Shown here: piece by piece, positions 1-64,000 of the stretch | How the letters are laid out: the number at the start of each line of letters is the position of its first letter | How positions within the stretch are numbered: position 1 is the stretch's first letter | Assembly (NCBI RefSeq): GCF_000765475.1 | Contig: NZ_JRHO01000014.1 | Location: 389,687 to 453,686, forward strand | Length of the DNA stretch: 64,000 nt | Reading direction: 5' to 3' | Origin: Methanococcoides methylutens | GTDB lineage: Archaea > Halobacteriota > Methanosarcinia > Methanosarcinales > Methanosarcinaceae | Made by a program: the position numbers and the translations under genes | The notes under the pieces: generated by a model | Told to the model about the DNA's origin: nothing | Database searches by the model: none | Seen by the model: only the letters and a program-made list of their open reading frames with translations

Positions 1-635
1 TTCTGCTGGTCATAGAACCAGTTTAGAACACGCTCATATTCAACCGGAGGAATCTCTTCATTCTCAAGGTTCTTGCCCCTGCCTGTTGGAACAAGAAGGA
101 ATATATGAAGAGCCTCTGCTCCGATCTCTGTTGCAAGATCAAGTATATCAGGGATCTCGTCAAGGTTCCTTTTTGTGACCGTGGTGTTTATCTGGAAGCC
201 AAGACCACCTTTTTTGAGATATTCGATCCCACGCATGGCACCTTCGAATGCACCGGGTACTCCACGGAACTCATCGTGTGTCTTTGCTGTCGAGCCATCA
301 ATGCTGATGCTTACTCGCTGGACACCGGCATCTTTGAGCTTTCTCACAACGTCCTCATCAAGAAGAGTACCGTTTGTGGCAAGAGCAACACGCAGACCTT
401 TGTCAGTGGCATATCTGGCAACCTCGAAAACGTCCTTTCGGGTAAGTGGTTCCCCACCAGTAATAATGAGGATAGGATCACCAATTTCTGCGACCTCGTC
501 AACGAAGTGCTTTGCTTCATATGTAGAGAGCTCACCTTCAGGTATCTCTGAGGTTGATGCACCCCTGCAATGGACACAAGAAAGATTGCAACCCCATGTC
601 AGTTCCCATGCGATAAGTCGTGGAGGTTTTACCAT
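1..635 (-). CDS. ahbD: Radical SAM heme synthase-like protein (AhbD type), C-terminus cut by window edge
   Basis: The N-terminal 211 residues are present; the rest runs off the left edge. The radical SAM cluster motif is C16-x3-C20-x2-C23 (WGCNLSCVHC), followed by the SAM-binding ITGGEP stretch and an SISIDG strand. The opening residues (MVKPPRLIAWELTWGC) are typical of AhbD, which oxidatively decarboxylates the two propionates of Fe-coproporphyrin to make heme b in the siroheme-dependent archaeal route; AhbC and other SPASM proteins are related alternatives. The ATG is preceded by AAGGAG, and a TATA-like element lies near 699-712. A CcmE gene transcribed divergently next door fits a heme and cytochrome role. 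Family call is from motif memory; the C-terminal SPASM cysteines cannot be checked here. Confidence 0.72.
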   Translation of the reverse strand, partial: MVKPPRLIAWELTWGCNLSCVHCRGASTSEIPEGELSTYEAKHFVDEVAEIGDPILIITGGEPLTRKDVFEVARYATDKGLRVALATNGTLLDEDVVRKLKDAGVQRVSISIDGSTAKTHDEFRGVPGAFEGAMRGIEYLKKGGLGFQINTTVTKRNLDEIPDILDLATEIGAEALHIFLLVPTGRGKNLENEEIPPVEYERVLNWFYDQQ

Positions 636-961
636 ATCAGACAGTTCTCCTTTATGTGATATATATAATGTAAGAGTACAATAGAACATTCGTTCAATTT
701 ACTTAAATAGTATGGCAATATACTACACAGAACCCATATTAAACCATGTCGTCAAGGCATGGATAACACATAGGAAACCATATATTTCCAACGACAAAAA
801 TCGATGCAAGGTGAACGCGCATGGCACTGGGAATACAGGCATTGCAGACAGCTTTTGTAATTACATGGATAGTGCTGATATCATACATTATTTATCTCAT
901 ATACAACCGTTCACAATTGGTTTCCAAAATTCGGAAGCTTAAATGATAAAGGTGTTTACAG
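636..961. promoter_or_regulatory. Divergent intergenic region between ahbD-like gene and ccmE
   Basis: This 326-base stretch separates two divergent genes. On the minus strand a TATA-like ACTATTTAAG lies at about 699-712 and a second AT-rich box at about 655-670. On the plus strand CATTATTTATC at about 889-900 is the best TATA for ccmE, with SD AAAGGTG near 948-954. A 76-codon open frame (712-942) has no ribosome site and no recognisable sequence, so I do not call it a gene. Confidence 0.5.
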
Positions 962-1342
962 ATGGATAAAAAACGAAAGACGATCTTCACCATAATTGCC
1001 ATTGTAGCAGTGATGACGATTGGACTCTGGGGCGTAGATGTTGAGCAAGGGTATTATATGGTATCTGATATCACAGCAGACCCACAGGAACATTTAGACC
1101 AGAAGGTCAACACCATGGGAATTGTGAAAAATGGAACCCTTAGCATTTCACCTGAAATGACCACATTCACATTGACAGATGCAGAAGATGAGAACTATGA
1201 AATAAATGTAGAATACTCTGCAGATCTTCCTGCAAACCTGGCAGAAGGAAAAAGTATCAGCCTGACAGGAACCATGGTATCTGAAACAATGATAGATGCA
1301 GAACAGATAGTCATGGGCTGTCCGTCAAAGTACTCCGAATAA
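962..1342 (+). CDS. ccmE: CcmE-like periplasmic heme chaperone, CxxxY type
   Basis: The 126-residue protein has one N-terminal membrane anchor (residues 8-24) and an OB-fold-sized beta-rich domain, as in CcmE, which binds heme covalently outside the membrane and passes it to apocytochrome c. Bacterial CcmE proteins attach heme through HxxxY; here the matching C-terminal position is C120-x3-Y124 (CPSKY), the variant known from archaea and Desulfovibrio. It is divergent from an AhbD-like heme synthase gene, which links heme production to cytochrome maturation. SD AAAGGTG precedes the ATG. A prenyl synthase gene follows 49 bp downstream and may be co-transcribed. No other ccm gene is in the window. 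Confidence 0.82.
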   Translation: MDKKRKTIFTIIAIVAVMTIGLWGVDVEQGYYMVSDITADPQEHLDQKVNTMGIVKNGTLSISPEMTTFTLTDAEDENYEINVEYSADLPANLAEGKSISLTGTMVSETMIDAEQIVMGCPSKYSE

Positions 1343-1391
1343 GAGATAAATTCCATAAAAAGAACAAAATATCCAGATATGAGGACATGCA

Positions 1392-2249
1392 ATGAACATC
1401 GAAGAATGGGAAGAATACCGACATATCAATGATTCAATGAACGATATGATCAACAGTATGGACGATTCATCCCAAATGAAATCGGTGGTCGGCCATATTT
1501 GCAGATCAGGCGGCAAGAGGGTCAGACCAATTATGCTGATGCTCTGCTCCCAAATATGCGGAAGTGATTCGGAAGAAGGAATTAATGCTGCCCTTGCGAT
1601 AGAACTTATCCACTCGGCATCCCTTATCCACGATGACATCCTTGATGAGGGAGTGATAAGGAGAGGTGTTGAATCCGCACACAAGAAATTCGGACCCGCA
1701 GCTGCAATGCTTGCAGGCGACTATATGATCTCAAAGTCCATCGAGCTTATAGCATCATATGGTGCCCCGGTAGTCAGGGCATTCGGAAGGGCAGGGATGG
1801 CAATGGCCGAAGGAGAGACCATTGACATAAAAAGCACAACCGTAACCTTCGAAGACGATAACTATTTTGACTGCATTGATAAGAAAACCGCATCCCTTTT
1901 CGCTGCAAGTGCAACCATGGGAGCTTATATTGCAGGAGCGGATGAAGCTACAGCAGAACTCTTGAAAGACTACGGAGAGAAGCTGGGAATAGCATACCAA
2001 ATAGTAGATGACATTCTGGAATATACAGAGAGTGCAGATGATAAAAGATCAGATCACGAATCCATTTCCCTGCTACAAATATATCAGAAGGACATGAGCC
2101 GGAAGCAGGCTGTCCAAAAAGCAACCGAAATTGCAATGGAATATGTGAAAATGGCAAAAGAGATACTTTCTAATTTTGAACCATCGGATTCAAGGAACAA
2201 ACTTCTTGAGATCACAGACTACATAACCATTGATATGCTTCCAAAATAA
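1392..2249 (+). CDS. Trans-polyprenyl diphosphate synthase (probable geranylfarnesyl diphosphate synthase)
   Basis: This 285-residue isoprenyl diphosphate synthase carries GGKRVRP (residues 40-46), the first aspartate-rich motif DDILD (81-85) and the second as DDILE (206-210). It condenses isopentenyl diphosphate onto an allylic diphosphate. In Methanosarcina an enzyme of this type makes the C25 chain of methanophenazine, the membrane electron carrier used by Fpo. Product length is set by residues before the first DDxxD and cannot be read with confidence; a geranylgeranyl synthase for lipids is the alternative. SD GAGG lies 7 bp upstream of the ATG. The radical SAM gene downstream is 28 bp away and the pair ends at a clear terminator. 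Confidence 0.75.
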   Translation: MNIEEWEEYRHINDSMNDMINSMDDSSQMKSVVGHICRSGGKRVRPIMLMLCSQICGSDSEEGINAALAIELIHSASLIHDDILDEGVIRRGVESAHKKFGPAAAMLAGDYMISKSIELIASYGAPVVRAFGRAGMAMAEGETIDIKSTTVTFEDDNYFDCIDKKTASLFAASATMGAYIAGADEATAELLKDYGEKLGIAYQIVDDILEYTESADDKRSDHESISLLQIYQKDMSRKQAVQKATEIAMEYVKMAKEILSNFEPSDSRNKLLEITDYITIDMLPK

Positions 2250-2277
2250 AATTAGTCATAACGACCCAGGTGAGGAT

Positions 2278-3471
2278 ATGCGGGTATATGAAAAATCAGT
2301 AATCAAAGTAAACGCAAGTACAGAGAACGGAAAGGTCGTTCTGGACATAGAAGGACCCCTTTCAGCAGTCGCAAGCCCGGTTATCAAAAGGATCAATAAG
2401 ATATTCCAGGAAGAAAAACCCATCAGAGCAGATGAGGAGAACATCATTTTTTCCACATGGTCCCCTCCAATACCAAGCACTGCCTTCAACAGGCTTATAA
2501 GTGCACAGATCGGAGCTATCATGAAAAAGAGAATCCCCGACCAGTTCTCGATCGGGATCACTGATAAATGTCCATACAATTGCATTCACTGTGGTGCTGC
2601 AGGAATCGTTGCAGACCCTGAACTTAGTATCGAGGAGATCAACAGGGCAGTAGGAGAGGCCATTGAACTTGGCACCTATTCGGTACAATTCGATGGTGGC
2701 GAAACAATGCTCAGAAGTGACATTGCAGAAATGGTTGCCAGTGTAGATAAGACAAGGGCCATTGCAACATGTTTCACATCCGGTTTCAGGCTGACACCTG
2801 AAAGAGCACAGGACCTTAAGAATGCCGGTCTTTTTGCAACACATATTAGCATTGATAGCCCATTTGAAAGCGAGCATGATCGCGTTCGTGGAAGAGAGGG
2901 AGCATACCAGAATGCAATGGACGGAATTCAGAATAGTCTTGATGCAGGCATCCTGACAGATATGTTCGTCGTGGTCTCCCCGGACAATATTGACGACCTC
3001 GAAGATTTCTATGGCCTGGCAGAGAGCCTTGGGATGCATGAGATGTCCATTTACGAGATCATCGCTGTTGGCAGATGGCTTGAGCGCGAAGATGAGACGA
3101 TCAGCCAGAAGGATGTTTCAAGGCTGGAGAAGTTCCAGAAAGGAAAGAATATGGCAGCAGATGGACCAAGAGTTACAGCATTCCCTTATTTCATGGGACC
3201 TGACCAGTTTGGCTGCTTTGCCGGCAGAAGATGGATCCACGTGACATCCGGTGGTGACGTCATGCCTTGCGCTTACACTCCGCTTGCATTTGGCAATATA
3301 AGAGAGGATTCTCTTGCAGATATATGGAAGCGTATGGGCAAACACAGTGCATACAAAGGTTCTGCAGAGTATTGCATGATGCGAAACCCGGAATTCAGGA
3401 AGGAATATATCCATACGATCCCCAAGGATGCAAATATACCTTTAAGGATCGACCTCCAGGAAAAGAACTGA
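2278..3471 (+). CDS. Radical SAM/SPASM-like protein paired with prenyl synthase
   Basis: The 397-residue protein has the radical SAM motif C98-x3-C102-x2-C105 (KCPYNCIHC), a DGGE glycine-rich stretch and HISID in the barrel. A C-terminal segment with GCFAGRR, MPCAYTP, GNIREDSLADIW and EYCMMRNP carries extra cysteines arranged like a SPASM or twitch auxiliary cluster. The start chosen is the ATG after AGGTGAGG; an upstream in-frame ATG at 2230 lies inside the preceding gene and has no SD. The substrate is unknown. Co-transcription with a long-chain prenyl synthase suggests a step in methanophenazine or another prenylated cofactor, which is inference only. Confidence 0.72.
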   Translation: MRVYEKSVIKVNASTENGKVVLDIEGPLSAVASPVIKRINKIFQEEKPIRADEENIIFSTWSPPIPSTAFNRLISAQIGAIMKKRIPDQFSIGITDKCPYNCIHCGAAGIVADPELSIEEINRAVGEAIELGTYSVQFDGGETMLRSDIAEMVASVDKTRAIATCFTSGFRLTPERAQDLKNAGLFATHISIDSPFESEHDRVRGREGAYQNAMDGIQNSLDAGILTDMFVVVSPDNIDDLEDFYGLAESLGMHEMSIYEIIAVGRWLEREDETISQKDVSRLEKFQKGKNMAADGPRVTAFPYFMGPDQFGCFAGRRWIHVTSGGDVMPCAYTPLAFGNIREDSLADIWKRMGKHSAYKGSAEYCMMRNPEFRKEYIHTIPKDANIPLRIDLQEKN

Positions 3472-3513
3472 ATATAATTTCACACCCATATCAAGAGACA
3501 GGCGTCTCAATAA

Positions 3514-3569
3514 AAGTTCTGACAAGTTGAGCATCAGGCTTACAGATAGTCAGAACTTAAGTCTTTTTT
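3514..3569 (+). terminator. Hairpin plus T-run terminator before the ATP synthase operon
   Basis: Perfect 10-bp arms AAGTTCTGAC (3514-3523) and GTCAGAACTT (3549-3558) enclose a 25-nt loop and are followed by TCTTTTTT (3562-3569). A shorter hairpin GAGAC-aggc-GTCTC lies just upstream at 3495-3508. Together they should end the prenyl synthase/radical SAM transcript and insulate the aha promoter. Confidence 0.75.
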
Positions 3570-3619
3570 GCAAATATCCATTATAAATTATTAACATTTC
3601 CGCAATCAGAAAGACGGAA

Positions 3620-3640
3620 CCGAATAACTTATATGCATGC
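3620..3640 (+). promoter_or_regulatory. Probable TATA/BRE promoter of the aha operon
   Basis: CGAATAACTTATATGC has a BRE-like purine/A stretch followed by TTATATG. It would place the start site near 3658 and give a leader of about 43 nt with SD GAGG at 3691-3694. A second AT-rich box at 3675-3690 is too close to the ATG to act as the TATA of a leadered mRNA. Confidence 0.5.
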
Positions 3641-3700
3641 TTGCTATAGGGGTGAGTAAATCGCGCTAAGTAAACAGTATATAATATATTGAGGATTTAT

Positions 3701-4027
3701 ATGGCCAAAGACAAAATATTATCCGAAATAAAAAAAGCAGAACAAAGTGCGGCCAAAATGGTGGAGGAAGGGCTCAAAAACAAGAGCGAGCATATAATGA
3801 ATGCTCGTGCTGAAGCCAGAGAGATCATCAAAGAGGCAGAAACTGATGCGACAAAGTCCGCACAGAGTGCACTAAGATCTGCTGAAGAAACAATCAAACA
3901 GGAAACTGAAGAGATTATCACTAACGGTAACGCTGCAGCTGGAGACATTAGTCAAAAGGCTGAAGCTAACGTTCAAAAAGCCGTTGAGAATTTAACAACA
4001 GAATTCGAGAGGGCAATTCATGCTTAA
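3701..4027 (+). CDS. ahaH: A-type ATP synthase subunit H
   Basis: This 108-residue protein is almost entirely charged coiled coil rich in Ala, Glu and Lys, as expected of subunit H. Subunit H pairs with subunit E to form the peripheral stalks that hold the catalytic head still against the rotor. The ATG at 3701 is taken because SD GAGG lies 6 bp upstream; an in-frame upstream start would occupy the ribosome site. It is the first gene of the ten-gene aha operon and its last codons overlap ahaI by 8 bp, suggesting translational coupling. Confidence 0.9.
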   Translation: MAKDKILSEIKKAEQSAAKMVEEGLKNKSEHIMNARAEAREIIKEAETDATKSAQSALRSAEETIKQETEEIITNGNAAAGDISQKAEANVQKAVENLTTEFERAIHA

Positions 4028-5960
4028 GCCAAAACAGATGAGTCGTGCCGTCATTGTAGGCCACAAGGACATCATGGAAGAAACCATTGAAGCTCTTCAT
4101 AGCAGCAATCTTTTCCACCTTGAGGATTACAATGAGGACGGTTCCGGACTCAAACTTGGCAGACCTTTCGAAAACGCAGGTGATGTTTCTAAGAAGCTTA
4201 TTCAGTTAAGATCGATCTCATCCTTCCTTGGTGTAAAAAAATCAGATGCACCTAAGCAGAAGGTTAACTCTGTTTTAAACGACCTTGAATCCAAACTTGA
4301 TAAACTGGATGAAGAGGTTAGTGAAAAAACAGAAAAACGGTCTGAACTGCAATCACGATTAAAGGAACTTGAAACACTGGCGAAAGACCTTGCGCCATTC
4401 TCAGCAATTCCAATAGAGATGGAATTGTACCGCAATTATGAGAGCATCGCAGTCTTTGCAGGTACTGTCAAGGAAAATGTCGGTCCTGCCATCTCAAAGG
4501 TTACATCGACCTACGAGATGGAATATGACCAGAATTCCGGAACTGTAGTATTGTTTGTCAAGAAAGAGGATGAAGCAACCGTTTCAGAAATACTTTCAAA
4601 CTTTGAGTTCAGAGAACTTAGGATCCCTGAATCAAATGGCACTCCACAAACATTACTTGCAGGCATTACAAAGGAAGAAGTAGACATCCAGAAACAGATC
4701 GAAGCACTGGAAACAGATGTATCATCGATCAAAGAGAAATATTCTGAGTTTATACTTGCCAGTGAAGAACTGCTTACTATCGAATCCGAAAAAGCAGAAG
4801 CTCCCGTCAAAGTTGCGACATCTGAGCACACATTCATGATAGATGGATGGGTACCGGAAGATGGCGTTGCAGGACTTGAGAACATCGTAAACACTGCAAC
4901 AAACGGACGAGCTTTTGTATCAGTACAAAAAATCACAACGGCAGATACGGACATCATACCAATCGAGTATGACAATCCAAAGGTCACAAGACCATTCCAG
5001 GAAATAATGGATCTTTATGCCCGTCCAAAGTACAAGGAGATCGACCCAACTGCACTGATATTCATATCATTCCCACTTTTCTATGGAATGATCCTTGGTG
5101 ATATCGGATACGCATTGATCCTTCTGACACTTGCTCTGGGAATAAAGAAGATGGTCAAGTCAGATGCTGTGAAGCCTTTGATGAACGTGCTTATCTACTG
5201 TCAGATATCAACATTTTTATTTGGTATTCTTTACGGTGAGTTCCTTGGATTCCCACTTGCAAGTCTTCACACCGATCACGGCACTATTCCCGGATTAATA
5301 GCAGGATTTGAAACAGTAACACTTTTCACATCCCCTATAGCTGGAGAATTGGTCACATATCCGATCCACAGAACACACATGATCATGACAATGATCGCTG
5401 CAACAGCACTTGTCGGTGTGCTCCACATCAACTTCGGATATTTGGTTGGATTCGTAAACGAAAACCGAAAACACGGTTTCGCTGCAGCAATGTTTGAAAA
5501 GGGTAGCTGGATCGTAGTAGAACTTGGAATAATCTTAGCAGTACTCGGTTACACTGGTACCGCACCCACACAAATAATAGGTATAATAGTGTTCCTTATA
5601 GGATTCGTCATGCTCGTTAAAGGAGAAGGTGTAAAAGGACCTATTGAATTACCCGCACTTTTAAGTAATGCACTTTCCTACACTCGTTTAATAGCAGTAG
5701 GATTGTCATCAATTTATATTGCATCTACTGTCAATCTCATAGCTTTTGATATGATCTTGCCACAAGGCGGCATCATAGCAGCAGTAGGTGCAATATTAGT
5801 ATTCATATTCGGACATGCGTTAAACACAGTCCTGAGTATAATAGCCCCTGGATTACATGCACTCAGGTTGCAGTATGTAGAGTTTTTCGGTAAATTCTAC
5901 GAAGGTGGCGGAAGAAAATACAACCCATTCGGTTATATAAGAAAATACACGGAGGAATGA
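4020..5960 (+). CDS. ahaI: A-type ATP synthase subunit I (a-subunit)
   Basis: At 646 residues it has the family layout: an N-terminal cytoplasmic half of about 340 residues with long coiled coils that contacts the E/H stalks, then a C-terminal membrane half with seven to eight helices. The membrane half forms the ion half-channels against the c-ring. Arginine-containing helix residues such as SYTRLIAVGLSS near the C-terminal third fit the essential Arg that faces the c-subunit carboxylate. The start overlaps the end of ahaH. Full length and undisturbed. Confidence 0.95.
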   Translation: MLKPKQMSRAVIVGHKDIMEETIEALHSSNLFHLEDYNEDGSGLKLGRPFENAGDVSKKLIQLRSISSFLGVKKSDAPKQKVNSVLNDLESKLDKLDEEVSEKTEKRSELQSRLKELETLAKDLAPFSAIPIEMELYRNYESIAVFAGTVKENVGPAISKVTSTYEMEYDQNSGTVVLFVKKEDEATVSEILSNFEFRELRIPESNGTPQTLLAGITKEEVDIQKQIEALETDVSSIKEKYSEFILASEELLTIESEKAEAPVKVATSEHTFMIDGWVPEDGVAGLENIVNTATNGRAFVSVQKITTADTDIIPIEYDNPKVTRPFQEIMDLYARPKYKEIDPTALIFISFPLFYGMILGDIGYALILLTLALGIKKMVKSDAVKPLMNVLIYCQISTFLFGILYGEFLGFPLASLHTDHGTIPGLIAGFETVTLFTSPIAGELVTYPIHRTHMIMTMIAATALVGVLHINFGYLVGFVNENRKHGFAAAMFEKGSWIVVELGIILAVLGYTGTAPTQIIGIIVFLIGFVMLVKGEGVKGPIELPALLSNALSYTRLIAVGLSSIYIASTVNLIAFDMILPQGGIIAAVGAILVFIFGHALNTVLSIIAPGLHALRLQYVEFFGKFYEGGGRKYNPFGYIRKYTEE

Positions 5961-5964
5961 ATAA

Positions 5965-6204
<240 letters not shown>

Positions 6205-6207
6205 GTT

Positions 6208-6238
6208 AATTTAAGAGCAAATTTATTGCTCTTAAATT
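6208..6238 (+). promoter_or_regulatory. Perfect 13-bp stem-loop between ahaK and ahaE
   Basis: AATTTAAGAGCAA (6208-6220) and TTGCTCTTAAATT (6226-6238) are exact complements around a five-base ATTTA loop. It starts four bases after the ahaK stop, in the longest gap of the operon body (52 bp). There is no T-run after it, so full termination is unlikely. A role in mRNA processing, 3' protection of an ahaHIK segment or partial read-through would raise c-subunit output over the single-copy subunits downstream. Confidence 0.7.
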
Positions 6239-6256
6239 CTTTGAAGGTGTCAGAGC

Positions 6257-6808
6257 ATGGGACTCGAAACAGTTATTAAAGATATCATGGATGCCGCACA
6301 GGCAGAAGTAACCATGATCAATGCAGGTGCTGATTCAGAAGTATCACAGATACTTGATGAAGCAAGGCAGACTGCAAAGAATATCATGGGCGACCGCTTG
6401 GCAAAAGCAGAAGATGATATCAAAAGATTACGTCAGCAAGAGACATCCAGTGCAAACCTTGAAGTCAAGCGTGCAATGCTTAATGCCCGCAAAGAAGTCC
6501 TTGATAAAGTATACAACAATGCAGTAGAGTCAATTGTATCTCTCCCTGCTGAAAAACAGGAAGAGTTGTTGAAAGCCATCATTGAAGAAAATGAAGGTAA
6601 CGGCAGCAAAATATATTCTAACAAAGACTCTGAGGAACTTGTCCGAAAACTCTCTTCATTGGAATATGCCGGCAATGTCGATTGTATTGGTGGCGTAGTC
6701 ATTGAGAACAATGATGGAACAGTTCGTCTGGATTATACATATGACATAATCTTGAAGAATGTTAATGAGCAATCATTGAAACAAACATCTGATATTTTGT
6801 TCGGGTGA
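6257..6808 (+). CDS. ahaE: A-type ATP synthase subunit E
   Basis: This 183-residue protein has an N-terminal coiled-coil half (about residues 1-100) and a globular C-terminal half, the standard subunit E plan. It pairs with subunit H in the peripheral stalks and caps the A/B head. SD GAAGGTGTCAGAGC lies before the ATG. It is the first gene after the intercistronic hairpin. Full length for the family. Confidence 0.92.
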   Translation: MGLETVIKDIMDAAQAEVTMINAGADSEVSQILDEARQTAKNIMGDRLAKAEDDIKRLRQQETSSANLEVKRAMLNARKEVLDKVYNNAVESIVSLPAEKQEELLKAIIEENEGNGSKIYSNKDSEELVRKLSSLEYAGNVDCIGGVVIENNDGTVRLDYTYDIILKNVNEQSLKQTSDILFG

Positions 6809-6815
6809 TATCCAA

Positions 6816-7889
6816 ATGCGGCTTTTGCAAAAATTTAAAAAGAAAAGTAGTCCGAATCATAGCGGAAGTGGCTCCAATTATGCTTATGTGACAGCACGTG
6901 TTCGGGCGATGAAGAGCAATCTTCTTCCAAAGGAGACATATCCACGACTTATGAACATGGGCATTGATGAGATCACACGTTTCATCGAAGAATCACAATA
7001 TAAGCAGGATGTCGACGAACTGGCAAGAGTATATGACGGCGTGGATCTGTTTGAGCATGCATTGAACAGAAACCTGGGCGTCACTTTTAGAAAGATTATC
7101 AACATTTCAGAAGGCGAGTTGAACTATCTTATCTCAGAATATTTAAGAAAATATGACATATGGAGCATCAAAACGATCCTACGTGGAAAGTATTGTAATG
7201 CATCATTAGAAGAGATAAATGATAGTCTCGTATCAGCCGGACAACTGTCTTATACATTTTTGTCAAGCCTTGCAGAAAAAGAATCCTATGAAAGTGTCAT
7301 TGATGCTCTCAGTGGAACCGATTATTACCCGATATTAAAAGGATATGATGGGACAAACCTCTCTGCTATTGAAAATCAGCTTGACAAGGAGTACTATAAC
7401 GGACTGTTCAATGCGATCGGCAATCCAGGTTCCAATGACCGTAAGCTGTTCTCAAAGTTCATCCGCACAGAGATCGACATAAAGAATCTCAGTACACTCT
7501 TTAGATTAAAGAAAGCAGATGTCAGCGAAGACGAAATTGCAGACCTCATTCTTGATGGTGGTCTTCATTTGAGTATGAGAGAGATCGAAAAGCTATTGCC
7601 TCTTCCTTTCAGTGAATTTATCAATTCACTTGAAAAATATCCATATTGGGAAGATATCTCTGGCATAGTGAGCCCGGAAATGGATTCACTGGTAGATCTG
7701 GAAACTCAACTTACAAGACACAGCATCAAATCCGCTGCAAGCTTTTCACATGTGTATCCACTATCCATTGTTCCGATCATGGACTATGTCCTGAACAAGA
7801 AGAATGAAGTGAACAACCTACGCATCATACTGCGTGGAAAAGCAGCGAATCTTGATGAGGAAATAATCAGGAACCAGTTGGTGATCTAA
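6816..7889 (+). CDS. ahaC: A-type ATP synthase subunit C
   Basis: The 357-residue, largely helical protein matches subunit C (the V-type d-subunit fold), the funnel that sits on the c-ring and couples it to the central stalk. Recognisable stretches are [17 protein letters not shown] near the N-terminus, [14 protein letters not shown] and the C-terminal [14 protein letters not shown]. Its stop overlaps the ahaF start as TAATG. Confidence 0.92.
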
Positions 7890-8188
7890 TGGAATTAGCA
7901 GTAGTAGGTAGCAGCGAGTTTGTTACAGGATTCAGGCTGGCTGGTGTCAAAAAAATATATGAAGCCAAAGATGATGAACTGGAATCCATGGTCAAAAAGG
8001 TCCTCGAAGATTCCGAGGTTGGAATTTTTGTCATGCATGGCGATGATGTTAATAAGCTACCGGAAATTTTGAGAGACACTCTAAGTGAGTCTGTTGAGCC
8101 AACAGTCGTTACTCTCGGAGGAACTGGTGAAAGCTCAAACTTAAGGGAAAAAATAAAACAATCGGTAGGTGTAGATCTGTGGAAGTAA
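7889..8188 (+). CDS. ahaF: A-type ATP synthase subunit F
   Basis: Subunit F, 99 residues, is a small Rossmann-like protein of the central rotor stalk together with subunit D. The opening [19 protein letters not shown] is characteristic. It overlaps ahaC by one base upstream and ahaA by ten bases downstream, so translation of C, F and A is probably coupled. Confidence 0.92.
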
Positions 8189-9915
8189 ATGGTGAAATTT
8201 ATCGTGTGGCAGGACCGGTCGTCACAGTTACAGGAATTAAACCGAGAATGTACGATGTGGTCAAGATAGGCCATGAAGGACTGATGGGTGAAGTTATCAG
8301 GATCCAAGGCGAAAAAGCTACTGTTCAGGTATATGAGGATACATCCGGTATCAAACCCGGAGAACCTGTAGTGAACACTGGTTTGCCTTTAGCCGTGGAA
8401 CTTGGACCCGGATTATTAGAAAGTATTTATGATGGTATTCAGAGACCTCTCCCTGTGCTACAGGAAAAGATGGGCAACTTCATTGAGAGAGGAGTAACTG
8501 CAAACGGACTTGACCGTGAAAGGACATGGGAGTTCAAGCCAACAGTAAGCAAAGGTGATGTTGTAGAGGGTGGAAGTGTTATTGGTGTTGTTCAGGAAAC
8601 TGAAAACATCGAGCACAAGATCATGCTCCCACCAACAGTATCCGGTACAGTAGAAGAGATCAAGAGCGGAAGCTTCAAGGTAGACGAAACTGTATGTGTA
8701 CTTGCTGATGGAACCGAGCTTCCAATGATGCAGAAGTGGCCTGTACGAGGTCCACGTCCTGTAGCTAAGAAACTCATGCCAAGCAAGCCTTTGATCACAG
8801 GTCAGAGGATCCTTGACGGAATGTTCCCTGTTGCAAAAGGCGGTACCGCTGCAATCCCAGGTCCATTCGGATCAGGAAAGACAGTTACACAGCAGCAGCT
8901 CGCAAAATGGAGTGACACAGATATTGTGGTTTACATTGGTTGCGGAGAGCGCGGCAACGAGATGGCTGATGTATTGAACGAGTTCCCTGAACTCGAAGAT
9001 CCAAAGACTGGCCGCCCACTTATGGAAAGGACAGTTCTTATCGCAAATACATCCAACATGCCAGTAGCTGCTCGTGAAGCATCTGTTTACACTGGAATCA
9101 CAATTGCAGAATATTACAGAGACATGGGATACGACGTATCACTCATGGCAGACTCAAGCTCAAGATGGGCAGAAGCAATGAGAGAGATCTCATCCAGACT
9201 TGAAGAGATGCCTGGTGAAGAAGGTTATCCAGCATATCTTTCAGCAAGGCTCTCAGAGTTCTATGAGCGTGCTGGTTCCGTGAACTCACTTGCAGGACTT
9301 GATGGTTCAATTACAGTTATTGGTGCAGTATCACCACCTGGTGGTGACTTCTCCGAGCCTGTCACACAGAACACACTTCGTATCGTTAAAGTGTTCTGGG
9401 CTCTTGACGCAAAGCTCTCACAGAAAAGACACTTCCCATCCATTAACTGGCTGACAAGTTACAGTCTGTACACCCAGGGTCTTGCAGACTGGTTCTCCGA
9501 GAACGTCGCACCTGACTGGACCGAACTCAGAGACAATGCAATGGATCTCTTACAGCAGGAATCCGAATTGCAGGAGATCGTACAGCTCGTCGGTTCAGAT
9601 GCACTTCCGGAAGACCAGCAGTTGACACTTGAGATCGCACGTATGGTAAGGGAATACTTCCTCCAGCAGAATGCGTTCCACCCTGTCGACACATACTGTC
9701 CATTTGACAAGCAGTACAAGCTTCTCAAATCCATCACAAAGTATGGAGAGATGGCAACCGCTGCGCTTGAAGCAGGAGTTCCAATGAACAAGATAATCAC
9801 TATCGAGTCCAAGGATGAACTGGCAAAAGTCAAGTTCGAAGAGGACTTTGAGGGTGCACTGGACACAGTCATGACAAAGATGGACAAAGAATTTGCTCAG
9901 CTCGGAGGCAACTGA
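8179..9915 (+). CDS. ahaA: A-type ATP synthase catalytic subunit A
   Basis: The 578-residue catalytic subunit has the P-loop GPFGSGKT at residues 228-235, the non-homologous insert domain typical of A/V-type A subunits at about residues 110-200, and the arginine-rich [13 protein letters not shown] stretch. It makes ATP from ADP and phosphate. Translation starts at GTG (8179), inside the end of ahaF. The reading frame is continuous, with no intein splice junctions in the P-loop region where archaeal inteins are often found. Confidence 0.96.
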
Positions 9916-9917
9916 AC

Positions 9918-11303
9918 ATGACCAAAGAATACAAAACGATCGTAGAGGTTTCCGGACCTCTGATTTTCCTTGAGAAGACAGAACCTGTAGGGTATGGTGA
10001 ACTTGTTCAGATCAACCTGCCGGATGGAACCACCAAGAGAGGGCAGGTTCTTGATACATCTGCAGATATGGTAGTCGTCCAGGTTTTCGAAGGTACAGGC
10101 GGACTCAACGAAGAATCCGGTGTAATCTTTAGTGGTGAGACCATAAAGCTGCCAGTATCAAAGGATATGCTCGGAAGGATTCTTTCCGGAGCAGGAGAAC
10201 CACTCGATGGTGGACCACGCATCGTTCCTGACGAGAAAGTGGACATCAACGGTGCATCAATGAACCCGTTTTCCAGGATGCCACCAGAGGACTTTATCCA
10301 GACAGGTATCTCCACAATCGATGGTACTAACACACTTGTGAGAGGACAGAAACTTCCTATCTTCTCCGGATCAGGTCTTCCACACAACGAGATCGCACTT
10401 CAGATCGCAAGGCAGGCAAAAGTTCCAGGAAGCGATGAAAGTTTCGCAGTAGTTTTCGGTGCAATGGGTATCACCAGTGAAGAAGCACAGTACTTCATGA
10501 AGGACTTCGAGAACACAGGTGCTCTTGAAAGAGCTGTTGTTTTCCTTAACCTTGCAGATGACCCTGCTGTCGAGCGTATCATCACTCCAAGGATGGCACT
10601 TACAGCTGCAGAATACCTTGCATACGAGCATGACATGCACGTACTCGTTATCCTGACAGATATCACAAACTATTGTGAAGCACTGCGTCAGATGGGTGCA
10701 GCAAGAGAAGAAGTTCCAGGAAGACGTGGTTACCCAGGTTACATGTACACTGATCTTGCATCACTGTATGAAAGAGCAGGTGTTATCAAGGGCTTAAAGG
10801 GATCTGTTACCCAGTTCTCCATCCTTACAATGCCTGGTGACGATATCACCCACCCGATCCCTGACCTTTCCGGTTACATTACCGAAGGACAGATCGTGGT
10901 TTCCCGTGAACTTCACATGAAGAACATCTACCCACCGATCAATGTATTGCCATCACTCTCTCGTCTTATGAACTCCGGTATCGGAGAGGGAAAGACAAGA
11001 GACGATCACAAGGCAGTATCTGACCAGATGTATGCAGCATACGCAGAAGGTCGTGACCTTCGTGGATTGGTTGCTATCGTCGGTAAAGAAGCATTGTCCG
11101 AAAGAGACAGGAAGATCCTTGAGTTCGCAGATCTGTTCGAAGACAGATTTGTTCGCCAGAGCAGGGATGAGGACCGTTCCATCGATGACACATTGAGAGT
11201 CGCATGGGAGATCCTTTCTGAGCTGCCTGAAGCACAACTCTCCAGGATCGATAACAAGTACATCGAAAAGTACCACCCTGCTCACCAGAAGACCAGCGAG
11301 TGA
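9918..11303 (+). CDS. ahaB: A-type ATP synthase regulatory subunit B
   Basis: The 461-residue non-catalytic partner of AhaA alternates with it in the head. The P-loop position reads [12 protein letters not shown] instead of GxxxxGKT, which is the family norm. Motifs [10 protein letters not shown] and [14 protein letters not shown] are conserved. It starts two bases after the ahaA stop. Confidence 0.96.
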
Positions 11304-11324
11304 TACTGTAGCGAGGGATCTATA

Positions 11325-11942
11325 ATGGGCGCAAAAGACGTTAAACCAACTCGATCAGAACTCATTGAGCTGAAGAAGAAGATCAAGCTCTCAGAAGGTG
11401 GCCACAAGCTGCTGAAAATGAAGAGAGATGGACTTATCCTTGAGTTCTTTGATATCTTAAGCAAGGCAAAGGATGTACGCTCAGAGTTGGATGCTGCCTA
11501 TGAAAAGGCCAATGAGAAGATCGGTATCGCAGAATCTGTGGAAGGCAGGATAACTGTCAAATCCACAGCATTTGCAATGAAAGATGCACCACAGATCGAG
11601 CTCGAAAGCCACAACATCATGGGCGTAGTAGTGCCAAAGATCGAATCCTCAAGTGTGCGTAAACCCATAAACAAGCGTGGATACGGAATTCTCGGAACAA
11701 GCTCTTACATTGATGAAGCCGTCGATTCATATGAAATCCTGGTTGAAAAGATTATTCTGGCAGCAGAGATCGAAACAACCATGAAAAAACTTCTTGATGA
11801 TATCGAAAAAACAAAGAGGCGTGTCAATGCACTTGAGTTCAAGGTCATACCTGACCTGCAGGAATCAATGAGTTTCATAAGACTCCGTCTTGAAGAGATG
11901 GAAAGAGAAAACACGTTCCGCTTGAAGAGGATCAAAGCATAA
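11325..11942 (+). CDS. ahaD: A-type ATP synthase subunit D
   Basis: Subunit D, 205 residues, is mostly two long antiparallel helices forming the rotor axle inside the A3B3 head. The DVKPTRSELIELKKKIKLS start and the C-terminal RRVNALEFKVIP stretch are standard. SD GAGGGATCTATA precedes the ATG. It lies 21 bp after ahaB. Confidence 0.94.
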   Translation: MGAKDVKPTRSELIELKKKIKLSEGGHKLLKMKRDGLILEFFDILSKAKDVRSELDAAYEKANEKIGIAESVEGRITVKSTAFAMKDAPQIELESHNIMGVVVPKIESSSVRKPINKRGYGILGTSSYIDEAVDSYEILVEKIILAAEIETTMKKLLDDIEKTKRRVNALEFKVIPDLQESMSFIRLRLEEMERENTFRLKRIKA

Positions 11943-11951
11943 GGCTTTCTC

Positions 11952-12125
11952 ATGCAGAACAAACCTTCTGATCGGCCAAACCTGGCCGACAGACTTTTTT
12001 TTATTTTAACACAGCCCGAAAATTTAGCTCGAATATTGAGATGGGCATGGATAGTTTCACTCGGGATGCTTGTTCTTGGATATATTTTGATTTATTTTAA
12101 CCTTAAGTCTTACATAAACCTGTGA
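11952..12125 (+). CDS. ahaG: A-type ATP synthase-associated small membrane protein G
   Basis: A 57-residue protein begins 9 bp after ahaD: a polar N-terminal 25 residues (MQNKPSDRPNLADRLF), then one hydrophobic helix of about 22 residues (AWIVSLGMLVLGYILIYF). In Methanosarcina mazei the tenth and last gene of the aha operon, ahaG, encodes a small membrane protein of this kind. Its role in the synthase is not established. Identification rests on position, size and topology. Confidence 0.75.
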   Translation: MQNKPSDRPNLADRLFFILTQPENLARILRWAWIVSLGMLVLGYILIYFNLKSYINL

Positions 12126-12192
12126 GTAGTGAGTAGTGAAAGTTTAAGTTAATGTAAATAACATAGACACATCACCATTATTATAATCAGTA

Positions 12193-12222
12193 AGCCTTAA
12201 ATAAAAATCAAACATATAATAA
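12193..12222 (+). promoter_or_regulatory. Probable promoter of the pilin-like operon
   Basis: Two TATA-like boxes, CCTTAAATAAAA (about 12193-12204) and ACATATAATAACC (about 12209-12221), lie after ahaG. They would place starts near 12225-12245. No T-run terminator is visible after ahaG, so some read-through from aha is possible. Confidence 0.4.
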
Positions 12223-12337
12223 CCAGAGCTATGCAAATGTAACAAAATCGTTGTATCTTCTGAGAACCATAAAGAGCTTATTTACAAGCTCAAAGAATCC
12301 GGAGAGCAACTACATTAAACTCAAAAGTTGGTCTGTA

Positions 12338-14437
12338 ATGAGTGAACTAGCGTGGGGAAATAAAAAGGAAAAGGAAGATACATCTCCCTTTGATACCGAA
12401 GACACTGGTTTTCTGTTAAATAAAGCCATTATCCCGATAGCCGATCCTAAAAGTAATGATCATGCTACTATTACGGATAGTAATATCCATATCAATCCAG
12501 TAGACCTCCAAAATTCCAGACCAGAAGTTTTAACCATCGATGGAATAGAGAATCGAAAATTGGAATCTGTTGATACTGACACATCGTTTCTTTTTAAGAT
12601 TGAAAAAGACCCAGATGATCTGGAAAAAACGAACAGTGCTCAAAAGAATATCAATGAAGGTCTTCTTAATGGGATCACTGCTACAGCAAATGAAGAAACT
12701 GTTCCTGAGAAGATCACCAGCTCAAAGAAAAGATCTTTGCCATTGTTTGAACCGGACCTTCCAACAGAAGATACCATCAACAGCTCATTTTTACCTTATG
12801 GGGATCAAGCACCTCTTAATAAAGATTCAAATAACCCGCTTCAGAGCCTTGAAGAAAAATTATTCGAAAACATACCGGAAAATACAATATCCAATCCCTT
12901 CGAGCCGTCTGAAACCATAAAAGGGCCTCACCTAAATAAAGAAAGAGACCAGGGATCAGAAACACCATTATTCCCGCCAGCAGCCCCTAACATAGTACCC
13001 AATCTGGAAAACGAAATGCCAGAGACAAACAATAAAGTTAGCAAAAATGGAAATGGGATCATAGGATTGATCACAAAAACATTCAAACGGTTCACTCACA
13101 AGAAAAAACTTCTTGACAGGATGGAAGAATGGCAACCTCCGGTAGCAGAAGTTCAGACCCAGAAAGAGATTCCTGAACCGGTCAAAAAACATGTGGACCT
13201 CAATTCTGGTAAAAAGGAAACAATACCTCATAAAAATATAGATTCTCCAACATTAGAGGAGATCAGAACGGTAATTCCTATTGATCCGCAAAACATTCAT
13301 AATGCTCCTGAATTGGAAGCTTCTTCCATTCAATTTGAAAACTTCCCATTAGAAGTGACAGCAGAAATGGAACAAACAGAACATACAACCACTCCAGTTG
13401 GCTCGGATAATGATATAAATATTGGAAACTCTTCCAAAGAGATCCAAAAAATAAAAGATGAACTTATCCTTTCAAAGCAGAGTAATGAAGACCTCACCAA
13501 GGATATAAAGAACATATCTGGCACGATAAATACACTGGAAGGATCTATCAATTCCATGAAAAAGGATAAGGATAAGTCCAATTCCATTATCAATATGAGA
13601 GTCGGGGAATCCGCAGAAAAGATAGAGTTCCTGGAAAAACGTCTCAATGGGTTTGAAATTACACTGGAAAGCATTCAAACCGATAATGTTGAGCTTAAGA
13701 CCGGACTTAACACCATTGAGCAGAACATTATGGAACTAACAGGTTCTTACAGAATTATGCTAAACCAGATGCAGAAATTAACAGATTTCGGCAATTCAAG
13801 ATCTGCAGAGATATTTGAAACAAATAAACGCATCGATGAGCTGGATCAGACACTTGCTTCAATGAACATCATGCAAGCTGAATCCCAGAAAAACATGCTT
13901 GAAATCCATTCAGTCACTTCTGACCTGATAAAGAGTGTGGAAAAAACACATAACGCAAATAAGGAACTCAGATCTGACACCGAGGAACAAACTCAATCAA
14001 TTAAGGATGAAATTTTGTCACTAACCGATTTTGTTGAGAAGGAGTTTAAGAACCTTGGGGCAAGAAGCTATCGTGCAAATGGTGAAAATGTCCAGCTGAA
14101 CAACATAATCAAAAATTCTACCAATATGAAGCTCTGTATGGAATGGCTTGAATTCCTTATGGAACTTGTCGGACAAAATCACCTCCCAGACATTCTTTCC
14201 TACTATGAGGAGCTTGGCTGGATCAGCGAAGATGTTCGCCTTGAACTTATGCGATACGCAGAAGGTATCGACTATTACATCGAGAAATCCGACTGGAAGC
14301 TCGCACCCGATGACCATGTAAAATCCATCTGGTTCATCGAACAGCTTGCAGGACTCAAAGTCGATAAGAATCGATTGTCAATCGTCGAGAAAAATATCAA
14401 AAAAGTTAAGAATGGTACAGAGATATATGGTATATAA
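12338..14437 (+). CDS. FlaD/E-like cytoplasmic scaffold protein heading a pilin-like operon
   Basis: From this ATG the protein has 699 residues; a TTG at 12251 in the same frame would add 29, and neither start has a good SD. The first 370 residues are acidic, Pro/Asn/Glu-rich and probably disordered. Residues about 375-570 are heptad-rich coiled coil. The last 110 residues (KLCMEWLEFLMELVG, YYEELGWISEDVR, DDHVKSIWFIEQLAGL) match the archaellum FlaD/FlaE domain. In motile archaea FlaD/E proteins join the cytoplasmic ring around the motor. No flagellin, FlaI, FlaJ, FlaG or FlaH gene is nearby; the next genes encode pilin-like membrane proteins. I infer a cytoplasmic organiser for that surface structure. 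Confidence 0.72.
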   Translation: MSELAWGNKKEKEDTSPFDTEDTGFLLNKAIIPIADPKSNDHATITDSNIHINPVDLQNSRPEVLTIDGIENRKLESVDTDTSFLFKIEKDPDDLEKTNSAQKNINEGLLNGITATANEETVPEKITSSKKRSLPLFEPDLPTEDTINSSFLPYGDQAPLNKDSNNPLQSLEEKLFENIPENTISNPFEPSETIKGPHLNKERDQGSETPLFPPAAPNIVPNLENEMPETNNKVSKNGNGIIGLITKTFKRFTHKKKLLDRMEEWQPPVAEVQTQKEIPEPVKKHVDLNSGKKETIPHKNIDSPTLEEIRTVIPIDPQNIHNAPELEASSIQFENFPLEVTAEMEQTEHTTTPVGSDNDINIGNSSKEIQKIKDELILSKQSNEDLTKDIKNISGTINTLEGSINSMKKDKDKSNSIINMRVGESAEKIEFLEKRLNGFEITLESIQTDNVELKTGLNTIEQNIMELTGSYRIMLNQMQKLTDFGNSRSAEIFETNKRIDELDQTLASMNIMQAESQKNMLEIHSVTSDLIKSVEKTHNANKELRSDTEEQTQSIKDEILSLTDFVEKEFKNLGARSYRANGENVQLNNIIKNSTNMKLCMEWLEFLMELVGQNHLPDILSYYEELGWISEDVRLELMRYAEGIDYYIEKSDWKLAPDDHVKSIWFIEQLAGLKVDKNRLSIVEKNIKKVKNGTEIYGI

Positions 14438-14472
14438 GATCCATTTATCCAAAGACATCCCACAAAGGAACG

Positions 14473-15003
14473 ATGAAGAATATGACAAGACCTAATTTGT
14501 TAAACAGAAAACTTCGAAGAAATGACGAAGGCCAGGTAACAATCGATTACCTTATGGGAATTACCATATTCATTGTTGCATTATTTTTCATATTCCAGTA
14601 TTCAGCAGGTTTATTTACACCATTCCAGTCCAATTCTGATGAAGTAACACTTGTTGCTGACCGTGTTGCTACATCCATCACTGAGAAGGAGATCAGTGCG
14701 GGAAACATCAATACACCAAATTTGATCGATGGAAACAAGACAAACGATTATTTTAAAAATCAACTTAACCTATTAACTAGCGGTTATGATACTGAGGTCA
14801 CAAATTTGGGATTGCAGGGACGGTATCACCAATATAATCTTAATGTGACGTTAGAGAACCTAGACAACAGTTCAGCAAACATAGCTGCTGGAAAACCACT
14901 TCCAACTTCAGGTAACATCGGTCAGACAAAGAGAATTGTCCTGATAGAAGATACAAAAACAGGAATTACTGAAAAGGGTATACTTTCAGTGAGGGTGTGG
15001 TAA
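14473..15003 (+). CDS. Pilin-like protein with class III signal peptide (DUF7287-like)
   Basis: The 176-residue protein has a basic N-terminus (RKLRRNDEG), the prepilin peptidase signature G|QVTIDYLMG and a 20-residue hydrophobic helix, then an extracellular domain. Cleavage after EG by a PibD/EppA-type peptidase is predicted. The signature and TPF-x-S segment after the helix resemble haloarchaeal DUF7287 proteins, from memory. SD AAAGGA lies close to the ATG. The next gene starts two bases after its stop. It is the only member of the cluster with a canonical class III cleavage site, so it may be the main pilin-like subunit. Confidence 0.68.
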   Translation: MKNMTRPNLLNRKLRRNDEGQVTIDYLMGITIFIVALFFIFQYSAGLFTPFQSNSDEVTLVADRVATSITEKEISAGNINTPNLIDGNKTNDYFKNQLNLLTSGYDTEVTNLGLQGRYHQYNLNVTLENLDNSSANIAAGKPLPTSGNIGQTKRIVLIEDTKTGITEKGILSVRVW

Positions 15004-15004
15004 A

Positions 15005-15640
15005 ATGAGATATCAAAAAATATTTGATATCAGAAACGACCAGAATGCACAGATGCATACCCTTGAAGCCATAATGGCTGCAACATTAATGGTAGTTATA
15101 CTCATATTTGCTGTCCAGGCAACTGCACTTACCCCACTTACCTCATCTACTGCAAATGCCCATATTGAATCCCAGATGTATACCATGGGCCAGGATATGC
15201 TGATGGCACTTGACCATACACCGCATGGGCAGAACTCTTCTGATCTGAAAGAAGCAATTCTTATCTGGAATGGTGAGACGTACACATGGAATAATACCAT
15301 CTATAAATCCAATGATGATGAAAATAGCCCGCTAGAAGGACCAGTTGTGGATCTGCTGGATCACATTTTAGTGAAGAAGGGAATTGCACATAACGTTGAG
15401 TTTTCCTACAGTACAGTTTCAGGCTCCGATAACTACTTTGGATACAACGAGGGACCTAAAAATTATTACATATTCAATGGACAACCTTCTGATAATGCCG
15501 TCATTGTCTCAAGAAAAGTATTACTTTCAGATTCGGATGTTGGAGCATTATATGAAGATACCACTGGCATACCGGATATTGATGATACAACTGCATTATA
15601 CAATATCGTAGATGTAAGACTTACTTTATGGCGTATGTAA
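15005..15640 (+). CDS. Pilin-like surface protein (DUF7288-like)
   Basis: The protein has 211 residues. NDQNAQMHTLEAIMAATLM leads into a hydrophobic helix and VQATALTPLTSST, closely following the plan of haloarchaeal DUF7288 proteins (GQAHTLEA...QATAVTPLTAST). One N-terminal anchor, with about 165 residues predicted outside. No canonical cleavage glycine directly before the helix. It lies tightly in the operon and probably works with the DUF7287-like and DUF7261-like neighbours. Confidence 0.65.
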   Translation: MRYQKIFDIRNDQNAQMHTLEAIMAATLMVVILIFAVQATALTPLTSSTANAHIESQMYTMGQDMLMALDHTPHGQNSSDLKEAILIWNGETYTWNNTIYKSNDDENSPLEGPVVDLLDHILVKKGIAHNVEFSYSTVSGSDNYFGYNEGPKNYYIFNGQPSDNAVIVSRKVLLSDSDVGALYEDTTGIPDIDDTTALYNIVDVRLTLWRM

Positions 15641-15660
15641 AATAAATAAGAGATGTTAAT

Positions 15661-16485
15661 ATGAGAAAATTTGACGATTCCGCACAATTGCTTTTACTTG
15701 CTGCATTTGCCATAGGGTTCACTCTGGTCATAACAACCATAATGTTGAACAATGTCATCTATGCAAGCAACATGGCATCGGAATCAACCACTGATATTAG
15801 CAGTTACGACATCTCAAATGTTGCCCAGATGACAGACGAAGCTACAAAAGCTGCATACAACAATAACAGTAAAGCTGAATTTACCGAATATATGAACAGC
15901 TATGCAAATGAAGTTACAGCCATGTATGCTTTCCGTGGACTTTCCTTATCTTTTGATAATAGCTCTCTTGTTGACCCATATTTTACGAAAAGTGGGCTAT
16001 ATGGGGGGGAATCTGACTGGATCGTCGTCAAAAATGTAAACCGTACAGATGAATTCACTATTGAACTTAATGATACCTCCAAACTCGGAAATGCATCGAA
16101 TGCATATGAGGTTCAAGTCATTAATCAATCCGGAACAACATGGCTCATGAAAGTCTACAATGATAGTGTTAATATTAATATAACTGTCAATAATAATACA
16201 CATCAAGAACCACTTTATGCATATATGCGTTTGAACATTACTGGAAAAGAGATCGATGGCGACACATACGATTTTAAGTTCGACACATCTACAACAACTG
16301 ACCCATACAAAATCAAATTTGTGAACTCAAGCAATGCTATGGGGTATTATACTATCTCCGGAGTACTTGATGATGATGAACAAACTTCATTTGTCGAAAA
16401 AAGATCATGGGTCACCAATGCAACAATAAGCCTCTCATCCAATAATAACAAAATTAACTTATCAATTCCAGTCACAGTACCATGA
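15661..16485 (+). CDS. Pilin-like surface protein (DUF7261-like)
   Basis: This 274-residue protein begins MRKFDDSAQLLLLAAFAIG, a short polar start followed by a hydrophobic helix to about residue 33, matching the DDRGQLLLVGALAL pattern of DUF7261. The remainder is a Ser/Thr/Asn-rich extracellular domain with many N-x-S/T sites, suitable for archaeal N-glycosylation. It is membrane-anchored with the bulk outside. Operon context supports assembly with the adjacent pilin-like proteins. Confidence 0.62.
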   Translation: MRKFDDSAQLLLLAAFAIGFTLVITTIMLNNVIYASNMASESTTDISSYDISNVAQMTDEATKAAYNNNSKAEFTEYMNSYANEVTAMYAFRGLSLSFDNSSLVDPYFTKSGLYGGESDWIVVKNVNRTDEFTIELNDTSKLGNASNAYEVQVINQSGTTWLMKVYNDSVNINITVNNNTHQEPLYAYMRLNITGKEIDGDTYDFKFDTSTTTDPYKIKFVNSSNAMGYYTISGVLDDDEQTSFVEKRSWVTNATISLSSNNNKINLSIPVTVP

Positions 16486-16494
16486 GGATCGAAC

Positions 16495-16977
16495 ATGAAG
16501 CAAATATTCCATGACAATCGCGCAGTAGCTACCTCTGTTGGATTCATACTTACATTTTCGATAACAGTAATTACTTTTTTGCTTGTAATGAATGCATCCT
16601 ACAATATGATGGAGCAATCCGAGCAAACTGTCATGAGAGAAGAGTTTGAGATACATGGAAGCAATATTGCACTCCAGCTTACAGAAATGGAATCTCTCGT
16701 GAACATTACTACCAATGCAGGCGGAGAGGTTGGGGAAATAAGATATGAGATCCTGTTGCCCCTAAAAGTAGCTAATGAATATTATTATGTTGAATTTGTT
16801 GAATTTTCGGATAATGACAAAGAAATGATATTTGAGTCTCATGGACGTGATGAAACAAGAGTGAAAATACCTTTTGAGTTAAGAAATGTCAATATTAAGA
16901 ACACTACAATAAACAGTGCTTCAGGTGAACACTTTATGCTCTATAACAATACTGCAAAGATTATAGAGATACACTGA
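16495..16977 (+). CDS. Pilin-like surface protein (DUF7266-like)
   Basis: A 160-residue protein with the start FHDNRAVATSVGFILTFSI, a single hydrophobic helix and a following amphipathic segment (EQTVMREEFEIHGSNIALQL). This is the plan of DUF7266, whose members start with RAVSTTLGYVLT. SD GAGG lies 7 bp before the ATG. Short outer domain. Same operon, 10 bp after the previous gene. Confidence 0.62.
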   Translation: MKQIFHDNRAVATSVGFILTFSITVITFLLVMNASYNMMEQSEQTVMREEFEIHGSNIALQLTEMESLVNITTNAGGEVGEIRYEILLPLKVANEYYYVEFVEFSDNDKEMIFESHGRDETRVKIPFELRNVNIKNTTINSASGEHFMLYNNTAKIIEIH

Positions 16978-16990
16978 TTAACATGGGGAT

Positions 16991-17797
16991 ATGGTAGATA
17001 TGGCAAGAATAAACATACTTGATTCTGAAAATGCAGTATCTGAAGTCGTTGACGTAGTGCTCATACTCGGAATAATGCTAATTGCTATAACAGTGATCAG
17101 TGTTGCTGGTTTTCCTGCACTTGAAAACATGCAGGAAAGCGGACATACAGAGAACATAAGGCAAAGTTTCATCGTTTTAGGGGAGAACGTCAACAAAGTA
17201 GTTTTCAACGATGCCCCATCCCAGTCAGTAGAACTTAAGATGTATGGGGGTGGCATCTGGATAACTAGTAGTGAAAGCGACATTAATGTTACCATGCAGA
17301 CATGGAATAGTACTACGTCTACACCAGAAACTCGAAATTTTCCACTTCAGTCCATAGGTGAAATAAGAAATGAATTTGAAGGCAGAAGTATTTCTTATCA
17401 AAATACTGGTGTCTGGGCAAAGTATGAAACAGGTGAATCAATAGCTGTAAAAGATCCACAGTTCGTTAATTCTGACAAATTGCTCGTAATACCTGTAGTC
17501 AAAATAGGAATCACACCGGGAGGAAATGATGGACTTGCAGGAGAAGGATTGATCCGGGTAGTAGCCGAACAAGTTGAACAAGGAACGACTATCTACAAAT
17601 ATCAAAACGTTTCAGCTGTTGACATTAATGTAACGAGTCCATATTATGATGGATGGGGAAACTATCTGGACGAAACATTGGGGATGAAAGTAGATTTCAA
17701 CCATACCATTTCCACGGCATATGCCCAAAAGAACTACACTGATGAGAACATAGATGTATATATTGTAGTATCTCAGTTAGGAGCAAGTCTGGAATAA
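16991..17797 (+). CDS. Pilin-like surface protein (DUF7289-like), copy A
   Basis: The 268-residue protein has SENAVSEVVDVVLILGIML leading a hydrophobic helix, then a segment rich in beta strands with APSQSVELKMYGGGIWI, as in DUF7289 proteins. It is the first half of an A-B gene pair that was duplicated: copy A' survives only as a decayed remnant at 19363-19693. The start at 16991 follows a GGGGAT SD-like run; a second in-frame ATG at 17000 is possible. Confidence 0.62.
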   Translation: MVDMARINILDSENAVSEVVDVVLILGIMLIAITVISVAGFPALENMQESGHTENIRQSFIVLGENVNKVVFNDAPSQSVELKMYGGGIWITSSESDINVTMQTWNSTTSTPETRNFPLQSIGEIRNEFEGRSISYQNTGVWAKYETGESIAVKDPQFVNSDKLLVIPVVKIGITPGGNDGLAGEGLIRVVAEQVEQGTTIYKYQNVSAVDINVTSPYYDGWGNYLDETLGMKVDFNHTISTAYAQKNYTDENIDVYIVVSQLGASLE

Positions 17798-17811
17798 ACA
17801 GGGGAATCTCT

Positions 17812-19326
17812 ATGACAAATAATCAAAGATTATTCGAATCCTGCAAAGCAGTTTCTTCTGTTGTAGGATTGTTGCTCATGTATTCACTTGCCATAGTTGC
17901 CATTGGTGTAATTTTAGTCTATAATGTTCCTGTATTATCTGACATGCAGGACAATGCACAGGCACAAAAGATAGAACAGGGATTCACAATTATGGACTCG
18001 CGTATAAGTAAAGTAGCCCTTGGAGAGTCCCCGCTTCAGACAACCTCTGTTTCCCTTATGGGTGGCACTATAGATGTAAACAGTGATGATTCCGATGAAA
18101 GTAAGATAACCGTCATAATCATCAATAATTCAACGGTAGTAGAAAACTTCAGCTCCTCACTGGGAACCGTAGAATACAAAAATGGTGACCGAACGATAGC
18201 ATATGAAGGTGGCGGAATATGGTCAGATTATGGTTCAGAAGGTGGAACAGTTATGGTATCCCCTCCTGAATTCCACTACAATGGTGTAACACTTACCTTA
18301 CCAATCATGAACATAACAGGACAATCATCAGCAGGCGGTGAAGGAAATGTTGCTATTACAGTAGCTTCAGACAACGAACCAAGAATACTATATCCAATCT
18401 CAAATACTCTGAGAGAAAATCCTGTCGATCATGACAAAGTTGACGTCTACATCAAAAGTCAGTATTATAAAGCATGGGCTGATTATGCAAATTCTCTGAC
18501 CTATGCGAGTGCAACAGTGAATGATAGTACCAAAACAGCCACAATTCACTTCAGTACAGAACCTCCACAAGGAGAGTTCACCCCTATGCCTTATGAATTC
18601 AGAATGGGCATGGTGGATCCGTTAGAGGATGAACCAATCGAAGATTTCGTTTTTGACCTTGAAGCGATAAAAAAAGAAAATAAGACTGGAAATGGCTATC
18701 GTTTTAACCCTACTGACCAGGAAATTATTGCAACATCGGGAGACAGAACACTTTCATACATATTTAAGGCACAAGGTGGCATGGATGTCTGGGTCACATA
18801 TGTAGATGAGGAACTAGGTTACGCGGAAAAATGGGAGTGTGTTAATTCAATTCCAATAGAAGAGAAGGACATAGACATAGAAGTTATAAAAAATGAAGGG
18901 AAAAAGAATGAGAAAATTGAAGTGATTCCAATAAAATCAGAATATGTGCAACTTAATATGACAGATTCAACTTTCAAAATGAGATATGTTGATCAACATA
19001 CAGGCAGTTATTATAATGACTATAATACAAAGGAACCGGACTTTTCCTGGAATCTTACCGGACCTACAACTGAATTACCAAACTATGAAATCAAGTATTA
19101 TAATGAATCATTATCAATAAATGACCTGACCCAACATTACTTCAAACTATTGACAAAGGATGGATCAATTATAGTCCGTACAAATGAACGCCCAAAGAAT
19201 GGCGGAGATTTGAAGGAGACCGTGGACTATGATACATCTACCCTCACTCTAAATTATAAGGGACTTGGTAATTACCTTACCTACCTGCACGTCACAGAAA
19301 ATAAGCTGGATGTTACTTTAGAATAA
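17812..19326 (+). CDS. Large pilin-like surface protein (DUF7289-like), copy B
   Basis: This 504-residue protein starts SCKAVSSVVGLLLMYSLAIV, an anchor helix, then a long extracellular part. The region after the anchor (KIEQGFTIMDSRISKVALGE, PLQTTSVSLMGGTIDV) matches copy A in plan. A C-terminal section of about 250 residues, absent from copy A, contains DVWVTYVDEELGYAEKW and LTHYF-type strands. It shares long near-identical stretches with copy B' (19709-21190). SD AGGGGAA precedes the ATG. No sortase, PGF-CTERM or other anchor signal at the C-terminus. Confidence 0.62.
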   Translation: MTNNQRLFESCKAVSSVVGLLLMYSLAIVAIGVILVYNVPVLSDMQDNAQAQKIEQGFTIMDSRISKVALGESPLQTTSVSLMGGTIDVNSDDSDESKITVIIINNSTVVENFSSSLGTVEYKNGDRTIAYEGGGIWSDYGSEGGTVMVSPPEFHYNGVTLTLPIMNITGQSSAGGEGNVAITVASDNEPRILYPISNTLRENPVDHDKVDVYIKSQYYKAWADYANSLTYASATVNDSTKTATIHFSTEPPQGEFTPMPYEFRMGMVDPLEDEPIEDFVFDLEAIKKENKTGNGYRFNPTDQEIIATSGDRTLSYIFKAQGGMDVWVTYVDEELGYAEKWECVNSIPIEEKDIDIEVIKNEGKKNEKIEVIPIKSEYVQLNMTDSTFKMRYVDQHTGSYYNDYNTKEPDFSWNLTGPTTELPNYEIKYYNESLSINDLTQHYFKLLTKDGSIIVRTNERPKNGGDLKETVDYDTSTLTLNYKGLGNYLTYLHVTENKLDVTLE

Positions 19327-19362
19327 TCATTAAAAGACAAAACAAGTATCAAACGGGGAATC

Positions 19363-19693
19363 TTTATTATAAGAAATCCCTGGATTGTTACTTCTGATGA
19401 CTTGCTAGTAGTACCTGCAGTCACAATATCAACTACTTATAGATTTGTAGGACAAGATCTGATCCCTGTAATAGCTAGCAAAAGAAGTAAGCAGGGGACT
19501 ATATATCAATTTTTTATTTAATACAATTCTAAAGAGTACATATTATAACAGATGTGAAGATTGTCTAAACGAAGCATTGGAAATTGGATCTTTAGATCAT
19601 ACTAATTCCACACTATATTCGTAAAAAAGATAAACACACTGGAGACATAGATGTATATATTATAAATACAGATTAATAATGTGTCTTGAATAA
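19363..19693 (+). pseudogene. Decayed remnant of a copy-A-type (DUF7289-like) pilin gene
   Basis: Reading through stops and frame shifts, this gap encodes segments that align in order with the C-terminal third of copy A: NPWIVTSDDLLVVPAVTI against DPQFVNSDKLLVIPVVKI, QGTIYQF against QGTTIYKYQ, YYNRCEDCLNEALEIG against YYDGWGNYLDETLGM, and DIDVYII against NIDVYIV. It ends with a GTCTTGAATAA stop equivalent to copy A's GTCTGGAATAA, and lies 15 bp before copy B', just as copy A lies 14 bp before copy B. The N-terminal two thirds are deleted. The SD-like CGGGGAATCT at 19354-19363 is what is left of the upstream junction. Confidence 0.8.
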
Positions 19694-19708
19694 AAGGGGA
19701 TATAGCTT

Positions 19709-21190
19709 ATGAGAGATAAACAAAGTTTATTCGAATCCTGCGAAGCAGTTTCAGCTGTTGTCGGATTTATGCTCGCGTTTTCACTCGCCATAGTTGCCAT
19801 TAGTGCGATGCTGGTATATAGTGTACCTGTAATTTTCGATATGCAGGACTATGCACAGGTACAAAGAGTAGAACAAGGCTTCACAATTCTGGACTCACGA
19901 ATAAGTAAAGTAGCCCTTGGAGAATCCCCGCTTCAGACAACTTCTGTTTCCCTTATGGGTGGGACTGTCGATGTGAACAGTGATGATTCCGACGAAAGTA
20001 AGATAACCATTATTATCACCAATAATTCGATGGTCATAGATGAATTCAACTGCTCACTGGGAACCATAGAATACAAAAATAATGATCGAACGGTAGCATA
20101 TGAAGGTGGCGGAGTATGGTCAGATTATGGATCCGAAGGTGGAACAGTTATGATATCCCCTCCCGAATTCCACTATAATGGTGTTACACTTACCTTACCA
20201 ATAATTGATCTCAATGGACAGTCATCATCAAGTGGTGATGGAGATATTGATATTACAGTTACTTCAGACAATGAGCCAACAATACTATATCCAATCCCAA
20301 ATAGTCCAAGAGAAAATCCTGTCACTTATGAACAAATTGATGTTTACATTAAAAGCCAGTATTATAAGGCCTGGGCTGATTATGCAGATTCTCTTACCTA
20401 TGCAAGTGCAACAGGGATTGATAGTAACAAAACAGCCATTATTCACTTTTGTACAGAACCTCCACAGGGAACATTCGATATGCCTTATGAGTTCAGAGTG
20501 GGAATGGTTAACGCATCAGAGGAAAAACCAATCTATGACCTCCATTTTTATCTTGAAGCAGCAGGATCTAACCATCAATTTAGTCCAGCTGATCAAGAAA
20601 TAGTTGCAACAGCCGGCTCCAGGACACTTTCATATATATTCAAAAAGGAAAACGGCATTCATGTATGGGTCACATATGTTGATACGGAAGTCGGTTACGC
20701 AGAAAAGTGGTACTGTGTAAACCCAATCCCGATATTAGAGAAAGAAATAGAAGTGGTAGAGCTGGATAAGGATGGAAATGTTAAAAAAGTGAAAACGGTA
20801 GATAAACAATATGCTAATCTCAACCTAACAGATGATTCATTCTATATGAAATATAAGGACGATCAAGGCACTTATTATGATGAATATGATTCAGTTAGCC
20901 CGGACTTTTCCTGGAATCTTACCGGACCTACAACTGAATTACCAAACTATGAAATCGAATATAATAGTAATAACACATTAACAATAAATGACCTTACCCA
21001 ACATTACATTAAACTAATGACAAAAGATGGATCAATTAAATTCCGCACAAATGTTAACCCAAAAGATGGAACAATGCAGGATACCGTGGACTATGATACA
21101 TCTAAGCTTATTTTAAATTATGATCCGTTGGGTAATTACATTACCTACCTACACGTTACAGAAAATGAACTGGATGTTACTATAGATTAA
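19709..21190 (+). CDS. Large pilin-like surface protein (DUF7289-like), copy B'
   Basis: The 493-residue paralogue of copy B has the same anchor (SCEAVSAVVGFMLAFSLAIV) and order of segments. The first 250 residues and the C-terminal 110 are very similar; the centre (about residues 270-390) has diverged, with a different Lys/Glu/Asp-rich insert. A run of 57 identical bases (19036-19092 and 20900-20956) points to recent gene conversion. SD AAGGGGATAT precedes the ATG. Last gene of the operon; a hairpin terminator follows. Confidence 0.62.
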   Translation: MRDKQSLFESCEAVSAVVGFMLAFSLAIVAISAMLVYSVPVIFDMQDYAQVQRVEQGFTILDSRISKVALGESPLQTTSVSLMGGTVDVNSDDSDESKITIIITNNSMVIDEFNCSLGTIEYKNNDRTVAYEGGGVWSDYGSEGGTVMISPPEFHYNGVTLTLPIIDLNGQSSSSGDGDIDITVTSDNEPTILYPIPNSPRENPVTYEQIDVYIKSQYYKAWADYADSLTYASATGIDSNKTAIIHFCTEPPQGTFDMPYEFRVGMVNASEEKPIYDLHFYLEAAGSNHQFSPADQEIVATAGSRTLSYIFKKENGIHVWVTYVDTEVGYAEKWYCVNPIPILEKEIEVVELDKDGNVKKVKTVDKQYANLNLTDDSFYMKYKDDQGTYYDEYDSVSPDFSWNLTGPTTELPNYEIEYNSNNTLTINDLTQHYIKLMTKDGSIKFRTNVNPKDGTMQDTVDYDTSKLILNYDPLGNYITYLHVTENELDVTID

Positions 21191-21221
21191 ACCTTAAAAG
21201 AATAAACAAAAAATTCAAACC

Positions 21222-21249
21222 GGGTCATAGAACACTCAACCTATGACCC
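21222..21249. terminator. Bidirectional hairpin terminator
   Basis: GGGTCATAG (21222-21230) and CTATGACCC (21241-21249) pair perfectly around a 10-nt loop, between two convergent genes. An A/T-rich stretch with TATTTTT follows on the plus strand, and the minus strand reads into a T-rich run as well. Confidence 0.7.
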
Positions 21250-21271
21250 AAAATACTATTTTTAAATTCCC

Positions 21272-21847
21272 TCACTCAACGTCCGAGACTTCCGTATACT
21301 CGGCAGTATAGCTCTCTCCTGCACCGATCTGTGCTTCAAGAGCTGCTACCAGCGCAAGGAAGTAGAATGGTGTTGTCAGTAAAGAACCAACATAGACCAT
21401 GCCGCCTATTGCGGTGATCACCCACAGGATGATAGCCAGAACAAGGGTGTCGACAAAGTTGTTCTTGGAGATCTCAATACTTTCTTTTATGGAATCCATT
21501 ACGCCGTATCCCCTTATGATAAGGAGAGGGAGTGCATAGATCATAAGTATTGAAAGCACGATTCCCGGAAGTACCAGGAACATAAATCCTATTCCCACTA
21601 TAATAGCGAATATGATAAAGAACACCCAGCTCTTTATGAAATTGTTGAAACCTTCGAACAGGTCATTGATCTCAACCTTTTCACCACCCATTCCTTTTAC
21701 GGCCATGTAAGCAAGACCGTAGAATAGCGGTGCAATAGTCACAATGAATATGGAGCCTATAAATGCTATCAATGTAGCTACTACATAAGCTGCAATGTTC
21801 TCTTTGAAAACATCCCATGCTCGCTTGAATATTTCTTCATAATCCAT
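21272..21847 (-). CDS. Multi-pass membrane protein of unknown function
   Basis: From the ATG preceded by GAGGTGATATT the protein has 191 residues; a longer frame start 12 codons upstream overlaps this SD and is rejected. About four to five hydrophobic helices are visible, with a polar loop (GGEKVEINDLFEGFNNF) after the second. The plan (MDYEEIFKRAWDVFKENIAAYV, then DSIKESIEISKNNFVDTLVLAI) resembles YciC/DUF975-type integral membrane proteins, but I cannot assign a function. Adjacent MscS is in the same direction, 101 bp upstream. Confidence 0.65.
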   Translation of the reverse strand: MDYEEIFKRAWDVFKENIAAYVVATLIAFIGSIFIVTIAPLFYGLAYMAVKGMGGEKVEINDLFEGFNNFIKSWVFFIIFAIIVGIGFMFLVLPGIVLSILMIYALPLLIIRGYGVMDSIKESIEISKNNFVDTLVLAIILWVITAIGGMVYVGSLLTTPFYFLALVAALEAQIGAGESYTAEYTEVSDVE

Positions 21848-21948
21848 AATATCACCTCTAAAATAAAATAGATTTCTAGGCATAAATACTTTTGTACCGG
21901 ACTATTTATAGAAAGACTCGCTGATAAATAAAGCATTCTTTTCTACAT

Positions 21949-23034
21949 TCATTGATCCTTAAGTATTGTATACGTAGGGAATGGTATGTCTATTCCCTCC
22001 TTCCCAAACTCGGAATCTATCAGCGTGTTAACCTCGTTTATGACGCTGAACTTCTCAGAGGGATACTTTACCCATAGAATCAAGGCAAAATCAAGGCTGA
22101 AATCCCCATGGTTATCAAAACGAACAGATGGTTCTGGGTAATCCAGAACAAGGTCAATTCCCTTTGCGATGTCCAGAAGGACCCTTTTTACCTTTGCAAC
22201 ATCGGAACCGTAGGCAACACCGATGGTTATTTTCACCATCATTTTAGGCTGGGGTGATGTGTAGTTGATGACCTTGTTGTTTGCTATTATGCTGTTAGGG
22301 ATAATGATCATATTATTGTAGAAATCAAGTATCCTGGTACTTCTTATACCAACTTCTTCCACGATCCCGAGCTGGCCATCGGCTATCTCGATGCGATCAC
22401 CGTTCTTGAAAGGCTTGTCATAATAGATAGAAAGACCACCGAAGAACTGTGAGATAGCATCCTTGGCAGCAAATGCTATTGCAATACCCACGATACCTGC
22501 AGATGCGAACAAAGGAACAACGTTCAATCCCCAGACACTTTCGAGTATCAGACCGATTCCGACCAGACCGATCACAATATCAGAGAGACCTTTCAGAAGT
22601 GGGAGCATTTCGTCATCGATCTTTGTCTCTGTCTTCTTTACTAACGAGGGAAAGACATTGTCAAACAGTATCTTGTTAAGGCTGATCAAGGTAAATATCC
22701 AGACCAGTGCCAGAATGGTCAGCAATATGTCATTGAAGATCCACAGATAACTTTCTGCACCACCAACTATGGAAAGTGCAAGGAATGCACCCATGAGTAT
22801 AACTGTGTAGTATATAGGCCTCTTTACAGCGTGTATTACAAGATCATCGATCTCAAATCTTGTCTTAGAGGTGAAATGCAGAAGAACTTTCTTGAAAACG
22901 AGATCTACCAGATAAGCAACTATCACAGATAATACCATTATCGAGGCTGCCAGTGCTAATTTGTATTCAATTGTACCAAAAAGCGACCCTAATATTTGCT
23001 GGGCATACATGGATACTGTTTCATTGAATGACAT
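21949..23034 (-). CDS. mscS: Small-conductance mechanosensitive channel MscS
   Basis: This 361-residue protein has five predicted N-terminal helices, then the pore helix with the Gly/Ala pattern of MscS TM3 (ASAGIVGIAIAFAAKDAISQ), the beta domain (DKPFKNGDRIEIADGQLGIVEEVGIRST broken here by my spacing only) and the C-terminal alpha/beta domain. Such channels open under membrane tension and release solutes during osmotic downshock. Length is typical of archaeal MscS proteins with extra N-terminal helices. No strong SD precedes the ATG. Confidence 0.9.
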   Translation of the reverse strand: MSFNETVSMYAQQILGSLFGTIEYKLALAASIMVLSVIVAYLVDLVFKKVLLHFTSKTRFEIDDLVIHAVKRPIYYTVILMGAFLALSIVGGAESYLWIFNDILLTILALVWIFTLISLNKILFDNVFPSLVKKTETKIDDEMLPLLKGLSDIVIGLVGIGLILESVWGLNVVPLFASAGIVGIAIAFAAKDAISQFFGGLSIYYDKPFKNGDRIEIADGQLGIVEEVGIRSTRILDFYNNMIIIPNSIIANNKVINYTSPQPKMMVKITIGVAYGSDVAKVKRVLLDIAKGIDLVLDYPEPSVRFDNHGDFSLDFALILWVKYPSEKFSVINEVNTLIDSEFGKEGIDIPFPTYTILKDQ

Positions 23035-23063
23035 AGATATAGAATTGGTAAGAAAATATATAT

Positions 23064-26000
23064 TTATTTGGACACGACATCTGAAATTACACGATGAATA
23101 GTATCAAGCAGATCCTTTTTGCTGAAAACTCCTTTTTGAATAATCGAATTTACTTTCCTGTCCATGAGTACACGGTCCCTGGCTGTAATATCACTCCCGG
23201 TGCATGCTACGATAGGAATATTACTGGTTTCAGGGTTTGATCTTAATACGGAGATCACATCTAATCCGGAGACATGTGGCATCATGAGGTCAAGTAATAC
23301 AATATCTGGCTGTTGTTCCGTGCATATATCAATTGCATCCGTACCGGAATATGCACGCAATACGGTGAATCCTTCCGGTTCCAGCATAGATGACAAAAGC
23401 TCAACAGCATAAGGCTCATCATCAATTATCAGGATCACTGGGTTTTTTCGTTCAAGTTTCTCTTTGTACCTGTCCATCAGTTTCAAAAGATAATCACGAT
23501 CGAATGGTTTGGTCAGGTGATCCACTGCACCAAGTTCCAGAGCAGTTTCTTTCTGATCCATCATAGAGATCATTACTACAGGGATATCAGAGGTAGAAAC
23601 GTCCTCTTTCAAATGGCGAAGTACACTCCACCCATCCATCTCCGGTAACATTACACCAAGGATAATAGCAAAAGGTTTCAATTTTCTGGCAATTGCCACA
23701 GCTTCTATACCATTTTCAGCAGAAACAACACGATAACCACCATCAATAAACGTTAGCATCAAAAGCTCACGTGACCTTTCATCATCCTCAACAACGAGTA
23801 TCAGAGGATCGTTGTCCGTGCATTTGTCAGGAACTATGATCTCAGGAGCTACCTTTTCAGCCAGTTCATCAATAGCATCACTATCAATATGACCGGAATT
23901 GTCCTGAACTGTTTGCTGAGCGATCTCCGGAATAGGGCGCTGAGTTATAGACTTCGATTTACAAGGCGATGCGCCTGAAATAGGTATATCAAAGAAGAAG
24001 ATACTTCCCAAGTTGGGTTTGCTTTTGACCCAGACGTTTCCACCATGCATCTCCACAAAGTGCATGACAATTGCAAGGCCAAGACCGGTACCACCGTAAC
24101 CCCGACGGTGGGAAGCATCCGCCTGACTAAAGGGCTTGAAAAGGGACTGACGGTCCTCTTCAGAAATACCAATACCAGTATCTTTTACCTGAACCACTAA
24201 ACGCTCTTCAACAAATCTTGCACTGACATCAACAGAACCGCCTGCAGGAGTAAATTTTATTGCATTGCTCACCAGATTTTGCAGGATCTGTTCGAACTTC
24301 TGCTTATCAGCCTTAATAACGATACCCCGTGGATCTAATTCATAATGCAGATCAACATCTTTCTTCTCAGCCATTGGAGCAAGCAGAGAGCAAACCACAT
24401 CAAACGATTCCAAAACAAGGAAATGCTCGTAGTTCAATTCCACATCCCCGGATTCCACCCTTGAAATATCCAGAATATCATTGATAATTCCCAGTAGCTT
24501 CTTACCACTATCCGAGATATTATGCAGGTATTTCTCCTGTTTTCCATTAATATCTCCCGATCCAAGCATAACATCGGAAAAACCAATTATAGCATTCAAG
24601 GGAGTTCTGAGCTCATGCGTCATATTGGAAAGGAATTCACTTTTCGCAATAATGCCAGTTTCGGCGTTAGCCTTTGCAGCTAACAGGTTTTCCTCTTTGT
24701 TCCTGCGTTCAATGACATCATTCGAAATGAGCAGAATCGCATTTTTACCCCTGTATTCTATAAGACTGGCATTCATTTCCACAGGTAAGCTCATCCCATC
24801 CTTTTTCAGAAGGACCGTCTCAAAGATCGAATGCCCATTATCGAGCACTTCACCCATATGAACTTTAAATTCCTCTACACAGTCTGAGAGGATAACTGAA
24901 CCTGAATTCAGAGAAAGAAGTTCTTCATACGTGTAACCTAAAAATTCAAGTCCGGCCTTATTGGCCTTAAGGAAAGTCCCATTAAGATCCTGGACATAAA
25001 CACCATAACTAAATCTATCAAACAGTACCCTGTAATCTGCTTCTGCTTCCTTCAATTCAGCCTCAGCAATTTTCTTATCAGTGATATCCAGGATAATACC
25101 ATGATAGCGGTCAGTAATACCATCTTCCACAATTTCCAGCTGAGAATGTTCAGATATCCAATGGACATTTCCATTTCGATCCAGAATACGGTACTCTTTG
25201 GAGAAATCTCTTTTATTTTGTTTTAAGCATTCAAGAAGATCAGAATAATAGCCTTCAACATCATCCGGATGAATAATATCAGCATAGACGATCTCATCAG
25301 ACATCAAGGTCGCTGCATCATACCCAAATTGGCTCACATTATCCGACACGAACTCAACCGGGAATCCTTTTTCGGCCTTCCACAGGAAGGCAATGGCAGG
25401 ACTGCTGTGATAGATGCAACTGAGCTCTTCATCTTTTCTTGTTGGTTTAGGAGACACTGGTATTTCCAGCTTAATAGCCGATGTTTCCTCCACAAGTGAA
25501 AGGTTCTTTTCATCCACGTTCATGATGATGTTGCCATTCCTGTGCATCAGATCGATGACCTCAGAGCGGGAGAAAACATCGATCGGAAAAGTACACAACG
25601 ATCTCATCCCAAGCTCCCTGACAGTATCTTTTACAATATCGGCATAAGATGTAAGATATTCCAGTCCGGAACCTTCAACATCCTGCAGATCCACGTTAAA
25701 TCGAAGACCATCGAAACCATCCAGTATAACCTGGTCCTGCATGAGTTTCCAGTGATCAAGCAGAAGAGAAGGCAATAATTTCAGGTCATTTCCGGGCAAT
25801 TCCGGCAGAGGAACGAACTCAAGCTGGGATGTGCGAAGATAAGGATCGATATAAATGCCCCTTTCTTTGAGCATATCTTTTGCCTTTGTAGCACTTTCCA
25901 CATCAGGGGTCATCCATACACATAGTTCGTTGCCATCGAGACCTGACATTATGTAATTCTGCAGAAATTCGGCCAGCTGTGCCTTATCCTTATATACAAA

Positions 26001-26066
26001 GCAAAAATGACAGCCATTAGAAATGACAGACACGTCTTTGTCCGTTTTTCTTACTTGATCATCCAT
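23064..26066 (-). CDS. MEDS-PAS-PAS hybrid histidine kinase with two receiver domains
   Basis: The 1000-residue cytoplasmic sensor has, in order: a MEDS (DcmR-type) sensory domain (about 15-185), PAS (about 210-335) with its PAC segment, a second PAS (about 345-455), HisKA with phospho-accepting H484 in THELRTPLNAI, HATPase_c with N, G1 and G2 boxes (QNLVSNAIKFTP, DTGIGI, GYGGTGLGLAI) and two REC domains (about 755-870 and 880-995). REC2 has its phosphoacceptor D926 (LLDLMMP). REC1 has G804 where Asp should be (ILGVMLP; codon GGT at 23655-23657), so it cannot be phosphorylated in the usual way. No output domain or adjacent regulator gene is present. MEDS domains are linked to methyl/C1 compound sensing in related proteins. 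Confidence 0.88.
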   Translation of the reverse strand: MDDQVRKTDKDVSVISNGCHFCFVYKDKAQLAEFLQNYIMSGLDGNELCVWMTPDVESATKAKDMLKERGIYIDPYLRTSQLEFVPLPELPGNDLKLLPSLLLDHWKLMQDQVILDGFDGLRFNVDLQDVEGSGLEYLTSYADIVKDTVRELGMRSLCTFPIDVFSRSEVIDLMHRNGNIIMNVDEKNLSLVEETSAIKLEIPVSPKPTRKDEELSCIYHSSPAIAFLWKAEKGFPVEFVSDNVSQFGYDAATLMSDEIVYADIIHPDDVEGYYSDLLECLKQNKRDFSKEYRILDRNGNVHWISEHSQLEIVEDGITDRYHGIILDITDKKIAEAELKEAEADYRVLFDRFSYGVYVQDLNGTFLKANKAGLEFLGYTYEELLSLNSGSVILSDCVEEFKVHMGEVLDNGHSIFETVLLKKDGMSLPVEMNASLIEYRGKNAILLISNDVIERRNKEENLLAAKANAETGIIAKSEFLSNMTHELRTPLNAIIGFSDVMLGSGDINGKQEKYLHNISDSGKKLLGIINDILDISRVESGDVELNYEHFLVLESFDVVCSLLAPMAEKKDVDLHYELDPRGIVIKADKQKFEQILQNLVSNAIKFTPAGGSVDVSARFVEERLVVQVKDTGIGISEEDRQSLFKPFSQADASHRRGYGGTGLGLAIVMHFVEMHGGNVWVKSKPNLGSIFFFDIPISGASPCKSKSITQRPIPEIAQQTVQDNSGHIDSDAIDELAEKVAPEIIVPDKCTDNDPLILVVEDDERSRELLMLTFIDGGYRVVSAENGIEAVAIARKLKPFAIILGVMLPEMDGWSVLRHLKEDVSTSDIPVVMISMMDQKETALELGAVDHLTKPFDRDYLLKLMDRYKEKLERKNPVILIIDDEPYAVELLSSMLEPEGFTVLRAYSGTDAIDICTEQQPDIVLLDLMMPHVSGLDVISVLRSNPETSNIPIVACTGSDITARDRVLMDRKVNSIIQKGVFSKKDLLDTIHRVISDVVSK

Positions 26067-26367
26067 TGTTTCTTTCCAGGATCTCAGATACTGATGTTAT
26101 AGCAGTAATAATTGAAATAATGTAGTTCAACTTCCAGAAGTGTAGAACTGCATCGAATAATGCAACTTTGTTACATCACAGAGAGATTGTTTTTGCTATT
26201 ATATATATTATAACCCATAGAAAAGAGATAGATGCTACTTATTGTGATTTTGATGAAATATCAGTAAAGTATAAGATGCATTCACAATAGATCACAGAAA
26301 ATATAAGGATAAATGAAATGAGAAAATACCATGGAAATTGATCAAAGAAAAGTAAATAAGTGGAAGA
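26067..26367. promoter_or_regulatory. Intergenic region upstream of the hybrid kinase
   Basis: In this stretch of about 300 bases the minus strand carries a TATA-like TTATAATATATATAA (about 26198-26213), which would give the kinase mRNA a leader of over 100 nt. The rest is AT-rich without a supported gene or strong hairpin. Confidence 0.4.
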
Positions 26368-26721
26368 TTATTCTCCACCTATAATATTATCCAATACAGA
26401 ATCAATATTATACAGCTTTTCTTTTACGATCTGATATAATTCCAGAAAATTATCTCCACTCTTATCGGACCTGTAATCCTTTGAGCTGTATGAGATATAT
26501 GGCCCAGGATCATTTGGCATGTACTTGATAGCATCAATGACATTTTTTACTTCATTGTGCTTTACATAGTAAATAAGATAATAGTCACCTAATTCCTTTT
26601 GTATTGACCACACATACTTTTGGTTATACATAAAGAACAAAGACTCTTGCAATGCTTTTACATCAGTGATCAATTCTTCAGAATTGACCATGGCATCTAC
26701 AGCTTTCAGTATTTTACTCAT
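26368..26721 (-). CDS. Hypothetical protein, 117 residues
   Basis: I do not recognise this protein. From the ATG at 26721 (SD-like GGTGTG upstream) it has 117 residues, no membrane helix, many Tyr, Lys and Asp, and looks alpha/beta with an amphipathic C-terminal helix (NFLELYQIVKEKLYNIDSVLDNI broken by family-free judgement only). A longer frame to 26745 starts at TTG and overlaps the ribosome site. It lies between the sensor kinase and a ferritin-like gene. Confidence 0.55.
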   Translation of the reverse strand: MSKILKAVDAMVNSEELITDVKALQESLFFMYNQKYVWSIQKELGDYYLIYYVKHNEVKNVIDAIKYMPNDPGPYISYSSKDYRSDKSGDNFLELYQIVKEKLYNIDSVLDNIIGGE

Positions 26722-26969
26722 TTCACACACCACGCACAAAAACAAAATATTTAACCAACAAACTTGTTCCTACTAATTAATTAAGTATTCTTTGGTCTAC
26801 TTTAAGTTTTAATTAAAGAAATTATTACAACTGAGAAATAAATTAAAGGATTTGTTTGAAATAGTAGATCTCGAAGCATTATAGCTATCATCCAATGACT
26901 TTACCCCATAGGATTATATATAAGATAAAAAAAGATATTCACGAAATAAGCTATTTTGGAGAGATCCGG

Positions 26970-27452
26970 TTGGAAAACATCAAACAAAAAGAAATTCTAG
27001 TCCTGCAGCTTCAAAGAATGTACTGGATTGAAACTGAAATGGAGCAGCTTGCAGCATGGGAAGCAAGGATCGAACTTGAAGGACAACATCTGGAAGCAAT
27101 GGAAACCCTGTCCCATGATTCAGACAAGCACGCCCTGATCCTTGAAAAATGGCTCAAAATGGCAAATACTGAACTCCCAGAAAGTGCACCCCGAGGAATT
27201 CCCCACAGGGTGTTTGATTTTAACCGGACAAATGTCTACGAGATGTTCAGTGAGATAAGAAAATATGAAGTACTCGCAAGGGACACGTATCACGGCATAA
27301 CTAAGGCGGACACTAATGTTCTGGAAGAGGTTTTCCCTGATGAAGAGAACCGGACAGAATTCATAAAAGATATGAAGCACCTTGTCGCAGAAGAAGAAAG
27401 ACACAAGAAAATATGCGATGATAAGATCGGCGGATTTACCAGAGTGCTCTGA
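26970..27452 (+). CDS. Ferritin-like helical protein of unknown function
   Basis: Choosing the TTG at 26970 gives 160 residues; GGAGAG lies 8 bp upstream and a TATA box (ATTATATATAAG, 26913-26924) would put the start site near 26945, which excludes the upstream ATG at 26895. The protein is four long helices with Glu and His spaced as in ferritin or rubrerythrin di-iron proteins: ETEMEQLAAWEARIELEG, SHDSDKHALILEKW, YEVLARDTYHGI and AEEERHKKICDD. Metal binding is inference. A hairpin with a T-run follows the stop. Confidence 0.6.
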   Translation: MENIKQKEILVLQLQRMYWIETEMEQLAAWEARIELEGQHLEAMETLSHDSDKHALILEKWLKMANTELPESAPRGIPHRVFDFNRTNVYEMFSEIRKYEVLARDTYHGITKADTNVLEEVFPDEENRTEFIKDMKHLVAEEERHKKICDDKIGGFTRVL

Positions 27453-27480
27453 ATAATATCGTTTTGCTGAGAAATGTTGT

Positions 27481-27510
27481 GGGTCTCTCAAGACCCCCGG
27501 ATCCTTTTTT
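27481..27510 (+). terminator. Hairpin terminator after the ferritin-like gene
   Basis: GGGTCT-ctca-AGACCC (27481-27496) is followed by CCGGATCCTTTTTT, ending at 27510. It sits 28 bp after the stop codon. Confidence 0.65.
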
Positions 27511-27734
27511 ACAATTTTACTGACAAGATCTCACGACATGCTTTGTGAAGATCAAAACAGAAGATACCATACTTGCGTATTCTTAAGTTTGTACTCCCCG
27601 GCACCTTTTACTACCATAGTGATCAGATACATTGCACATATTTATAATGTGTAAGCTCAGTATAGGTTTACGTTAAGATACATTTATGAATACGATGTCG
27701 AATATATTTTATGTGAAGATAAGAGGTTATCAAT

Positions 27735-28619
27735 TTGAAATGGAAACATGACAGGGGACTTGAGGGCAGGATGCTGTTGACACTATTCCTTCTGGCGGCA
27801 GTTTACCTATTATTTCTTGCATTCCTGTTCTATTCGGGTGCTCCCCAGATGTTTATGCTGTTGTTCATAGGCGTATTCATGGGAGCACAATATTACTACT
27901 CGGACCGTCTGGTCCTCTGGACCATGCATGCAACCATCGTTTCTGAATATGAGGAGCCTGAACTCCACCAGACCATTACCAGGTTATGTGCCATAGCGGA
28001 CCTGCCAATCCCCAGGATCGCAGTGGTGAACACATCGATCCCGAATGCCTTTGCAACCGGCAGAGGTCCCAAGAATGCAGTGGTTGCTATAACCACGGGA
28101 CTGATGGACCAGTTAAATCAGGGAGAGCTGGAAGCCGTGCTTGCACATGAACTGAGCCATGTAAAGAACAGGGATATGGCAATACTGACCATAGCCAGTT
28201 TCATATCGACCCTGGCATTCTACATCGTCAGGTACAGTTTCTACTTTGGCGGTATGGGAGGCATGGGAAGCAGAAGAAAGGAATCCGGCGGAATTATTGC
28301 GATCTGGATCGTCTCGTTGCTTGTATGGGTCATCAGTTTCCTGCTGATACGCGCCCTTTCAAGGTACAGGGAATTTGCGGCGGACAGGGGTTCAGCGGTC
28401 ATCACAGGCCAGCCCTCCAACCTGGCATCAGCACTTACGAAGATAAGCGGAATCATGCCCCGCATCCCCCAGGATGACCTGAGATCAGTGGAGGGCATGA
28501 ATGCATTTTTCATAATCCCGGCGGTCTCAGGTTCTTTCATGAGCCTGCTCTCGACCCACCCATCCACGGAGAAAAGACTCGCAGCACTTGAAAAATTACA
28601 ACAGGAGCTTGAGTTCTGA
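27735..28619 (+). CDS. htpX: HtpX-type membrane zinc metalloprotease (M48)
   Basis: This 294-residue protein has two N-terminal helices, the zinc motif H138-E-L-S-H142, two more helices at about 152-170 and 184-204, and a downstream ALSRYREFAADRGSA segment whose Glu is the third zinc ligand. HtpX cuts damaged membrane proteins. Translation starts at TTG behind AGAGGTTATC. The stop overlaps the next start as TGATG. Pairing with PspAB and the convergent PspA operon ties it to envelope stress. Confidence 0.92.
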   Translation: MKWKHDRGLEGRMLLTLFLLAAVYLLFLAFLFYSGAPQMFMLLFIGVFMGAQYYYSDRLVLWTMHATIVSEYEEPELHQTITRLCAIADLPIPRIAVVNTSIPNAFATGRGPKNAVVAITTGLMDQLNQGELEAVLAHELSHVKNRDMAILTIASFISTLAFYIVRYSFYFGGMGGMGSRRKESGGIIAIWIVSLLVWVISFLLIRALSRYREFAADRGSAVITGQPSNLASALTKISGIMPRIPQDDLRSVEGMNAFFIIPAVSGSFMSLLSTHPSTEKRLAALEKLQQELEF

Positions 28620-29191
28620 TGGGACTAAAAGGCATGTTCGATTCCCTGCTCGGAAGGAGCAAGTTACCGCCATCAAATACGGAGCGGCTGTTCGCGATCT
28701 CAACTGCAGTGGTCACCATGGAGGTGAGCCTGAACCTGCACCCGTCCGGTCAGGCAGGCATCTGCTTTAAGTCCATGTCCCTTTCCCAGTATGAGAATAC
28801 CAGAAAGGAGATAGAGGAGCTGTTAAGCTACAGCACACAGGAGACAGGGACTAATTTCCACATCGAGAAGGACAAGTACAACTTTCTCTGGGTGATCCTG
28901 GATGATACCGATTTCGAGGACCTTGTCACGAACATACATATGGTCTGCCAGACCCTGATCGAGCAGGGTTTCTCAGAACAGATCCTGTGCGCAGTGTACC
29001 GCTTTGAGAGCGAAGGCCCTGTCTACTGGATCTATAATTTCAAGCAGGGCAGCTACTATCCTTTCGTACCCCGGGGTAAGCAGGAAAGGGACAATTCCAC
29101 GGAGCTCAGGCTCAAAGCCCTTATAGAGAACGAGCTGCCGGTGGAGAAAAATGTGGAAAAATGGTATCCCCTATGGGGAATGCCATTCTAA
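28619..29191 (+). CDS. pspAB: PspA-associated protein PspAB
   Basis: The 190-residue soluble protein begins MGLKGMFDSLLGRSKL and continues with FAISTAVVTMEVSLNLHPSGQAGICFK, split here by description only, and WVILDDTDFEDLV, matching the PspAB family found next to PspA and HtpX genes in archaea and actinobacteria. Its mechanism is unknown. It is translationally coupled to htpX and faces the pspA-pspAA operon, so all four genes form a compact stress module. Confidence 0.8.
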   Translation: MGLKGMFDSLLGRSKLPPSNTERLFAISTAVVTMEVSLNLHPSGQAGICFKSMSLSQYENTRKEIEELLSYSTQETGTNFHIEKDKYNFLWVILDDTDFEDLVTNIHMVCQTLIEQGFSEQILCAVYRFESEGPVYWIYNFKQGSYYPFVPRGKQERDNSTELRLKALIENELPVEKNVEKWYPLWGMPF

Positions 29192-29230
29192 AGATTAAAG
29201 ATCAACAATCAAAGATTAAAGATGTCGGAT

Positions 29231-29509
29231 TCAGTCTTCGAGAAGACCGCTTCCGGTAAAGATCTCCTTTGCTTCCTGTAAGCTCAAGTCTTCAGGCGGG
29301 ACAATGATGTTGGATTCCACAATGCTTGCATCATCAAGTTGCTTCCCGTTAGATTTGATCACATTGATGAGCCTTGAAAGCTCAGTCCTGTAATCTGCTT
29401 CATTTTCCTTGGCTACAAGCTCCACGATCCTGTTGTCAATGATGTTGAGCTCGTCGAACAGACTTCCGGGGACCTCGAACTGCCCTTCACCCATTATTCT
29501 GATTATCAT
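29231..29509 (-). CDS. pspAA: PspA-associated domain protein PspAA
   Basis: The 92-residue protein (MIIRIMGEGQFEVPGSLFDE start) matches PspAA, a small partner usually encoded directly after PspA. It overlaps the end of pspA by four bases (ATGA) and has a strong SD, AGGAGGAAGG, inside pspA. Probably binds PspA and tunes its activity or regulation. Confidence 0.82.
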   Translation of the reverse strand: MIIRIMGEGQFEVPGSLFDELNIIDNRIVELVAKENEADYRTELSRLINVIKSNGKQLDDASIVESNIIVPPEDLSLQEAKEIFTGSGLLED

Positions 29510-30204
29510 TTACCTTCCTCCTGCCTGAGTTTTGCCAGCTCCGTCTCGACATTCGATTCTGCACTGATCTTTGCAAGCTCCCTGTCAATATCATCACCAC
29601 TGCTTGTGACGTCATCAAGAGTGCCTGTCTCGATGAGCTCATCAAGGGCAGAGGCGCGTGCCTTCATATCTTCGGTCTTGTTCTCTGCTCTCTCAACAGC
29701 AAGACCAACATCCGCCATCTCTTCACTGATGCCTGAAATTGATTCATTGATCTTTACCTGGGATTCAGCAGCAGTATACTGTGCCTTGATGGTCTCTTTC
29801 TTCGTCCTGAAGACCTCTACCTTGGTTGAAAGACGCTTCTCAGCAGCCACCAGCTTGTCCTGCTCTTTTTCAAGATCAGCTATCTGCTGGTCAAGCCCCT
29901 GAACCTGGATCTCCAGCGCACCCTTGCGCTCAAGTGCAAGTCTTGCAAGGTCTTCCCTGTCACTCTTGATGGCATCCCTTGCCTGCCCGGAAAGCTTGTC
30001 AATGCTCTGCATCAGCTTCGAGCGCTGCAACTGCAACCTCTTCTTAGACGTCGCTACCTCAGCCACCCCTCTTTTTACACCCTGCAACATTTCCAGCTGC
30101 TTCTCATAGGAATAGTCAAGTGTCTCCCGAGGGTCTTCCATACGATTGACGATCTTATTCATCTTCGCCTTGAGGACGGTTTCCATTCTGTTAAATAGAC
30201 TCAT
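29506..30204 (-). CDS. pspA: PspA/IM30/Vipp1-family membrane-stress protein
   Basis: The 232-residue protein is nearly all coiled coil and starts MSLFNRMETVLKAKMNKIV, the amphipathic helix that ESCRT-III-like PspA proteins insert into membranes. It protects the cytoplasmic membrane when the ion gradient fails. SD AAGGGAG precedes the ATG. The promoter just upstream contains an inverted repeat on the predicted start site (30231-30249), suggesting repression or induction by an unlinked regulator; no PspF or PspC gene is nearby. Confidence 0.92.
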   Translation of the reverse strand: MSLFNRMETVLKAKMNKIVNRMEDPRETLDYSYEKQLEMLQGVKRGVAEVATSKKRLQLQRSKLMQSIDKLSGQARDAIKSDREDLARLALERKGALEIQVQGLDQQIADLEKEQDKLVAAEKRLSTKVEVFRTKKETIKAQYTAAESQVKINESISGISEEMADVGLAVERAENKTEDMKARASALDELIETGTLDDVTSSGDDIDRELAKISAESNVETELAKLRQEEGK

Positions 30205-30230
30205 TTACTCCCTTCCGTTATTATGTGCAT

Positions 30231-30268
30231 GTTAGTCATTGGGACTAACTATCATATGTTATTTAGCC
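30231..30268 (-). promoter_or_regulatory. pspA promoter with operator-like inverted repeat
   Basis: On the minus strand CTAAATAACATATG (about 30254-30266) is the best TATA and predicts a start near 30234. GTTAGTC-attgg-GACTAAC (30231-30249) is an exact 7-bp inverted repeat lying on that start site, a typical position for an archaeal repressor. Confidence 0.5.
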
Positions 30269-30382
30269 GATTTACTATTTCTAATTTTAGTTCCAGTGGG
30301 GGGTTGAGACAATTAAACATATGCACAAAAAATTTTAATAATAATCACGTTTACTATTAGAATATTATTAGAAGGTACTCAA

Positions 30383-30886
30383 ATGAATAATCAAATTGTC
30401 CTTGAAAATTTAAAATTTATGCATGAAATTTTATTTGAACAATATAAGTCACAACAAGAAATATCTCTAAATATGGAAAGTAAAGGGACAAATATTGTTA
30501 TTTTCTCAGGAGTTTTAATAGGGTTGTTAATTAGCAGTTTTGCTTCATTAAAAGGAGATGTAGAATTTGGAAATAATTTGTACTTATTAATTTCCTTTTC
30601 AGTTATCTCATTCGTTTCTTCAATACTTTTCTCTTTACTTGTGTATATAAGCCGTTTTGTGTCGTATGAAATTGATTCAGATTATTTCATAAATGAATGT
30701 ATTAAGCAAGAATCAATAGATAAAATAAGAGCTACACTTTCATTTGATATTGGGGAAAAAATAGATGAAAATTATAAAATTAATGTTAAAAAGAGAAATT
30801 ATTTAAGCATTGCTTATCTTTGTTTTTTTGCTGGCACTATTTTTGCAATGTTTTTTATACTGATGATATTTGGAAAATCAATATGA
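30383..30886 (+). CDS. AT-rich orphan membrane protein
   Basis: The 167-residue protein has an amphipathic N-terminal helix, then hydrophobic helices at about 36-53, 65-91 and 143-165. The arrangement (helices flanked by K/N-rich juxtamembrane segments, KKRNYLSIAYLCFFAGTIF) recalls the small membrane effectors of SLATT or Pycsar type, but the match is only of form. The gene is far richer in A+T than its neighbours, pointing to recent arrival. SD GAAGGT precedes the ATG. Confidence 0.5.
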   Translation: MNNQIVLENLKFMHEILFEQYKSQQEISLNMESKGTNIVIFSGVLIGLLISSFASLKGDVEFGNNLYLLISFSVISFVSSILFSLLVYISRFVSYEIDSDYFINECIKQESIDKIRATLSFDIGEKIDENYKINVKKRNYLSIAYLCFFAGTIFAMFFILMIFGKSI

Positions 30887-30955
30887 TTATGATTGTCAAA
30901 TTTTAAGCATAATTAATGCACATTTTCTACTGCAACAATAAACAAGCGCTTTAAG

Positions 30956-30977
30956 GCGCCACCCGCTTTAGTGGTGC
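30956..30977 (+). repeat. Hairpin resembling an IS200/IS605 element end
   Basis: GCGCCAC (30956-30962) pairs with GTGGTGC (30971-30977, one G-T pair) around CCGCTTTA, followed by TCTGAC. IS200/IS605 right ends typically show such a CTTTAG-containing hairpin shortly before TTGAC-like ends. No transposase or tnpB gene is next to it, so at most a solitary relic. Confidence 0.35.
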
Positions 30978-31076
30978 TCTGACAACAATTGAGAAATTCA
31001 TCGGGGCTATGAAGTACATTAAAAATAACTTATTATATTATGATATAATCTATAATCCATCGGAGGACGGAAAATA

Positions 31077-31400
31077 ATGCACACAGTATATATAAAAGCA
31101 GTTAAAGATGAAAATATCTTCACCCCTTGCAATGTCAATGTTGATGCCATTAAATACATACATTGCATAGAGAACAAAGTGTTCCTATCTTTAAATCCTG
31201 AGGATGTGGGAGCCATGATATGCATATATGCTGGAAAAGCCATCAATGGAGAAGAGCAAGTCGATAACATCGTATCTCTTATTGCATCAGCAAAAGTGAA
31301 TTCTGAAAAACACGGCATGCCTATTTTACTTGATTTTTCAGAACAGATCGATCGGCCAAAAGCTACAATGATGCGAGGTCCTGTTGTTATTGTAAATTGA
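31077..31400 (+). CDS. Hypothetical protein, 107 residues
   Basis: Not recognised. A strong SD (GGAGGACGG) precedes the ATG and a hairpin terminator follows, so the gene is probably expressed alone. The product is soluble, with short alternating strands and helices and no obvious catalytic motif. It lies in the AT-rich island between two orphan membrane-protein genes. Confidence 0.5.
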   Translation: MHTVYIKAVKDENIFTPCNVNVDAIKYIHCIENKVFLSLNPEDVGAMICIYAGKAINGEEQVDNIVSLIASAKVNSEKHGMPILLDFSEQIDRPKATMMRGPVVIVN

Positions 31401-31414
31401 AATACTAATTTTTG

Positions 31415-31433
31415 GTTGTGCCAGTGGCACAAC
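31415..31433 (+). terminator. Perfect 8-bp hairpin terminator
   Basis: GTTGTGCC-agt-GGCACAAC starts 15 bp after the stop of the 107-residue hypothetical gene. The flanks are AT-rich. Confidence 0.6.
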
Positions 31434-31643
31434 TATTCATTATCAATTTAGCTATCGATCTTATCAAACAATAGATTTTATTAGAATACTTCCTTAACAT
31501 TATAGATAAACAAAATTTTATATAATGATGTTAGATTTCTATGTGAGGTTGGGAGTACTAAAATAAAGTACGTTTGACTTAAACAGCTGCAAGTGGGGGC
31601 TTCCAGCTGAAATTGTATAAAATAGAATTAAGGGGAGTAAAAC

Positions 31644-32225
31644 ATGATTCGCATGCCTAAAGCTGCAGAAGCTATTTTTGCATCAGCAATACTTGCTAGT
31701 ATAATTTTTATCTATATAGCAGCATTTAAGCCAAGATCTTTCTTGATAAATGAATCTATTAATGACTATCCACTTATACCTCTTTATGTAATTGTTTTTA
31801 GTGTAATTGGTGGATTAATGTATTTTTTTGCTTCTACTGCAGGCGAATGGAAAGTAAAAAAAGAAAAAATAAAAGATGATCAGAACAAATTAGATGAATT
31901 CAATGATACGCCTTTTCTTGATAAATTAAAGGATTTTGATATTGAAAGAAAGGGTTTAAGGGTAGTAGCTGCTCCTCTAATGGCAATTGGAATATATCTG
32001 TTATTTGATTTGATATTTTTTGATTTTAATATTACAACTGAACAGCCAAACATCAGCTTAACTAATTCAACCTTACAAGATGTGATTAACGCAATCGAAA
32101 CTACTAATGATACTGAAAAGATGATTCAAATAAAAGCAGGCATATCTTTTCTGGTTGGAGCTTTTGTAAAACAATTTCTTGATTTAATTCAAGCATTAGC
32201 TGAGGGAATAGGAATGAAAAAATGA
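31644..32225 (+). CDS. Orphan membrane protein, 193 residues
   Basis: Not recognised. Two N-terminal helices (about 7-27 and 46-63), a charged linker (EWKVKKEKIKDDQNK), a third helix near 109-127 and a C-terminal amphipathic or membrane segment (ISFLVGAFVKQFLDLIQAL). SD AAGGGGAG precedes the ATG. A TATA box (TTTTATATAATG, 31510-31521) predicts a leader of about 100 nt that contains CAGCTG-flanked pairing. Base composition is AT-rich like the rest of the island. Confidence 0.5.
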   Translation: MIRMPKAAEAIFASAILASIIFIYIAAFKPRSFLINESINDYPLIPLYVIVFSVIGGLMYFFASTAGEWKVKKEKIKDDQNKLDEFNDTPFLDKLKDFDIERKGLRVVAAPLMAIGIYLLFDLIFFDFNITTEQPNISLTNSTLQDVINAIETTNDTEKMIQIKAGISFLVGAFVKQFLDLIQALAEGIGMKK

Positions 32226-32263
32226 ACGTTCATTTTGCTCCGTAAGGAAAACGGCGGAGGAAG

Positions 32264-32304
32264 TCAGTACCTCGATACAATATAGTTAATTGTATCAGGA
32301 CTGA
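32264..32304 (+). terminator. Long imperfect hairpin followed by T-rich tail
   Basis: TCAGT, CCT and GATACAAT on the left pair with ATTGTATC, AGG and ACTGA on the right (16 pairs, two bulged bases, 7-nt loop ATAGTTA). ACTTTTCTTATTTATTT follows. It fits a terminator for the preceding membrane-protein gene. Confidence 0.6.
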
Positions 32305-32431
32305 ACTTTTCTTATTTATTTCAGTCTATTTATGTAACTAAAACCGTGGAAGGGTTTTCATCCAGCAAAGCAAATCCACAGATTGATTGGAATTGTTAAT
32401 TTCCATTTTTGAATTGCCATTTACTGCATCA

Positions 32432-32641
32432 TTAATTCTCTATAATACACTCAGCATGATCATTCAAGGTAAATGATTTGTTAATCATTATTGTGACATA
32501 ATTCAACATATTCAAATCAAATTGGATATATATTGCTCCAGTAACCAACAGATCAATTTTGTTAAAGGCCGAAATTTGAATCATATCCCTCGTATCATTT
32601 TTCGGGGATATATACAACGTACAAAAAGTGTACGCTATCAA
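32432..32641 (-). pseudogene. Remnant of a VapC-like PIN-domain toxin
   Basis: The 69-codon frame retains the C-terminal half of a PIN domain: DTRDMIQISAFNKIDLLVTG followed by YVTIM and a FTL end, matching the D-x-x-D, A...ADxLVTGD and I-x-TPxxFL pattern of PIN nucleases. The TGD aspartate is replaced by Ala, and the N-terminal half with its first acidic residues is missing. No antitoxin gene is adjacent. Assigned from pattern only. Confidence 0.45.
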
Positions 32642-32759
32642 AAAGCAGTTAGATTATTTATCGCCTATTACTTCAAAGATTCCAAAGTCCCACAATAGAG
32701 GAAGTGTTCTTAGTTAAAGAGGATGTGAATTAAATATTTGCAAATCGTTCAGTATCAAT

Positions 32760-33038
32760 ATGGCAAAAGGAAAGAAAGATACGAGTGAATACGAATTACC
32801 CGATATTCAAAAAAACGCCCTGGATAATTGGATAACGTTAAACATACTCCCACAACAAATATCAAATAAAAATTACACCAGTTATGCGCTTAAACTTCTT
32901 TTTGAACAAGCACCAGATGGTTTCTTCATCACAAATAAGCAGTTTAAAGAAGCGATGATCAGATGTGATTTCTCACCTGTAAATAAAAATAAATTAAATT
33001 GGGATTTTCGAGTTTCTATAAGATCTCCAGAGAAATGA
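32760..33038 (+). CDS. Small mobile-element-type protein, 92 residues
   Basis: The second half (YALKLLFEQAPDGFFITNKQF, KEAMIRCDFSPV, LNWDFRVS) follows a pattern common in small phage and plasmid proteins: YxLKHxFE...GFYVTNxxFKxAM...NWxFRxS. Function unknown. SD AAAGAGGATG lies about 40 bp upstream but none is close to the ATG, so expression is uncertain. AT-rich, at the right end of the island. Confidence 0.5.
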   Translation: MAKGKKDTSEYELPDIQKNALDNWITLNILPQQISNKNYTSYALKLLFEQAPDGFFITNKQFKEAMIRCDFSPVNKNKLNWDFRVSIRSPEK

Positions 33039-33132
33039 TCTAAATGAGGTTATAAACCTGACATATTCTGTCCTACCATTTCAATCATCACCAATTTGAT
33101 CTTATTTGCCGTTTGGGATGTTCTTTTTTGAC

Positions 33133-34080
33133 TTAGCGTCCCCATATCTCGGATGCTGTCTTGAAGTGCATTTTTGCAACTTCGTGTAACCTATCCCTGC
33201 CATACTTTTCAATGAACTTTGCACCAACCTTCTTAACCTTATCCGATGCACCCTTTGGGAATATTCCGATATACCTCTCGTTCATTTCCTGTATAGCTTC
33301 AAGGAAAGCTGCACGTGCAAGGATCGATGCTGCAGCCACTGCAATTGACTGGTCTTCTGCTCTGGGTATCTGAACAGGCTTCACATCGATGTTCCATTGG
33401 CGAAGTTCATCCTCGACCATGCTGTCGTGGTATGCGAACTTGTCAATTATGATGCTATCGCCCTGCTGGTACAGGTCTCTGATCGCACTTACATGGTTTA
33501 CGGTAAGCATAATGTTCAGGTTCTGAACATTTTCATAATATTTATTGTATGCAACTGGTTCAAGGATCTTCACGGAGAACATATCAGCTGAAATTGAGCC
33601 CTTTATCTGCTTTGCAATAGAAATGTTCTGACAATCGCTCAACTGTTTGCAATCCCTGACACCGATCCCCTCAAGAATTGATTCAATTTTCGGAGTGGTC
33701 TTTACTGCAGCTACCACAAGAGGACCAAAGAAATCACCCTTACCTGATTCATCAGAGCCAATTACACCATGTCCATTTGTAACAGACAAGTCTATAGATG
33801 ATGTTAACTTTTCTTCGGGAATTGAAATGTTCTTATTATTAGGCGAAGGTACTACACCTTCTCTTAGTGTAATACGTATTTCTTCTGCTTCAGGTGATGT
33901 GCCTAACTGGGACAGATCAACTTTAATTCCCTTCTTTCCATCGTATATTCTTATTACGCGGGAAAACTGTTTCTTTGATACGCTGAACTGAATACCGAAA
34001 TTGATCTCCTTTGGCGTACCCACGTCAAACCCTGGGATCAGGATTGATCTTATCTCATTGTACTTGTCAGTTATTTTCAT
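33133..34080 (-). CDS. rnhC: Ribonuclease HIII
   Basis: This 315-residue protein has an N-terminal TBP-like substrate-binding domain (about 1-95) and a C-terminal RNase H fold with catalytic D110-E111 in GSDESGKGDFFGP, the signature of type HIII; HII enzymes read DEAGRG. It cuts RNA in RNA/DNA hybrids. Archaea usually rely on RNase HII, so type HIII here is notable and may come from bacteria. SD AAGGGGAA precedes the ATG. Confidence 0.88.
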   Translation of the reverse strand: MKITDKYNEIRSILIPGFDVGTPKEINFGIQFSVSKKQFSRVIRIYDGKKGIKVDLSQLGTSPEAEEIRITLREGVVPSPNNKNISIPEEKLTSSIDLSVTNGHGVIGSDESGKGDFFGPLVVAAVKTTPKIESILEGIGVRDCKQLSDCQNISIAKQIKGSISADMFSVKILEPVAYNKYYENVQNLNIMLTVNHVSAIRDLYQQGDSIIIDKFAYHDSMVEDELRQWNIDVKPVQIPRAEDQSIAVAAASILARAAFLEAIQEMNERYIGIFPKGASDKVKKVGAKFIEKYGRDRLHEVAKMHFKTASEIWGR

Positions 34081-34317
34081 CTGATTCCCCTTATCCCATT
34101 ATCATTATTTCGGTTCTGTAGAAAACCTATCAAAATCACCATCAACAGGTGAACATAGGAAATAAGCCTCAATATCTGCCATACATTTTGAATTATTGTT
34201 AATTTAAATTCTCGTCCAAATTTTGAGGATTTCTACAAAACCAAAATTAGACCCGATCTTAATTAACTACATTATGGTAAAAATAGAACCAATGACTGGA
34301 TAGTTTTGTAATAAGAA

Positions 34318-34392
34318 TGGAGCCTCGGGTGGGATTTGAACCCACGACCTCGTCCTTACCAAGGACGCACTATACCCCTAAGCCACCGAGGC
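34318..34392 (-). tRNA. tRNA-Thr (anticodon GGU)
   Basis: The minus strand reads acceptor GCCTCGG paired with CCGAGGC, anticodon arm CGTCC-TTGGTAA-GGACG with anticodon GGT, T-arm GTGGG-TTCAAAT-CCCAC and discriminator T. CCA is encoded (34318-34320). No intron. It decodes ACC and ACU. Confidence 0.95.
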
Positions 34393-34463
34393 ACCTTCAA
34401 AAATGGGGGGGTTGTGATGTGGCTTCCAGATACACAGAATCAATTATGAACCTTTCGGTCGGG

Positions 34464-34473
34464 TTTATAAATT
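34464..34473 (-). promoter_or_regulatory. TATA box for tRNA-Thr overlapping an upstream stop codon
   Basis: AATTTATAAA on the minus strand includes the TAA stop (34465-34467) of the chorismate-lyase-like gene. It predicts a start near 34440, about 48 nt before the tRNA. Confidence 0.45.
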
Positions 34474-34986
34474 CCAGCGCTCATCCACCGGAAACTTCTC
34501 ATTTATCCACATGAGAGTGTTGTTGTCGTGTACTATGCGATATGACCTTGAAAGTGCTTTACTGCTGTCGAAAATCGGCTCATCTTCGGTTATTTCGATG
34601 TTGTCGAAGTCACGGCGGGTCTCGATGCCGCTGTTTCGGAGTATCTTGCCGATGGGGATATCCGCGCGCATGAGGTCCTGCCGGATGTCATCGGGCATAC
34701 GCTCGATTGGGGACAGGGATAGTGCCCTGACGAAGGGCTGGTCGCCTGCAAAAAGCGTCACAAGGCGGTAGTTTACGTCAGACCCTACAGCAATATCGAG
34801 GAGGGATGCGGTTTCCTCGTCTGCTTGTACGAGATGCTGTGCTTCAGTGACCACAGAGACGTCCTTACGAGTCATAATCTCGAGGAGGAATGTTACAGAC
34901 CCATCGGTACCTGCACATACCCTCAGGCACGTCGGTATGTCGAAGGACTTCAGTGCCTTAAGGAATTCCTTATTAACGAATGTCAC
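34465..34986 (-). CDS. DUF98 chorismate lyase-like protein (4-hydroxybenzoate synthesis)
   Basis: The 173-residue protein has the DUF98 landmarks: GTDGSVTFLLE, VNYRLV, SLSPIERMPDDIRQDLMRAD, IPIGKILRNSGIETRR and RSYRIVHDN...INEKFPV. Methanogen proteins of this family convert chorismate to 4-hydroxybenzoate plus pyruvate, the first step toward the aryl part of (tetrahydro)methanopterin. Translation starts at GTG. It shares a direction with the DUF5611 gene 32 bp upstream. MptN, a late sarcinapterin enzyme, is encoded 10 kb away. Confidence 0.75.
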   Translation of the reverse strand: MTFVNKEFLKALKSFDIPTCLRVCAGTDGSVTFLLEIMTRKDVSVVTEAQHLVQADEETASLLDIAVGSDVNYRLVTLFAGDQPFVRALSLSPIERMPDDIRQDLMRADIPIGKILRNSGIETRRDFDNIEITEDEPIFDSSKALSRSYRIVHDNNTLMWINEKFPVDERWNL

Positions 34987-35018
34987 AGATGATCAATATC
35001 CCCTGGGATCAAAAGGTC

Positions 35019-35330
35019 TTACTTGGATACTGCCTTCTTTGCCTGCTTAAGGCGTTCCTTAGCGGTGTAGCCGGTTGCCAGCTGAAGGAAATCCCTGAAG
35101 CGCTTGTTAGTGTCAAGGATCATCTCGTCGTCGCCGAGAGAAGCGTCAGTAACAGTATCTACCACCAGCTTCTTGCCGTCCATCCAGACTGACAGTTCTG
35201 TCATCACTCCATAAGAAACTAAAAGCTTGTCACCCTCGCGTTTGATCTCGCTTGGGAAGCATTTTCCAATTTCTTCATACATTCTTTCGATGTCCGGGGA
35301 AAAACCACGTTTTAATTTGTATTCCTGCAT
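35019..35330 (-). CDS. DUF5611 family protein
   Basis: The 103-residue soluble protein starts MQEYKLKRGFSPDIERMYEE and ends in a basic KERLKQAKKAVSK tail. It matches, from memory, the methanogen family DUF5611, which has no known function. A GTG-started extension of ten residues is possible but has no better SD. Probably in one transcript with the chorismate-lyase-like gene. Confidence 0.6.
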   Translation of the reverse strand: MQEYKLKRGFSPDIERMYEEIGKCFPSEIKREGDKLLVSYGVMTELSVWMDGKKLVVDTVTDASLGDDEMILDTNKRFRDFLQLATGYTAKERLKQAKKAVSK

Positions 35331-35424
35331 TGCTATCGTATTACAGATAGCTATTAACACGAATAAATATTCCGGTATGGCAAGTCATTTGAGAAGCTTT
35401 TGGTTTTGGGATATATTGATAAGA

Positions 35425-36123
35425 TCAATCCTTCTCAAGAACCAGTTTTCCACCGACTCCCACAAGCCTGACCTTTTGCACCTTTTCAAGTAACATCTCA
35501 CCAAGCTTTCTGACCTCATCCCATTGCGGAGTTGGCGTATCGTGACCCTTGAAAGGCAGGTCAAAATCAGGATTGCTCATGAACTGGTACAGCATGACCT
35601 CCGATGCATCCCCTATATCCGGCAGGATACGAGCCACAGTATCGGTATTGACGAACTCCGGAATCACCCTTATCCAGACCCTCAGCCACTTCTGCTTTGC
35701 AATGTCCAGGGATTCACGCAGCAAAGAGATGTATTTAACAGTGCGCTCCTCCGACATGCCGGTCAGTTCCATGATCGCAGGAACATCATCAAGAGGTGCC
35801 TTTATCTCGATCACAAATCCTTTGACAAAAGGAAGTGCCTTCTCAAGGACATCCGGCTTCATTCCATTGGATTTAAGCAGTATGCTCTTTCCGGCAGCAT
35901 GGAGCTCTTCGATCAGGGGAAGCAGGTCCTTCTGCAGGGTTGGCTCCGCACCGCCCAGATAGACGTCCTTGCTCTCAGATCCCTTTGCAAGGTCCACAAC
36001 ATCCTCAATAGAATACTCTTCCTTTGGCTGCCGGATATGCACACAATATGGGCATTTCATATTGCAGCCAGCAAATTCCACACGTATCTGCCCCGTATTA
36101 TCAGATAGGTTTATCAGTCTCAT
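35425..36123 (-). CDS. Radical SAM protein, pyruvate formate-lyase activase-like
   Basis: A compact 232-residue radical SAM enzyme with C20-x3-C24-x2-C27 (AGCNMKCPYC) and the GGAEPT glycine-rich SAM motif. The layout resembles the PflA-like glycyl-radical activases and small archaeal relatives. No glycyl radical enzyme is encoded nearby, so its partner is unknown. It is divergent from a small conserved-looking gene at 36320. Confidence 0.75.
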   Translation of the reverse strand: MRLINLSDNTGQIRVEFAGCNMKCPYCVHIRQPKEEYSIEDVVDLAKGSESKDVYLGGAEPTLQKDLLPLIEELHAAGKSILLKSNGMKPDVLEKALPFVKGFVIEIKAPLDDVPAIMELTGMSEERTVKYISLLRESLDIAKQKWLRVWIRVIPEFVNTDTVARILPDIGDASEVMLYQFMSNPDFDLPFKGHDTPTPQWDEVRKLGEMLLEKVQKVRLVGVGGKLVLEKD

Positions 36124-36319
36124 AATGATTCATCCTGAATTATTCTATAAAGAAATCATCATCCGGACATATAATACTTTTCTGCAATACAGAACAGGAA
36201 AGACATATTGTAACTTTTCACCCACACGTCCCCCAATTTCAAAAAAACGGCTGATAGGAAGCAGCGATTACTATATATGTAGAACGTACCATCAGTTCTG
36301 TCATACAAAGGTGATCACA

Positions 36320-36616
36320 ATGCCAAAAATGCTGACAATTGAAGACCTCGAAAAAAGGAAAGAGAATAAAGAGCTCGAAGAGGAATTTGGAGAAGATATC
36401 GAGGAGCTTTTCGACCTTGTAATGCCTCCAGGAACACCATCATACATCATCTATGATATTGTAGAAGAATTTGGCCTTCAGCCAGTTGAAAGACATATCA
36501 CCGTTAATGTTGTAGAATCTGACAAAAGAGAAGTTATTGCTCTTAGAGGCAAGCTTGATGTCGTTAAAGAGGCAGAACAGTACTTTTTCAAGGAAATGGA
36601 AGCATTCGTTGAATAA
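36320..36616 (+). CDS. Small conserved-looking acidic protein, 98 residues
   Basis: SD AAAGGTGATC precedes this ATG, and TATA box ACTATATATG (about 36266-36275) predicts a 20-25 nt leader; a much longer open frame to 35969 runs through that promoter and is rejected. The protein has an acidic N-terminal helix (EDLEKRKENKELEEEFGEDI) and a ferredoxin-like alpha/beta C-terminal half. Family not recognised. Confidence 0.65.
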   Translation: MPKMLTIEDLEKRKENKELEEEFGEDIEELFDLVMPPGTPSYIIYDIVEEFGLQPVERHITVNVVESDKREVIALRGKLDVVKEAEQYFFKEMEAFVE

Positions 36617-36637
36617 TGCTGATATTTTAAAAAAAAA

Positions 36638-36663
36638 GAACCTGTTGAATTGATAACAGGTTC
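36638..36663. terminator. Bidirectional hairpin terminator with T-run on the minus strand
   Basis: GAACCTGTT (36638-36646) and AACAGGTTC (36655-36663) enclose an 8-nt loop. On the minus strand a run of ten T follows directly (complement of 36628-36637), giving a strong end for the marker-protein transcript; the plus-strand gene ends on the same stem. Confidence 0.75.
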
Positions 36664-36690
36664 ATTTCACATTTTCTGACCATATTCTGA

Positions 36691-37692
36691 TCAAATATCT
36701 TCTGTTTCCATATCGATACCTGTAATGGTATCAGTGTTAAGATCAAAGACAACTGCCTTCTGGCCATCTGAATAAATATCTATTTCTTTGGAATCGTTGA
36801 TCTCACCGATCACAGCCGCAGTAATTCCAACATCCTCAAATATCCGGATGCACTCATCACAGTTCTCCGGCTTTGCAGTTAAAATATAACCGGTTGCAGG
36901 ATATATCTTAAGCCACTGCTCCAGCTCAAGGCCCTCCGGCATGGGTATCTTTGTAACATCCACAGATGCACCGACCTTGCTGGTCTCACACAGCATTCCA
37001 AGCGTTCCCACAGTTCCCGGATTACTGATATCCTTCCCTGCTGTAAGCAGCTTCTTCTCAGCGAGGGTCTGCATCACAAGGAAACGGTCGCGAACGGTCT
37101 GGTTATCCTTAAAAGATGTAGTATCCCAGCTGTAAGGGGAATTCTTGCCTACACGACCGTCCATATCATAGGCAGCTATTATAGCATCTCCCGGCCTTGC
37201 CATATCGCTTCTGACAATGCAGTCCTTCTTTGCAACACCAATGATAGCAACACCAAGTGAATTGTATGGAGTGTCAGGATGAACATGCCCCCCAACCATG
37301 GGGACACCGAACTTCTTTACTCCATCCTTGATACCACGCATCATCTCTTTGCATGCTTCTGTATCACAGGAAGACATGACATTGACCATTGCAACAGGCC
37401 TTCCACCCATTGCCGATATGTCATTGACATTCACAACTACGGATGTGTATCCTGTCCACCAGGGGCTCTCAAGCGCTATCCTTCCCCATATCGCGTCAGC
37501 AGCGAACAGTATGACCTCATCCCCGCCAGTATCGAGTACCGCGGCATCATCTCCGAAATCCACGATGGTCTCGCCATATTCGCTGCGCACTTCATCAAAC
37601 ATATTGACAATGTCAGCTATTGGTTTCTTGCGGGTCACACCTTCAAAGTTTCGAAGGTTTGTAGCCAGTTGTTCAATATCCAAGTATATCAT
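36691..37692 (-). CDS. Methanogenesis marker protein 2 (PurM/HypE-like)
   Basis: At 333 residues, this AIR-synthase-fold protein has the N-terminal NFEGVTRKKPI, DFGDDAAVL metal/ATP loop and MGGRPVAMVNV stretch of PurM, ThiL, HypE and SelD relatives. Marker protein 2 is nearly universal in methanogens; it probably uses ATP in maturation of a methanogenic enzyme or cofactor, but the substrate is unknown. Start choice is open: this ATG follows GGGGG too closely, TTG at 37683 has GGGGGATGAT with better spacing, and an ATG at 37737 overlaps nifB. It lies directly after nifB, likely coupled. Confidence 0.82.
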   Translation of the reverse strand: MIYLDIEQLATNLRNFEGVTRKKPIADIVNMFDEVRSEYGETIVDFGDDAAVLDTGGDEVILFAADAIWGRIALESPWWTGYTSVVVNVNDISAMGGRPVAMVNVMSSCDTEACKEMMRGIKDGVKKFGVPMVGGHVHPDTPYNSLGVAIIGVAKKDCIVRSDMARPGDAIIAAYDMDGRVGKNSPYSWDTTSFKDNQTVRDRFLVMQTLAEKKLLTAGKDISNPGTVGTLGMLCETSKVGASVDVTKIPMPEGLELEQWLKIYPATGYILTAKPENCDECIRIFEDVGITAAVIGEINDSKEIDIYSDGQKAVVFDLNTDTITGIDMETEDI

Positions 37693-37726
37693 CCCCCTTG
37701 TGTAGTTCAGGCAGAACAGAAGAAGA

Positions 37727-38665
37727 TCATTCTTCATGTTCCTTCTTTTTGATAGACTCCATCTTGATAACGTTCCTGCGCTCCTCGCTCATCTGAGAGA
37801 GGTCCTTGCCCAGAAGACCATATGCATCAGACCTGCACTGGCGACAGTGGCGCATTTGCTGCACATAAGGCTCACAGATAGCCTGCACATCCTTACGCTG
37901 TTTCTCAGAAGGTGCTTCCATGTCCGCAAACTTTGCCTGACAGATAAGAGGCATGATGTTCATGATAAAGACACCAAGCTCACGCACTTTCTTTGCAACC
38001 TCTAAAATGTGGTCCTTATTGATCTCAGCTATAAGCACCGTATTGATCTTAACAACAAGTCCGGCCTCAACTGCCATCTTGATGCCTTCAAGTTGATTAT
38101 GTATCAGGATCTCTGCAGCTTCCACGCCTGTGTAGGACTTTCCTTTATAAGCTATATGGTCCACGATCTTTGCCTGGATCTCAGGATCGATCGCATTAAG
38201 GGTAACAGTCAGTGTGCTGACACCAACCCTTAGAAGATCATCGATCTTATCAGGAAGTGCCAGTCCGTTTGTACTAAGGCAAAGGGTCACATCAGGGAAC
38301 TCTTTCTTAATGAGTTCAAGGGTCTCAAAGGTCTCATCGTTAGCAAGAGGATCGCCAGGACCTGCTACTGCAACTACCTTAATGAAAGGATAATCCTTGA
38401 GAACATTCCTTGTCTTTTCTAATGCTTCCTGGGGAGTCAATACTTCACTTGTTACACCTGGGCGACTCTCATTGACACAATCGAACTTGCGGTCACAATA
38501 ATTGCACTGTATATTGCACTTCGGAGCTACAGCCAGGTGGATACGACCATATTTGTGCTGTGCTTCTTTATTATAACAAGGATGTTCTGAGATCTTCCTC
38601 ATAACATCAAGATCAACGCCATTCTCATCGTGACATTCCTCAGGGATTTTATCAGTATCAGGCAA
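37727..38665 (-). CDS. nifB: NifB-type radical SAM cofactor-assembly protein
   Basis: From the TTG behind GGAGGAGAAAC the protein has 312 residues. NifB landmarks: HPC (C30), YGRIHLAVAPKC50NIQC54NYC57 radical SAM motif, RKFDC, ESRPG, AGPGDPLAN and the C-terminal C-R-Q-C pair (RHCRQCRSDAYGLLG). NifB fuses Fe-S clusters into the carbide-bearing precursor of the nitrogenase cofactor. As in other archaea there is no NifX domain. No nitrogenase structural gene is in the window, and the neighbour is marker protein 2. Confidence 0.88.
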   Translation of the reverse strand: MPDTDKIPEECHDENGVDLDVMRKISEHPCYNKEAQHKYGRIHLAVAPKCNIQCNYCDRKFDCVNESRPGVTSEVLTPQEALEKTRNVLKDYPFIKVVAVAGPGDPLANDETFETLELIKKEFPDVTLCLSTNGLALPDKIDDLLRVGVSTLTVTLNAIDPEIQAKIVDHIAYKGKSYTGVEAAEILIHNQLEGIKMAVEAGLVVKINTVLIAEINKDHILEVAKKVRELGVFIMNIMPLICQAKFADMEAPSEKQRKDVQAICEPYVQQMRHCRQCRSDAYGLLGKDLSQMSEERRNVIKMESIKKKEHEE

Positions 38666-38740
38666 AGTTTCTCCTCCAGAATAAATAATATGAAGTCTGC
38701 AATTCAATTAGAACCGTTATAGATATAGGTTGTGGAGAGA

Positions 38741-39091
38741 TCACTCCAAACCATTCAGTTCACACCACTTACCATGCCCTTCCCATACCTTCACAGAAAG
38801 CGGATAACCAAGATTTTCTGAAAGGTCTGCATGAATGTGCTCACACATGTTCTCTGCACTCGGGAATTGGAGAATATCATTTAGGAGTTTGTGGTCATAC
38901 TTCTTAAGGATCTCACGTACGGTCTTCTTGATCTCATAGAAATCCATGACCATTCCGTTTTCCTTTTTCTCACCCTCAAGAACGATCTCTATCTTATAGG
39001 TGTGACCATGGACGATACCACAGGTCTCATGTTCAGGCAAATAGTGTGCACTATCTATGTATTCTATTATTCCAAGTCTCATTTTTGTCAT
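38741..39091 (-). CDS. queD: QueD-type 6-carboxytetrahydropterin synthase
   Basis: The 116-residue protein has the zinc ligands His in SAHYLP and HGHTYKIE, the VMDFYEIKK segment and the catalytic DHKLLND/PSAENM stretches of the PTPS family. It converts dihydroneopterin triphosphate to carboxytetrahydropterin, the second step to preQ0 for archaeosine. The ATG shares a base with the queE stop. Confidence 0.92.
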   Translation of the reverse strand: MTKMRLGIIEYIDSAHYLPEHETCGIVHGHTYKIEIVLEGEKKENGMVMDFYEIKKTVREILKKYDHKLLNDILQFPSAENMCEHIHADLSENLGYPLSVKVWEGHGKWCELNGLE

Positions 39092-39810
39092 TATAAACAA
39101 CCCCACATCTTATGTGTTTGAGGAATTATCAACGTATCTATTGAATCAAGCAGATCGTTCTGTAGTTTGAGCATAAAATTAATTTCAGGAGCAAAATGCT
39201 TCTGAGTAACCGGCTGAAGTACCACGCAGGACACATATCCTGAAATTGAATCAACAATATTCAATATGTCATCGACAGCTGTGTTCTTTGTAATGACCAG
39301 TTTACAGAAACACTCCCGATCCTTTGTGTTCCGTAGAGTTCGGAAGCACTCGAATGTCCTTTCGAGATGGGATTCAAAATCCTCACCTTCGAACTCATCA
39401 ATAAGCTTTACGTCCCCTGAAACATAGGAAACTTTGTCACTGATCTTCTTTGCCATATCCGGAAGGGTCATATTGGACTCCAGGTAAAGTGGCCTTGAAA
39501 CATCCATCTCTGCAATGAAATCTGCCTCGAGGAGAGGTTCTCCGCCTGTAAGTGATATCGAATGGACGTTCTCATAACTGTTCAGCAGCTCACTGACAGT
39601 TTCCACATCAAGAGGATTTGGCAATTCCTGGAATTCGTTCGTCCCGGGGACCTTTTCAAAGTTACAGAAAGCCGGCCTCTCAACATTCGTGTCACAATAA
39701 GAACAGTTGAGATTGCATCCGACGAACCTTACGAAAGCCTGCCTCACGCCCACATGGGGACCTTCACCCTGAACAGAGCAGAATATCTCACTGATCGGTA
39801 CCTGCATCAT
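39091..39810 (-). CDS. queE: 7-carboxy-7-deazaguanine synthase (radical SAM)
   Basis: QueE, 239 residues, has SVQGEGPHVG at the N-terminus and C32-x3-C36-x2-C39 with the adjacent DTN, plus LTGGEPLL for SAM. It rearranges carboxytetrahydropterin to 7-carboxy-7-deazaguanine. The start overlaps the DUF366 stop as ATGATG; the first ATG is used, though the second is equally possible. Confidence 0.92.
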   Translation of the reverse strand: MMQVPISEIFCSVQGEGPHVGVRQAFVRFVGCNLNCSYCDTNVERPAFCNFEKVPGTNEFQELPNPLDVETVSELLNSYENVHSISLTGGEPLLEADFIAEMDVSRPLYLESNMTLPDMAKKISDKVSYVSGDVKLIDEFEGEDFESHLERTFECFRTLRNTKDRECFCKLVITKNTAVDDILNIVDSISGYVSCVVLQPVTQKHFAPEINFMLKLQNDLLDSIDTLIIPQTHKMWGCL

Positions 39811-40364
39811 ACCACATCCAGTGGCCGGGACTTGCGAAGGTCCTTTTCGATATCTTCGAACTCGGCCACATATCTGTTCGCTATATCCCCGAGAAGTCCG
39901 ACTGCCTTTGCCTCATCGAGCCCGTTATCTGTAAGATTTCCATAAAAATCATGAAAAACATTGATCCCGAAGTGGATCTTCTGAGATACCGCAGAAGTGC
40001 TTGCAATGGAGATTGTCAGCTTTTTTCCATTCACAAAAAGATCGTCTCCCTGCCTTGTTGTCGTGATACCACCATCCAGAAGTGCCTCTGCAACGATCGC
40101 AGTGAACAACCTCTGCCTTGCATAGACGAGCTTAAGATCAGTAGAGTCAAAGTGTTCTATGAGGAAATGAAGCATATCAGTAGAGTAAATGGAATCACCC
40201 ATCCTCTTATCCTCAAGGTCGATCATATGCTCGAGCTTCACATCACAGCCACCTCTGAAAGCAACGATGGAGTCCTGCTGGATACCTTTCAGGTTGTATG
40301 CCCACAAAGAAGAGATCTGGCTTCCGTCATAATCCGTTTTTTCATCAAGAATAATACTTTCCAT
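39807..40364 (-). CDS. DUF366 family protein in the preQ0 cluster
   Basis: The 185-residue protein contains YDGSQISSLWAYN, RMGDSIYSTDMLHFLIEHF, LVYARQRLFTAIV and a FGINVFHDFYG segment, which I recognise as DUF366. This family co-occurs with archaeal queC/D/E genes but has no established reaction. The ATG at 40364 follows AAGGTG; a GTG three codons earlier would use up that SD. It sits between queE and queC, both close enough for one transcript. Confidence 0.68.
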   Translation of the reverse strand: MESIILDEKTDYDGSQISSLWAYNLKGIQQDSIVAFRGGCDVKLEHMIDLEDKRMGDSIYSTDMLHFLIEHFDSTDLKLVYARQRLFTAIVAEALLDGGITTTRQGDDLFVNGKKLTISIASTSAVSQKIHFGINVFHDFYGNLTDNGLDEAKAVGLLGDIANRYVAEFEDIEKDLRKSRPLDVV

Positions 40365-40384
40365 AATAAGCACCTTTATTATCT

Positions 40385-41083
40385 TTAAACATCCAGCCCC
40401 AGCCTTACCATAAGGGGATCCTTCAGACCAGCTTCATGGAAAGCACGTGCACGCCTTACGCAGCTTTCACATACACCGCATGGCTTATCTTCACCGTGGT
40501 AACAGCTCCAGCTCCACCCCAGTGGCGCCTCTGCCTCAATTGCTTCAAATACAATGGATTTCTTGTCCATATCGATAAGAGGTGCAAGGACCTCCACACC
40601 ATTTGCAGTAGAATAGGAAAAACACCTGTCAGAAGCATCAACGAACTCTTTGGAGTTATCAGGGAATGTTTTTGCTTCCTCCCCGTTGAATCCTGCAATA
40701 ACATTATCGCAATCATAGCTTTCAGCAAAGCTTGCTGCAATATTCAGGAAAACACCGTTCCTGTTAGGAACCCATACACTCTTTGCGGAATCTTCAGTAA
40801 CACTCTCATTTTTCCCGGAAATATCATCGACCGATAGCTCAGGAACATCCACTTCCTCATTCACAAGGGATGTGTTCGTAATATCCTTTAACCAGTCCAG
40901 AGGGATGATCCTGTGCTCTATACCATAATGATCACAAATTGCTTTTGAATAATCGATCTCCCTCCTGACAGAGCGTTGCCCATAATCGAACGTTAGGGCA
41001 AGGACCACATCGGAGGACTTTTTTGCAATTGCAAGAGCAGATACAGAATCAAGACCACTGCTCATTAATGTTACAGATCTCAT
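40385..41083 (-). CDS. queC: PreQ0 synthase QueC
   Basis: This 232-residue N-type ATP pyrophosphatase has SSGLDS in place of the usual SGGxDS P-loop, [12 protein letters not shown], and a zinc site C-x(n)-CGVCESC near the C-terminus. It converts 7-carboxy-7-deazaguanine to preQ0 with ATP and ammonia, feeding archaeosine in tRNA. First gene of the minus-strand operon queC-DUF366-queE-queD; overlapping inverted repeats lie at its promoter. Confidence 0.93.
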
Positions 41084-41110
41084 GAGGAAACTCCAAAGAA
41101 ATAATAGGAT

Positions 41111-41143
41111 ATTACCCTAGTAATACCACAGTATTATTTAAAG
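41111..41143 (-). promoter_or_regulatory. queC promoter with two overlapping inverted repeats
   Basis: ATTAC-ccta-GTAAT (41111-41124) overlaps TAATAC-caca-GTATTA (41121-41136), next to TTTAAATAATA on the minus strand (about 41132-41142), the likely TATA. The repeats cover the predicted start region at about 41110. Confidence 0.45.
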
Positions 41144-41228
41144 ATGGCGAAAAAGAAAAAGCAGATAAATAGATAAAACTAAAAACAAACAATTGCAAAA
41201 AATAAATTTTAAAAAATATAGAAGATCC

Positions 41229-41381
41229 TCAGGCCGATGCACTTTGGTTACTGCCACCTGAAGAACCTCCACCCGCGGATTCAAGACAGTGTATAGTACA
41301 GTACATGTGCTTTTTCACATGAGTGTCATATACAATGATCTCACTTCCACAATGTTCACAATATACTTTTACAAGCTCCAT
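41229..41381 (-). CDS. 50-residue zinc-ribbon microprotein
   Basis: A small open frame behind GTGGTGG encodes a C2HC-like metal site: C8-x2-C11 (CEHC), then H21, H25, C28 and C32 in HVKKHMYCTIHC. The last 16 residues are Gly/Ser/Ala-rich and flexible. It resembles the tiny zinc-finger proteins frequent in Methanosarcinales, whose roles are mostly unknown. Promoter sequence at 41612-41672 resembles that of the surface protein upstream, suggesting co-regulation. Confidence 0.62.
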   Translation of the reverse strand: MELVKVYCEHCGSEIIVYDTHVKKHMYCTIHCLESAGGGSSGGSNQSASA

Positions 41382-41734
41382 TTGTACCACCACGGTTTAT
41401 TTTTTTCTTTGTAAAAGGAACAGAGCATTAGTCCCGAAAAACTAATACTGGAATGCAATTGTCGGGAATTCAAAGATCTCCAACATCCCATTTGATACGG
41501 TCAGAAATACAGTATAAATTCCTGTTCTTTGTTGAACATACCTAAACTCGGAAATGCTTGAGTCCTCGTTACCACCACCATTTGTACCCAATTAAGATAT
41601 TGGCGATATTTGTATATAAATATATCTATAGAGAACTGTATGCTCATCATAATGATGACTTTTGAATTATAAATAAAAAAAGAAGAGAGACAGGTCATTA
41701 TATCAAACCTGCCCGTCCGACACATCGTTAAAGA
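41382..41734. promoter_or_regulatory. Leader/promoter region of the zinc-ribbon microprotein
   Basis: On the minus strand a TATA-like TATATTTATATACA (about 41612-41626) predicts a start near 41592 and a leader of about 210 nt. The leader holds a 26-codon frame (41501-41581, MVVVTRTQAF start) that could be a leader peptide, without good SD. A dyad TCATCAT-a-ATGATGA lies at 41644-41658. Confidence 0.4.
41644..41658. promoter_or_regulatory. Dyad operator candidate, copy 1
   Basis: TCATCAT-A-ATGATGA is an exact 7-bp dyad upstream of the microprotein TATA. A near copy lies at 43537-43547 in the same relation to the surface-protein promoter, with matching flanks on both sides. Confidence 0.5.
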
Positions 41735-43444
41735 TCAAGAATGGTCGATGTACAATTCTCCTTCATTATACATCTCCAACCAATTCTTGAGTTGGTTTCC
41801 AGAAATTTGACTACTGGTGTTGTGGTCCCATGCATCCCCTACTACAGAATTATTCGTACCTAGTGGATAAAGAACCATCCATTCATCTGCTTCTTCGATG
41901 AAATATACTGGCGTACCGTTGTCGTCATAAGGATAATATGGCACACCAATCAGGACATTCAATTTAGCTGTCACCAAGTGTCGGAACATGGTATAAGTGT
42001 GCGGCTCATTATTATCCCCATTACCACTCATATTAACAATTGCAGCAGATTTACTATAAGTTACATCACCTACAGTTACTTCTTCAATTGACCAATTATC
42101 CCAATTTGTTTCCTTTTTCCAATAACCAAGACCTTCAACCATAACATCATATTCTGAATGATCGATACCGAAGTAATAGCTTAGGTCCTCATCCATCGCT
42201 ATGAACTCTCCGTAAGATGCAGTTACATTTCCAATATTGCAATACTGGCCCAGGATAACCTCTCCACTGGCATTATAAACCCAAACTTCACCTGGTTCAA
42301 ATATGCCATTGTCATCCACATTAATCGGATATTCACTAACAGACGTTCTGTTGTCTGAAACGTCCTGAATAGTAAGATTTACATTTCCTGTGTTTGTCAC
42401 ATTATAGGTCCATTCAACCGGATAACCAAACAATAGATATGGACCTATTGGTCCATCAACGTCATGACCATCAGTGAACTTCTCGATATCAATTGATGCA
42501 TTCACACCGAAGTAGTGACTCAGATCCTCATCGTGGACTAATTCATTATTATATGAAGCAGTGACGTTAGCAAAGTTCACATACTGACCTTCAGTAGCAA
42601 AACCGGATGCATTATAGACCCACACCTCACCAGGTTCAAAGACGCCATCACCATCATCACCAGAGATTGGATCTGCGCTGATAGAGGTTCTGTTATCGAA
42701 CAGATCAGGAACACTAAGATTCACATTACCAGTGTTGTTAACATAATAGGTCCACTCGACAGGAGAACCTGCAAGGATAGAAAGACCAGGGGCAGTATCG
42801 CTATCATGACCATTGGTATGCTTCTCAAGGTCAATATCGGGTGAAGCTTCGAAGACAGGTTCGGTAAAACCGAAGTAGTGGCTGTAATCTTCAGCATATA
42901 ACATAGTATTTCCATGGTAAGCTGTGACATTACCAATGTTAGAGTACTGACCTTCCTTGGTTATACCCGTAGCATTGTAAAGCCAGAACTCACCCGAATC
43001 AAGAACACCATTACCGTTAGCATCTCCACTTAAGTAAATTGGATCAACGGTGCTATCATTGTCTGAAACAACAACATTCTGAAGAGGCAGGTCACCGTTG
43101 TTGGCTACCTCATAAGTCCATTCGACCGTAGTTCCAGTCAGAAGCTCTAGACCGGGAGCAGTATCGCTGTCAGAACCATTCGTGGATTTCTCAATAGTGA
43201 TAGACACTTTATCGTCCTCAGTATCAGTTTCTCCGCCACCAACGAAACCACTGGACCTTGCCATACTAATTCCCCCATCCTTTGAGACGACAAAAGCACC
43301 CTCCCATTCAGAGTATTTACTCTCATGTCGATCATCTGTTGGATCGGGAGCAAGTCCCGGTGAATTAGTTGAAATACTTGTGAGACCACTCATTAGCAAA
43401 GTGATCATTAGTAGGATACCTAATGGTTTAATTATTGGATGCAT
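41735..43444 (-). CDS. Secreted surface protein with three DUF11-like repeats
   Basis: The 569-residue protein has a signal peptide (about residues 1-26), then three repeats of about 110 residues (near 81, 205 and 315) that each open with a IEK-x-T-x-G-x-D-x-D pattern, contain VEWTY, GEVWVYNA-type and GQY-x-N-x-x-NVTA strands and close with YFG. This is the conserved-repeat (DUF11/DUF7507) Ig-like fold of cell-surface proteins. The C-terminal 140 residues (VEGLGYWKKETNWDNW onward) are a different domain. There is no transmembrane helix or PGF-CTERM at the end, so it is released or held non-covalently. Many N-x-S/T sites. SD AAGGTGG precedes the ATG. Confidence 0.8.
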   Translation of the reverse strand: MHPIIKPLGILLMITLLMSGLTSISTNSPGLAPDPTDDRHESKYSEWEGAFVVSKDGGISMARSSGFVGGGETDTEDDKVSITIEKSTNGSDSDTAPGLELLTGTTVEWTYEVANNGDLPLQNVVVSDNDSTVDPIYLSGDANGNGVLDSGEFWLYNATGITKEGQYSNIGNVTAYHGNTMLYAEDYSHYFGFTEPVFEASPDIDLEKHTNGHDSDTAPGLSILAGSPVEWTYYVNNTGNVNLSVPDLFDNRTSISADPISGDDGDGVFEPGEVWVYNASGFATEGQYVNFANVTASYNNELVHDEDLSHYFGVNASIDIEKFTDGHDVDGPIGPYLLFGYPVEWTYNVTNTGNVNLTIQDVSDNRTSVSEYPINVDDNGIFEPGEVWVYNASGEVILGQYCNIGNVTASYGEFIAMDEDLSYYFGIDHSEYDVMVEGLGYWKKETNWDNWSIEEVTVGDVTYSKSAAIVNMSGNGDNNEPHTYTMFRHLVTAKLNVLIGVPYYPYDDNGTPVYFIEEADEWMVLYPLGTNNSVVGDAWDHNTSSQISGNQLKNWLEMYNEGELYIDHS

Positions 43445-43764
43445 ACCGAACCGCCACCTTTTGTATTATAGTATATAATCAGAGGTATAAAATATATCTA
43501 TATATAAATATATCTATGCATCGATGTATAATAATTATCATTATGATGATTTTTGTGAATTTTAAATAATAATCAGAATAAAGCAAACCACATGCATAAA
43601 GACTGAAATCTAATTAGGAAAAAATAAAGGAATACTAATTCACAAGATCAAGATTTGAACAAATATTAAAAAACTAAAAAAGATAGAAGAATCAACACGT
43701 AAATTCCTTATGTTTTGAACTCTGAAAGGCTTTATCAAATGAGATGCGGCACGTTCTCCTGCCA
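43445..43764. promoter_or_regulatory. Upstream region of the surface-protein gene
   Basis: AT-rich gap. On the minus strand GATATATTTTATACC (about 43481-43495) is the likely TATA, with further TATATA runs to 43520 and a dyad at 43537-43547. From about 43570 to 43764 I see nothing beyond AT-rich spacer at the 3' side of the alanine-dehydrogenase-like gene's end. Confidence 0.4.
43537..43547. promoter_or_regulatory. Dyad operator candidate, copy 2
   Basis: ATCAT-T-ATGAT extends to TTATCATTATGATGA, 13 of 15 bases as in copy 1. Flanking TATATAAATATATCTAT on one side and TTTTG-GAATT-TAAATA on the other are shared with copy 1. Confidence 0.45.
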
Positions 43765-44745
43765 TTAGAACATAGACAACTTTTTGCCTACAAATCTCTC
43801 CTTTGCTGCATTGTAGACAAGAAGTGCAGTTGCAACATCTTGTATCGCAAGACCTGTAGAATCAAATAACGTTATATCTGAATCACCCAGCCTTCCGGGT
43901 TTTATCCCTGCGATAACTTCACCAAGCTCACAGCAGATATTTTCAACCTCAATAACTCCACTAGATAAAGGAACATTGACCTCCCCGGAATGCGATGCCT
44001 GAGCAATATCATCCACAAATACCCGAGATTGTACTAATATAGAAGCCTCAAGTTCTTCCTTACCTGCAGCATCAGCACCAATTGCATTAATATGAGTGCC
44101 TGGTTTGATCCACTCTCGCTTCACTATGGGTTCCCTTACAGGAGTTACAGTGACAAGGATGTCACAATCGCACACATCCTCTATTGATGAGCAGGCAGTA
44201 ATAACACAGCCTGCTTTACACTCCATCTCCTGCTTAAATTGTTCAGCACGATCTCTGTGTTTACTATAGACCTTGACCTCTTCAAGATCGAAAACATTAG
44301 CTATAGCAAGTAATTGCGTTCTTGCCTGATTACCGGATCCCACAATTCCTACTACACGGGATTCCGGACGTGCAAGATGTTTTGCTGCAATGCCACCTGC
44401 TGCACCGGTTCTGATGTCTGTCAAATAAGTAGCATCCATAACAGCAAGTGGGGCACCTGTTTCAGTAGAGTTCAGGATGAAAAGTGCCATGACCGTAGGC
44501 AACCCTTTCTGACGATTATCCGGATGGACATTCACGATCTTCACACCTGCCACGTCCTGCTCTTCAAGATATGCAGGCATCGTACGCAGATCACCATTGT
44601 GACGTTCAAAATACAAATAGGATTTAGGAGGCATCTGAACTTTCTTCCTACCATGCTGTTCAAATGCTTTCTCAACAGCATCCATTGCATCAGGAATATT
44701 AAGTAAAGACCTGACATCGTTCTGGTCCAGCCATAGAACATCCAA
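43765..44745 (-). CDS. Alanine dehydrogenase / ornithine cyclodeaminase family protein
   Basis: This 326-residue NAD-dependent enzyme has the substrate-site K in PPKSYLYF, ATYLTDIRTGAAGGIAAKHLA, the nucleotide loop GIVGSGNQARTQL and the conserved IGADAAGKEEL. Archaeal members of the mu-crystallin family include an alanine dehydrogenase and ornithine cyclodeaminases; the substrate cannot be fixed by eye, with alanine dehydrogenase slightly favoured for methanogens. It starts at TTG behind GGTGAT. Divergent from mptN. Confidence 0.82.
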   Translation of the reverse strand: MDVLWLDQNDVRSLLNIPDAMDAVEKAFEQHGRKKVQMPPKSYLYFERHNGDLRTMPAYLEEQDVAGVKIVNVHPDNRQKGLPTVMALFILNSTETGAPLAVMDATYLTDIRTGAAGGIAAKHLARPESRVVGIVGSGNQARTQLLAIANVFDLEEVKVYSKHRDRAEQFKQEMECKAGCVITACSSIEDVCDCDILVTVTPVREPIVKREWIKPGTHINAIGADAAGKEELEASILVQSRVFVDDIAQASHSGEVNVPLSSGVIEVENICCELGEVIAGIKPGRLGDSDITLFDSTGLAIQDVATALLVYNAAKERFVGKKLSMF

Positions 44746-44860
44746 GATTTATCACCCATTAATAGATGGATAATTGCCCGTATAAACTTTCTGGATTAGT
44801 TTAGTGCATCCAACTATATTTTGCGACATCTTGATGTACTTTTAATATTAGTTATTTATA

Positions 44861-45790
44861 ATGAAAAAGATAGGGATCATTGTAACAGATCCTGAAGATC
44901 CGACAGCTATTGCCTTTGGAAAAGCTTGCCAAAAGAACAAGATCGGGCATCAGATCATGGACCTTCAGAAAGCAGAAGTATCAACCGGAGGTCGAACTGA
45001 GTGGCATATCGGAAAGACAGATCCGCTGCAATTCGATGCCATCGTTGTGAGAGATGTCGGTGCAGGAGCATTCGAGGGAGTGTCTTTCCGCTTCGACATA
45101 CTCAGACAGCTCGAGGAAGAAGGAGTACTTGTTGTAAATTCACCCTCTGCGATCCAAAATGCTGCTAACAAATATTATGCATCCTGTCTGCTGTCCAACA
45201 GAGGACTTCCCATCCCAAGAACAAAGGTTGTCCAGGATACTGAAAGTGCAATGGAAGTACTCGAAGAAATGAAGGATGCCGTTGTAAAGCCTGTTTTTGG
45301 ATATAAGGGCATGGGAATCCACAGGATAAAGAACGGTATGGACATTCCCACCAATGGAACAAAGCAGAAAAAACTTGTTCCGGAACAGATCGATCAGCTT
45401 CTGGAACAGAGAGGAATGTTATACATACAGGAATTTATCGAGAATCCGGGCAGGGATATCCGGGCATTTGTTGTTAATGGAAAACTCATCGGTGCGATAT
45501 ACAGGACTGCACCGGAAGGATCATGGATCAACAATATAAGCCAGGGCGGATCTGTATCACAATGCAAATTATCCACGGAACAGGAAGAGATCTGCATAAA
45601 GGCTGCCGGAGCTATCGGGGCTTTCTTTGCAGGAGTTGACCTTGTAGAAAAGAGAGATACAAGTGATAATAAAGTAGACAAGAGCCTCATATTAGAAGTC
45701 AATGGCACACCCTCGGTGGCAGGGATATATAAGGCATGGGGAATTAATGCTGCTGATGATATCATAAAGGATGTTATCAAAGAGATATAA
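44861..45790 (+). CDS. mptN: ATP-grasp glutamate ligase, probable MptN
   Basis: A 309-residue RimK-type ATP-grasp protein: N-terminal pre-ATP domain, VVKPVFGYKGMGIHRI phosphate loop, MLYIQEFIENPGRDIRAFV and the metal site LEVNGTPSVAGIYKA. MptN adds alpha-linked L-glutamate to tetrahydromethanopterin to give tetrahydrosarcinapterin, the C1 carrier of Methanosarcinales; the related CofF, which acts on F420-2, is the main alternative. No SD is visible before the ATG, and the region CTATATTTTG (about 44812-44821) is the likely TATA, giving a short leader. Confidence 0.75.
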   Translation: MKKIGIIVTDPEDPTAIAFGKACQKNKIGHQIMDLQKAEVSTGGRTEWHIGKTDPLQFDAIVVRDVGAGAFEGVSFRFDILRQLEEEGVLVVNSPSAIQNAANKYYASCLLSNRGLPIPRTKVVQDTESAMEVLEEMKDAVVKPVFGYKGMGIHRIKNGMDIPTNGTKQKKLVPEQIDQLLEQRGMLYIQEFIENPGRDIRAFVVNGKLIGAIYRTAPEGSWINNISQGGSVSQCKLSTEQEEICIKAAGAIGAFFAGVDLVEKRDTSDNKVDKSLILEVNGTPSVAGIYKAWGINAADDIIKDVIKEI

Positions 45791-45823
45791 CATAATAATT
45801 CATATTTATCGGGGAACTTTCAA

Positions 45824-46171
45824 ATGGCAGAATATAAACAGTGTATCGTGATCAGGGATGACCTTAAGCTCTCAAAAGGGAAACTTGCAGTACAGGTAGC
45901 CCACGCTGCTGTATCAGCTGCAGAATGGGCAGGACGTTCCGACCTTGAAAAATGGAAAGAGGGAGGACAAAAGAAAGTAGTATTAAGAGCAGAGAAACTT
46001 CAGGACCTCTTTGAACTTAAGGAAAAAGCAAGACGTGAAGGATTGGCTACAGCATTGATCACAGATGCAGGCCTTACCGAGATAGCACCTGGAACGGTAA
46101 CTGTCCTTGGGATCGGACCGGCAAAAGCAGAAGCTATTGACAAGATCACAGGTTCCTTGAAATTGTTATAA
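45824..46171 (+). CDS. pth2: Peptidyl-tRNA hydrolase type 2
   Basis: The 115-residue protein has the Pth2 signature: [33 protein letters not shown] and a C-terminal TVLGIGPA. It frees stalled peptidyl-tRNA by hydrolysing the ester link. SD GGGGAAC lies upstream. It is 33 bp after mptN and 18 bp before the transglutaminase-like gene, so one transcript is likely. Confidence 0.94.
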
Positions 46172-46189
46172 CCTTTATGAGGCAAAGCA

Positions 46190-47359
46190 ATGGTATGTCG
46201 TCACTGCCTGTTAATAACCATAGCATATTTCCTGATAGTGATTTCAATAGGTGCATTTGCTATATCCAACATCCCAATTGATTCCCAGGACATACAAGAG
46301 CTGCCCATATACAACTATTTTACAGGCGACATGAGCAAAATTGTTGTCGATGCCGAAGAACTGACCGTTCCAAAGGTAGTTTATGAGAAAGCTGACCATG
46401 TCGAGGACAAACCTCATGCCACCTCGACCAGTTCTCCTGCATTGGAGATCGCTACTTCATACTACTACACTAATTTCTATGAGAACAGTCCCGCAACAAT
46501 AGAGGTCTTTGTTGAGAACAGGGAAGACACACCTATTTTCGTTTATAGCTATGGTATCGAATTAGCTGATAAAAAATATAAGGGACAGGAAACAGGACAT
46601 ACTATAGAGCCTGGCGAAAAAGAAAAGATCGGGTTCATCTGCATTGATATTCCGGAGAATGCCGAATCCATAGACATGAAACTTGGATTTGGGATCCTTG
46701 CCGGAACGAGCTCTGGCCAATGGTATGATTATGGATTACAATTTTTGGAAGAGATCAGTCTTGAAGTAATGCCCATAGTTAATGAAACTACTATAGAGTA
46801 CATGTCTAACGAAGAACCGTTATTCACCATCACAAATAACAAGGTGGACCCAAGAAGTGAAGAAGTCCGTGCACTTGCCTCCTCTGGTGCAATGGCATAT
46901 CCGGGAGAGTACAACATATACCAGGTATGTTCACTTTTCGACCATGTGAAGAGCGAGATCAAATACATGAGCGACCCCAGAGGAGAGGATTATTGGGCTA
47001 CGCCTGATGAAACACTGAAAGTCCGTGCCGGTGACTGTGACGATTCGGCCATCCTGCTTTCTTCCCTTATAGAAGCCATTGGCGGAAGTACCCGAATGTA
47101 CTTTACCGACAATCATGCTTTTACAACCGTATATATAGGAAAAGATGATGAAGCAAGGAATAACATTGATGCAGTGAAAAAATACTATGAATGTGTTCCC
47201 GTTTATTATACAACCGACGAATATGGATCATGGCTGATACTGGATACAACATCCGGCCTTTATGCAGGAGACCTCCCGGCCGGAGGAATGCCAACAGATG
47301 ATGCCTGGATCTTTACGAATACAGAAACAGTTAATATAATAGATATTATTCCCGACTGA
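46190..47359 (+). CDS. Membrane-anchored transglutaminase-like cysteine protein
   Basis: The 389-residue protein has an N-terminal anchor (about 7-26), a beta-sandwich middle (about 85-195) and a C-terminal transglutaminase-like domain with the triad C283 (AGDCDDSA), H309 (DNHAF) and D352 (LILDTTSG). The catalytic half faces outside. Archaeal members may be proteases or cross-linkers acting on surface proteins; substrate unknown. SD GAGG precedes the ATG. It lies between pth2 and truD. Confidence 0.8.
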   Translation: MVCRHCLLITIAYFLIVISIGAFAISNIPIDSQDIQELPIYNYFTGDMSKIVVDAEELTVPKVVYEKADHVEDKPHATSTSSPALEIATSYYYTNFYENSPATIEVFVENREDTPIFVYSYGIELADKKYKGQETGHTIEPGEKEKIGFICIDIPENAESIDMKLGFGILAGTSSGQWYDYGLQFLEEISLEVMPIVNETTIEYMSNEEPLFTITNNKVDPRSEEVRALASSGAMAYPGEYNIYQVCSLFDHVKSEIKYMSDPRGEDYWATPDETLKVRAGDCDDSAILLSSLIEAIGGSTRMYFTDNHAFTTVYIGKDDEARNNIDAVKKYYECVPVYYTTDEYGSWLILDTTSGLYAGDLPAGGMPTDDAWIFTNTETVNIIDIIPD

Positions 47360-47370
47360 AGGAGAAAAAC

Positions 47371-48690
47371 ATGTACAAAGTCCCACCTGTAGAAGAACAG
47401 ATAGGAATTGAACTTTACACCAGCAATACGCCCGGCATAGGAGGAGCACTTCGAAGACAGATAGAGGATTTCGGAGTCATTGAGATCACAAATCGGGAAG
47501 AGGGAGATGAAGGAAAATACCTCATTGTTGAGCTTACCAAACATAATTGGGAAACACACCATCTGATAAGGGATATCTCAAGAATACTGGGGATCAGCCA
47601 GAAACGAATTGGTTTTGCAGGTACCAAGGATAAGAGAGCTGTTACAACGCAAAAGATAAGCATTTACGATGTCCCTGAGGAAAAGGTCGAAAAGATAAAT
47701 CTCAAGGATGTTGAACTAAAAGTCCTGGGAAGATCTAACAGGAGTGTGGAGCTTGGGGACCTTACAGGAAACGAGTTCGTGATCACTGTAAGGGAGATAG
47801 ATCTTGAGAAGGATGAGCTGGAAAGCAGAATGCAACAGACCACGGAATCCATAAAGGAGCAGGGGGGAGTCCCTAACTTCTTTGGGATACAGCGTTTCGG
47901 TGCATTCCGTCCCATCACCCATGTTGTCGGCGAATCCATCGTAAGAGGAGATATCGAAAAAGCAGCTATCGACTATATAGCAGCTGCCTATCCCGATGAG
48001 CCGGAAGAAACAAGAGAAGTACGGGAAATGGTCTATAAAGAACGGAATTATGTTGAAGGATTGAAAGGCTACCCTTTACAACTGAGGTATGAGCGTGCTA
48101 TGATGCACCATCTGGTCACCAAACCGGAGGATTTCGCCGGAGCTATTGAGACCTTACCGATGAACATCAGGAAAATGTTCGTCCACGCATACCAGTCATA
48201 CATCTACAATACCATTATTTGCCAGCGCATAAAGAAAGGTCTGCCACTTAACAAAGCTGTGGTGGGAGATATTGTCTGCTTCAAGAATAAGGCAGGACTG
48301 CCTGACAATTCCCGTATTGAAAGAGTCACCGAGGATAACATCGACGGCATGAACAATCTTGTCAAAAGGAAAAGGGCATTTGTAACAGCTCCACTTATCG
48401 GTTATGACACGAAGATCGCATCCGGGGTTCCAGGAGAGATCGAAAGAGATGTGCTGGAAAAGCTGGATGTGCCTTTTGAAGGATTTAAAGTGCCCTCCAT
48501 GGAGAAGATGGGATCTAAAGGCCTTCGACGCGAGATCTTACTTGGAGTGGATCCGCAATATAGTATCAGTGAAGATGAACTGAACGCTGGAAAATACAGC
48601 GTTAAACTTGATTTTAGTCTTCCAAAGGGAAGCTACGCTACAACTGTTCTGAGAGAATACATGAAAGTGGAACCTTCAAGAATGAGCTGA
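47371..48690 (+). CDS. truD: tRNA pseudouridine synthase D
   Basis: TruD, 439 residues, has the catalytic D87 in GFAGTKDKRAVTTQ, NFFGIQRFG and a C-terminal LRRE-type stretch with the TRUD insertion domain in the middle. It makes pseudouridine at tRNA position 13 in bacteria and related positions in archaea. Strong SD GAAGGAG precedes the ATG. Last gene of the mptN-pth2-tgm-truD run. Confidence 0.93.
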   Translation: MYKVPPVEEQIGIELYTSNTPGIGGALRRQIEDFGVIEITNREEGDEGKYLIVELTKHNWETHHLIRDISRILGISQKRIGFAGTKDKRAVTTQKISIYDVPEEKVEKINLKDVELKVLGRSNRSVELGDLTGNEFVITVREIDLEKDELESRMQQTTESIKEQGGVPNFFGIQRFGAFRPITHVVGESIVRGDIEKAAIDYIAAAYPDEPEETREVREMVYKERNYVEGLKGYPLQLRYERAMMHHLVTKPEDFAGAIETLPMNIRKMFVHAYQSYIYNTIICQRIKKGLPLNKAVVGDIVCFKNKAGLPDNSRIERVTEDNIDGMNNLVKRKRAFVTAPLIGYDTKIASGVPGEIERDVLEKLDVPFEGFKVPSMEKMGSKGLRREILLGVDPQYSISEDELNAGKYSVKLDFSLPKGSYATTVLREYMKVEPSRMS

Positions 48691-48821
48691 GCGGATAAAG
48701 ATACAAAAATAAGATCGAAGACCAAACTTAAATAAAATAAGAGATCCGATCTGAAATCAGTATAAGTAGAAATATAAGAATAGAAGTAAAAATGAAAATG
48801 AGAAAAGGAATGATCTTTTGA

Positions 48822-50429
<1,608 letters not shown>

Positions 50430-50438
50430 TCAACTACC

Positions 50439-51116
50439 TCATTTATTTTTAAATATTGGAAGCCGCGTTAACAGGTAAGCGATTAAAGATGTGAATACTA
50501 TGGTAAAAGCTAATGCTGTATAAAAGCCGACCTCAAATCCAATTTCCATATTATTGCCTGATACCAGGCGTACAGCTATGTAGATCAGAGCTAAAATAAT
50601 AATTAAAGCTGAGAACAGTACAAGATTCCGTGTGTCAAACATATGAATAAAAGACTCGGAGATGCCTGTAAATATATCTGATAAATGACTTCCGGAATTT
50701 GTCTTTTTATTTGTGGTCATAACCGGAGCAGGGGACGACAACCTTTCATCTATATCGATCAGAGCAGGAACATTGTTAGTATCCGACATTCCGATATTTA
50801 TAGTGAAACTTTCTGTTTTTGAACCATACCCCACAGTTACAAAGATCATACCTTTGTTCAAAAGGCGACCGTCAAAAGGAATGCGTGCAATGACAGGTAT
50901 ATATTCCTCATGTGAAACATAGGGATTATCCTCCAGGAATGTAAGGTTATCCTGAAGTTCATCGCTGGCAGATAAATGTACATGGGTCGGTGAACCGTAA
51001 TTTATGATCACGATCTCAAAACTGTGTTCTCCACCGGGAGATAAGGGTATATCCACTATATTGGATTCAAACTCAATGGAATTAACACCAAGACGGTTTA
51101 TATGTACCTGTTGCAA
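50439..51116 (-). CDS. Membrane protein resembling DUF7524
   Basis: The 225-residue protein has an N-terminal beta-rich domain (about 1-120, LSPGGEHSFEIVIINYG), a low-complexity linker and two C-terminal helices (about 168-187 and 196-217). The plan matches haloarchaeal DUF7524, from memory. Translation starts at TTG behind GAGG. It ends 15 bp before pyrG and is likely co-transcribed with it. Function unknown. Confidence 0.55.
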   Translation of the reverse strand: MQQVHINRLGVNSIEFESNIVDIPLSPGGEHSFEIVIINYGSPTHVHLSASDELQDNLTFLEDNPYVSHEEYIPVIARIPFDGRLLNKGMIFVTVGYGSKTESFTINIGMSDTNNVPALIDIDERLSSPAPVMTTNKKTNSGSHLSDIFTGISESFIHMFDTRNLVLFSALIIILALIYIAVRLVSGNNMEIGFEVGFYTALAFTIVFTSLIAYLLTRLPIFKNK

Positions 51117-51154
51117 GTGTGCTCAGCCTCGTTTATAGATCATTCCTTTTTATA

Positions 51155-51337
51155 TCATTCCCTCAGCTCAGGAGGGAGCATGTTAGGGATGCCATCCTCA
51201 ATAGGGAAATACTCGTTACATTTTGAGCAATAGAGTGTTCCAGAGATAATTTCCTTTTCATCTTCTTTTGAAATATTCAGGACAAGATCACCTTTACAGA
51301 TAGGACATGCCAGAATATCCATGAGATCTTTCTTCAT
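51155..51337 (-). CDS. Trm112-like zinc protein
   Basis: Sixty residues: MDILACPICKGDL, then LYCSKCNEYFPIEDGIP and MLPPE are the Trm112/YcaR pattern with C10-x2-C13 and a second CxxC. Trm112 proteins hold and activate RNA or protein methyltransferases such as Mtq2, Trm9 and Trm11. Lies upstream of the DUF7524-like gene in the same direction. Confidence 0.88.
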   Translation of the reverse strand: MKKDLMDILACPICKGDLVLNISKEDEKEIISGTLYCSKCNEYFPIEDGIPNMLPPELRE

Positions 51338-51451
51338 TTACGATCACCAGACAAAAAAGCATTACAATTCATATCAAGGTTTTGGTTTTCATAAAAATAT
51401 AATAACTTCAATCAAATAGATTAATCTATCAGTTATTCTCATTATAAGATT

Positions 51452-52393
51452 ATGTTTGACCTGCTTTTAAGGGTGCTTGATTTTGCATTCCCCATAATAA
51501 TCACCATATTTATAGGACTTTTTGGAACAGGCTTCCTTATTGAGATGGGACTCATGCAAAAGTTCTCAAGGTTCACAGAACCTCTTTTCAAGCATACTCA
51601 CCTCCCACAATCCTGTGCATCTGCGTTCCTTGTATCACTTGGATCAACCGTCGCAGCGAACAGCATGGTTGTGAAAATTAAGGACGAAGGATGTCTTGAT
51701 GATCGTGAAACAATGCTTTGTGCGATCCTGAACAGCACACCTGCATACATAAGAGAGATATTGACCTACCAGATACCTATCGTACTTCCTGCACTGGGAC
51801 CTGTTGTAGGTGGATTCTATGTGATGGTCTTCATACTCAGTGCCTTTGTGAAGGTATCTGTTGTCATCATCCTGAGCAGGATCTGGTTTAAGGAACACAC
51901 GTGTTCAGTACCTAAGCCTGAAAAAGCAGAACGTCCACATGTAAAAGATGCTATTGGAAAAGCATTCCGAAGGCAGAAGCGTCTTTTCACAAAGATAGCG
52001 ATTATTTACCTGACAATGACAACTTTGGTCTTTGCTTTAAGGGACAGAGGAGTCTTTGAAATGTTCAACGTCCTCCCACTTGCAGACATTTTTGGCATAC
52101 CACCTGAGAGTATAATCCCCCTTACAACATATGTCGCAAGTCCTATCCTTGGAGTATCACTGCTTGGACCTATGATCAGTGATGGAGGAATATCACACCT
52201 GCAGGCAATGATAGTACTGATGCTTGGAAGCATGTTCATGCTACCCATCTTCAGTGTCAGGGCGATAATTCCACGTTACGTCTCTATTTTTGGACCAAAG
52301 ATCGGATTGAGGATCGTAGCATTTTCGACTGGAATGAGCATGCTTGTTAGATTCATACTTTTGATCGTATTGTTATCCATAGCAAGGATCTAA
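51452..52393 (+). CDS. Nucleoside-recognition (Gate) domain membrane protein
   Basis: The 313-residue protein has about eight hydrophobic helices in two halves split by a charged loop (KPEKAERPHVKDAIGKAF). LVSLGSTVAANSMVVK and NSTPAYIREILTYQIP belong to the Gate domain shared with the spore maturation proteins SpmA/B and nucleoside transporters. It probably moves a small solute; substrate unknown. No SD; TATA AAATATAATAAC near 51394-51405. Confidence 0.78.
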   Translation: MFDLLLRVLDFAFPIIITIFIGLFGTGFLIEMGLMQKFSRFTEPLFKHTHLPQSCASAFLVSLGSTVAANSMVVKIKDEGCLDDRETMLCAILNSTPAYIREILTYQIPIVLPALGPVVGGFYVMVFILSAFVKVSVVIILSRIWFKEHTCSVPKPEKAERPHVKDAIGKAFRRQKRLFTKIAIIYLTMTTLVFALRDRGVFEMFNVLPLADIFGIPPESIIPLTTYVASPILGVSLLGPMISDGGISHLQAMIVLMLGSMFMLPIFSVRAIIPRYVSIFGPKIGLRIVAFSTGMSMLVRFILLIVLLSIARI

Positions 52394-52483
52394 GCTATAG
52401 GGTAGAAAGTTGAACCAGAAAGGTCGATCAAAAGAGACAACGAACACAAAAATAATCAAAATAATATCAAAAAAGAAGAAAAG

Positions 52484-52506
52484 AAAGGTCAGTCAGACTG
52501 ACCTTT
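52484..52506. terminator. fpo operon terminator overlapping the fpoO stop codon
   Basis: AAAGGTCAGT-cag-ACTGACCTTT is an exact 10-bp hairpin. On the minus strand it is followed by CTTTTCTTCTTTTTTGAT, a strong T-rich tail. The fpoO stop codon (52505-52507) lies in the stem. It also ends the plus-strand gate-domain transcript. Confidence 0.8.
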
Positions 52507-52855
52507 AGTGATGTTCACCTAACAGTTCGTCCTTATTTTCATAGGCTTCACTGCTCTGCTCAAGGCATTTCATGCAGATCTTTTTCCTCTCGATCTCATA
52601 ACCTTTTGAGAAGGAGGGGATGTTTATCTCAACATCCTGCAACTGTGCTTTTGTTCCGCAAAGATCACATTTACCAAATGTACCTGCAGCTTTGCTTTCG
52701 GTAGCCTCGTCATGAGCCTTTTTAGCTTTCTCAAGACAACCGCCACAGAGACCTTTCCATACGCCTTCAGGATAGGAGATATCGAACTTTGGCGAGAACA
52801 CCTTTACCGGGCATACTGTGGGAATTGCTACTCCGCAAAGATCACAATCTGCCAT
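52505..52855 (-). CDS. fpoO: F420H2 dehydrogenase subunit FpoO
   Basis: The 116-residue protein has four CxxC pairs in two similar halves (CDLCGVA, CGGC; CDLCGTK, CMKC), suited to an Fe-S cluster or zinc sites. FpoO is found only in methanogen Fpo complexes and its role is not settled; a part in methanophenazine reduction has been proposed. Last gene of the operon. Confidence 0.88.
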   Translation of the reverse strand: MADCDLCGVAIPTVCPVKVFSPKFDISYPEGVWKGLCGGCLEKAKKAHDEATESKAAGTFGKCDLCGTKAQLQDVEINIPSFSKGYEIERKKICMKCLEQSSEAYENKDELLGEHH

Positions 52856-52856
52856 T

Positions 52857-54311
52857 TTAAATTCCTCCTGGGATTAAAACTTTTGCAGCTTCCATTGCCA
52901 TGTTCACAAATGGTTCCGGCCAGAAGCCAATTGCAAGTACACCTACAACAGCAAGGAGAAGTGCAACGACATATGGCGCTGGTTCTGATACCCTCTCACC
53001 CTCTGCTGGCATAGCATACATGTACCTGACAACTCTTGCGTAGTAATACAGTGAAAGTGCGCTGTTAAGGATAGCGATCACTGCAAGCCAGACAAGTCCT
53101 GATTCAATTGTTGATGAGAACAGGACAAATTTGCTCATGAAACCTGCTGTTGGTGGGATACCTGCCAATGCCATTACAAAGATGGTCAGACAGAGTGCGG
53201 TTATAGGCATTCTCTTACCAAGACCTTTGAAGCTGTCAAGATGATCAGCTTTCAGTATATCCTTGTTCTCTGATGTTGCCATGTAGACCACAGCAGCTGT
53301 TGCAATGAAAGCTCCTGCCTTCATAAAGCCGTGTGAGAGTGCATAGAGTATACCACCAGTCAATGCCATTGGAGTCATGACCACAAATGCAATTGAAATG
53401 TATCCTGCCTGAGCAAGGGATGAGTATGCAAGCATGCGCTTTACACTGGTCTGGGACAGAGCCACGATGTTACCGTATGTCATTGTGATAACTGCGAGGA
53501 TAGCAAATGCCATCTGCCAGTCTGCCTGAAGGGCAATAAGACCTGTGATAAAGACCTTGAAAGCTGCAACAAAACCCATCTTCTTGGAACCGGCTGCCAG
53601 AAGTGCAGATACCACGGAAGGTGCACCCTGATATGTGTCAGGTGCCCACATGTGGAATGGAACAAGAGCGATCTTGAAACCAAATCCTGCAATGAGCAGT
53701 ACGAGGGAAAGAATTCCCATTGGACTACTTGCCAGCAGACCGATGTTCTGGGCAACTTCAGGAATGTTAGTTGTTCCTGTTGCACCGTAAACATATCCGA
53801 TGCCGAGCAGCAGCAGAGCAGCTGAAAGGGATCCGATCATGAAGTACTTCATTGCAGCTTCTGTGGATGCAGGGTTCTTCTTCTCGAAACCTGCAAGACC
53901 GTATGTTGCAAGACTTGCGAGTTCGAATGCAACGAAGAGTACCATGAGATCATTTGCTGATGCTACCATCATCATACCGATGGTTGCGAAAAGCATGAGT
54001 ACATAGTACTCATCAGCGTGGTCGTTGCCATCAGTGTATTTGATGGATGCTATGGACACAAGGGTCGCAACTGTGAGGAACACGAGCTTGAAGAACTGTG
54101 ATAATGCATCAATGCTCAGTGAGTTCGAGAACATGACCGCAGTGGTGCCAAAGCTGTTAATTGTCAGCGCAAAGGCAACGAGACAGCCAAGTGTTGCTAT
54201 GTATCCGAGTATTTTCTTAGAGTGAGCTGAAAGGAATAATCCTAACAGCAATACAGTAAGTCCTGTTACCAGGAGCGTTATTTCAGGTGCGAGTAACATT
54301 AGATCTGTCAT
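52857..54311 (-). CDS. fpoN: F420H2 dehydrogenase subunit FpoN
   Basis: A NuoN-type antiporter-like proton channel subunit with about 14 helices in 484 residues. Conserved elements include Glu in FVAFELASLATYGLAGF, KIALVPFHMWAPDTYQGAPS and the broken-helix Lys and His. It pumps ions during electron flow from F420H2 to methanophenazine. Confidence 0.93.
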   Translation of the reverse strand: MTDLMLLAPEITLLVTGLTVLLLGLFLSAHSKKILGYIATLGCLVAFALTINSFGTTAVMFSNSLSIDALSQFFKLVFLTVATLVSIASIKYTDGNDHADEYYVLMLFATIGMMMVASANDLMVLFVAFELASLATYGLAGFEKKNPASTEAAMKYFMIGSLSAALLLLGIGYVYGATGTTNIPEVAQNIGLLASSPMGILSLVLLIAGFGFKIALVPFHMWAPDTYQGAPSVVSALLAAGSKKMGFVAAFKVFITGLIALQADWQMAFAILAVITMTYGNIVALSQTSVKRMLAYSSLAQAGYISIAFVVMTPMALTGGILYALSHGFMKAGAFIATAAVVYMATSENKDILKADHLDSFKGLGKRMPITALCLTIFVMALAGIPPTAGFMSKFVLFSSTIESGLVWLAVIAILNSALSLYYYARVVRYMYAMPAEGERVSEPAPYVVALLLAVVGVLAIGFWPEPFVNMAMEAAKVLIPGGI

Positions 54312-54315
54312 AATC

Positions 54316-55803
54316 TCACACCCCCATTACAGCCATAAGGCTGACGATCTTTTCTGAATTCGTTATCATCATATCCAGCACCGGACTTGGGTTCAGTCCA
54401 AAGTACAGTACAAGCAGGGCGATTATTCCCATGGACAGTGTCTGGTAGGACGAGATGTCCACGATCTCACCAAGCTTCTCATTGAAAGTACCGAACATTG
54501 CCCTTTGCAATGCCCACAGGTGATATGCAGCTGTAATCACGATAGCCAGCAGTGCAATGATCACATAAATTGGCACATTAATGAAACTGAATGTCAGCAC
54601 AAGGAACTCTGCAATGAAACCGGTAAGGCCAGGCAGACCAAGTGATGCCATGAAACCAAGTACCATTATCACTGTGAGCTTTGGCATCTTCTGTGCCAGA
54701 CCACCAAGTTCGTTGATGATCCTTGTTCCTGTTGAAGTCTGGATCACTCCGCATGACATGAACAGAATGCTCATGATCAAACCGTGTGAGAACTGCTGGA
54801 ACATTGCACCGGATACTGAGAGGCTCACAAGACCAGCGCAACCAAGGGTAACGTATCCCATGTGACTGATACTGGAGTATGCGATCATTCTCTTCAGGTC
54901 CTTCTGTGCAAGTGCAAGGAATGCACCGTAAAGGATGCTCACTGCACCAAGAGCTCCCATGATAGTGATCATAAGGCTTGGAGTTGCTGTGAATGGTAAC
55001 ATTGGAAGCATTACCCTGAACAGTCCGTATCCACCGATCTTGAGCAGTATGAAAAGCACACTGCCTGCGGTTGGTGCCTCGGAATATGCGTCCGGCAACC
55101 AGGAGTGAAATGGAACTACAGGAAGTTTCACAATGAATCCAAAGAGCAATGCAAGGAATATTGCATCTCTGAGAATTCCGGATTCAAAGAACTGGAACTG
55201 GGTGATCAGGTGATCGATGCCCATGTTCGGAGAACCTGTAAGTGACCATGCGTTGAAGTACAGTCCAAAGATACCCAAAAGCATCACAAGGGATGCAACG
55301 TGAGTGTAGATGAAGAACTTGATAGCTGCATGCTTCTTGTTGGAGCCACCCCAGATATTGACCATGAAGAACAATGGTACAAGGGTAAGTTCCCAGAAGA
55401 TGTAGAATATGAAGAAGTCAAGTGATACGAAAACACCAATGACTGCTCCCTGCATTGCAAGTATCAAACCATAGAATCTGTTAGGAGCTGATCTGACATC
55501 ATCCCATGTATATACGATCAACAGTGGGATCACGATAGCATTGAGCAGTATGAGAGGCATTGAAACGCCATCAACACCAAGGTGATAGCTGATACCCAGG
55601 GATGGGATCCAGTTTGCCATTTCCTCGAACTGCATAGCTGCTGTCGTGCTGTCGAATGAGAAATACATGTAGAGGGTCAGGACCAGTGTAATGAGAGTAC
55701 CCACTAAAGCGGATATCCTTGCCTGTTCCTTTGTTTTTGTTAAGAATGTTACTGCTGAAAATAAAATTGGTATCAGCACGATCAAAGATAATATTGGTAA
55801 CAT
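54316..55803 (-). CDS. fpoM: F420H2 dehydrogenase subunit FpoM
   Basis: NuoM-type antiporter-like subunit, 495 residues, about 14 helices, with the Glu in FYIFWELTLVPLFFM and VKLPVVPFHSWLPDAYSEAP. Start overlaps the fpoL stop by one base (TAATG). Confidence 0.94.
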   Translation of the reverse strand: MLPILSLIVLIPILFSAVTFLTKTKEQARISALVGTLITLVLTLYMYFSFDSTTAAMQFEEMANWIPSLGISYHLGVDGVSMPLILLNAIVIPLLIVYTWDDVRSAPNRFYGLILAMQGAVIGVFVSLDFFIFYIFWELTLVPLFFMVNIWGGSNKKHAAIKFFIYTHVASLVMLLGIFGLYFNAWSLTGSPNMGIDHLITQFQFFESGILRDAIFLALLFGFIVKLPVVPFHSWLPDAYSEAPTAGSVLFILLKIGGYGLFRVMLPMLPFTATPSLMITIMGALGAVSILYGAFLALAQKDLKRMIAYSSISHMGYVTLGCAGLVSLSVSGAMFQQFSHGLIMSILFMSCGVIQTSTGTRIINELGGLAQKMPKLTVIMVLGFMASLGLPGLTGFIAEFLVLTFSFINVPIYVIIALLAIVITAAYHLWALQRAMFGTFNEKLGEIVDISSYQTLSMGIIALLVLYFGLNPSPVLDMMITNSEKIVSLMAVMGV

Positions 55804-57800
55804 TAGAAGACCTCCATGACCAACTTGATCAGAACGACCAGTAGTCCTACACCTGCAACAACTGCTGCTGCATAGTGCTGTATGACACCTGTCTGGAATT
55901 TCCTCAGGGAGTCACCTGCCTCAATAAGCACATAACTGGTACCGTTGACAAGCCAGTCAAGCATCTTGTCTGAATAGAAACCTGCGAGTGCAAAGCCCTC
56001 ATAGATAATCTTTATAGAGAAGATCTCAACGAATATCTGATGCTGGTAGTACCTGTTGTAGAGCAACTTGTAAACAGGGTTGTTCCTTGAAACGATCCTG
56101 CTCATGTCAACAATTCTCCTGTTATAGATCAGGTAAGCAATGACAAGACCTGCAACTGCCACGATCAAAGGCATCCAGAGGACAAGAAGTGGTTCATGTC
56201 CATGGTGTGCGAGATGGTATCCACCAAGCTCAGCAAGCGCCTCAACGTCCATGTGTGCAAAGCTCTCTTCGATGAAGTGATAGAAGGATGTCCTTGTCAG
56301 TGCACCAAATACCACTGCGAGAACTGCAAGGATCGCCAGAGGTACTGTCATGGATGAAGGGGACTCATGCCCGCCATAATCTGTCCTTGGTTTTCCTGTA
56401 AAGGTCATGAAAATTAACCTGAAGATATACAGGGATGTAAGGAATGCTGCTGTAATAGCAAAGAGGTATGGCATCCAGCTACCGGTTTCTGTTGCATACA
56501 GATATGCAGACTCGATTATTGGGTCCTTACTGAGGAAACCACTGAATCCAAGCCCTGTGCCCGGAATACCGAAACCTGCAAGCGCAAGTGCTGCAGCGGT
56601 CATTGTAGCGAATGTGATCGGCATGACCTTGCCTACGCCACCAAGCTGTCTCATATCATGTGTACCAACAGCATGGATAACGCTTCCTGCACAGAGGAAA
56701 AGCAATGCCTTGAAGAATGCATGGTTGATGAGGTGGAACATTGAAATTCCAACAGCTTCTGCACCAACTACTGCACCAAGACCAAGACCAAGAACCATAT
56801 ATCCAAGCTGACTGACAGTTGAATAAGCAAGCACTCTCTTAAGATCGTTCATTACGATACCCATTGTTGCTGCGAAAAGTGCAGTGAAAGCACCAACGAT
56901 AGCAACGATGATCAATGAATGAGGTGCTGCAAGGAACATTGGGAAGGTACGTGCTACAAGATAGACACCAGCTGTAACCATTGTTGCTGCGTGGATAAGA
57001 GCTGAAACGGTTGTTGGACCTTCCATTGCATCAGGCAGCCACACATGAAGCGGGAACTGACCTGACTTACCAACTGCACCACCGAAGAACAACAATGTCA
57101 CAAGTGTCAGGTGACTTACTTCCATACCCAGTATCGTTGAATTAATAGCAACAAGATCCGGGATCAAATGAAACATTTCACTGAACTGAAGGACGTATAC
57201 GCCTTCCGGAAGTATTCCATTGTATACTGTAAATATGTCTGAGAATAGCAGGACAATACCTGCAAGGAACATAACATCTCCAATCCTGGTTGTCAGGAAT
57301 GCTTTCTTTGCAGCAGATGCTGCTCCAGGTTTATGGAACCAGAATCCGATAAGCAGGTATGAGCTAAGACCCACAAGCTCCCAGCAAATAAACAGCTGAA
57401 GGATGTTGTCTGAAAGGATCAGACCAAGCATAGCTGCTGTAAAGAGAGCGGTCTCTGCAAAGTACCTTGGCTTAGCAGGGTCGTGTGACATGTAACCCAC
57501 AGCATAGATGTGGATAAGCAGGCTCACAAAGGTGACCATTGAAAGCATTACCGCTGCAAGCGGGTCGATCAATATTCCGAGATTGAGTATTGCGAACCAG
57601 GGAACTGACTGAGTAACAACGTGCTCAGGGTTCTGCAACAGACCCACGGTGATAGCCAGTGATATCACACATGAAATGGCGATTGCCACGATCGGAATAA
57701 TTGCACCGCCAGATGGCAATTTCTTCCCAAGGAAGAATGTAAGCACAAAGGCAAGTGCGGGAAGTAGTGGTATTAAAAATGCAAGGTTTTCCATTGCCAT
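55803..57800 (-). CDS. fpoL: F420H2 dehydrogenase subunit FpoL
   Basis: NuoL-type subunit, 665 residues, with about 16 helices and the C-terminal extension expected to form the lateral helix along the membrane arm. Motifs: FICWELVGLSSYLLIGFW and GKSGQFPLHVWLPDAMEGPT. The ATG at 57800 is used because GAGGTGG lies 5 bp upstream; a GTG at 57809 overlaps this SD and fpoK. Confidence 0.94.
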   Translation of the reverse strand: MAMENLAFLIPLLPALAFVLTFFLGKKLPSGGAIIPIVAIAISCVISLAITVGLLQNPEHVVTQSVPWFAILNLGILIDPLAAVMLSMVTFVSLLIHIYAVGYMSHDPAKPRYFAETALFTAAMLGLILSDNILQLFICWELVGLSSYLLIGFWFHKPGAASAAKKAFLTTRIGDVMFLAGIVLLFSDIFTVYNGILPEGVYVLQFSEMFHLIPDLVAINSTILGMEVSHLTLVTLLFFGGAVGKSGQFPLHVWLPDAMEGPTTVSALIHAATMVTAGVYLVARTFPMFLAAPHSLIIVAIVGAFTALFAATMGIVMNDLKRVLAYSTVSQLGYMVLGLGLGAVVGAEAVGISMFHLINHAFFKALLFLCAGSVIHAVGTHDMRQLGGVGKVMPITFATMTAAALALAGFGIPGTGLGFSGFLSKDPIIESAYLYATETGSWMPYLFAITAAFLTSLYIFRLIFMTFTGKPRTDYGGHESPSSMTVPLAILAVLAVVFGALTRTSFYHFIEESFAHMDVEALAELGGYHLAHHGHEPLLVLWMPLIVAVAGLVIAYLIYNRRIVDMSRIVSRNNPVYKLLYNRYYQHQIFVEIFSIKIIYEGFALAGFYSDKMLDWLVNGTSYVLIEAGDSLRKFQTGVIQHYAAAVVAGVGLLVVLIKLVMEVF

Positions 57801-57802
57801 TT

Positions 57803-58105
57803 TTACCACCTCAGTATGTTAAGTTTATCAACATTGATCATATCTCGCATCCTGTAAATTGACATGAGTATTGCAAATCCGACAGCTGCTTCTGCTGCAG
57901 CCAGTGCAATAGAGAACAGTGCAAATACCTGCCCTGTCATGTCATCGTTGTAACTTGAGAAGGCAACCAGGTTCATGTTTGCGGAGTTTAACATAAGTTC
58001 CACACACATAAGCATCCTGATTCCGTTCTTCTGTGACATAAATCCATAGAGACCTATGGAGAACACGATAGCTGAAAGACCAAGATACCAATTTAACGGG
58101 ATCAT
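57803..58105 (-). CDS. fpoK: F420H2 dehydrogenase subunit FpoK
   Basis: The 100-residue NuoK-type protein has three helices and the conserved membrane Glu residues in [17 protein letters not shown] and [13 protein letters not shown]. Part of the proton path next to FpoJ. Start overlaps the preceding stop as TGATG. Confidence 0.93.
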
Positions 58106-58455
58106 CAGTTATCATCTCCTTTTGCCAGATAGATGGCACCTATCAGTGAGGAAAGTAACACTACTGAAAGGATCTCGAATGGTATCACAAAGTCTGTAAA
58201 GATAAGGACACCCAATCCTTTGATGTTACTTGGATCAGCGATATTCTGGGGAAGCTGTTCAACAGTTGTCCATCCTGTACCATAAAGTGAAACCAGTACC
58301 ACTGCAAGGAACAAGCCTGCAATGATCATCCTTGTAAATGACTTAAGGATGGTCTCGACTGAAGGAACCTCCATATCCAACAACCTCAAGATCTGCCTCT
58401 TTGGGTTGAATTGATGGACAATTGAATCCATAATAGTTGGACGTTCGTTAGTCAT
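58105..58455 (-). CDS. fpoJ2: F420H2 dehydrogenase subunit FpoJ, C-terminal half
   Basis: This 116-residue protein carries the last two helices of a NuoJ-like subunit ([42 protein letters not shown] given here in two parts). The ATG is chosen because GTGAG sits 4 bp upstream; a GTG three codons earlier is the alternative. It overlaps fpoJ1 by eight bases. Splitting of J into two genes is known in Methanosarcina. Confidence 0.85.
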
Positions 58456-58717
58456 TGTTCTCACTTCCCATATTCTTCTTAGTCAACATAACTGCGAAGA
58501 GTATCAGAACTCCGATTGCTCCTACATACACAAGAATCTGGACAACACCCAGGAACTGTGCATTGAGCATAATGTATATGATAGCCACTGTGAACATCGA
58601 GAGAACGAGAGCAAGTGCTGCACGTACTATGTCCCTTGAAACTATTGTCAGGATCGCTAACGAGATTAGCGTAAGAGCGACAATAGCAAAGATGGCACCT
58701 TCAATTATACCTGTCAT
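58448..58717 (-). CDS. fpoJ1: F420H2 dehydrogenase subunit FpoJ, N-terminal half
   Basis: The 89-residue protein has the first three NuoJ helices, including the glycine-rich LVYVGAIGVLILFAVML helix that changes shape during the catalytic cycle in complex I. GGTGAG inside the end of fpoI serves as SD for the ATG at 58717; an ATG 12 bases earlier has a poorer spacing. Confidence 0.87.
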   Translation of the reverse strand: MTGIIEGAIFAIVALTLISLAILTIVSRDIVRAALALVLSMFTVAIIYIMLNAQFLGVVQILVYVGAIGVLILFAVMLTKKNMGSENND

Positions 58718-58718
58718 T

Positions 58719-59126
58719 TCACTCACCATTCTCCCCTACCGGAACCTCACGTGCCAGCATGTCCGGGGTATACAGTAATTCCTCATGTGTCCACCTGATC
58801 ACACCTGTGGTGTAGACCTTTGTGCTTGAAAGAGCATCCTGTGGACATTGATCAATACAGAGACCGCAGAACAGACAGTGACCGATATCAATGGCAGGGA
58901 ACCATCTTGTCTTTTCACTGTCCGGACTAACCCTTGCCCTTACGATCTTTATCGCACTGTTAGGGCAGGTATTAGCACAAATTCCACAACCTATACATTT
59001 ACTTTTATCAAGTTTTTGAAGCCCTCTGAACCTGTCAGGCAACTCAGTTGGAACCTCAGGATACCTTCTGGTAATAGGGGGCTTGTAGATGTTTTTAACA
59101 GCTCTAGCAATATTTTTCAATACCAT
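58719..59126 (-). CDS. fpoI: F420H2 dehydrogenase subunit FpoI
   Basis: NuoI-type ferredoxin subunit, 135 residues, with two 4Fe-4S motifs, CIGCGICANTCP and CLFCGLCIDQCP. It passes electrons from the F420H2-oxidising side toward FpoB. Confidence 0.95.
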   Translation of the reverse strand: MVLKNIARAVKNIYKPPITRRYPEVPTELPDRFRGLQKLDKSKCIGCGICANTCPNSAIKIVRARVSPDSEKTRWFPAIDIGHCLFCGLCIDQCPQDALSSTKVYTTGVIRWTHEELLYTPDMLAREVPVGENGE

Positions 59127-59130
59127 GGTA

Positions 59131-60165
59131 TCACACTCCCAGGTAAATACCCAAAATTATTGCCCATCCAAGGTTCAATAATGATAATGGGAGAAGTCTT
59201 TTCCAGCTAAGGTCAACAACCTGATCGATCCTGAACCTTGGTACTGCCCATCTCAGCATGATTATTCCGAGAATGACAAGAGCAACCTTCAACAAGAAAT
59301 ATAATGTTGGAAGGAAAATTCCAAGGATAGTGATGTCGGTCAGGAATGCAGGTAAATTCCATCCGCCGAGGAACAATAGTACAACAAGCATTGAACCAAG
59401 GATCAGGTGGATATATTCCGCAAAGAAACCAAGACCGAATCTCATACCACTGTATTCAGTGATCCAACCTGCCACCAGTTCTTCTTCAGACTCGTTCTGG
59501 TCGAATGGAAGACGTCCCATATCGGCCATCAAAGCAACGAAGAAGACAAGGAAACCAAGAGGTTGAAGGAATACGAACCAGATCGGGCTCTGTGCCTGTG
59601 CGATCTCAACAATGTTCAGTGAACCTACCATGATAGCTATACTTACCATAGTGATACCGAGTGGAACCTCGTATCCGATCATCCTTGCAAAGTTCCTGAA
59701 AGCACCCAGAAGTGAGTACTTGTTGTTTGAACTGTATGCATACATGAACGCACCGATAATAGAGATAGAAGATACCGCTTCAATGTAAAGAAGACTTATA
59801 TCCATCTCAGTTGCCACGATCGGGTACTCTACGCCATTAACGACAATAGCACCAAATGGTATCGCAACAAGCATCATGAATACAGATCCCATAAGAGCGA
59901 TTGGTGCAGAAACGAAAAGCAACTTATCAGCTTTTGAAGGAATCAGATCTTCTTTGGTCATCAGTTTGATAGCATCAGCAACAAGCTGGAAAATACCAAA
60001 AGGACCTACATATTTAGGACCAAGCCTGAACTGGATATCACCTGATAGTTTACGCTCGAACCATACAACTAACATTGCGCCGCCGAAAACCGCGCCAATC
60101 AAACAGAGGCCAAGTAAAGTACGGAGCCAGGGGTTGAATATAATATCAATACTTTCTGCTGACAT
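59131..60165 (-). CDS. fpoH: F420H2 dehydrogenase subunit FpoH
   Basis: NuoH-type subunit, 344 residues, about eight helices; it forms the quinone-site heel, here for methanophenazine. FERKLSGDIQFRLGPKYVGP and LPFDQNESEEELVAGWITEYSG (shortened: PFDQNESEEELVAG) are the conserved loops. Start is the ATG behind AGGTGATTACA, inside which the fpoD stop lies. Confidence 0.95.
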   Translation of the reverse strand: MSAESIDIIFNPWLRTLLGLCLIGAVFGGAMLVVWFERKLSGDIQFRLGPKYVGPFGIFQLVADAIKLMTKEDLIPSKADKLLFVSAPIALMGSVFMMLVAIPFGAIVVNGVEYPIVATEMDISLLYIEAVSSISIIGAFMYAYSSNNKYSLLGAFRNFARMIGYEVPLGITMVSIAIMVGSLNIVEIAQAQSPIWFVFLQPLGFLVFFVALMADMGRLPFDQNESEEELVAGWITEYSGMRFGLGFFAEYIHLILGSMLVVLLFLGGWNLPAFLTDITILGIFLPTLYFLLKVALVILGIIMLRWAVPRFRIDQVVDLSWKRLLPLSLLNLGWAIILGIYLGV

Positions 60166-60170
60166 TGTAA

Positions 60171-61295
60171 TCACCTGTCCGCCTCACTGGTACAACCGTC
60201 CATACTACCTGCAATAGCTGCCACATCAGCAACAGTGGTTCCTGTTATGAGTGGAGGCAATGCCTGCATGGTCGGATAGACCGGTCCCCTTATCTTTACA
60301 CGATGAGGTTTATCTGAGCCATCTGAAACTACATAGAAGCCCATCTCTCCACGTGGGTCTTCTACCCTGTGGAAAACATCGCCTTCAGGAACCCTCATTG
60401 TAGGGGTCCTAACACCATACAGGGAATCCTCATAGAAGAGTGGTCCACTTGGCATCTGATCCAGGCACTGTTCTATAATGTACATAGCCTCTAACATCTC
60501 ATCGAGCCTTACTTCGATACGAGCTGCAATGTCACCATCTGTAGCTGTGCACACCTTGAAATCAAGGTCCTTGTAAACAAGATATGGTTCATCTTTCCTT
60601 ATATCAAAAGCAACACCTGTTGCACGAAGAGCTGGTCCGGAAACACCCAGATCCCTTGCGGTCTTTGCCTCAAGGATACCGACCCCGAAACAACGCTGCT
60701 TGTAGATCTCATCGCCATTGAACAGTCTCCTGTATTCAGCGATCTGTTCCTTAAGACCAGCGAATATGACAGCAGATTTTTCCCTGAATCCTTCAGGAAG
60801 ATCGCCACGTACACCGCCGTACTTTAGGAACGTGTGTGTAACACGTGCTCCTGTTACCATGTCCATCAAAGACAGAATATCTTCCCTTTCCTTGATGGTG
60901 TACATGAACATTGATACAAAACCAATGAACTCACCGAACTCACCCATACCAAGCAGGTGGCTCTGAAGTCTTGAGAGCTCCTCGAGGATGACCCTGATAT
61001 ATTGGGACCTTTCCGGAACTTCGATGTCTGCAAGTTTCTCTACAGCACCAACGTACGCTTCTTCGTTGGTCATTGCTGTCAGGTAGCAGATCCTATCAAC
61101 GATAGGAATACCCTGAAGATATGTCTTGCTCTCTAAAATCTTTTCAATACCCTTGTGAATGAAGCCTAACTCGACCTCAGCATCAACTACAGTTTCTCCC
61201 CTAAGCCTCAGGTTCAACCTGAAAGGTCCGGGCTGCATTGGGTGCTGTGGTCCGAGGTGGACTATCATTTCTGATGGGCCTACATTTTCATCCAT
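60171..61295 (-). CDS. fpoD: F420H2 dehydrogenase subunit FpoD
   Basis: NuoD-type 49-kDa subunit, 374 residues, from the NiFe-hydrogenase large-subunit fold without the NiFe cysteines. HLGPQHPMQPGPFRL and GFIHKGIEKI near the start and DPRGEMGFYVVSDG near the end are typical. Lies at the methanophenazine-binding site with FpoB. Confidence 0.95.
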   Translation of the reverse strand: MDENVGPSEMIVHLGPQHPMQPGPFRLNLRLRGETVVDAEVELGFIHKGIEKILESKTYLQGIPIVDRICYLTAMTNEEAYVGAVEKLADIEVPERSQYIRVILEELSRLQSHLLGMGEFGEFIGFVSMFMYTIKEREDILSLMDMVTGARVTHTFLKYGGVRGDLPEGFREKSAVIFAGLKEQIAEYRRLFNGDEIYKQRCFGVGILEAKTARDLGVSGPALRATGVAFDIRKDEPYLVYKDLDFKVCTATDGDIAARIEVRLDEMLEAMYIIEQCLDQMPSGPLFYEDSLYGVRTPTMRVPEGDVFHRVEDPRGEMGFYVVSDGSDKPHRVKIRGPVYPTMQALPPLITGTTVADVAAIAGSMDGCTSEADR

Positions 61296-61304
61296 ATTTA
61301 AGCC

Positions 61305-61781
61305 TCACACCAAATTTCTGGCAGTCGTGTTCGGGAAGCCTTCATAATCTTTTCTCAAAGGCCAATCCCCTAACAGCTCCTCTGGAAGAACAAGCTGTCT
61401 GAGGTCAGGGTGGTTGTTGAACTTAACACCGAACAGTTCGTAAGTTTCTCTTTCGTACCAGTTAGCATTCCAATAGACAGGAACAATGGACTCGATCTCA
61501 GGAGCATCCCTTGGAAGCTTCACCTTAATGGTAAGCAATACAGGATGGTCGTATGAAGCTATGTGATAAACAACCACGATCTCGTCCTTTTTAGGATAGT
61601 CTATTGCAGTTTCGCTTGAAAGATGGCCAAATGCAAGTTCATCTTTCAGGTACTGGCAAACGTCTTTGATCTTTTCAGGTTCCAGATAAGCAGAGATCCT
61701 TATGTCAGAATCTACCTTTGCGTCCGTAAGGGAATCCTGGAACTTGTTGACCAATGAATCAATAATGCTTTTTGCATCCAT
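61305..61781 (-). CDS. fpoC: F420H2 dehydrogenase subunit FpoC
   Basis: NuoC-type 30-kDa-like subunit, 158 residues, with PVYWNANWYERETYELFGV and LPEELLGDWPLRKDY. Structural partner of FpoD. SD GAGG precedes the ATG. Confidence 0.94.
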   Translation of the reverse strand: MDAKSIIDSLVNKFQDSLTDAKVDSDIRISAYLEPEKIKDVCQYLKDELAFGHLSSETAIDYPKKDEIVVVYHIASYDHPVLLTIKVKLPRDAPEIESIVPVYWNANWYERETYELFGVKFNNHPDLRQLVLPEELLGDWPLRKDYEGFPNTTARNLV

Positions 61782-61790
61782 GATATAACC

Positions 61791-62345
61791 TCAATAATCC
61801 GTTCCATGGTCCTTTTTGGCCATGATCTTCTTCTGAAGCTCAAGGAATCCCTGGAGCAGGGCTTCCGGCCTTGGTGGACATCCTGGAATAAAAACGTCTA
61901 TAGGGAACAATTTGTCAATGTTCTGCACTGTGCTGTAGGATTCATAGAAAGGACCACCACTAATAGAGCAGTCACCCATGCATATTACCCACTTTGGTGC
62001 AGCCATCTGTTCCCAGAGTTTCTGAAGTGCAGGAAGGTACTTCCTTGTCACATATCCACTGATGATCATGACATCTGCATGCCTTGGGGAATTACGTGGA
62101 ATGATACCGAACCTGTCAGTATCATAGTGAGCACAACCTGTAGCGATCATTTCCACACCACAGCAACCCATTGGCTGAGTCATGAACCATAGGGAGTTCT
62201 TCCTACCCCAGTTTATTGCATCCTGTGCTTTTGTCTTTTTCAAGAAATCAGTGATAGCCATGGAAGTGGTGGTAATGACACCTGGAATCTCTTCCACGTA
62301 CTCTTCCTGATCCTCAACTGGTACATTATCGTTTAATTCATCCAT
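61791..62345 (-). CDS. fpoB: F420H2 dehydrogenase subunit FpoB
   Basis: NuoB-type subunit, 184 residues, holding the last 4Fe-4S cluster (N2 type) with Cys in MGCCGVEM, MGDCSISGG and PGCPPRPEAL. It hands electrons to methanophenazine. The start overlaps the fpoA end by 13 bases. Confidence 0.95.
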   Translation of the reverse strand: MDELNDNVPVEDQEEYVEEIPGVITTTSMAITDFLKKTKAQDAINWGRKNSLWFMTQPMGCCGVEMIATGCAHYDTDRFGIIPRNSPRHADVMIISGYVTRKYLPALQKLWEQMAAPKWVICMGDCSISGGPFYESYSTVQNIDKLFPIDVFIPGCPPRPEALLQGFLELQKKIMAKKDHGTDY

Positions 62346-62728
62346 TTAAGAGCACCCTTCTTCCATAAGTAGGCATATCCAAACAACAAAACGAAAATGA
62401 AGATCAACATCTCAACGATCGCTGTTACCATATCGACACCATTGCCTATGTATACCATAGCCCATGGGTAAAGGAAAAGAACTTCGATATCGAACAGAAC
62501 GAATGCGATCGCATAAAGATAATACTCAACATTGAACTGTATTCGCGCATCTCCTAACGGATCGGAACCACATTCATAGGTCGCATATTTATTAGGTGAT
62601 TTGCTTCTGGGGCTCAACAACTTGACCATAGCCATTGTTGCAGGTGGCATCAGAAGCGAAACAACAAGAAACACAGCAACCGGAATGTAACTATTGATAA
62701 TATTGCTACTATCGATTATTACTGACAT
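62333..62728 (-). CDS. fpoA: F420H2 dehydrogenase subunit FpoA
   Basis: NuoA-type membrane subunit, 131 residues, three helices with the ATYECGSDPLGDARIQF loop. First gene of the operon. SD AGGTGATT precedes the ATG. fpoF, the F420-oxidising input subunit, is not in this window; it is unlinked in Methanosarcina as well. Confidence 0.94.
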   Translation of the reverse strand: MSVIIDSSNIINSYIPVAVFLVVSLLMPPATMAMVKLLSPRSKSPNKYATYECGSDPLGDARIQFNVEYYLYAIAFVLFDIEVLFLYPWAMVYIGNGVDMVTAIVEMLIFIFVLLFGYAYLWKKGALKWMN

Positions 62729-62750
62729 GATGAATCACCTGATGATTACT

Positions 62751-62795
62751 AATCGTAGATATTACAATCGTAGATATAGTATTCTCTATATAACT
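62751..62795 (-). promoter_or_regulatory. fpo promoter with paired direct repeats at the start site
   Basis: The minus strand has GTTATATAG (about 62786-62794) as TATA, which predicts a start near 62764. Two copies of AATCGTAGATAT (62751-62762 and 62766-62777, plus-strand reading) lie 15 bp apart on either side of that point. The remaining gap to 63010 is AT-rich with a weak TCATG-ataaaa-CATGA dyad near 62816. Confidence 0.5.
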
Positions 62796-63010
62796 ATTTC
62801 CAAATACTAGTCATTCATGATAAAACATGACGATATATAGAATAGGCAGTATACATAATTAAAGAATAAAATAGATAATATATATTTCTATTTTAAGTTA
62901 TAATAAACGAAATTTGCAATAAATAATAGAAATGATAAAAAAGCTGATCAAAAAAATAGTCATTAAAATAAGAATGCTGAGAAGCAGGTGATGCCCTGCT
63001 CCTCCAACCA

Positions 63011-63517
63011 TCAGACCAGTTTAGGTGAGAAGTATTTCTTGATCATGGCACCACAGTTTGAACAGGAAATAACAAGCCATTCACCAACTTCTTCCGATTC
63101 ATACTTGTCAAAGATGGATGAGCCGCAACTGGGGCACATATAGTGCTCCTTAAAGTAGTAATGATAGAACTGAGGAGTCTGCTCAAGCCAGTCAAGAACT
63201 TCATGCATGCGCTCAAAATAACGCTGTTTAGAAGGGTTCTTGCTTTCCTGAATAGCATCTTCAGCACGCTCAGTCACACCTTTTGCATATTTATGCGATT
63301 TAGAGGTTATCTTCTTATAATCGCTTACATAGCGGGTAGTATTGTCCAGATAGTGCAGATAGCCCTCATGTGCTTTTGGCTTTGAAGCATCCTGCACAGT
63401 CTTCATGAAATACTCGCCCATTACATCTTCCATGATATCTGCACATGCAGTACAGATATTATAGCCCTCATATTGCTTATAGTCCTGATCTTCTCCGCAG
63501 ATCACACATTTTTCCAT
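63011..63517 (-). CDS. Zinc-ribbon protein of unknown function
   Basis: From the ATG behind GGGGGTGTCC the protein has 168 residues. Two CxxC pairs near the N-terminus (CVICGE, CTAC) and two near the C-terminus (CPSCGS, CSNCGA) flank a helical centre rich in Lys, Tyr and Glu. This looks like two zinc ribbons joined by helices, suited to nucleic-acid or protein binding. Family not recognised. It lies 24 bp after a DUF22 gene. Confidence 0.65.
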   Translation of the reverse strand: MEKCVICGEDQDYKQYEGYNICTACADIMEDVMGEYFMKTVQDASKPKAHEGYLHYLDNTTRYVSDYKKITSKSHKYAKGVTERAEDAIQESKNPSKQRYFERMHEVLDWLEQTPQFYHYYFKEHYMCPSCGSSIFDKYESEEVGEWLVISCSNCGAMIKKYFSPKLV

Positions 63518-63541
63518 ATAGGACACCCCCTGCAGTTATTC

Positions 63542-63961
63542 TTATTTGATCAGTACAGGCTTCATAGCTTCCCTTGTGAACATGATCGGGAAGATGTTAA
63601 GCACACCAAGCAGATCTCCTGCCCGAACCTTTCCTGTTTCCTGCCCGAAAACATAGACATATTTGATCGTTCTTGGCTTCTCAACGAGGCAGTTACCTTC
63701 CTTGGAAGCTACCTTCAGGACAGAAGCTACCGCATGGTAAGTAAAAGCACACGGAATTGCGAGAGTATCCGCATCCAATGTGACCTCCTGAATAGCGATC
63801 TTCTTGTATTCGCCGGCACGGAGTTCTACATCCTCCTCGGAGATCATCATCCCCCACTTCGCACGGGTGGCGATAGTGAATTCATAGGGTGCGGCCTTGA
63901 ACTTCTTTGAAATCAATTCACCGTCTTTACGAGCTACTACTTGTATCGTTTCCGTGGACAT
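63542..63961 (-). CDS. DUF22 family protein
   Basis: The 139-residue protein (ATRAKWGMMISEEDVELRAGE near residue 31, and RAGDLLGVLNIFPIMFTRE near the end, each shortened where longer) matches the archaeal DUF22 family from memory. Largely beta, no catalytic motif identified. Functions of this family are unknown. First of two genes read leftward at the window's right edge. Confidence 0.65.
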   Translation of the reverse strand: MSTETIQVVARKDGELISKKFKAAPYEFTIATRAKWGMMISEEDVELRAGEYKKIAIQEVTLDADTLAIPCAFTYHAVASVLKVASKEGNCLVEKPRTIKYVYVFGQETGKVRAGDLLGVLNIFPIMFTREAMKPVLIK

Positions 63962-64000
63962 AAAATCACCATACTAGATGTTAGCATGTTTAGTATAAAT

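Follow-up and report, generated by a model that had tools for sequence, protein, structure and literature searches.

A hairpin between ahaK and ahaE in the ATP synthase operon of Methanosarcinaceae, a candidate intercistronic mRNA barrier

The archaeal ATP synthase contains about ten c subunits and one to three copies of most other subunits. How can one archaeal mRNA supply many c subunits but few of the others? This is the question addressed by a hairpin in the aha operon of Methanococcoides methylutens, which we analyzed in a DNA stretch of 64,000 nucleotides (the window). The genes of the operon lie on the forward strand in the order H-I-K-E-C-F-A-B-D, the names being taken from operon order (compare PMC2838876), and AhaE of the window is 84-92% identical to AhaE of M. 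vulcani, M. seepicolus and M. alaskense.

3701..4027, + strand: ahaH, start ATG within the listed open reading frame 3689-4027; named by operon order
4020..5960, + strand: ahaI; named by operon order
5965..6204, + strand: ahaK, c-ring proteolipid, 79 amino acids, stop codon TAA at 6202-6204; named by operon order (compare PMC2838876)
6208..6238, + strand: intercistronic hairpin, 13-bp stem, loop ATTTA; from sequence, fold and conservation in relatives
6239..6255, + strand: second small stem CUUUGA/UCAGAG; from fold, genus level only
6244..6249, + strand: Shine-Dalgarno sequence AAGGTG of ahaE; from sequence and comparison with relatives
6257..6808, + strand: ahaE, peripheral stalk subunit E, 183 amino acids; named by operon order
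6816..11942, + strand: ahaC, F, A, B and D, 3' of the hairpin; named by operon order

Behind these genes, 30 nt past ahaD, a GC-rich 7-bp stem (11972-11989) is followed by CAGACTTTTT and may mark the operon end. Positions 14473-15003 encode a protein with QVTIDYLMG near its N-terminal start, which we take to resemble archaeal class III signal peptides; with its neighbors it may form a pilus-type cluster behind the ATPase operon.

The hairpin begins with the fourth base past the ahaK stop codon (3 nt between) and consists of AATTTAAGAGCAA (6208-6220) paired with TTGCTCTTAAATT (6226-6238) in 13 Watson-Crick pairs. The perfect stem, the 5-nt loop and the starting point given in a preliminary description of this DNA are thus borne out by sequence and fold, as is its claim that the hairpin occupies the sole sizeable gap of the operon body: the ahaK-ahaE gap is 52 nt long, the remaining gaps from ahaH to ahaD being −10 to 21 nt. 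The RNA fold of 6195-6260 has an energy of −17.2 kcal/mol (z −2.84), which 2 of 200 shuffles equaled. Among the perfect stems of the window (loop 3-8) this is the longest, the runner-up having 10 bp, and when the window was dinucleotide-shuffled 20 times, no stem of 13 bp or more appeared. Two perfect stems reach 13 bp in 464 kb of the genome (the window plus 20 sampled stretches), the ahaK-ahaE hairpin and one other. The hairpin is real, and chance does not account for it.

Could it be a copy of something known? The pattern AGAGC-N3-12-GCTCT occurs twice in the 464 kb, and among 25 genomes searched seven, G000 and six others, have the exact core pattern, one copy each. TTAGAGC...GCTCTAA, searched in six genomes, turned up in six places, five of them shortly 5' of ahaE. 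A dispersed repeat was rejected on these counts. A search of six loci against Rfam 15 gave no family match at the gathering score; its single hit was below that score and outside the ahaK-ahaE gap. The bulge-helix-bulge substrate of the tRNA endonuclease has two 3-nt bulges about a 4-bp helix; it was rejected since the stem has 13 uninterrupted pairs and no bulges.

The family search covered 111 genomes of Methanosarcinaceae, of which 102 gave an AhaE match; the nine without a match, and G104, whose match had no ahaE start, are outside the 101 genomes examined. The stem is present in all 101. By script ahaK was located in 97 of them, and in 96 of the 97 the stem scores at least 7; the one scoring lower (G045) has an interrupted stem that folds with −20.0 kcal/mol. 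The Methanosalsum-type genomes G015, G089 and G090 together with G022, read and folded separately, all have the stem. The weakest in the family is that of G124, with two interruptions and a fold z of −0.8; G093 and G095 carry a single C-A mismatch within the stem core. The fold z is −2 or lower in 54 of 60 distinct single-hairpin gaps. The preliminary description had named lost pairing among close relatives as one observation that would tell against it; this was not seen, the stem being kept in 101/101 genomes, with changes on both sides. The hairpin is a family-wide RNA element.

Outside the family none of 38 loci, some of them possibly from the same species, scores 7 or more: in a first set of 20 loci the score is at most 4.5 or the gap too short for scoring, and in a second set 18 of 19 loci score at most 6, one having no ahaK by motif. 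In a tree of AhaE (87 rows) the hairpin-less rows form one side of a branch (support 95/93), and the genomes in which the hairpin is multiplied to an array form one clade (support 100/96), so that one hairpin gain and one expansion suffice. Judged from this tree, the distribution shows the hairpin to be of single origin and to have expanded once into an array in the Methanosarcina clade.

The gap of Methanosarcina and its near relatives is 175-267 nt long (33 survey genomes). The first element of the array is the same hairpin (in the MAG genomes G011 and G024 it is placed further in), and the array continues with extra stems on an AGAGC/GCUCU core, so that each of 21 arrays has 3-7 local hairpins that do not overlap. 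The fold z of the 33 arrays ranges from −4.4 to −18.2. Since L018:1253-1503, L067:2783-3003 and L068:2753-3003 contain tandem near-copies of a TTTCTTAGAGC...GCTCTAAG unit, the arrays seem to grow by tandem duplication. In Methanosarcina arrays such as L070:2940-3003, two partners could pair with the last GCTCTAAA arm, an upstream TTTAGAGC and TTTGGAG in the ribosome site of ahaE, which makes a possible switch.

Is the pairing itself maintained? Forty-eight distinct single-hairpin gaps of 40-70 nt, each represented once, were aligned from stop codon to start codon with the structure unused (alignment A3, which excludes the two Methanohalobium-type gaps of 105-106 nt and the gap of Methanosalsum type). 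In this alignment 90.4% of the cells pair, and 29 cells have both-side changes, compared with 9.7 after shuffling and 4-21 in slid controls; the pairs with a both-side change number seven, which a slide of −2 equals. Of the 21 arrays, 16 were aligned (A4; L020, L021, L069, L077 and L108 were too divergent). Here 96.2% of the cells pair and the both-side changes number 15 vs. 5.1 in shuffles, figures that are favored by a structure derived from the alignment on which it was tested. The proposed check on conservation with compensatory changes has thus been run, and pairing is kept with both-side changes in the 48 gaps and the 16 arrays. G-U outnumbers A-C by 50 to 8 in the family hairpins under a scoring that treats the two alike, by 36 to 6 in a set overlapping with these and by 33 to 8 in further array hairpins; because relatives are not independent, neither these nor the pairing figures are probabilities. 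With G-U ahead about six to one, the hairpin is read as sense-strand RNA, and in these alignments it shows selection as such.

A regulator-bound DNA palindrome, or an internal promoter of ahaE, would agree with an AT-rich inverted repeat whose letters are near-frozen, but a four- to six-fold excess of G-U over A-C is not favored by a DNA palindrome, and the loop ranges in length from 3 to 15. The G-U/A-C asymmetry disfavors a DNA operator, which we regard as very improbable.

The letters of the stem were compared in 23 chosen relatives by best match to the two 11-nt arms of the window. In 22 of the 23, 18-22 of the 22 arm letters are kept; the Methanohalobium-type L019 keeps 16, its 15-nt loop having perhaps misled the matcher. 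Four-fold sites of ahaE are down to 28-53% in the more distant of the 23, which indicates that the letters are kept as well as the pairing. Loops vary in length from 3 to 15 while the stem letters are near-invariant. This conservation is not absolute, as the redrawn stems in Methanosalsum-type, Methanimicrococcus-type and two g9 genomes indicate. The near-frozen letters hint that the sequence, too, is read by something, and a putative RNA-binding protein or nuclease specific for UUAAGAGC-loop-GCUCUUAA could adjust the operon, the array then being several sites. With this would agree the variable loops on near-invariant stems, the recurrence of the AGAGC/GCUCU core throughout the arrays and the mere two occurrences of AGAGC-N3-12-GCTCT in 464 kb. 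The redrawn stems do not, and we consider such a site unlikely.

The preliminary description had also emphasized a stem without T run. Indeed, the longest T run within the ahaK-ahaE gap of the window is 3, and a tract of U4 or longer is absent. This bears on a partial internal transcription terminator (ioTTS), at which a fraction of the polymerases would halt in the gap, yielding less ahaECFABD. Like the hairpin, ioTTS are intergenic elements that could lower the operon genes 3' of them; they are present in 38% of M. maripaludis operons (PMC10450193, accessible text), 15% of the transcription units of this organism end without U4 (PMC8716108, accessible text), and T runs of at least 6 are found in every one of 21 arrays. 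However, ioTTS are poly-U tracts, unlike the gap of the window with its strong hairpin, and among 62 single-hairpin genomes T runs of at least 5 follow the stem in 11 (of at least 4 in 38). The accessible text of PMC8716108 adds that efficient binding of aCPSF1 begins with two U4 tracts and that archaeal terminators are mostly hairpin-free. For the ATP synthase operon of M. maripaludis, which is outside the family, the accessible text of PMC10450193 reports no ioTTS, and terminators inserted there at atpK-atpE and at atpF-atpA lowered the growth rate from 0.15 to 0.07-0.08 per hour. Without a U4 tract the window copy is unlikely to act as an archaeal terminator, and this reading was rejected for it; the T6 runs leave termination a possibility in the Methanosarcina arrays. 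On the whole the terminator is an improbable explanation.

Somewhat more can be said for a translation insulator, a ribosome termination structure (RTS) past the stop codon that would prevent ribosomes finishing ahaK from re-initiating at ahaE, which would then rely on its own Shine-Dalgarno site. As in RTS, the stem follows directly on the stop codon of a gene inside the operon, here by 3 nt, and in many Methanolobus and Methanosarcina loci it includes bases of the stop codon. In E. coli such signals are centered about 5 nt past the stop, and in a synthetic operon they make the following gene less strongly expressed (PMC7518266, available part). In 64 single-hairpin genomes the ahaE site resembles AAGGTG (median −6.5 kcal/mol), in 33 array genomes it resembles GGAGGTG (−13.2 kcal/mol), and several hairpin-less outgroup loci with gaps of 2-13 nt have weak sites (−1.1 to −5.6), so that in Methanosarcinaceae ahaE looks set for independent initiation. 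Methanothrix-type loci, with gaps of 27-29 nt, have good ahaE sites. In the window AGGUG of the Shine-Dalgarno sequence is held in the loop of the second small stem, which is lost in some congeners that alter one side. But RTS have been described for bacteria, as a fold signal of their genomes that requires structure and neither a fixed sequence nor arrays (PMC7518266, available part), whereas the letters here are nearly frozen, and the array of 175-267 nt would be left unexplained. An RTS is conceivable, but we doubt it.

We favor, with a probability of roughly 0.45, a decay or processing barrier between cistrons of the kind known from Rhodobacter puf and E. coli malE-malF, which would uncouple the genes of membrane sector and c-ring, ahaHIK, from ahaECFABD. 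Of 34 E. coli gene pairs with a stabilized 5' gene, 26 have a 3' end just past such a hairpin without a U tract, and Rhodobacter puf is cited as the precedent of a decay barrier (PMC5927463, accessible part). With the puf and malEF barriers (PMC5927463) the aha hairpin shares a stable intercistronic stem, its conservation in relatives with compensatory change, the lack of a conserved U tract behind it and a preceding gene whose product is needed in excess, and by this analogy a 3' decay barrier as mapped in E. coli would be the best fit. The aha hairpin differs from both in being archaeal, in belonging to an ATP synthase operon, in its near-frozen stem and its array in one clade, and in being known here from sequence alone. 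In the E. coli atp operon, the boost of atpE comes from a translational enhancer before the gene rather than from a hairpin after it; the enhancer likewise serves extra synthesis of subunit c, but it is 5' of the c gene and acts on translation. The puf and malEF hairpins are nearer bacterial parallels than the atp operon.

How would the barrier work? After an endonucleolytic cut 3' of the stem, or when 3'-5' decay arrives from ahaECFABD, the stem next to the ahaK stop codon would block a 3'-5' exonuclease (the archaeal exosome), and a stable ahaHIK fragment would build up relative to ahaECFABD. Translation of ahaE would start from its own Shine-Dalgarno site, uncoupled from ahaK, and the multiplied hairpins of the Methanosarcina array would form a stronger barrier. 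Cut, block and dosage effect are what we infer; the hairpin probably lets the two operon halves be made in different amounts. Genes for the exosome subunit ECX1 and for aCPSF1 are present in the genome. Order-level relatives with hairpin-less gaps also carry exosome genes, so that the exosome alone fails to explain the distribution of the hairpin; as an explanation of it, exosome presence was rejected as non-discriminating.

Other points argue against a barrier: the stem letters appear more conserved than a pure structural block would require, and a stem so near the stop codon would fall within the footprint of the terminating ribosome. Moreover, since the stem separates ahaHIK from ahaECFABD, it would lift H and I besides K unless a second device divides them. 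The processing or 3'-end protection put forward in the preliminary description agrees with an RNA-level element lacking a conserved T run, and that description is supported in part; a dosage device acting on subunit c alone would need such a second device.

The published expression data on the aha genes of Methanosarcina are mixed, as far as the accessible text of PMC2838876 goes. On microarrays of M. acetivorans ahaECFABD, unlike the other aha genes, are two-fold up on acetate, and this break coincides exactly with the position of the array. By RT-PCR ahaI, ahaC and ahaB are together two-fold up on acetate, which leaves the break at K/E unconfirmed (PMC2838876). The main text of the M. acetivorans half-life paper (PMC5112694) does not mention aha or ATPase, the available parts of a start-site paper (PMC5378194) and a Ribo-seq paper (PMC11456600) hold under aha and ATP synthase terms nothing usable on the ahaK-ahaE gap, and ATP synthase terms are absent from an E. 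coli processing paper (PMC10667835). A literature search that had most subscription papers beyond its reach found no description of the ahaK-ahaE hairpin.

A bolder and more speculative proposal, which we hold to be doubtful, is that a sequence-read RNA element arose in Methanosarcinaceae where the membrane half of the operon meets the catalytic half. A predicted dedicated protein or nuclease would recognize UUAAGAGC-loop-GCUCUUAA and set the ratio of the mRNA halves, and in Methanosarcina the array would offer several such sites and, through alternative pairings, also gate the ribosome site of ahaE.

With a near-frozen non-coding hairpin in all examined genomes of a major methanogen family and an array in the genetically tractable Methanosarcina, the question of how one mRNA provides for the c-ring is directly testable by mutation of the stem. 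If the barrier reading is true, the hairpin would be an archaeal counterpart to the decay-barrier hairpins of bacteria.

Follow-up and report, generated by a model that had tools for sequence, protein, structure and literature searches.

The space between two intact predicted minor-pilin genes of Methanococcoides methylutens, B and B', holds a dead fragment of a third gene, A, and the cassette to which these genes belong is an island of divergence between species. The best explanation, to which a probability of about 0.6 is assigned, is that a truncated tail of A was duplicated together with B, that both B copies were retained in the filament, and that the locus was later reshaped by gene conversion and by exchange of the cassette. 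The genes lie in a 64,000-nucleotide stretch of DNA, referred to here as the window. The duplication scar is an ordinary case of gene birth and death in a pilin family for which a tendency to duplicate has been described. More would hang on the divergence island: if correctly read, it suggests that methanogens switch a surface filament by recombination, with viruses, partner cells or attachment surfaces as possible drivers.

Gene content and predicted role

A and B are the last genes of a six-gene operon (DUF7287, DUF7288, DUF7261-like, DUF7266, A and B; Table 1). This arrangement is kept in most of the Methanosarcinaceae genomes examined and recurs in further families of the same order. The archaellum D/E-domain coiled-coil gene adjoins the cassette in many relatives, and past B' there is a membrane-protein gene at 21272. 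The DUF7289 profile (PF23960) matches A, B and B' with 98.6, 99.9 and 93.6 bits, and the DUF7308 profile (PF23985) matches B and B' with 49.3 and 53.3 bits, against a curated cut-off of 27 for each. A and B are distant paralogs, with 29% amino acid identity over 227 residues.

Table 1. Features of the cassette and its surroundings, in window coordinates
Feature	Coordinates	Strand	Evidence or remark
Archaellum D/E-domain coiled-coil protein, 728 aa	12251..14437	+	PF04659 1.7e-27; just upstream of cassette
DUF7287 pilin-like gene, first in cassette	14473..15003	+	Pfam PF23958 8.9e-38
DUF7288 pilin-like gene	15005..15640	+	Pfam PF23959 1.3e-44
DUF7261-like gene	15661..16485	+	PF23922 23.4 bits, below curated cut-off 27; orthologous position in relatives
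DUF7266 pilin-like gene	16495..16977	+	PF23928 3.4e-07
Gene A, DUF7289, predicted minor pilin, 268 aa	16991..17797	+	PF23960 5.4e-28; Pilin_N weak, 17.7 bits vs cut-off 25.2
Gene B, DUF7289 + DUF7308, large predicted minor pilin, 504 aa	17812..19326	+	PF23960 2.1e-28, PF23985 8.4e-13
B 3' flank	19327..19358	+	resembles B' 3' flank (21191-21224); score 32, shuffle p=0.003
Duplication junction	~19343-19358	+	inside B 3' flank
A' remnant, frame-broken copy of A nt 442-807	19355..19693	+	ends 15 bp before B' start
Gene B', DUF7289 + DUF7308, 493 aa, intact	19709..21190	+	dN/dS vs B ~0.4

The six-gene operon fits the minor-pilin set of an archaeal type IV pilus, with A and B as predicted minor pilins of a pilus-like filament. 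Additional evidence came from an AlphaFold model of B' (pLDDT 82), in which an N-terminal helix spanning residues 9-69 (61 residues) is followed by beta domains; as modelled, this long helix with beta domains is as expected for a pilin. A search of the PDB with the model gave no significant match, and a profile of B matched PDB pilins only with E values of 0.07-0.56. The model of A (pLDDT 48) was too poor for use. The cassette contains no gene for a secretion ATPase or TadC, and because the nearest such genes (T2SSE/T2SSF) lie ~28 kb upstream, the filament would be assembled in trans. Assembly genes are documented to act in trans in other euryarchaea (PMC4858521).

A decayed copy of A between B and B'

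A preliminary description of this DNA, made from the sequence, placed A, B, a remnant of A and B' in that order and proposed a tandem duplication with a dead A'. The open reading frames of A, B and B' are as it stated. The gap between B and B' (382 bases, 19327-19708) is collinear with the 3' half of A. Its local DNA alignment to A scores 196, far above dinucleotide shuffles of the sequence (31.6 +/- 4.5, maximum 54, n=1000), and its alignment to B or B' scores no better than chance. When the window was tiled against A, no tile other than those covering A itself or the gap scored above 49. The remnant thus aligns in order with the C-terminal part of A, as proposed, with 239 of 328 aligned bases identical (73%). 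It also keeps the stop context of A, and the next ATG follows at the 14/15-bp distance that had been described. The alignment contains 17 indel events, 15 of which are not multiples of 3, and stops occur in every frame, so the remnant is non-coding. A' is a pseudogene fragment, and the proposal of a tandem duplication with a dead A' is borne out.

The tree places the remnant beside the window's own A (UFboot 88), and the two have a loop length in common; other placements were not rejected by the AU test (p 0.12-0.14). The branch of the remnant (0.58) is longer than half the synonymous divergence between B and B' (dS/2 of 0.24).

Origin of the duplication

The junction bears on how the fragment arose. 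The 32 bases that follow B match the 3' flank of B', after which the sequence jumps directly into the middle of A, at about A nt 441. Since B-type 3' flank leads straight into mid-A, A' was probably born already truncated at its 5' end. A single tandem duplication that began within A and ended just past B, giving A-B-[A' fragment]-B', would explain the junction in one step. On this mechanism, the full A' protein would never have been made, or would have been lost early, with decay of the fragment following, and the leftover A' would place a translation-start region in front of B'.

The preliminary description instead read the locus as a complete A-B unit that was duplicated and then lost A'. 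Its duplication and its dead A' stand, but the junction is explained more simply without a once-intact A'. Duplication of the full unit, with later deletion of the 5' half of A', accounts for the conserved A-B order, stop context and spacing, and it retains some probability because the match between the B and B' flanks is short (p=0.003) and AT-rich. Such a history is nevertheless unlikely: it takes two events, the deletion having to stop right where the B 3' flank lies, and neither A' nt 1-441 nor the region upstream of A has left a trace.

Retention and probable partial homogenisation of B and B'

Amino acid identity between B and B' is 69% and nucleotide identity 80%, and the two are sisters in the tree with a support of 1.0. 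Both are intact and, as estimated from substitution rates (dN/dS ~0.4), under purifying selection; for these reasons, both are probably incorporated into one filament, whether as alternative large subunits or as extra ones. Synonymous identity between them is patchy (p=0.018) and includes an identical run of 57 bp (p=0.001); neither the patchiness nor a long identical run occurs in the three congener B pairs tested. Moreover, the N-terminus of B bears residues that congeners usually have in their second B copy, a feature left unexplained by one simple, recent duplication. Patchy synonymous identity and second-copy residues together favour some gene conversion, and exchange of patches after the duplication seems to have homogenised the two copies in part. 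Segment trees did not resolve the orthology of B and B' with the congener copies, and a scan of genome contigs with B' as query found no relatives.

Patchy conversion is also what would be expected of antigenic or phase variation, in which silent cassettes feed an expressed surface gene. This reading is highly improbable here, since B and B' are the sole carriers of DUF7308 in the genome and the only DUF7289 match outside A, B and B' lies at one remote locus, leaving no silent-copy repertoire elsewhere; in addition, each B copy has its own start region and a full reading frame. The preliminary description had likened the divergence of B and B' to that of variable surface proteins. The divergence and the pilin-like surface identity hold, but the patchy homogenisation and the absence of a silent cassette repertoire in the genome show that the comparison is incomplete.

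Congeners and the age of the duplication

Among the nine Methanococcoides genomes with a readable locus, six, including the present one, have a B-B' pair and three have a single B. A comparison with relatives for an intact A' had been proposed; none of the nine loci has one. Evidence for an older event came from Methanococcoides vulcani, where the spacer between the two B copies contains a shorter stretch of the A tail (A nt 645-750) scoring 57, above all 6000 shuffles. Within the 17-kb locus, no other non-self match exceeds 37. Three further congeners have a spacer homologous to that of M. vulcani. A DNA profile of A found nothing in the congener spacers, and the short A traces there come from pairwise tests alone.

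Given the trace in M. vulcani and the homologous spacers, the A tail and B were duplicated either once, in an ancestor, with conversion here, or twice. A single old A-B duplication in the ancestor of the six species, with A' decaying in parallel and conversion in the present genome mimicking recent sisters, is a serious though somewhat less probable alternative to the preferred reading. The M. vulcani spacer and its three homologues speak for such antiquity, as do the second-copy residues of B, the patchiness of B-B' identity and the remnant branch exceeding dS/2. Conversely, the best position of the remnant in the tree is next to the window's own A, whose loop length it shares, the junction differs (A nt ~441 here, ~645 in M. 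vulcani), and the short spacer traces were missed by the profile. This position of the remnant favours a later event. The two readings overlap in that both accept duplication of the A tail with B, and they differ in its age.

Other variants of the locus were seen in relatives. The entire six-gene operon is tandemly duplicated in two species of another genus, probably Methanolobus (loci L061 and L062). Gene A of locus L057 and gene B of locus L059 are otherwise intact and carry one in-frame TAG each; pyrrolysine use is known in the family of these genomes, and the codons could be read through or mark pseudogenes. In locus L058, what directly follows the single B is, by eye, the apparent end of a TnpB-type insertion-sequence gene on the other strand, with an open reading frame of 373 aa.

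An island of divergence and probable exchange of the cassette

Against the nearest relative among the genomes compared (G001), dS over 58 kb is mostly 0.02-0.5, with most genes at ~0.1, but it rises to between 0.8 and >1.5 in every cassette gene from DUF7287 to B' (14473-21190); the dS tables include overlapping antisense frames, which leave this contrast unaffected. On one flank, dS is 0.02-0.04 in the ATP synthase genes and 0.11 in the D/E-domain gene, and on the other it is 0.17-0.20. A second, close pair of genomes (G007 and G010) behaves similarly: dS is at most 0.33 in 56 of 62 frames, and cassette genes account for the six top values (0.60-2.38). The reverse pattern is found between G001 and G007, where the flanking D/E-domain gene has a dS of 1.32, yet DUF7287 through the first B copy have only 0.19-0.45; the second B copy is not similar (dS 1.00).

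Faster evolution of the proteins was discarded as a sole cause of the island, since synonymous divergence jumps from ~0.1 to ~1 at its edges. The island together with the discordantly shared alleles makes exchange of the whole cassette between species by recombination, presumably in the conserved flanks, the simplest reading. The six- or seven-gene cassette is thus probably an allelic-exchange island in Methanococcoides, in which flank recombination would switch the filament type and duplication of B would add variation. The analogy with variable surface proteins is incomplete in this respect too, as variability between species appears to come mostly from whole-cassette exchange.

Elsewhere in the window, a 569-aa open reading frame at 41735-43444 is much less conserved than its neighbours (67% to G001, 44% to G010), and those at 30383-30886 and 31644-32225 have no reciprocal match in the compared stretches of G001, G007 and G010, of which G007 covers part of the region.

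Comparison with known systems

The family arCOG02911 comprises minor pilins of ~250-550 aa that are "prone to duplications" (Makarova et al. 2016, PMC4858521), and DUF7289 probably corresponds to it. Given that description, duplication of such a minor pilin is of an already known kind. The genes described here are likewise pilin-like, within 250-550 aa, duplication-prone and in a set with other predicted pilins; the likeness is one of size range and duplication habit, and in the present genome the ATPase and TadC genes lie apart from the set. Haloferax volcanii, used as a control genome, also has DUF7287, DUF7289 and DUF7308, the genes for which may lie in a PilB4-type locus. A has weak N-terminal similarity to the Sulfolobus bindosome pilin BasA, although membership was rejected (NCBIfam NF053669, 22.7 bits against a cut-off of 230).

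The proposed switching of filament type by cassette exchange is comparable to surface-type switching in bacteria. Among archaea, a parallel is provided by the VARTIG hypervariable Ig modules of Thermococcales, described as diversified by recombination between relatives (PMC8416519). The proteins are different ones, and what is exchanged there is a C-terminal region of one large protein, whereas in Methanococcoides a block of six or seven genes would be exchanged.
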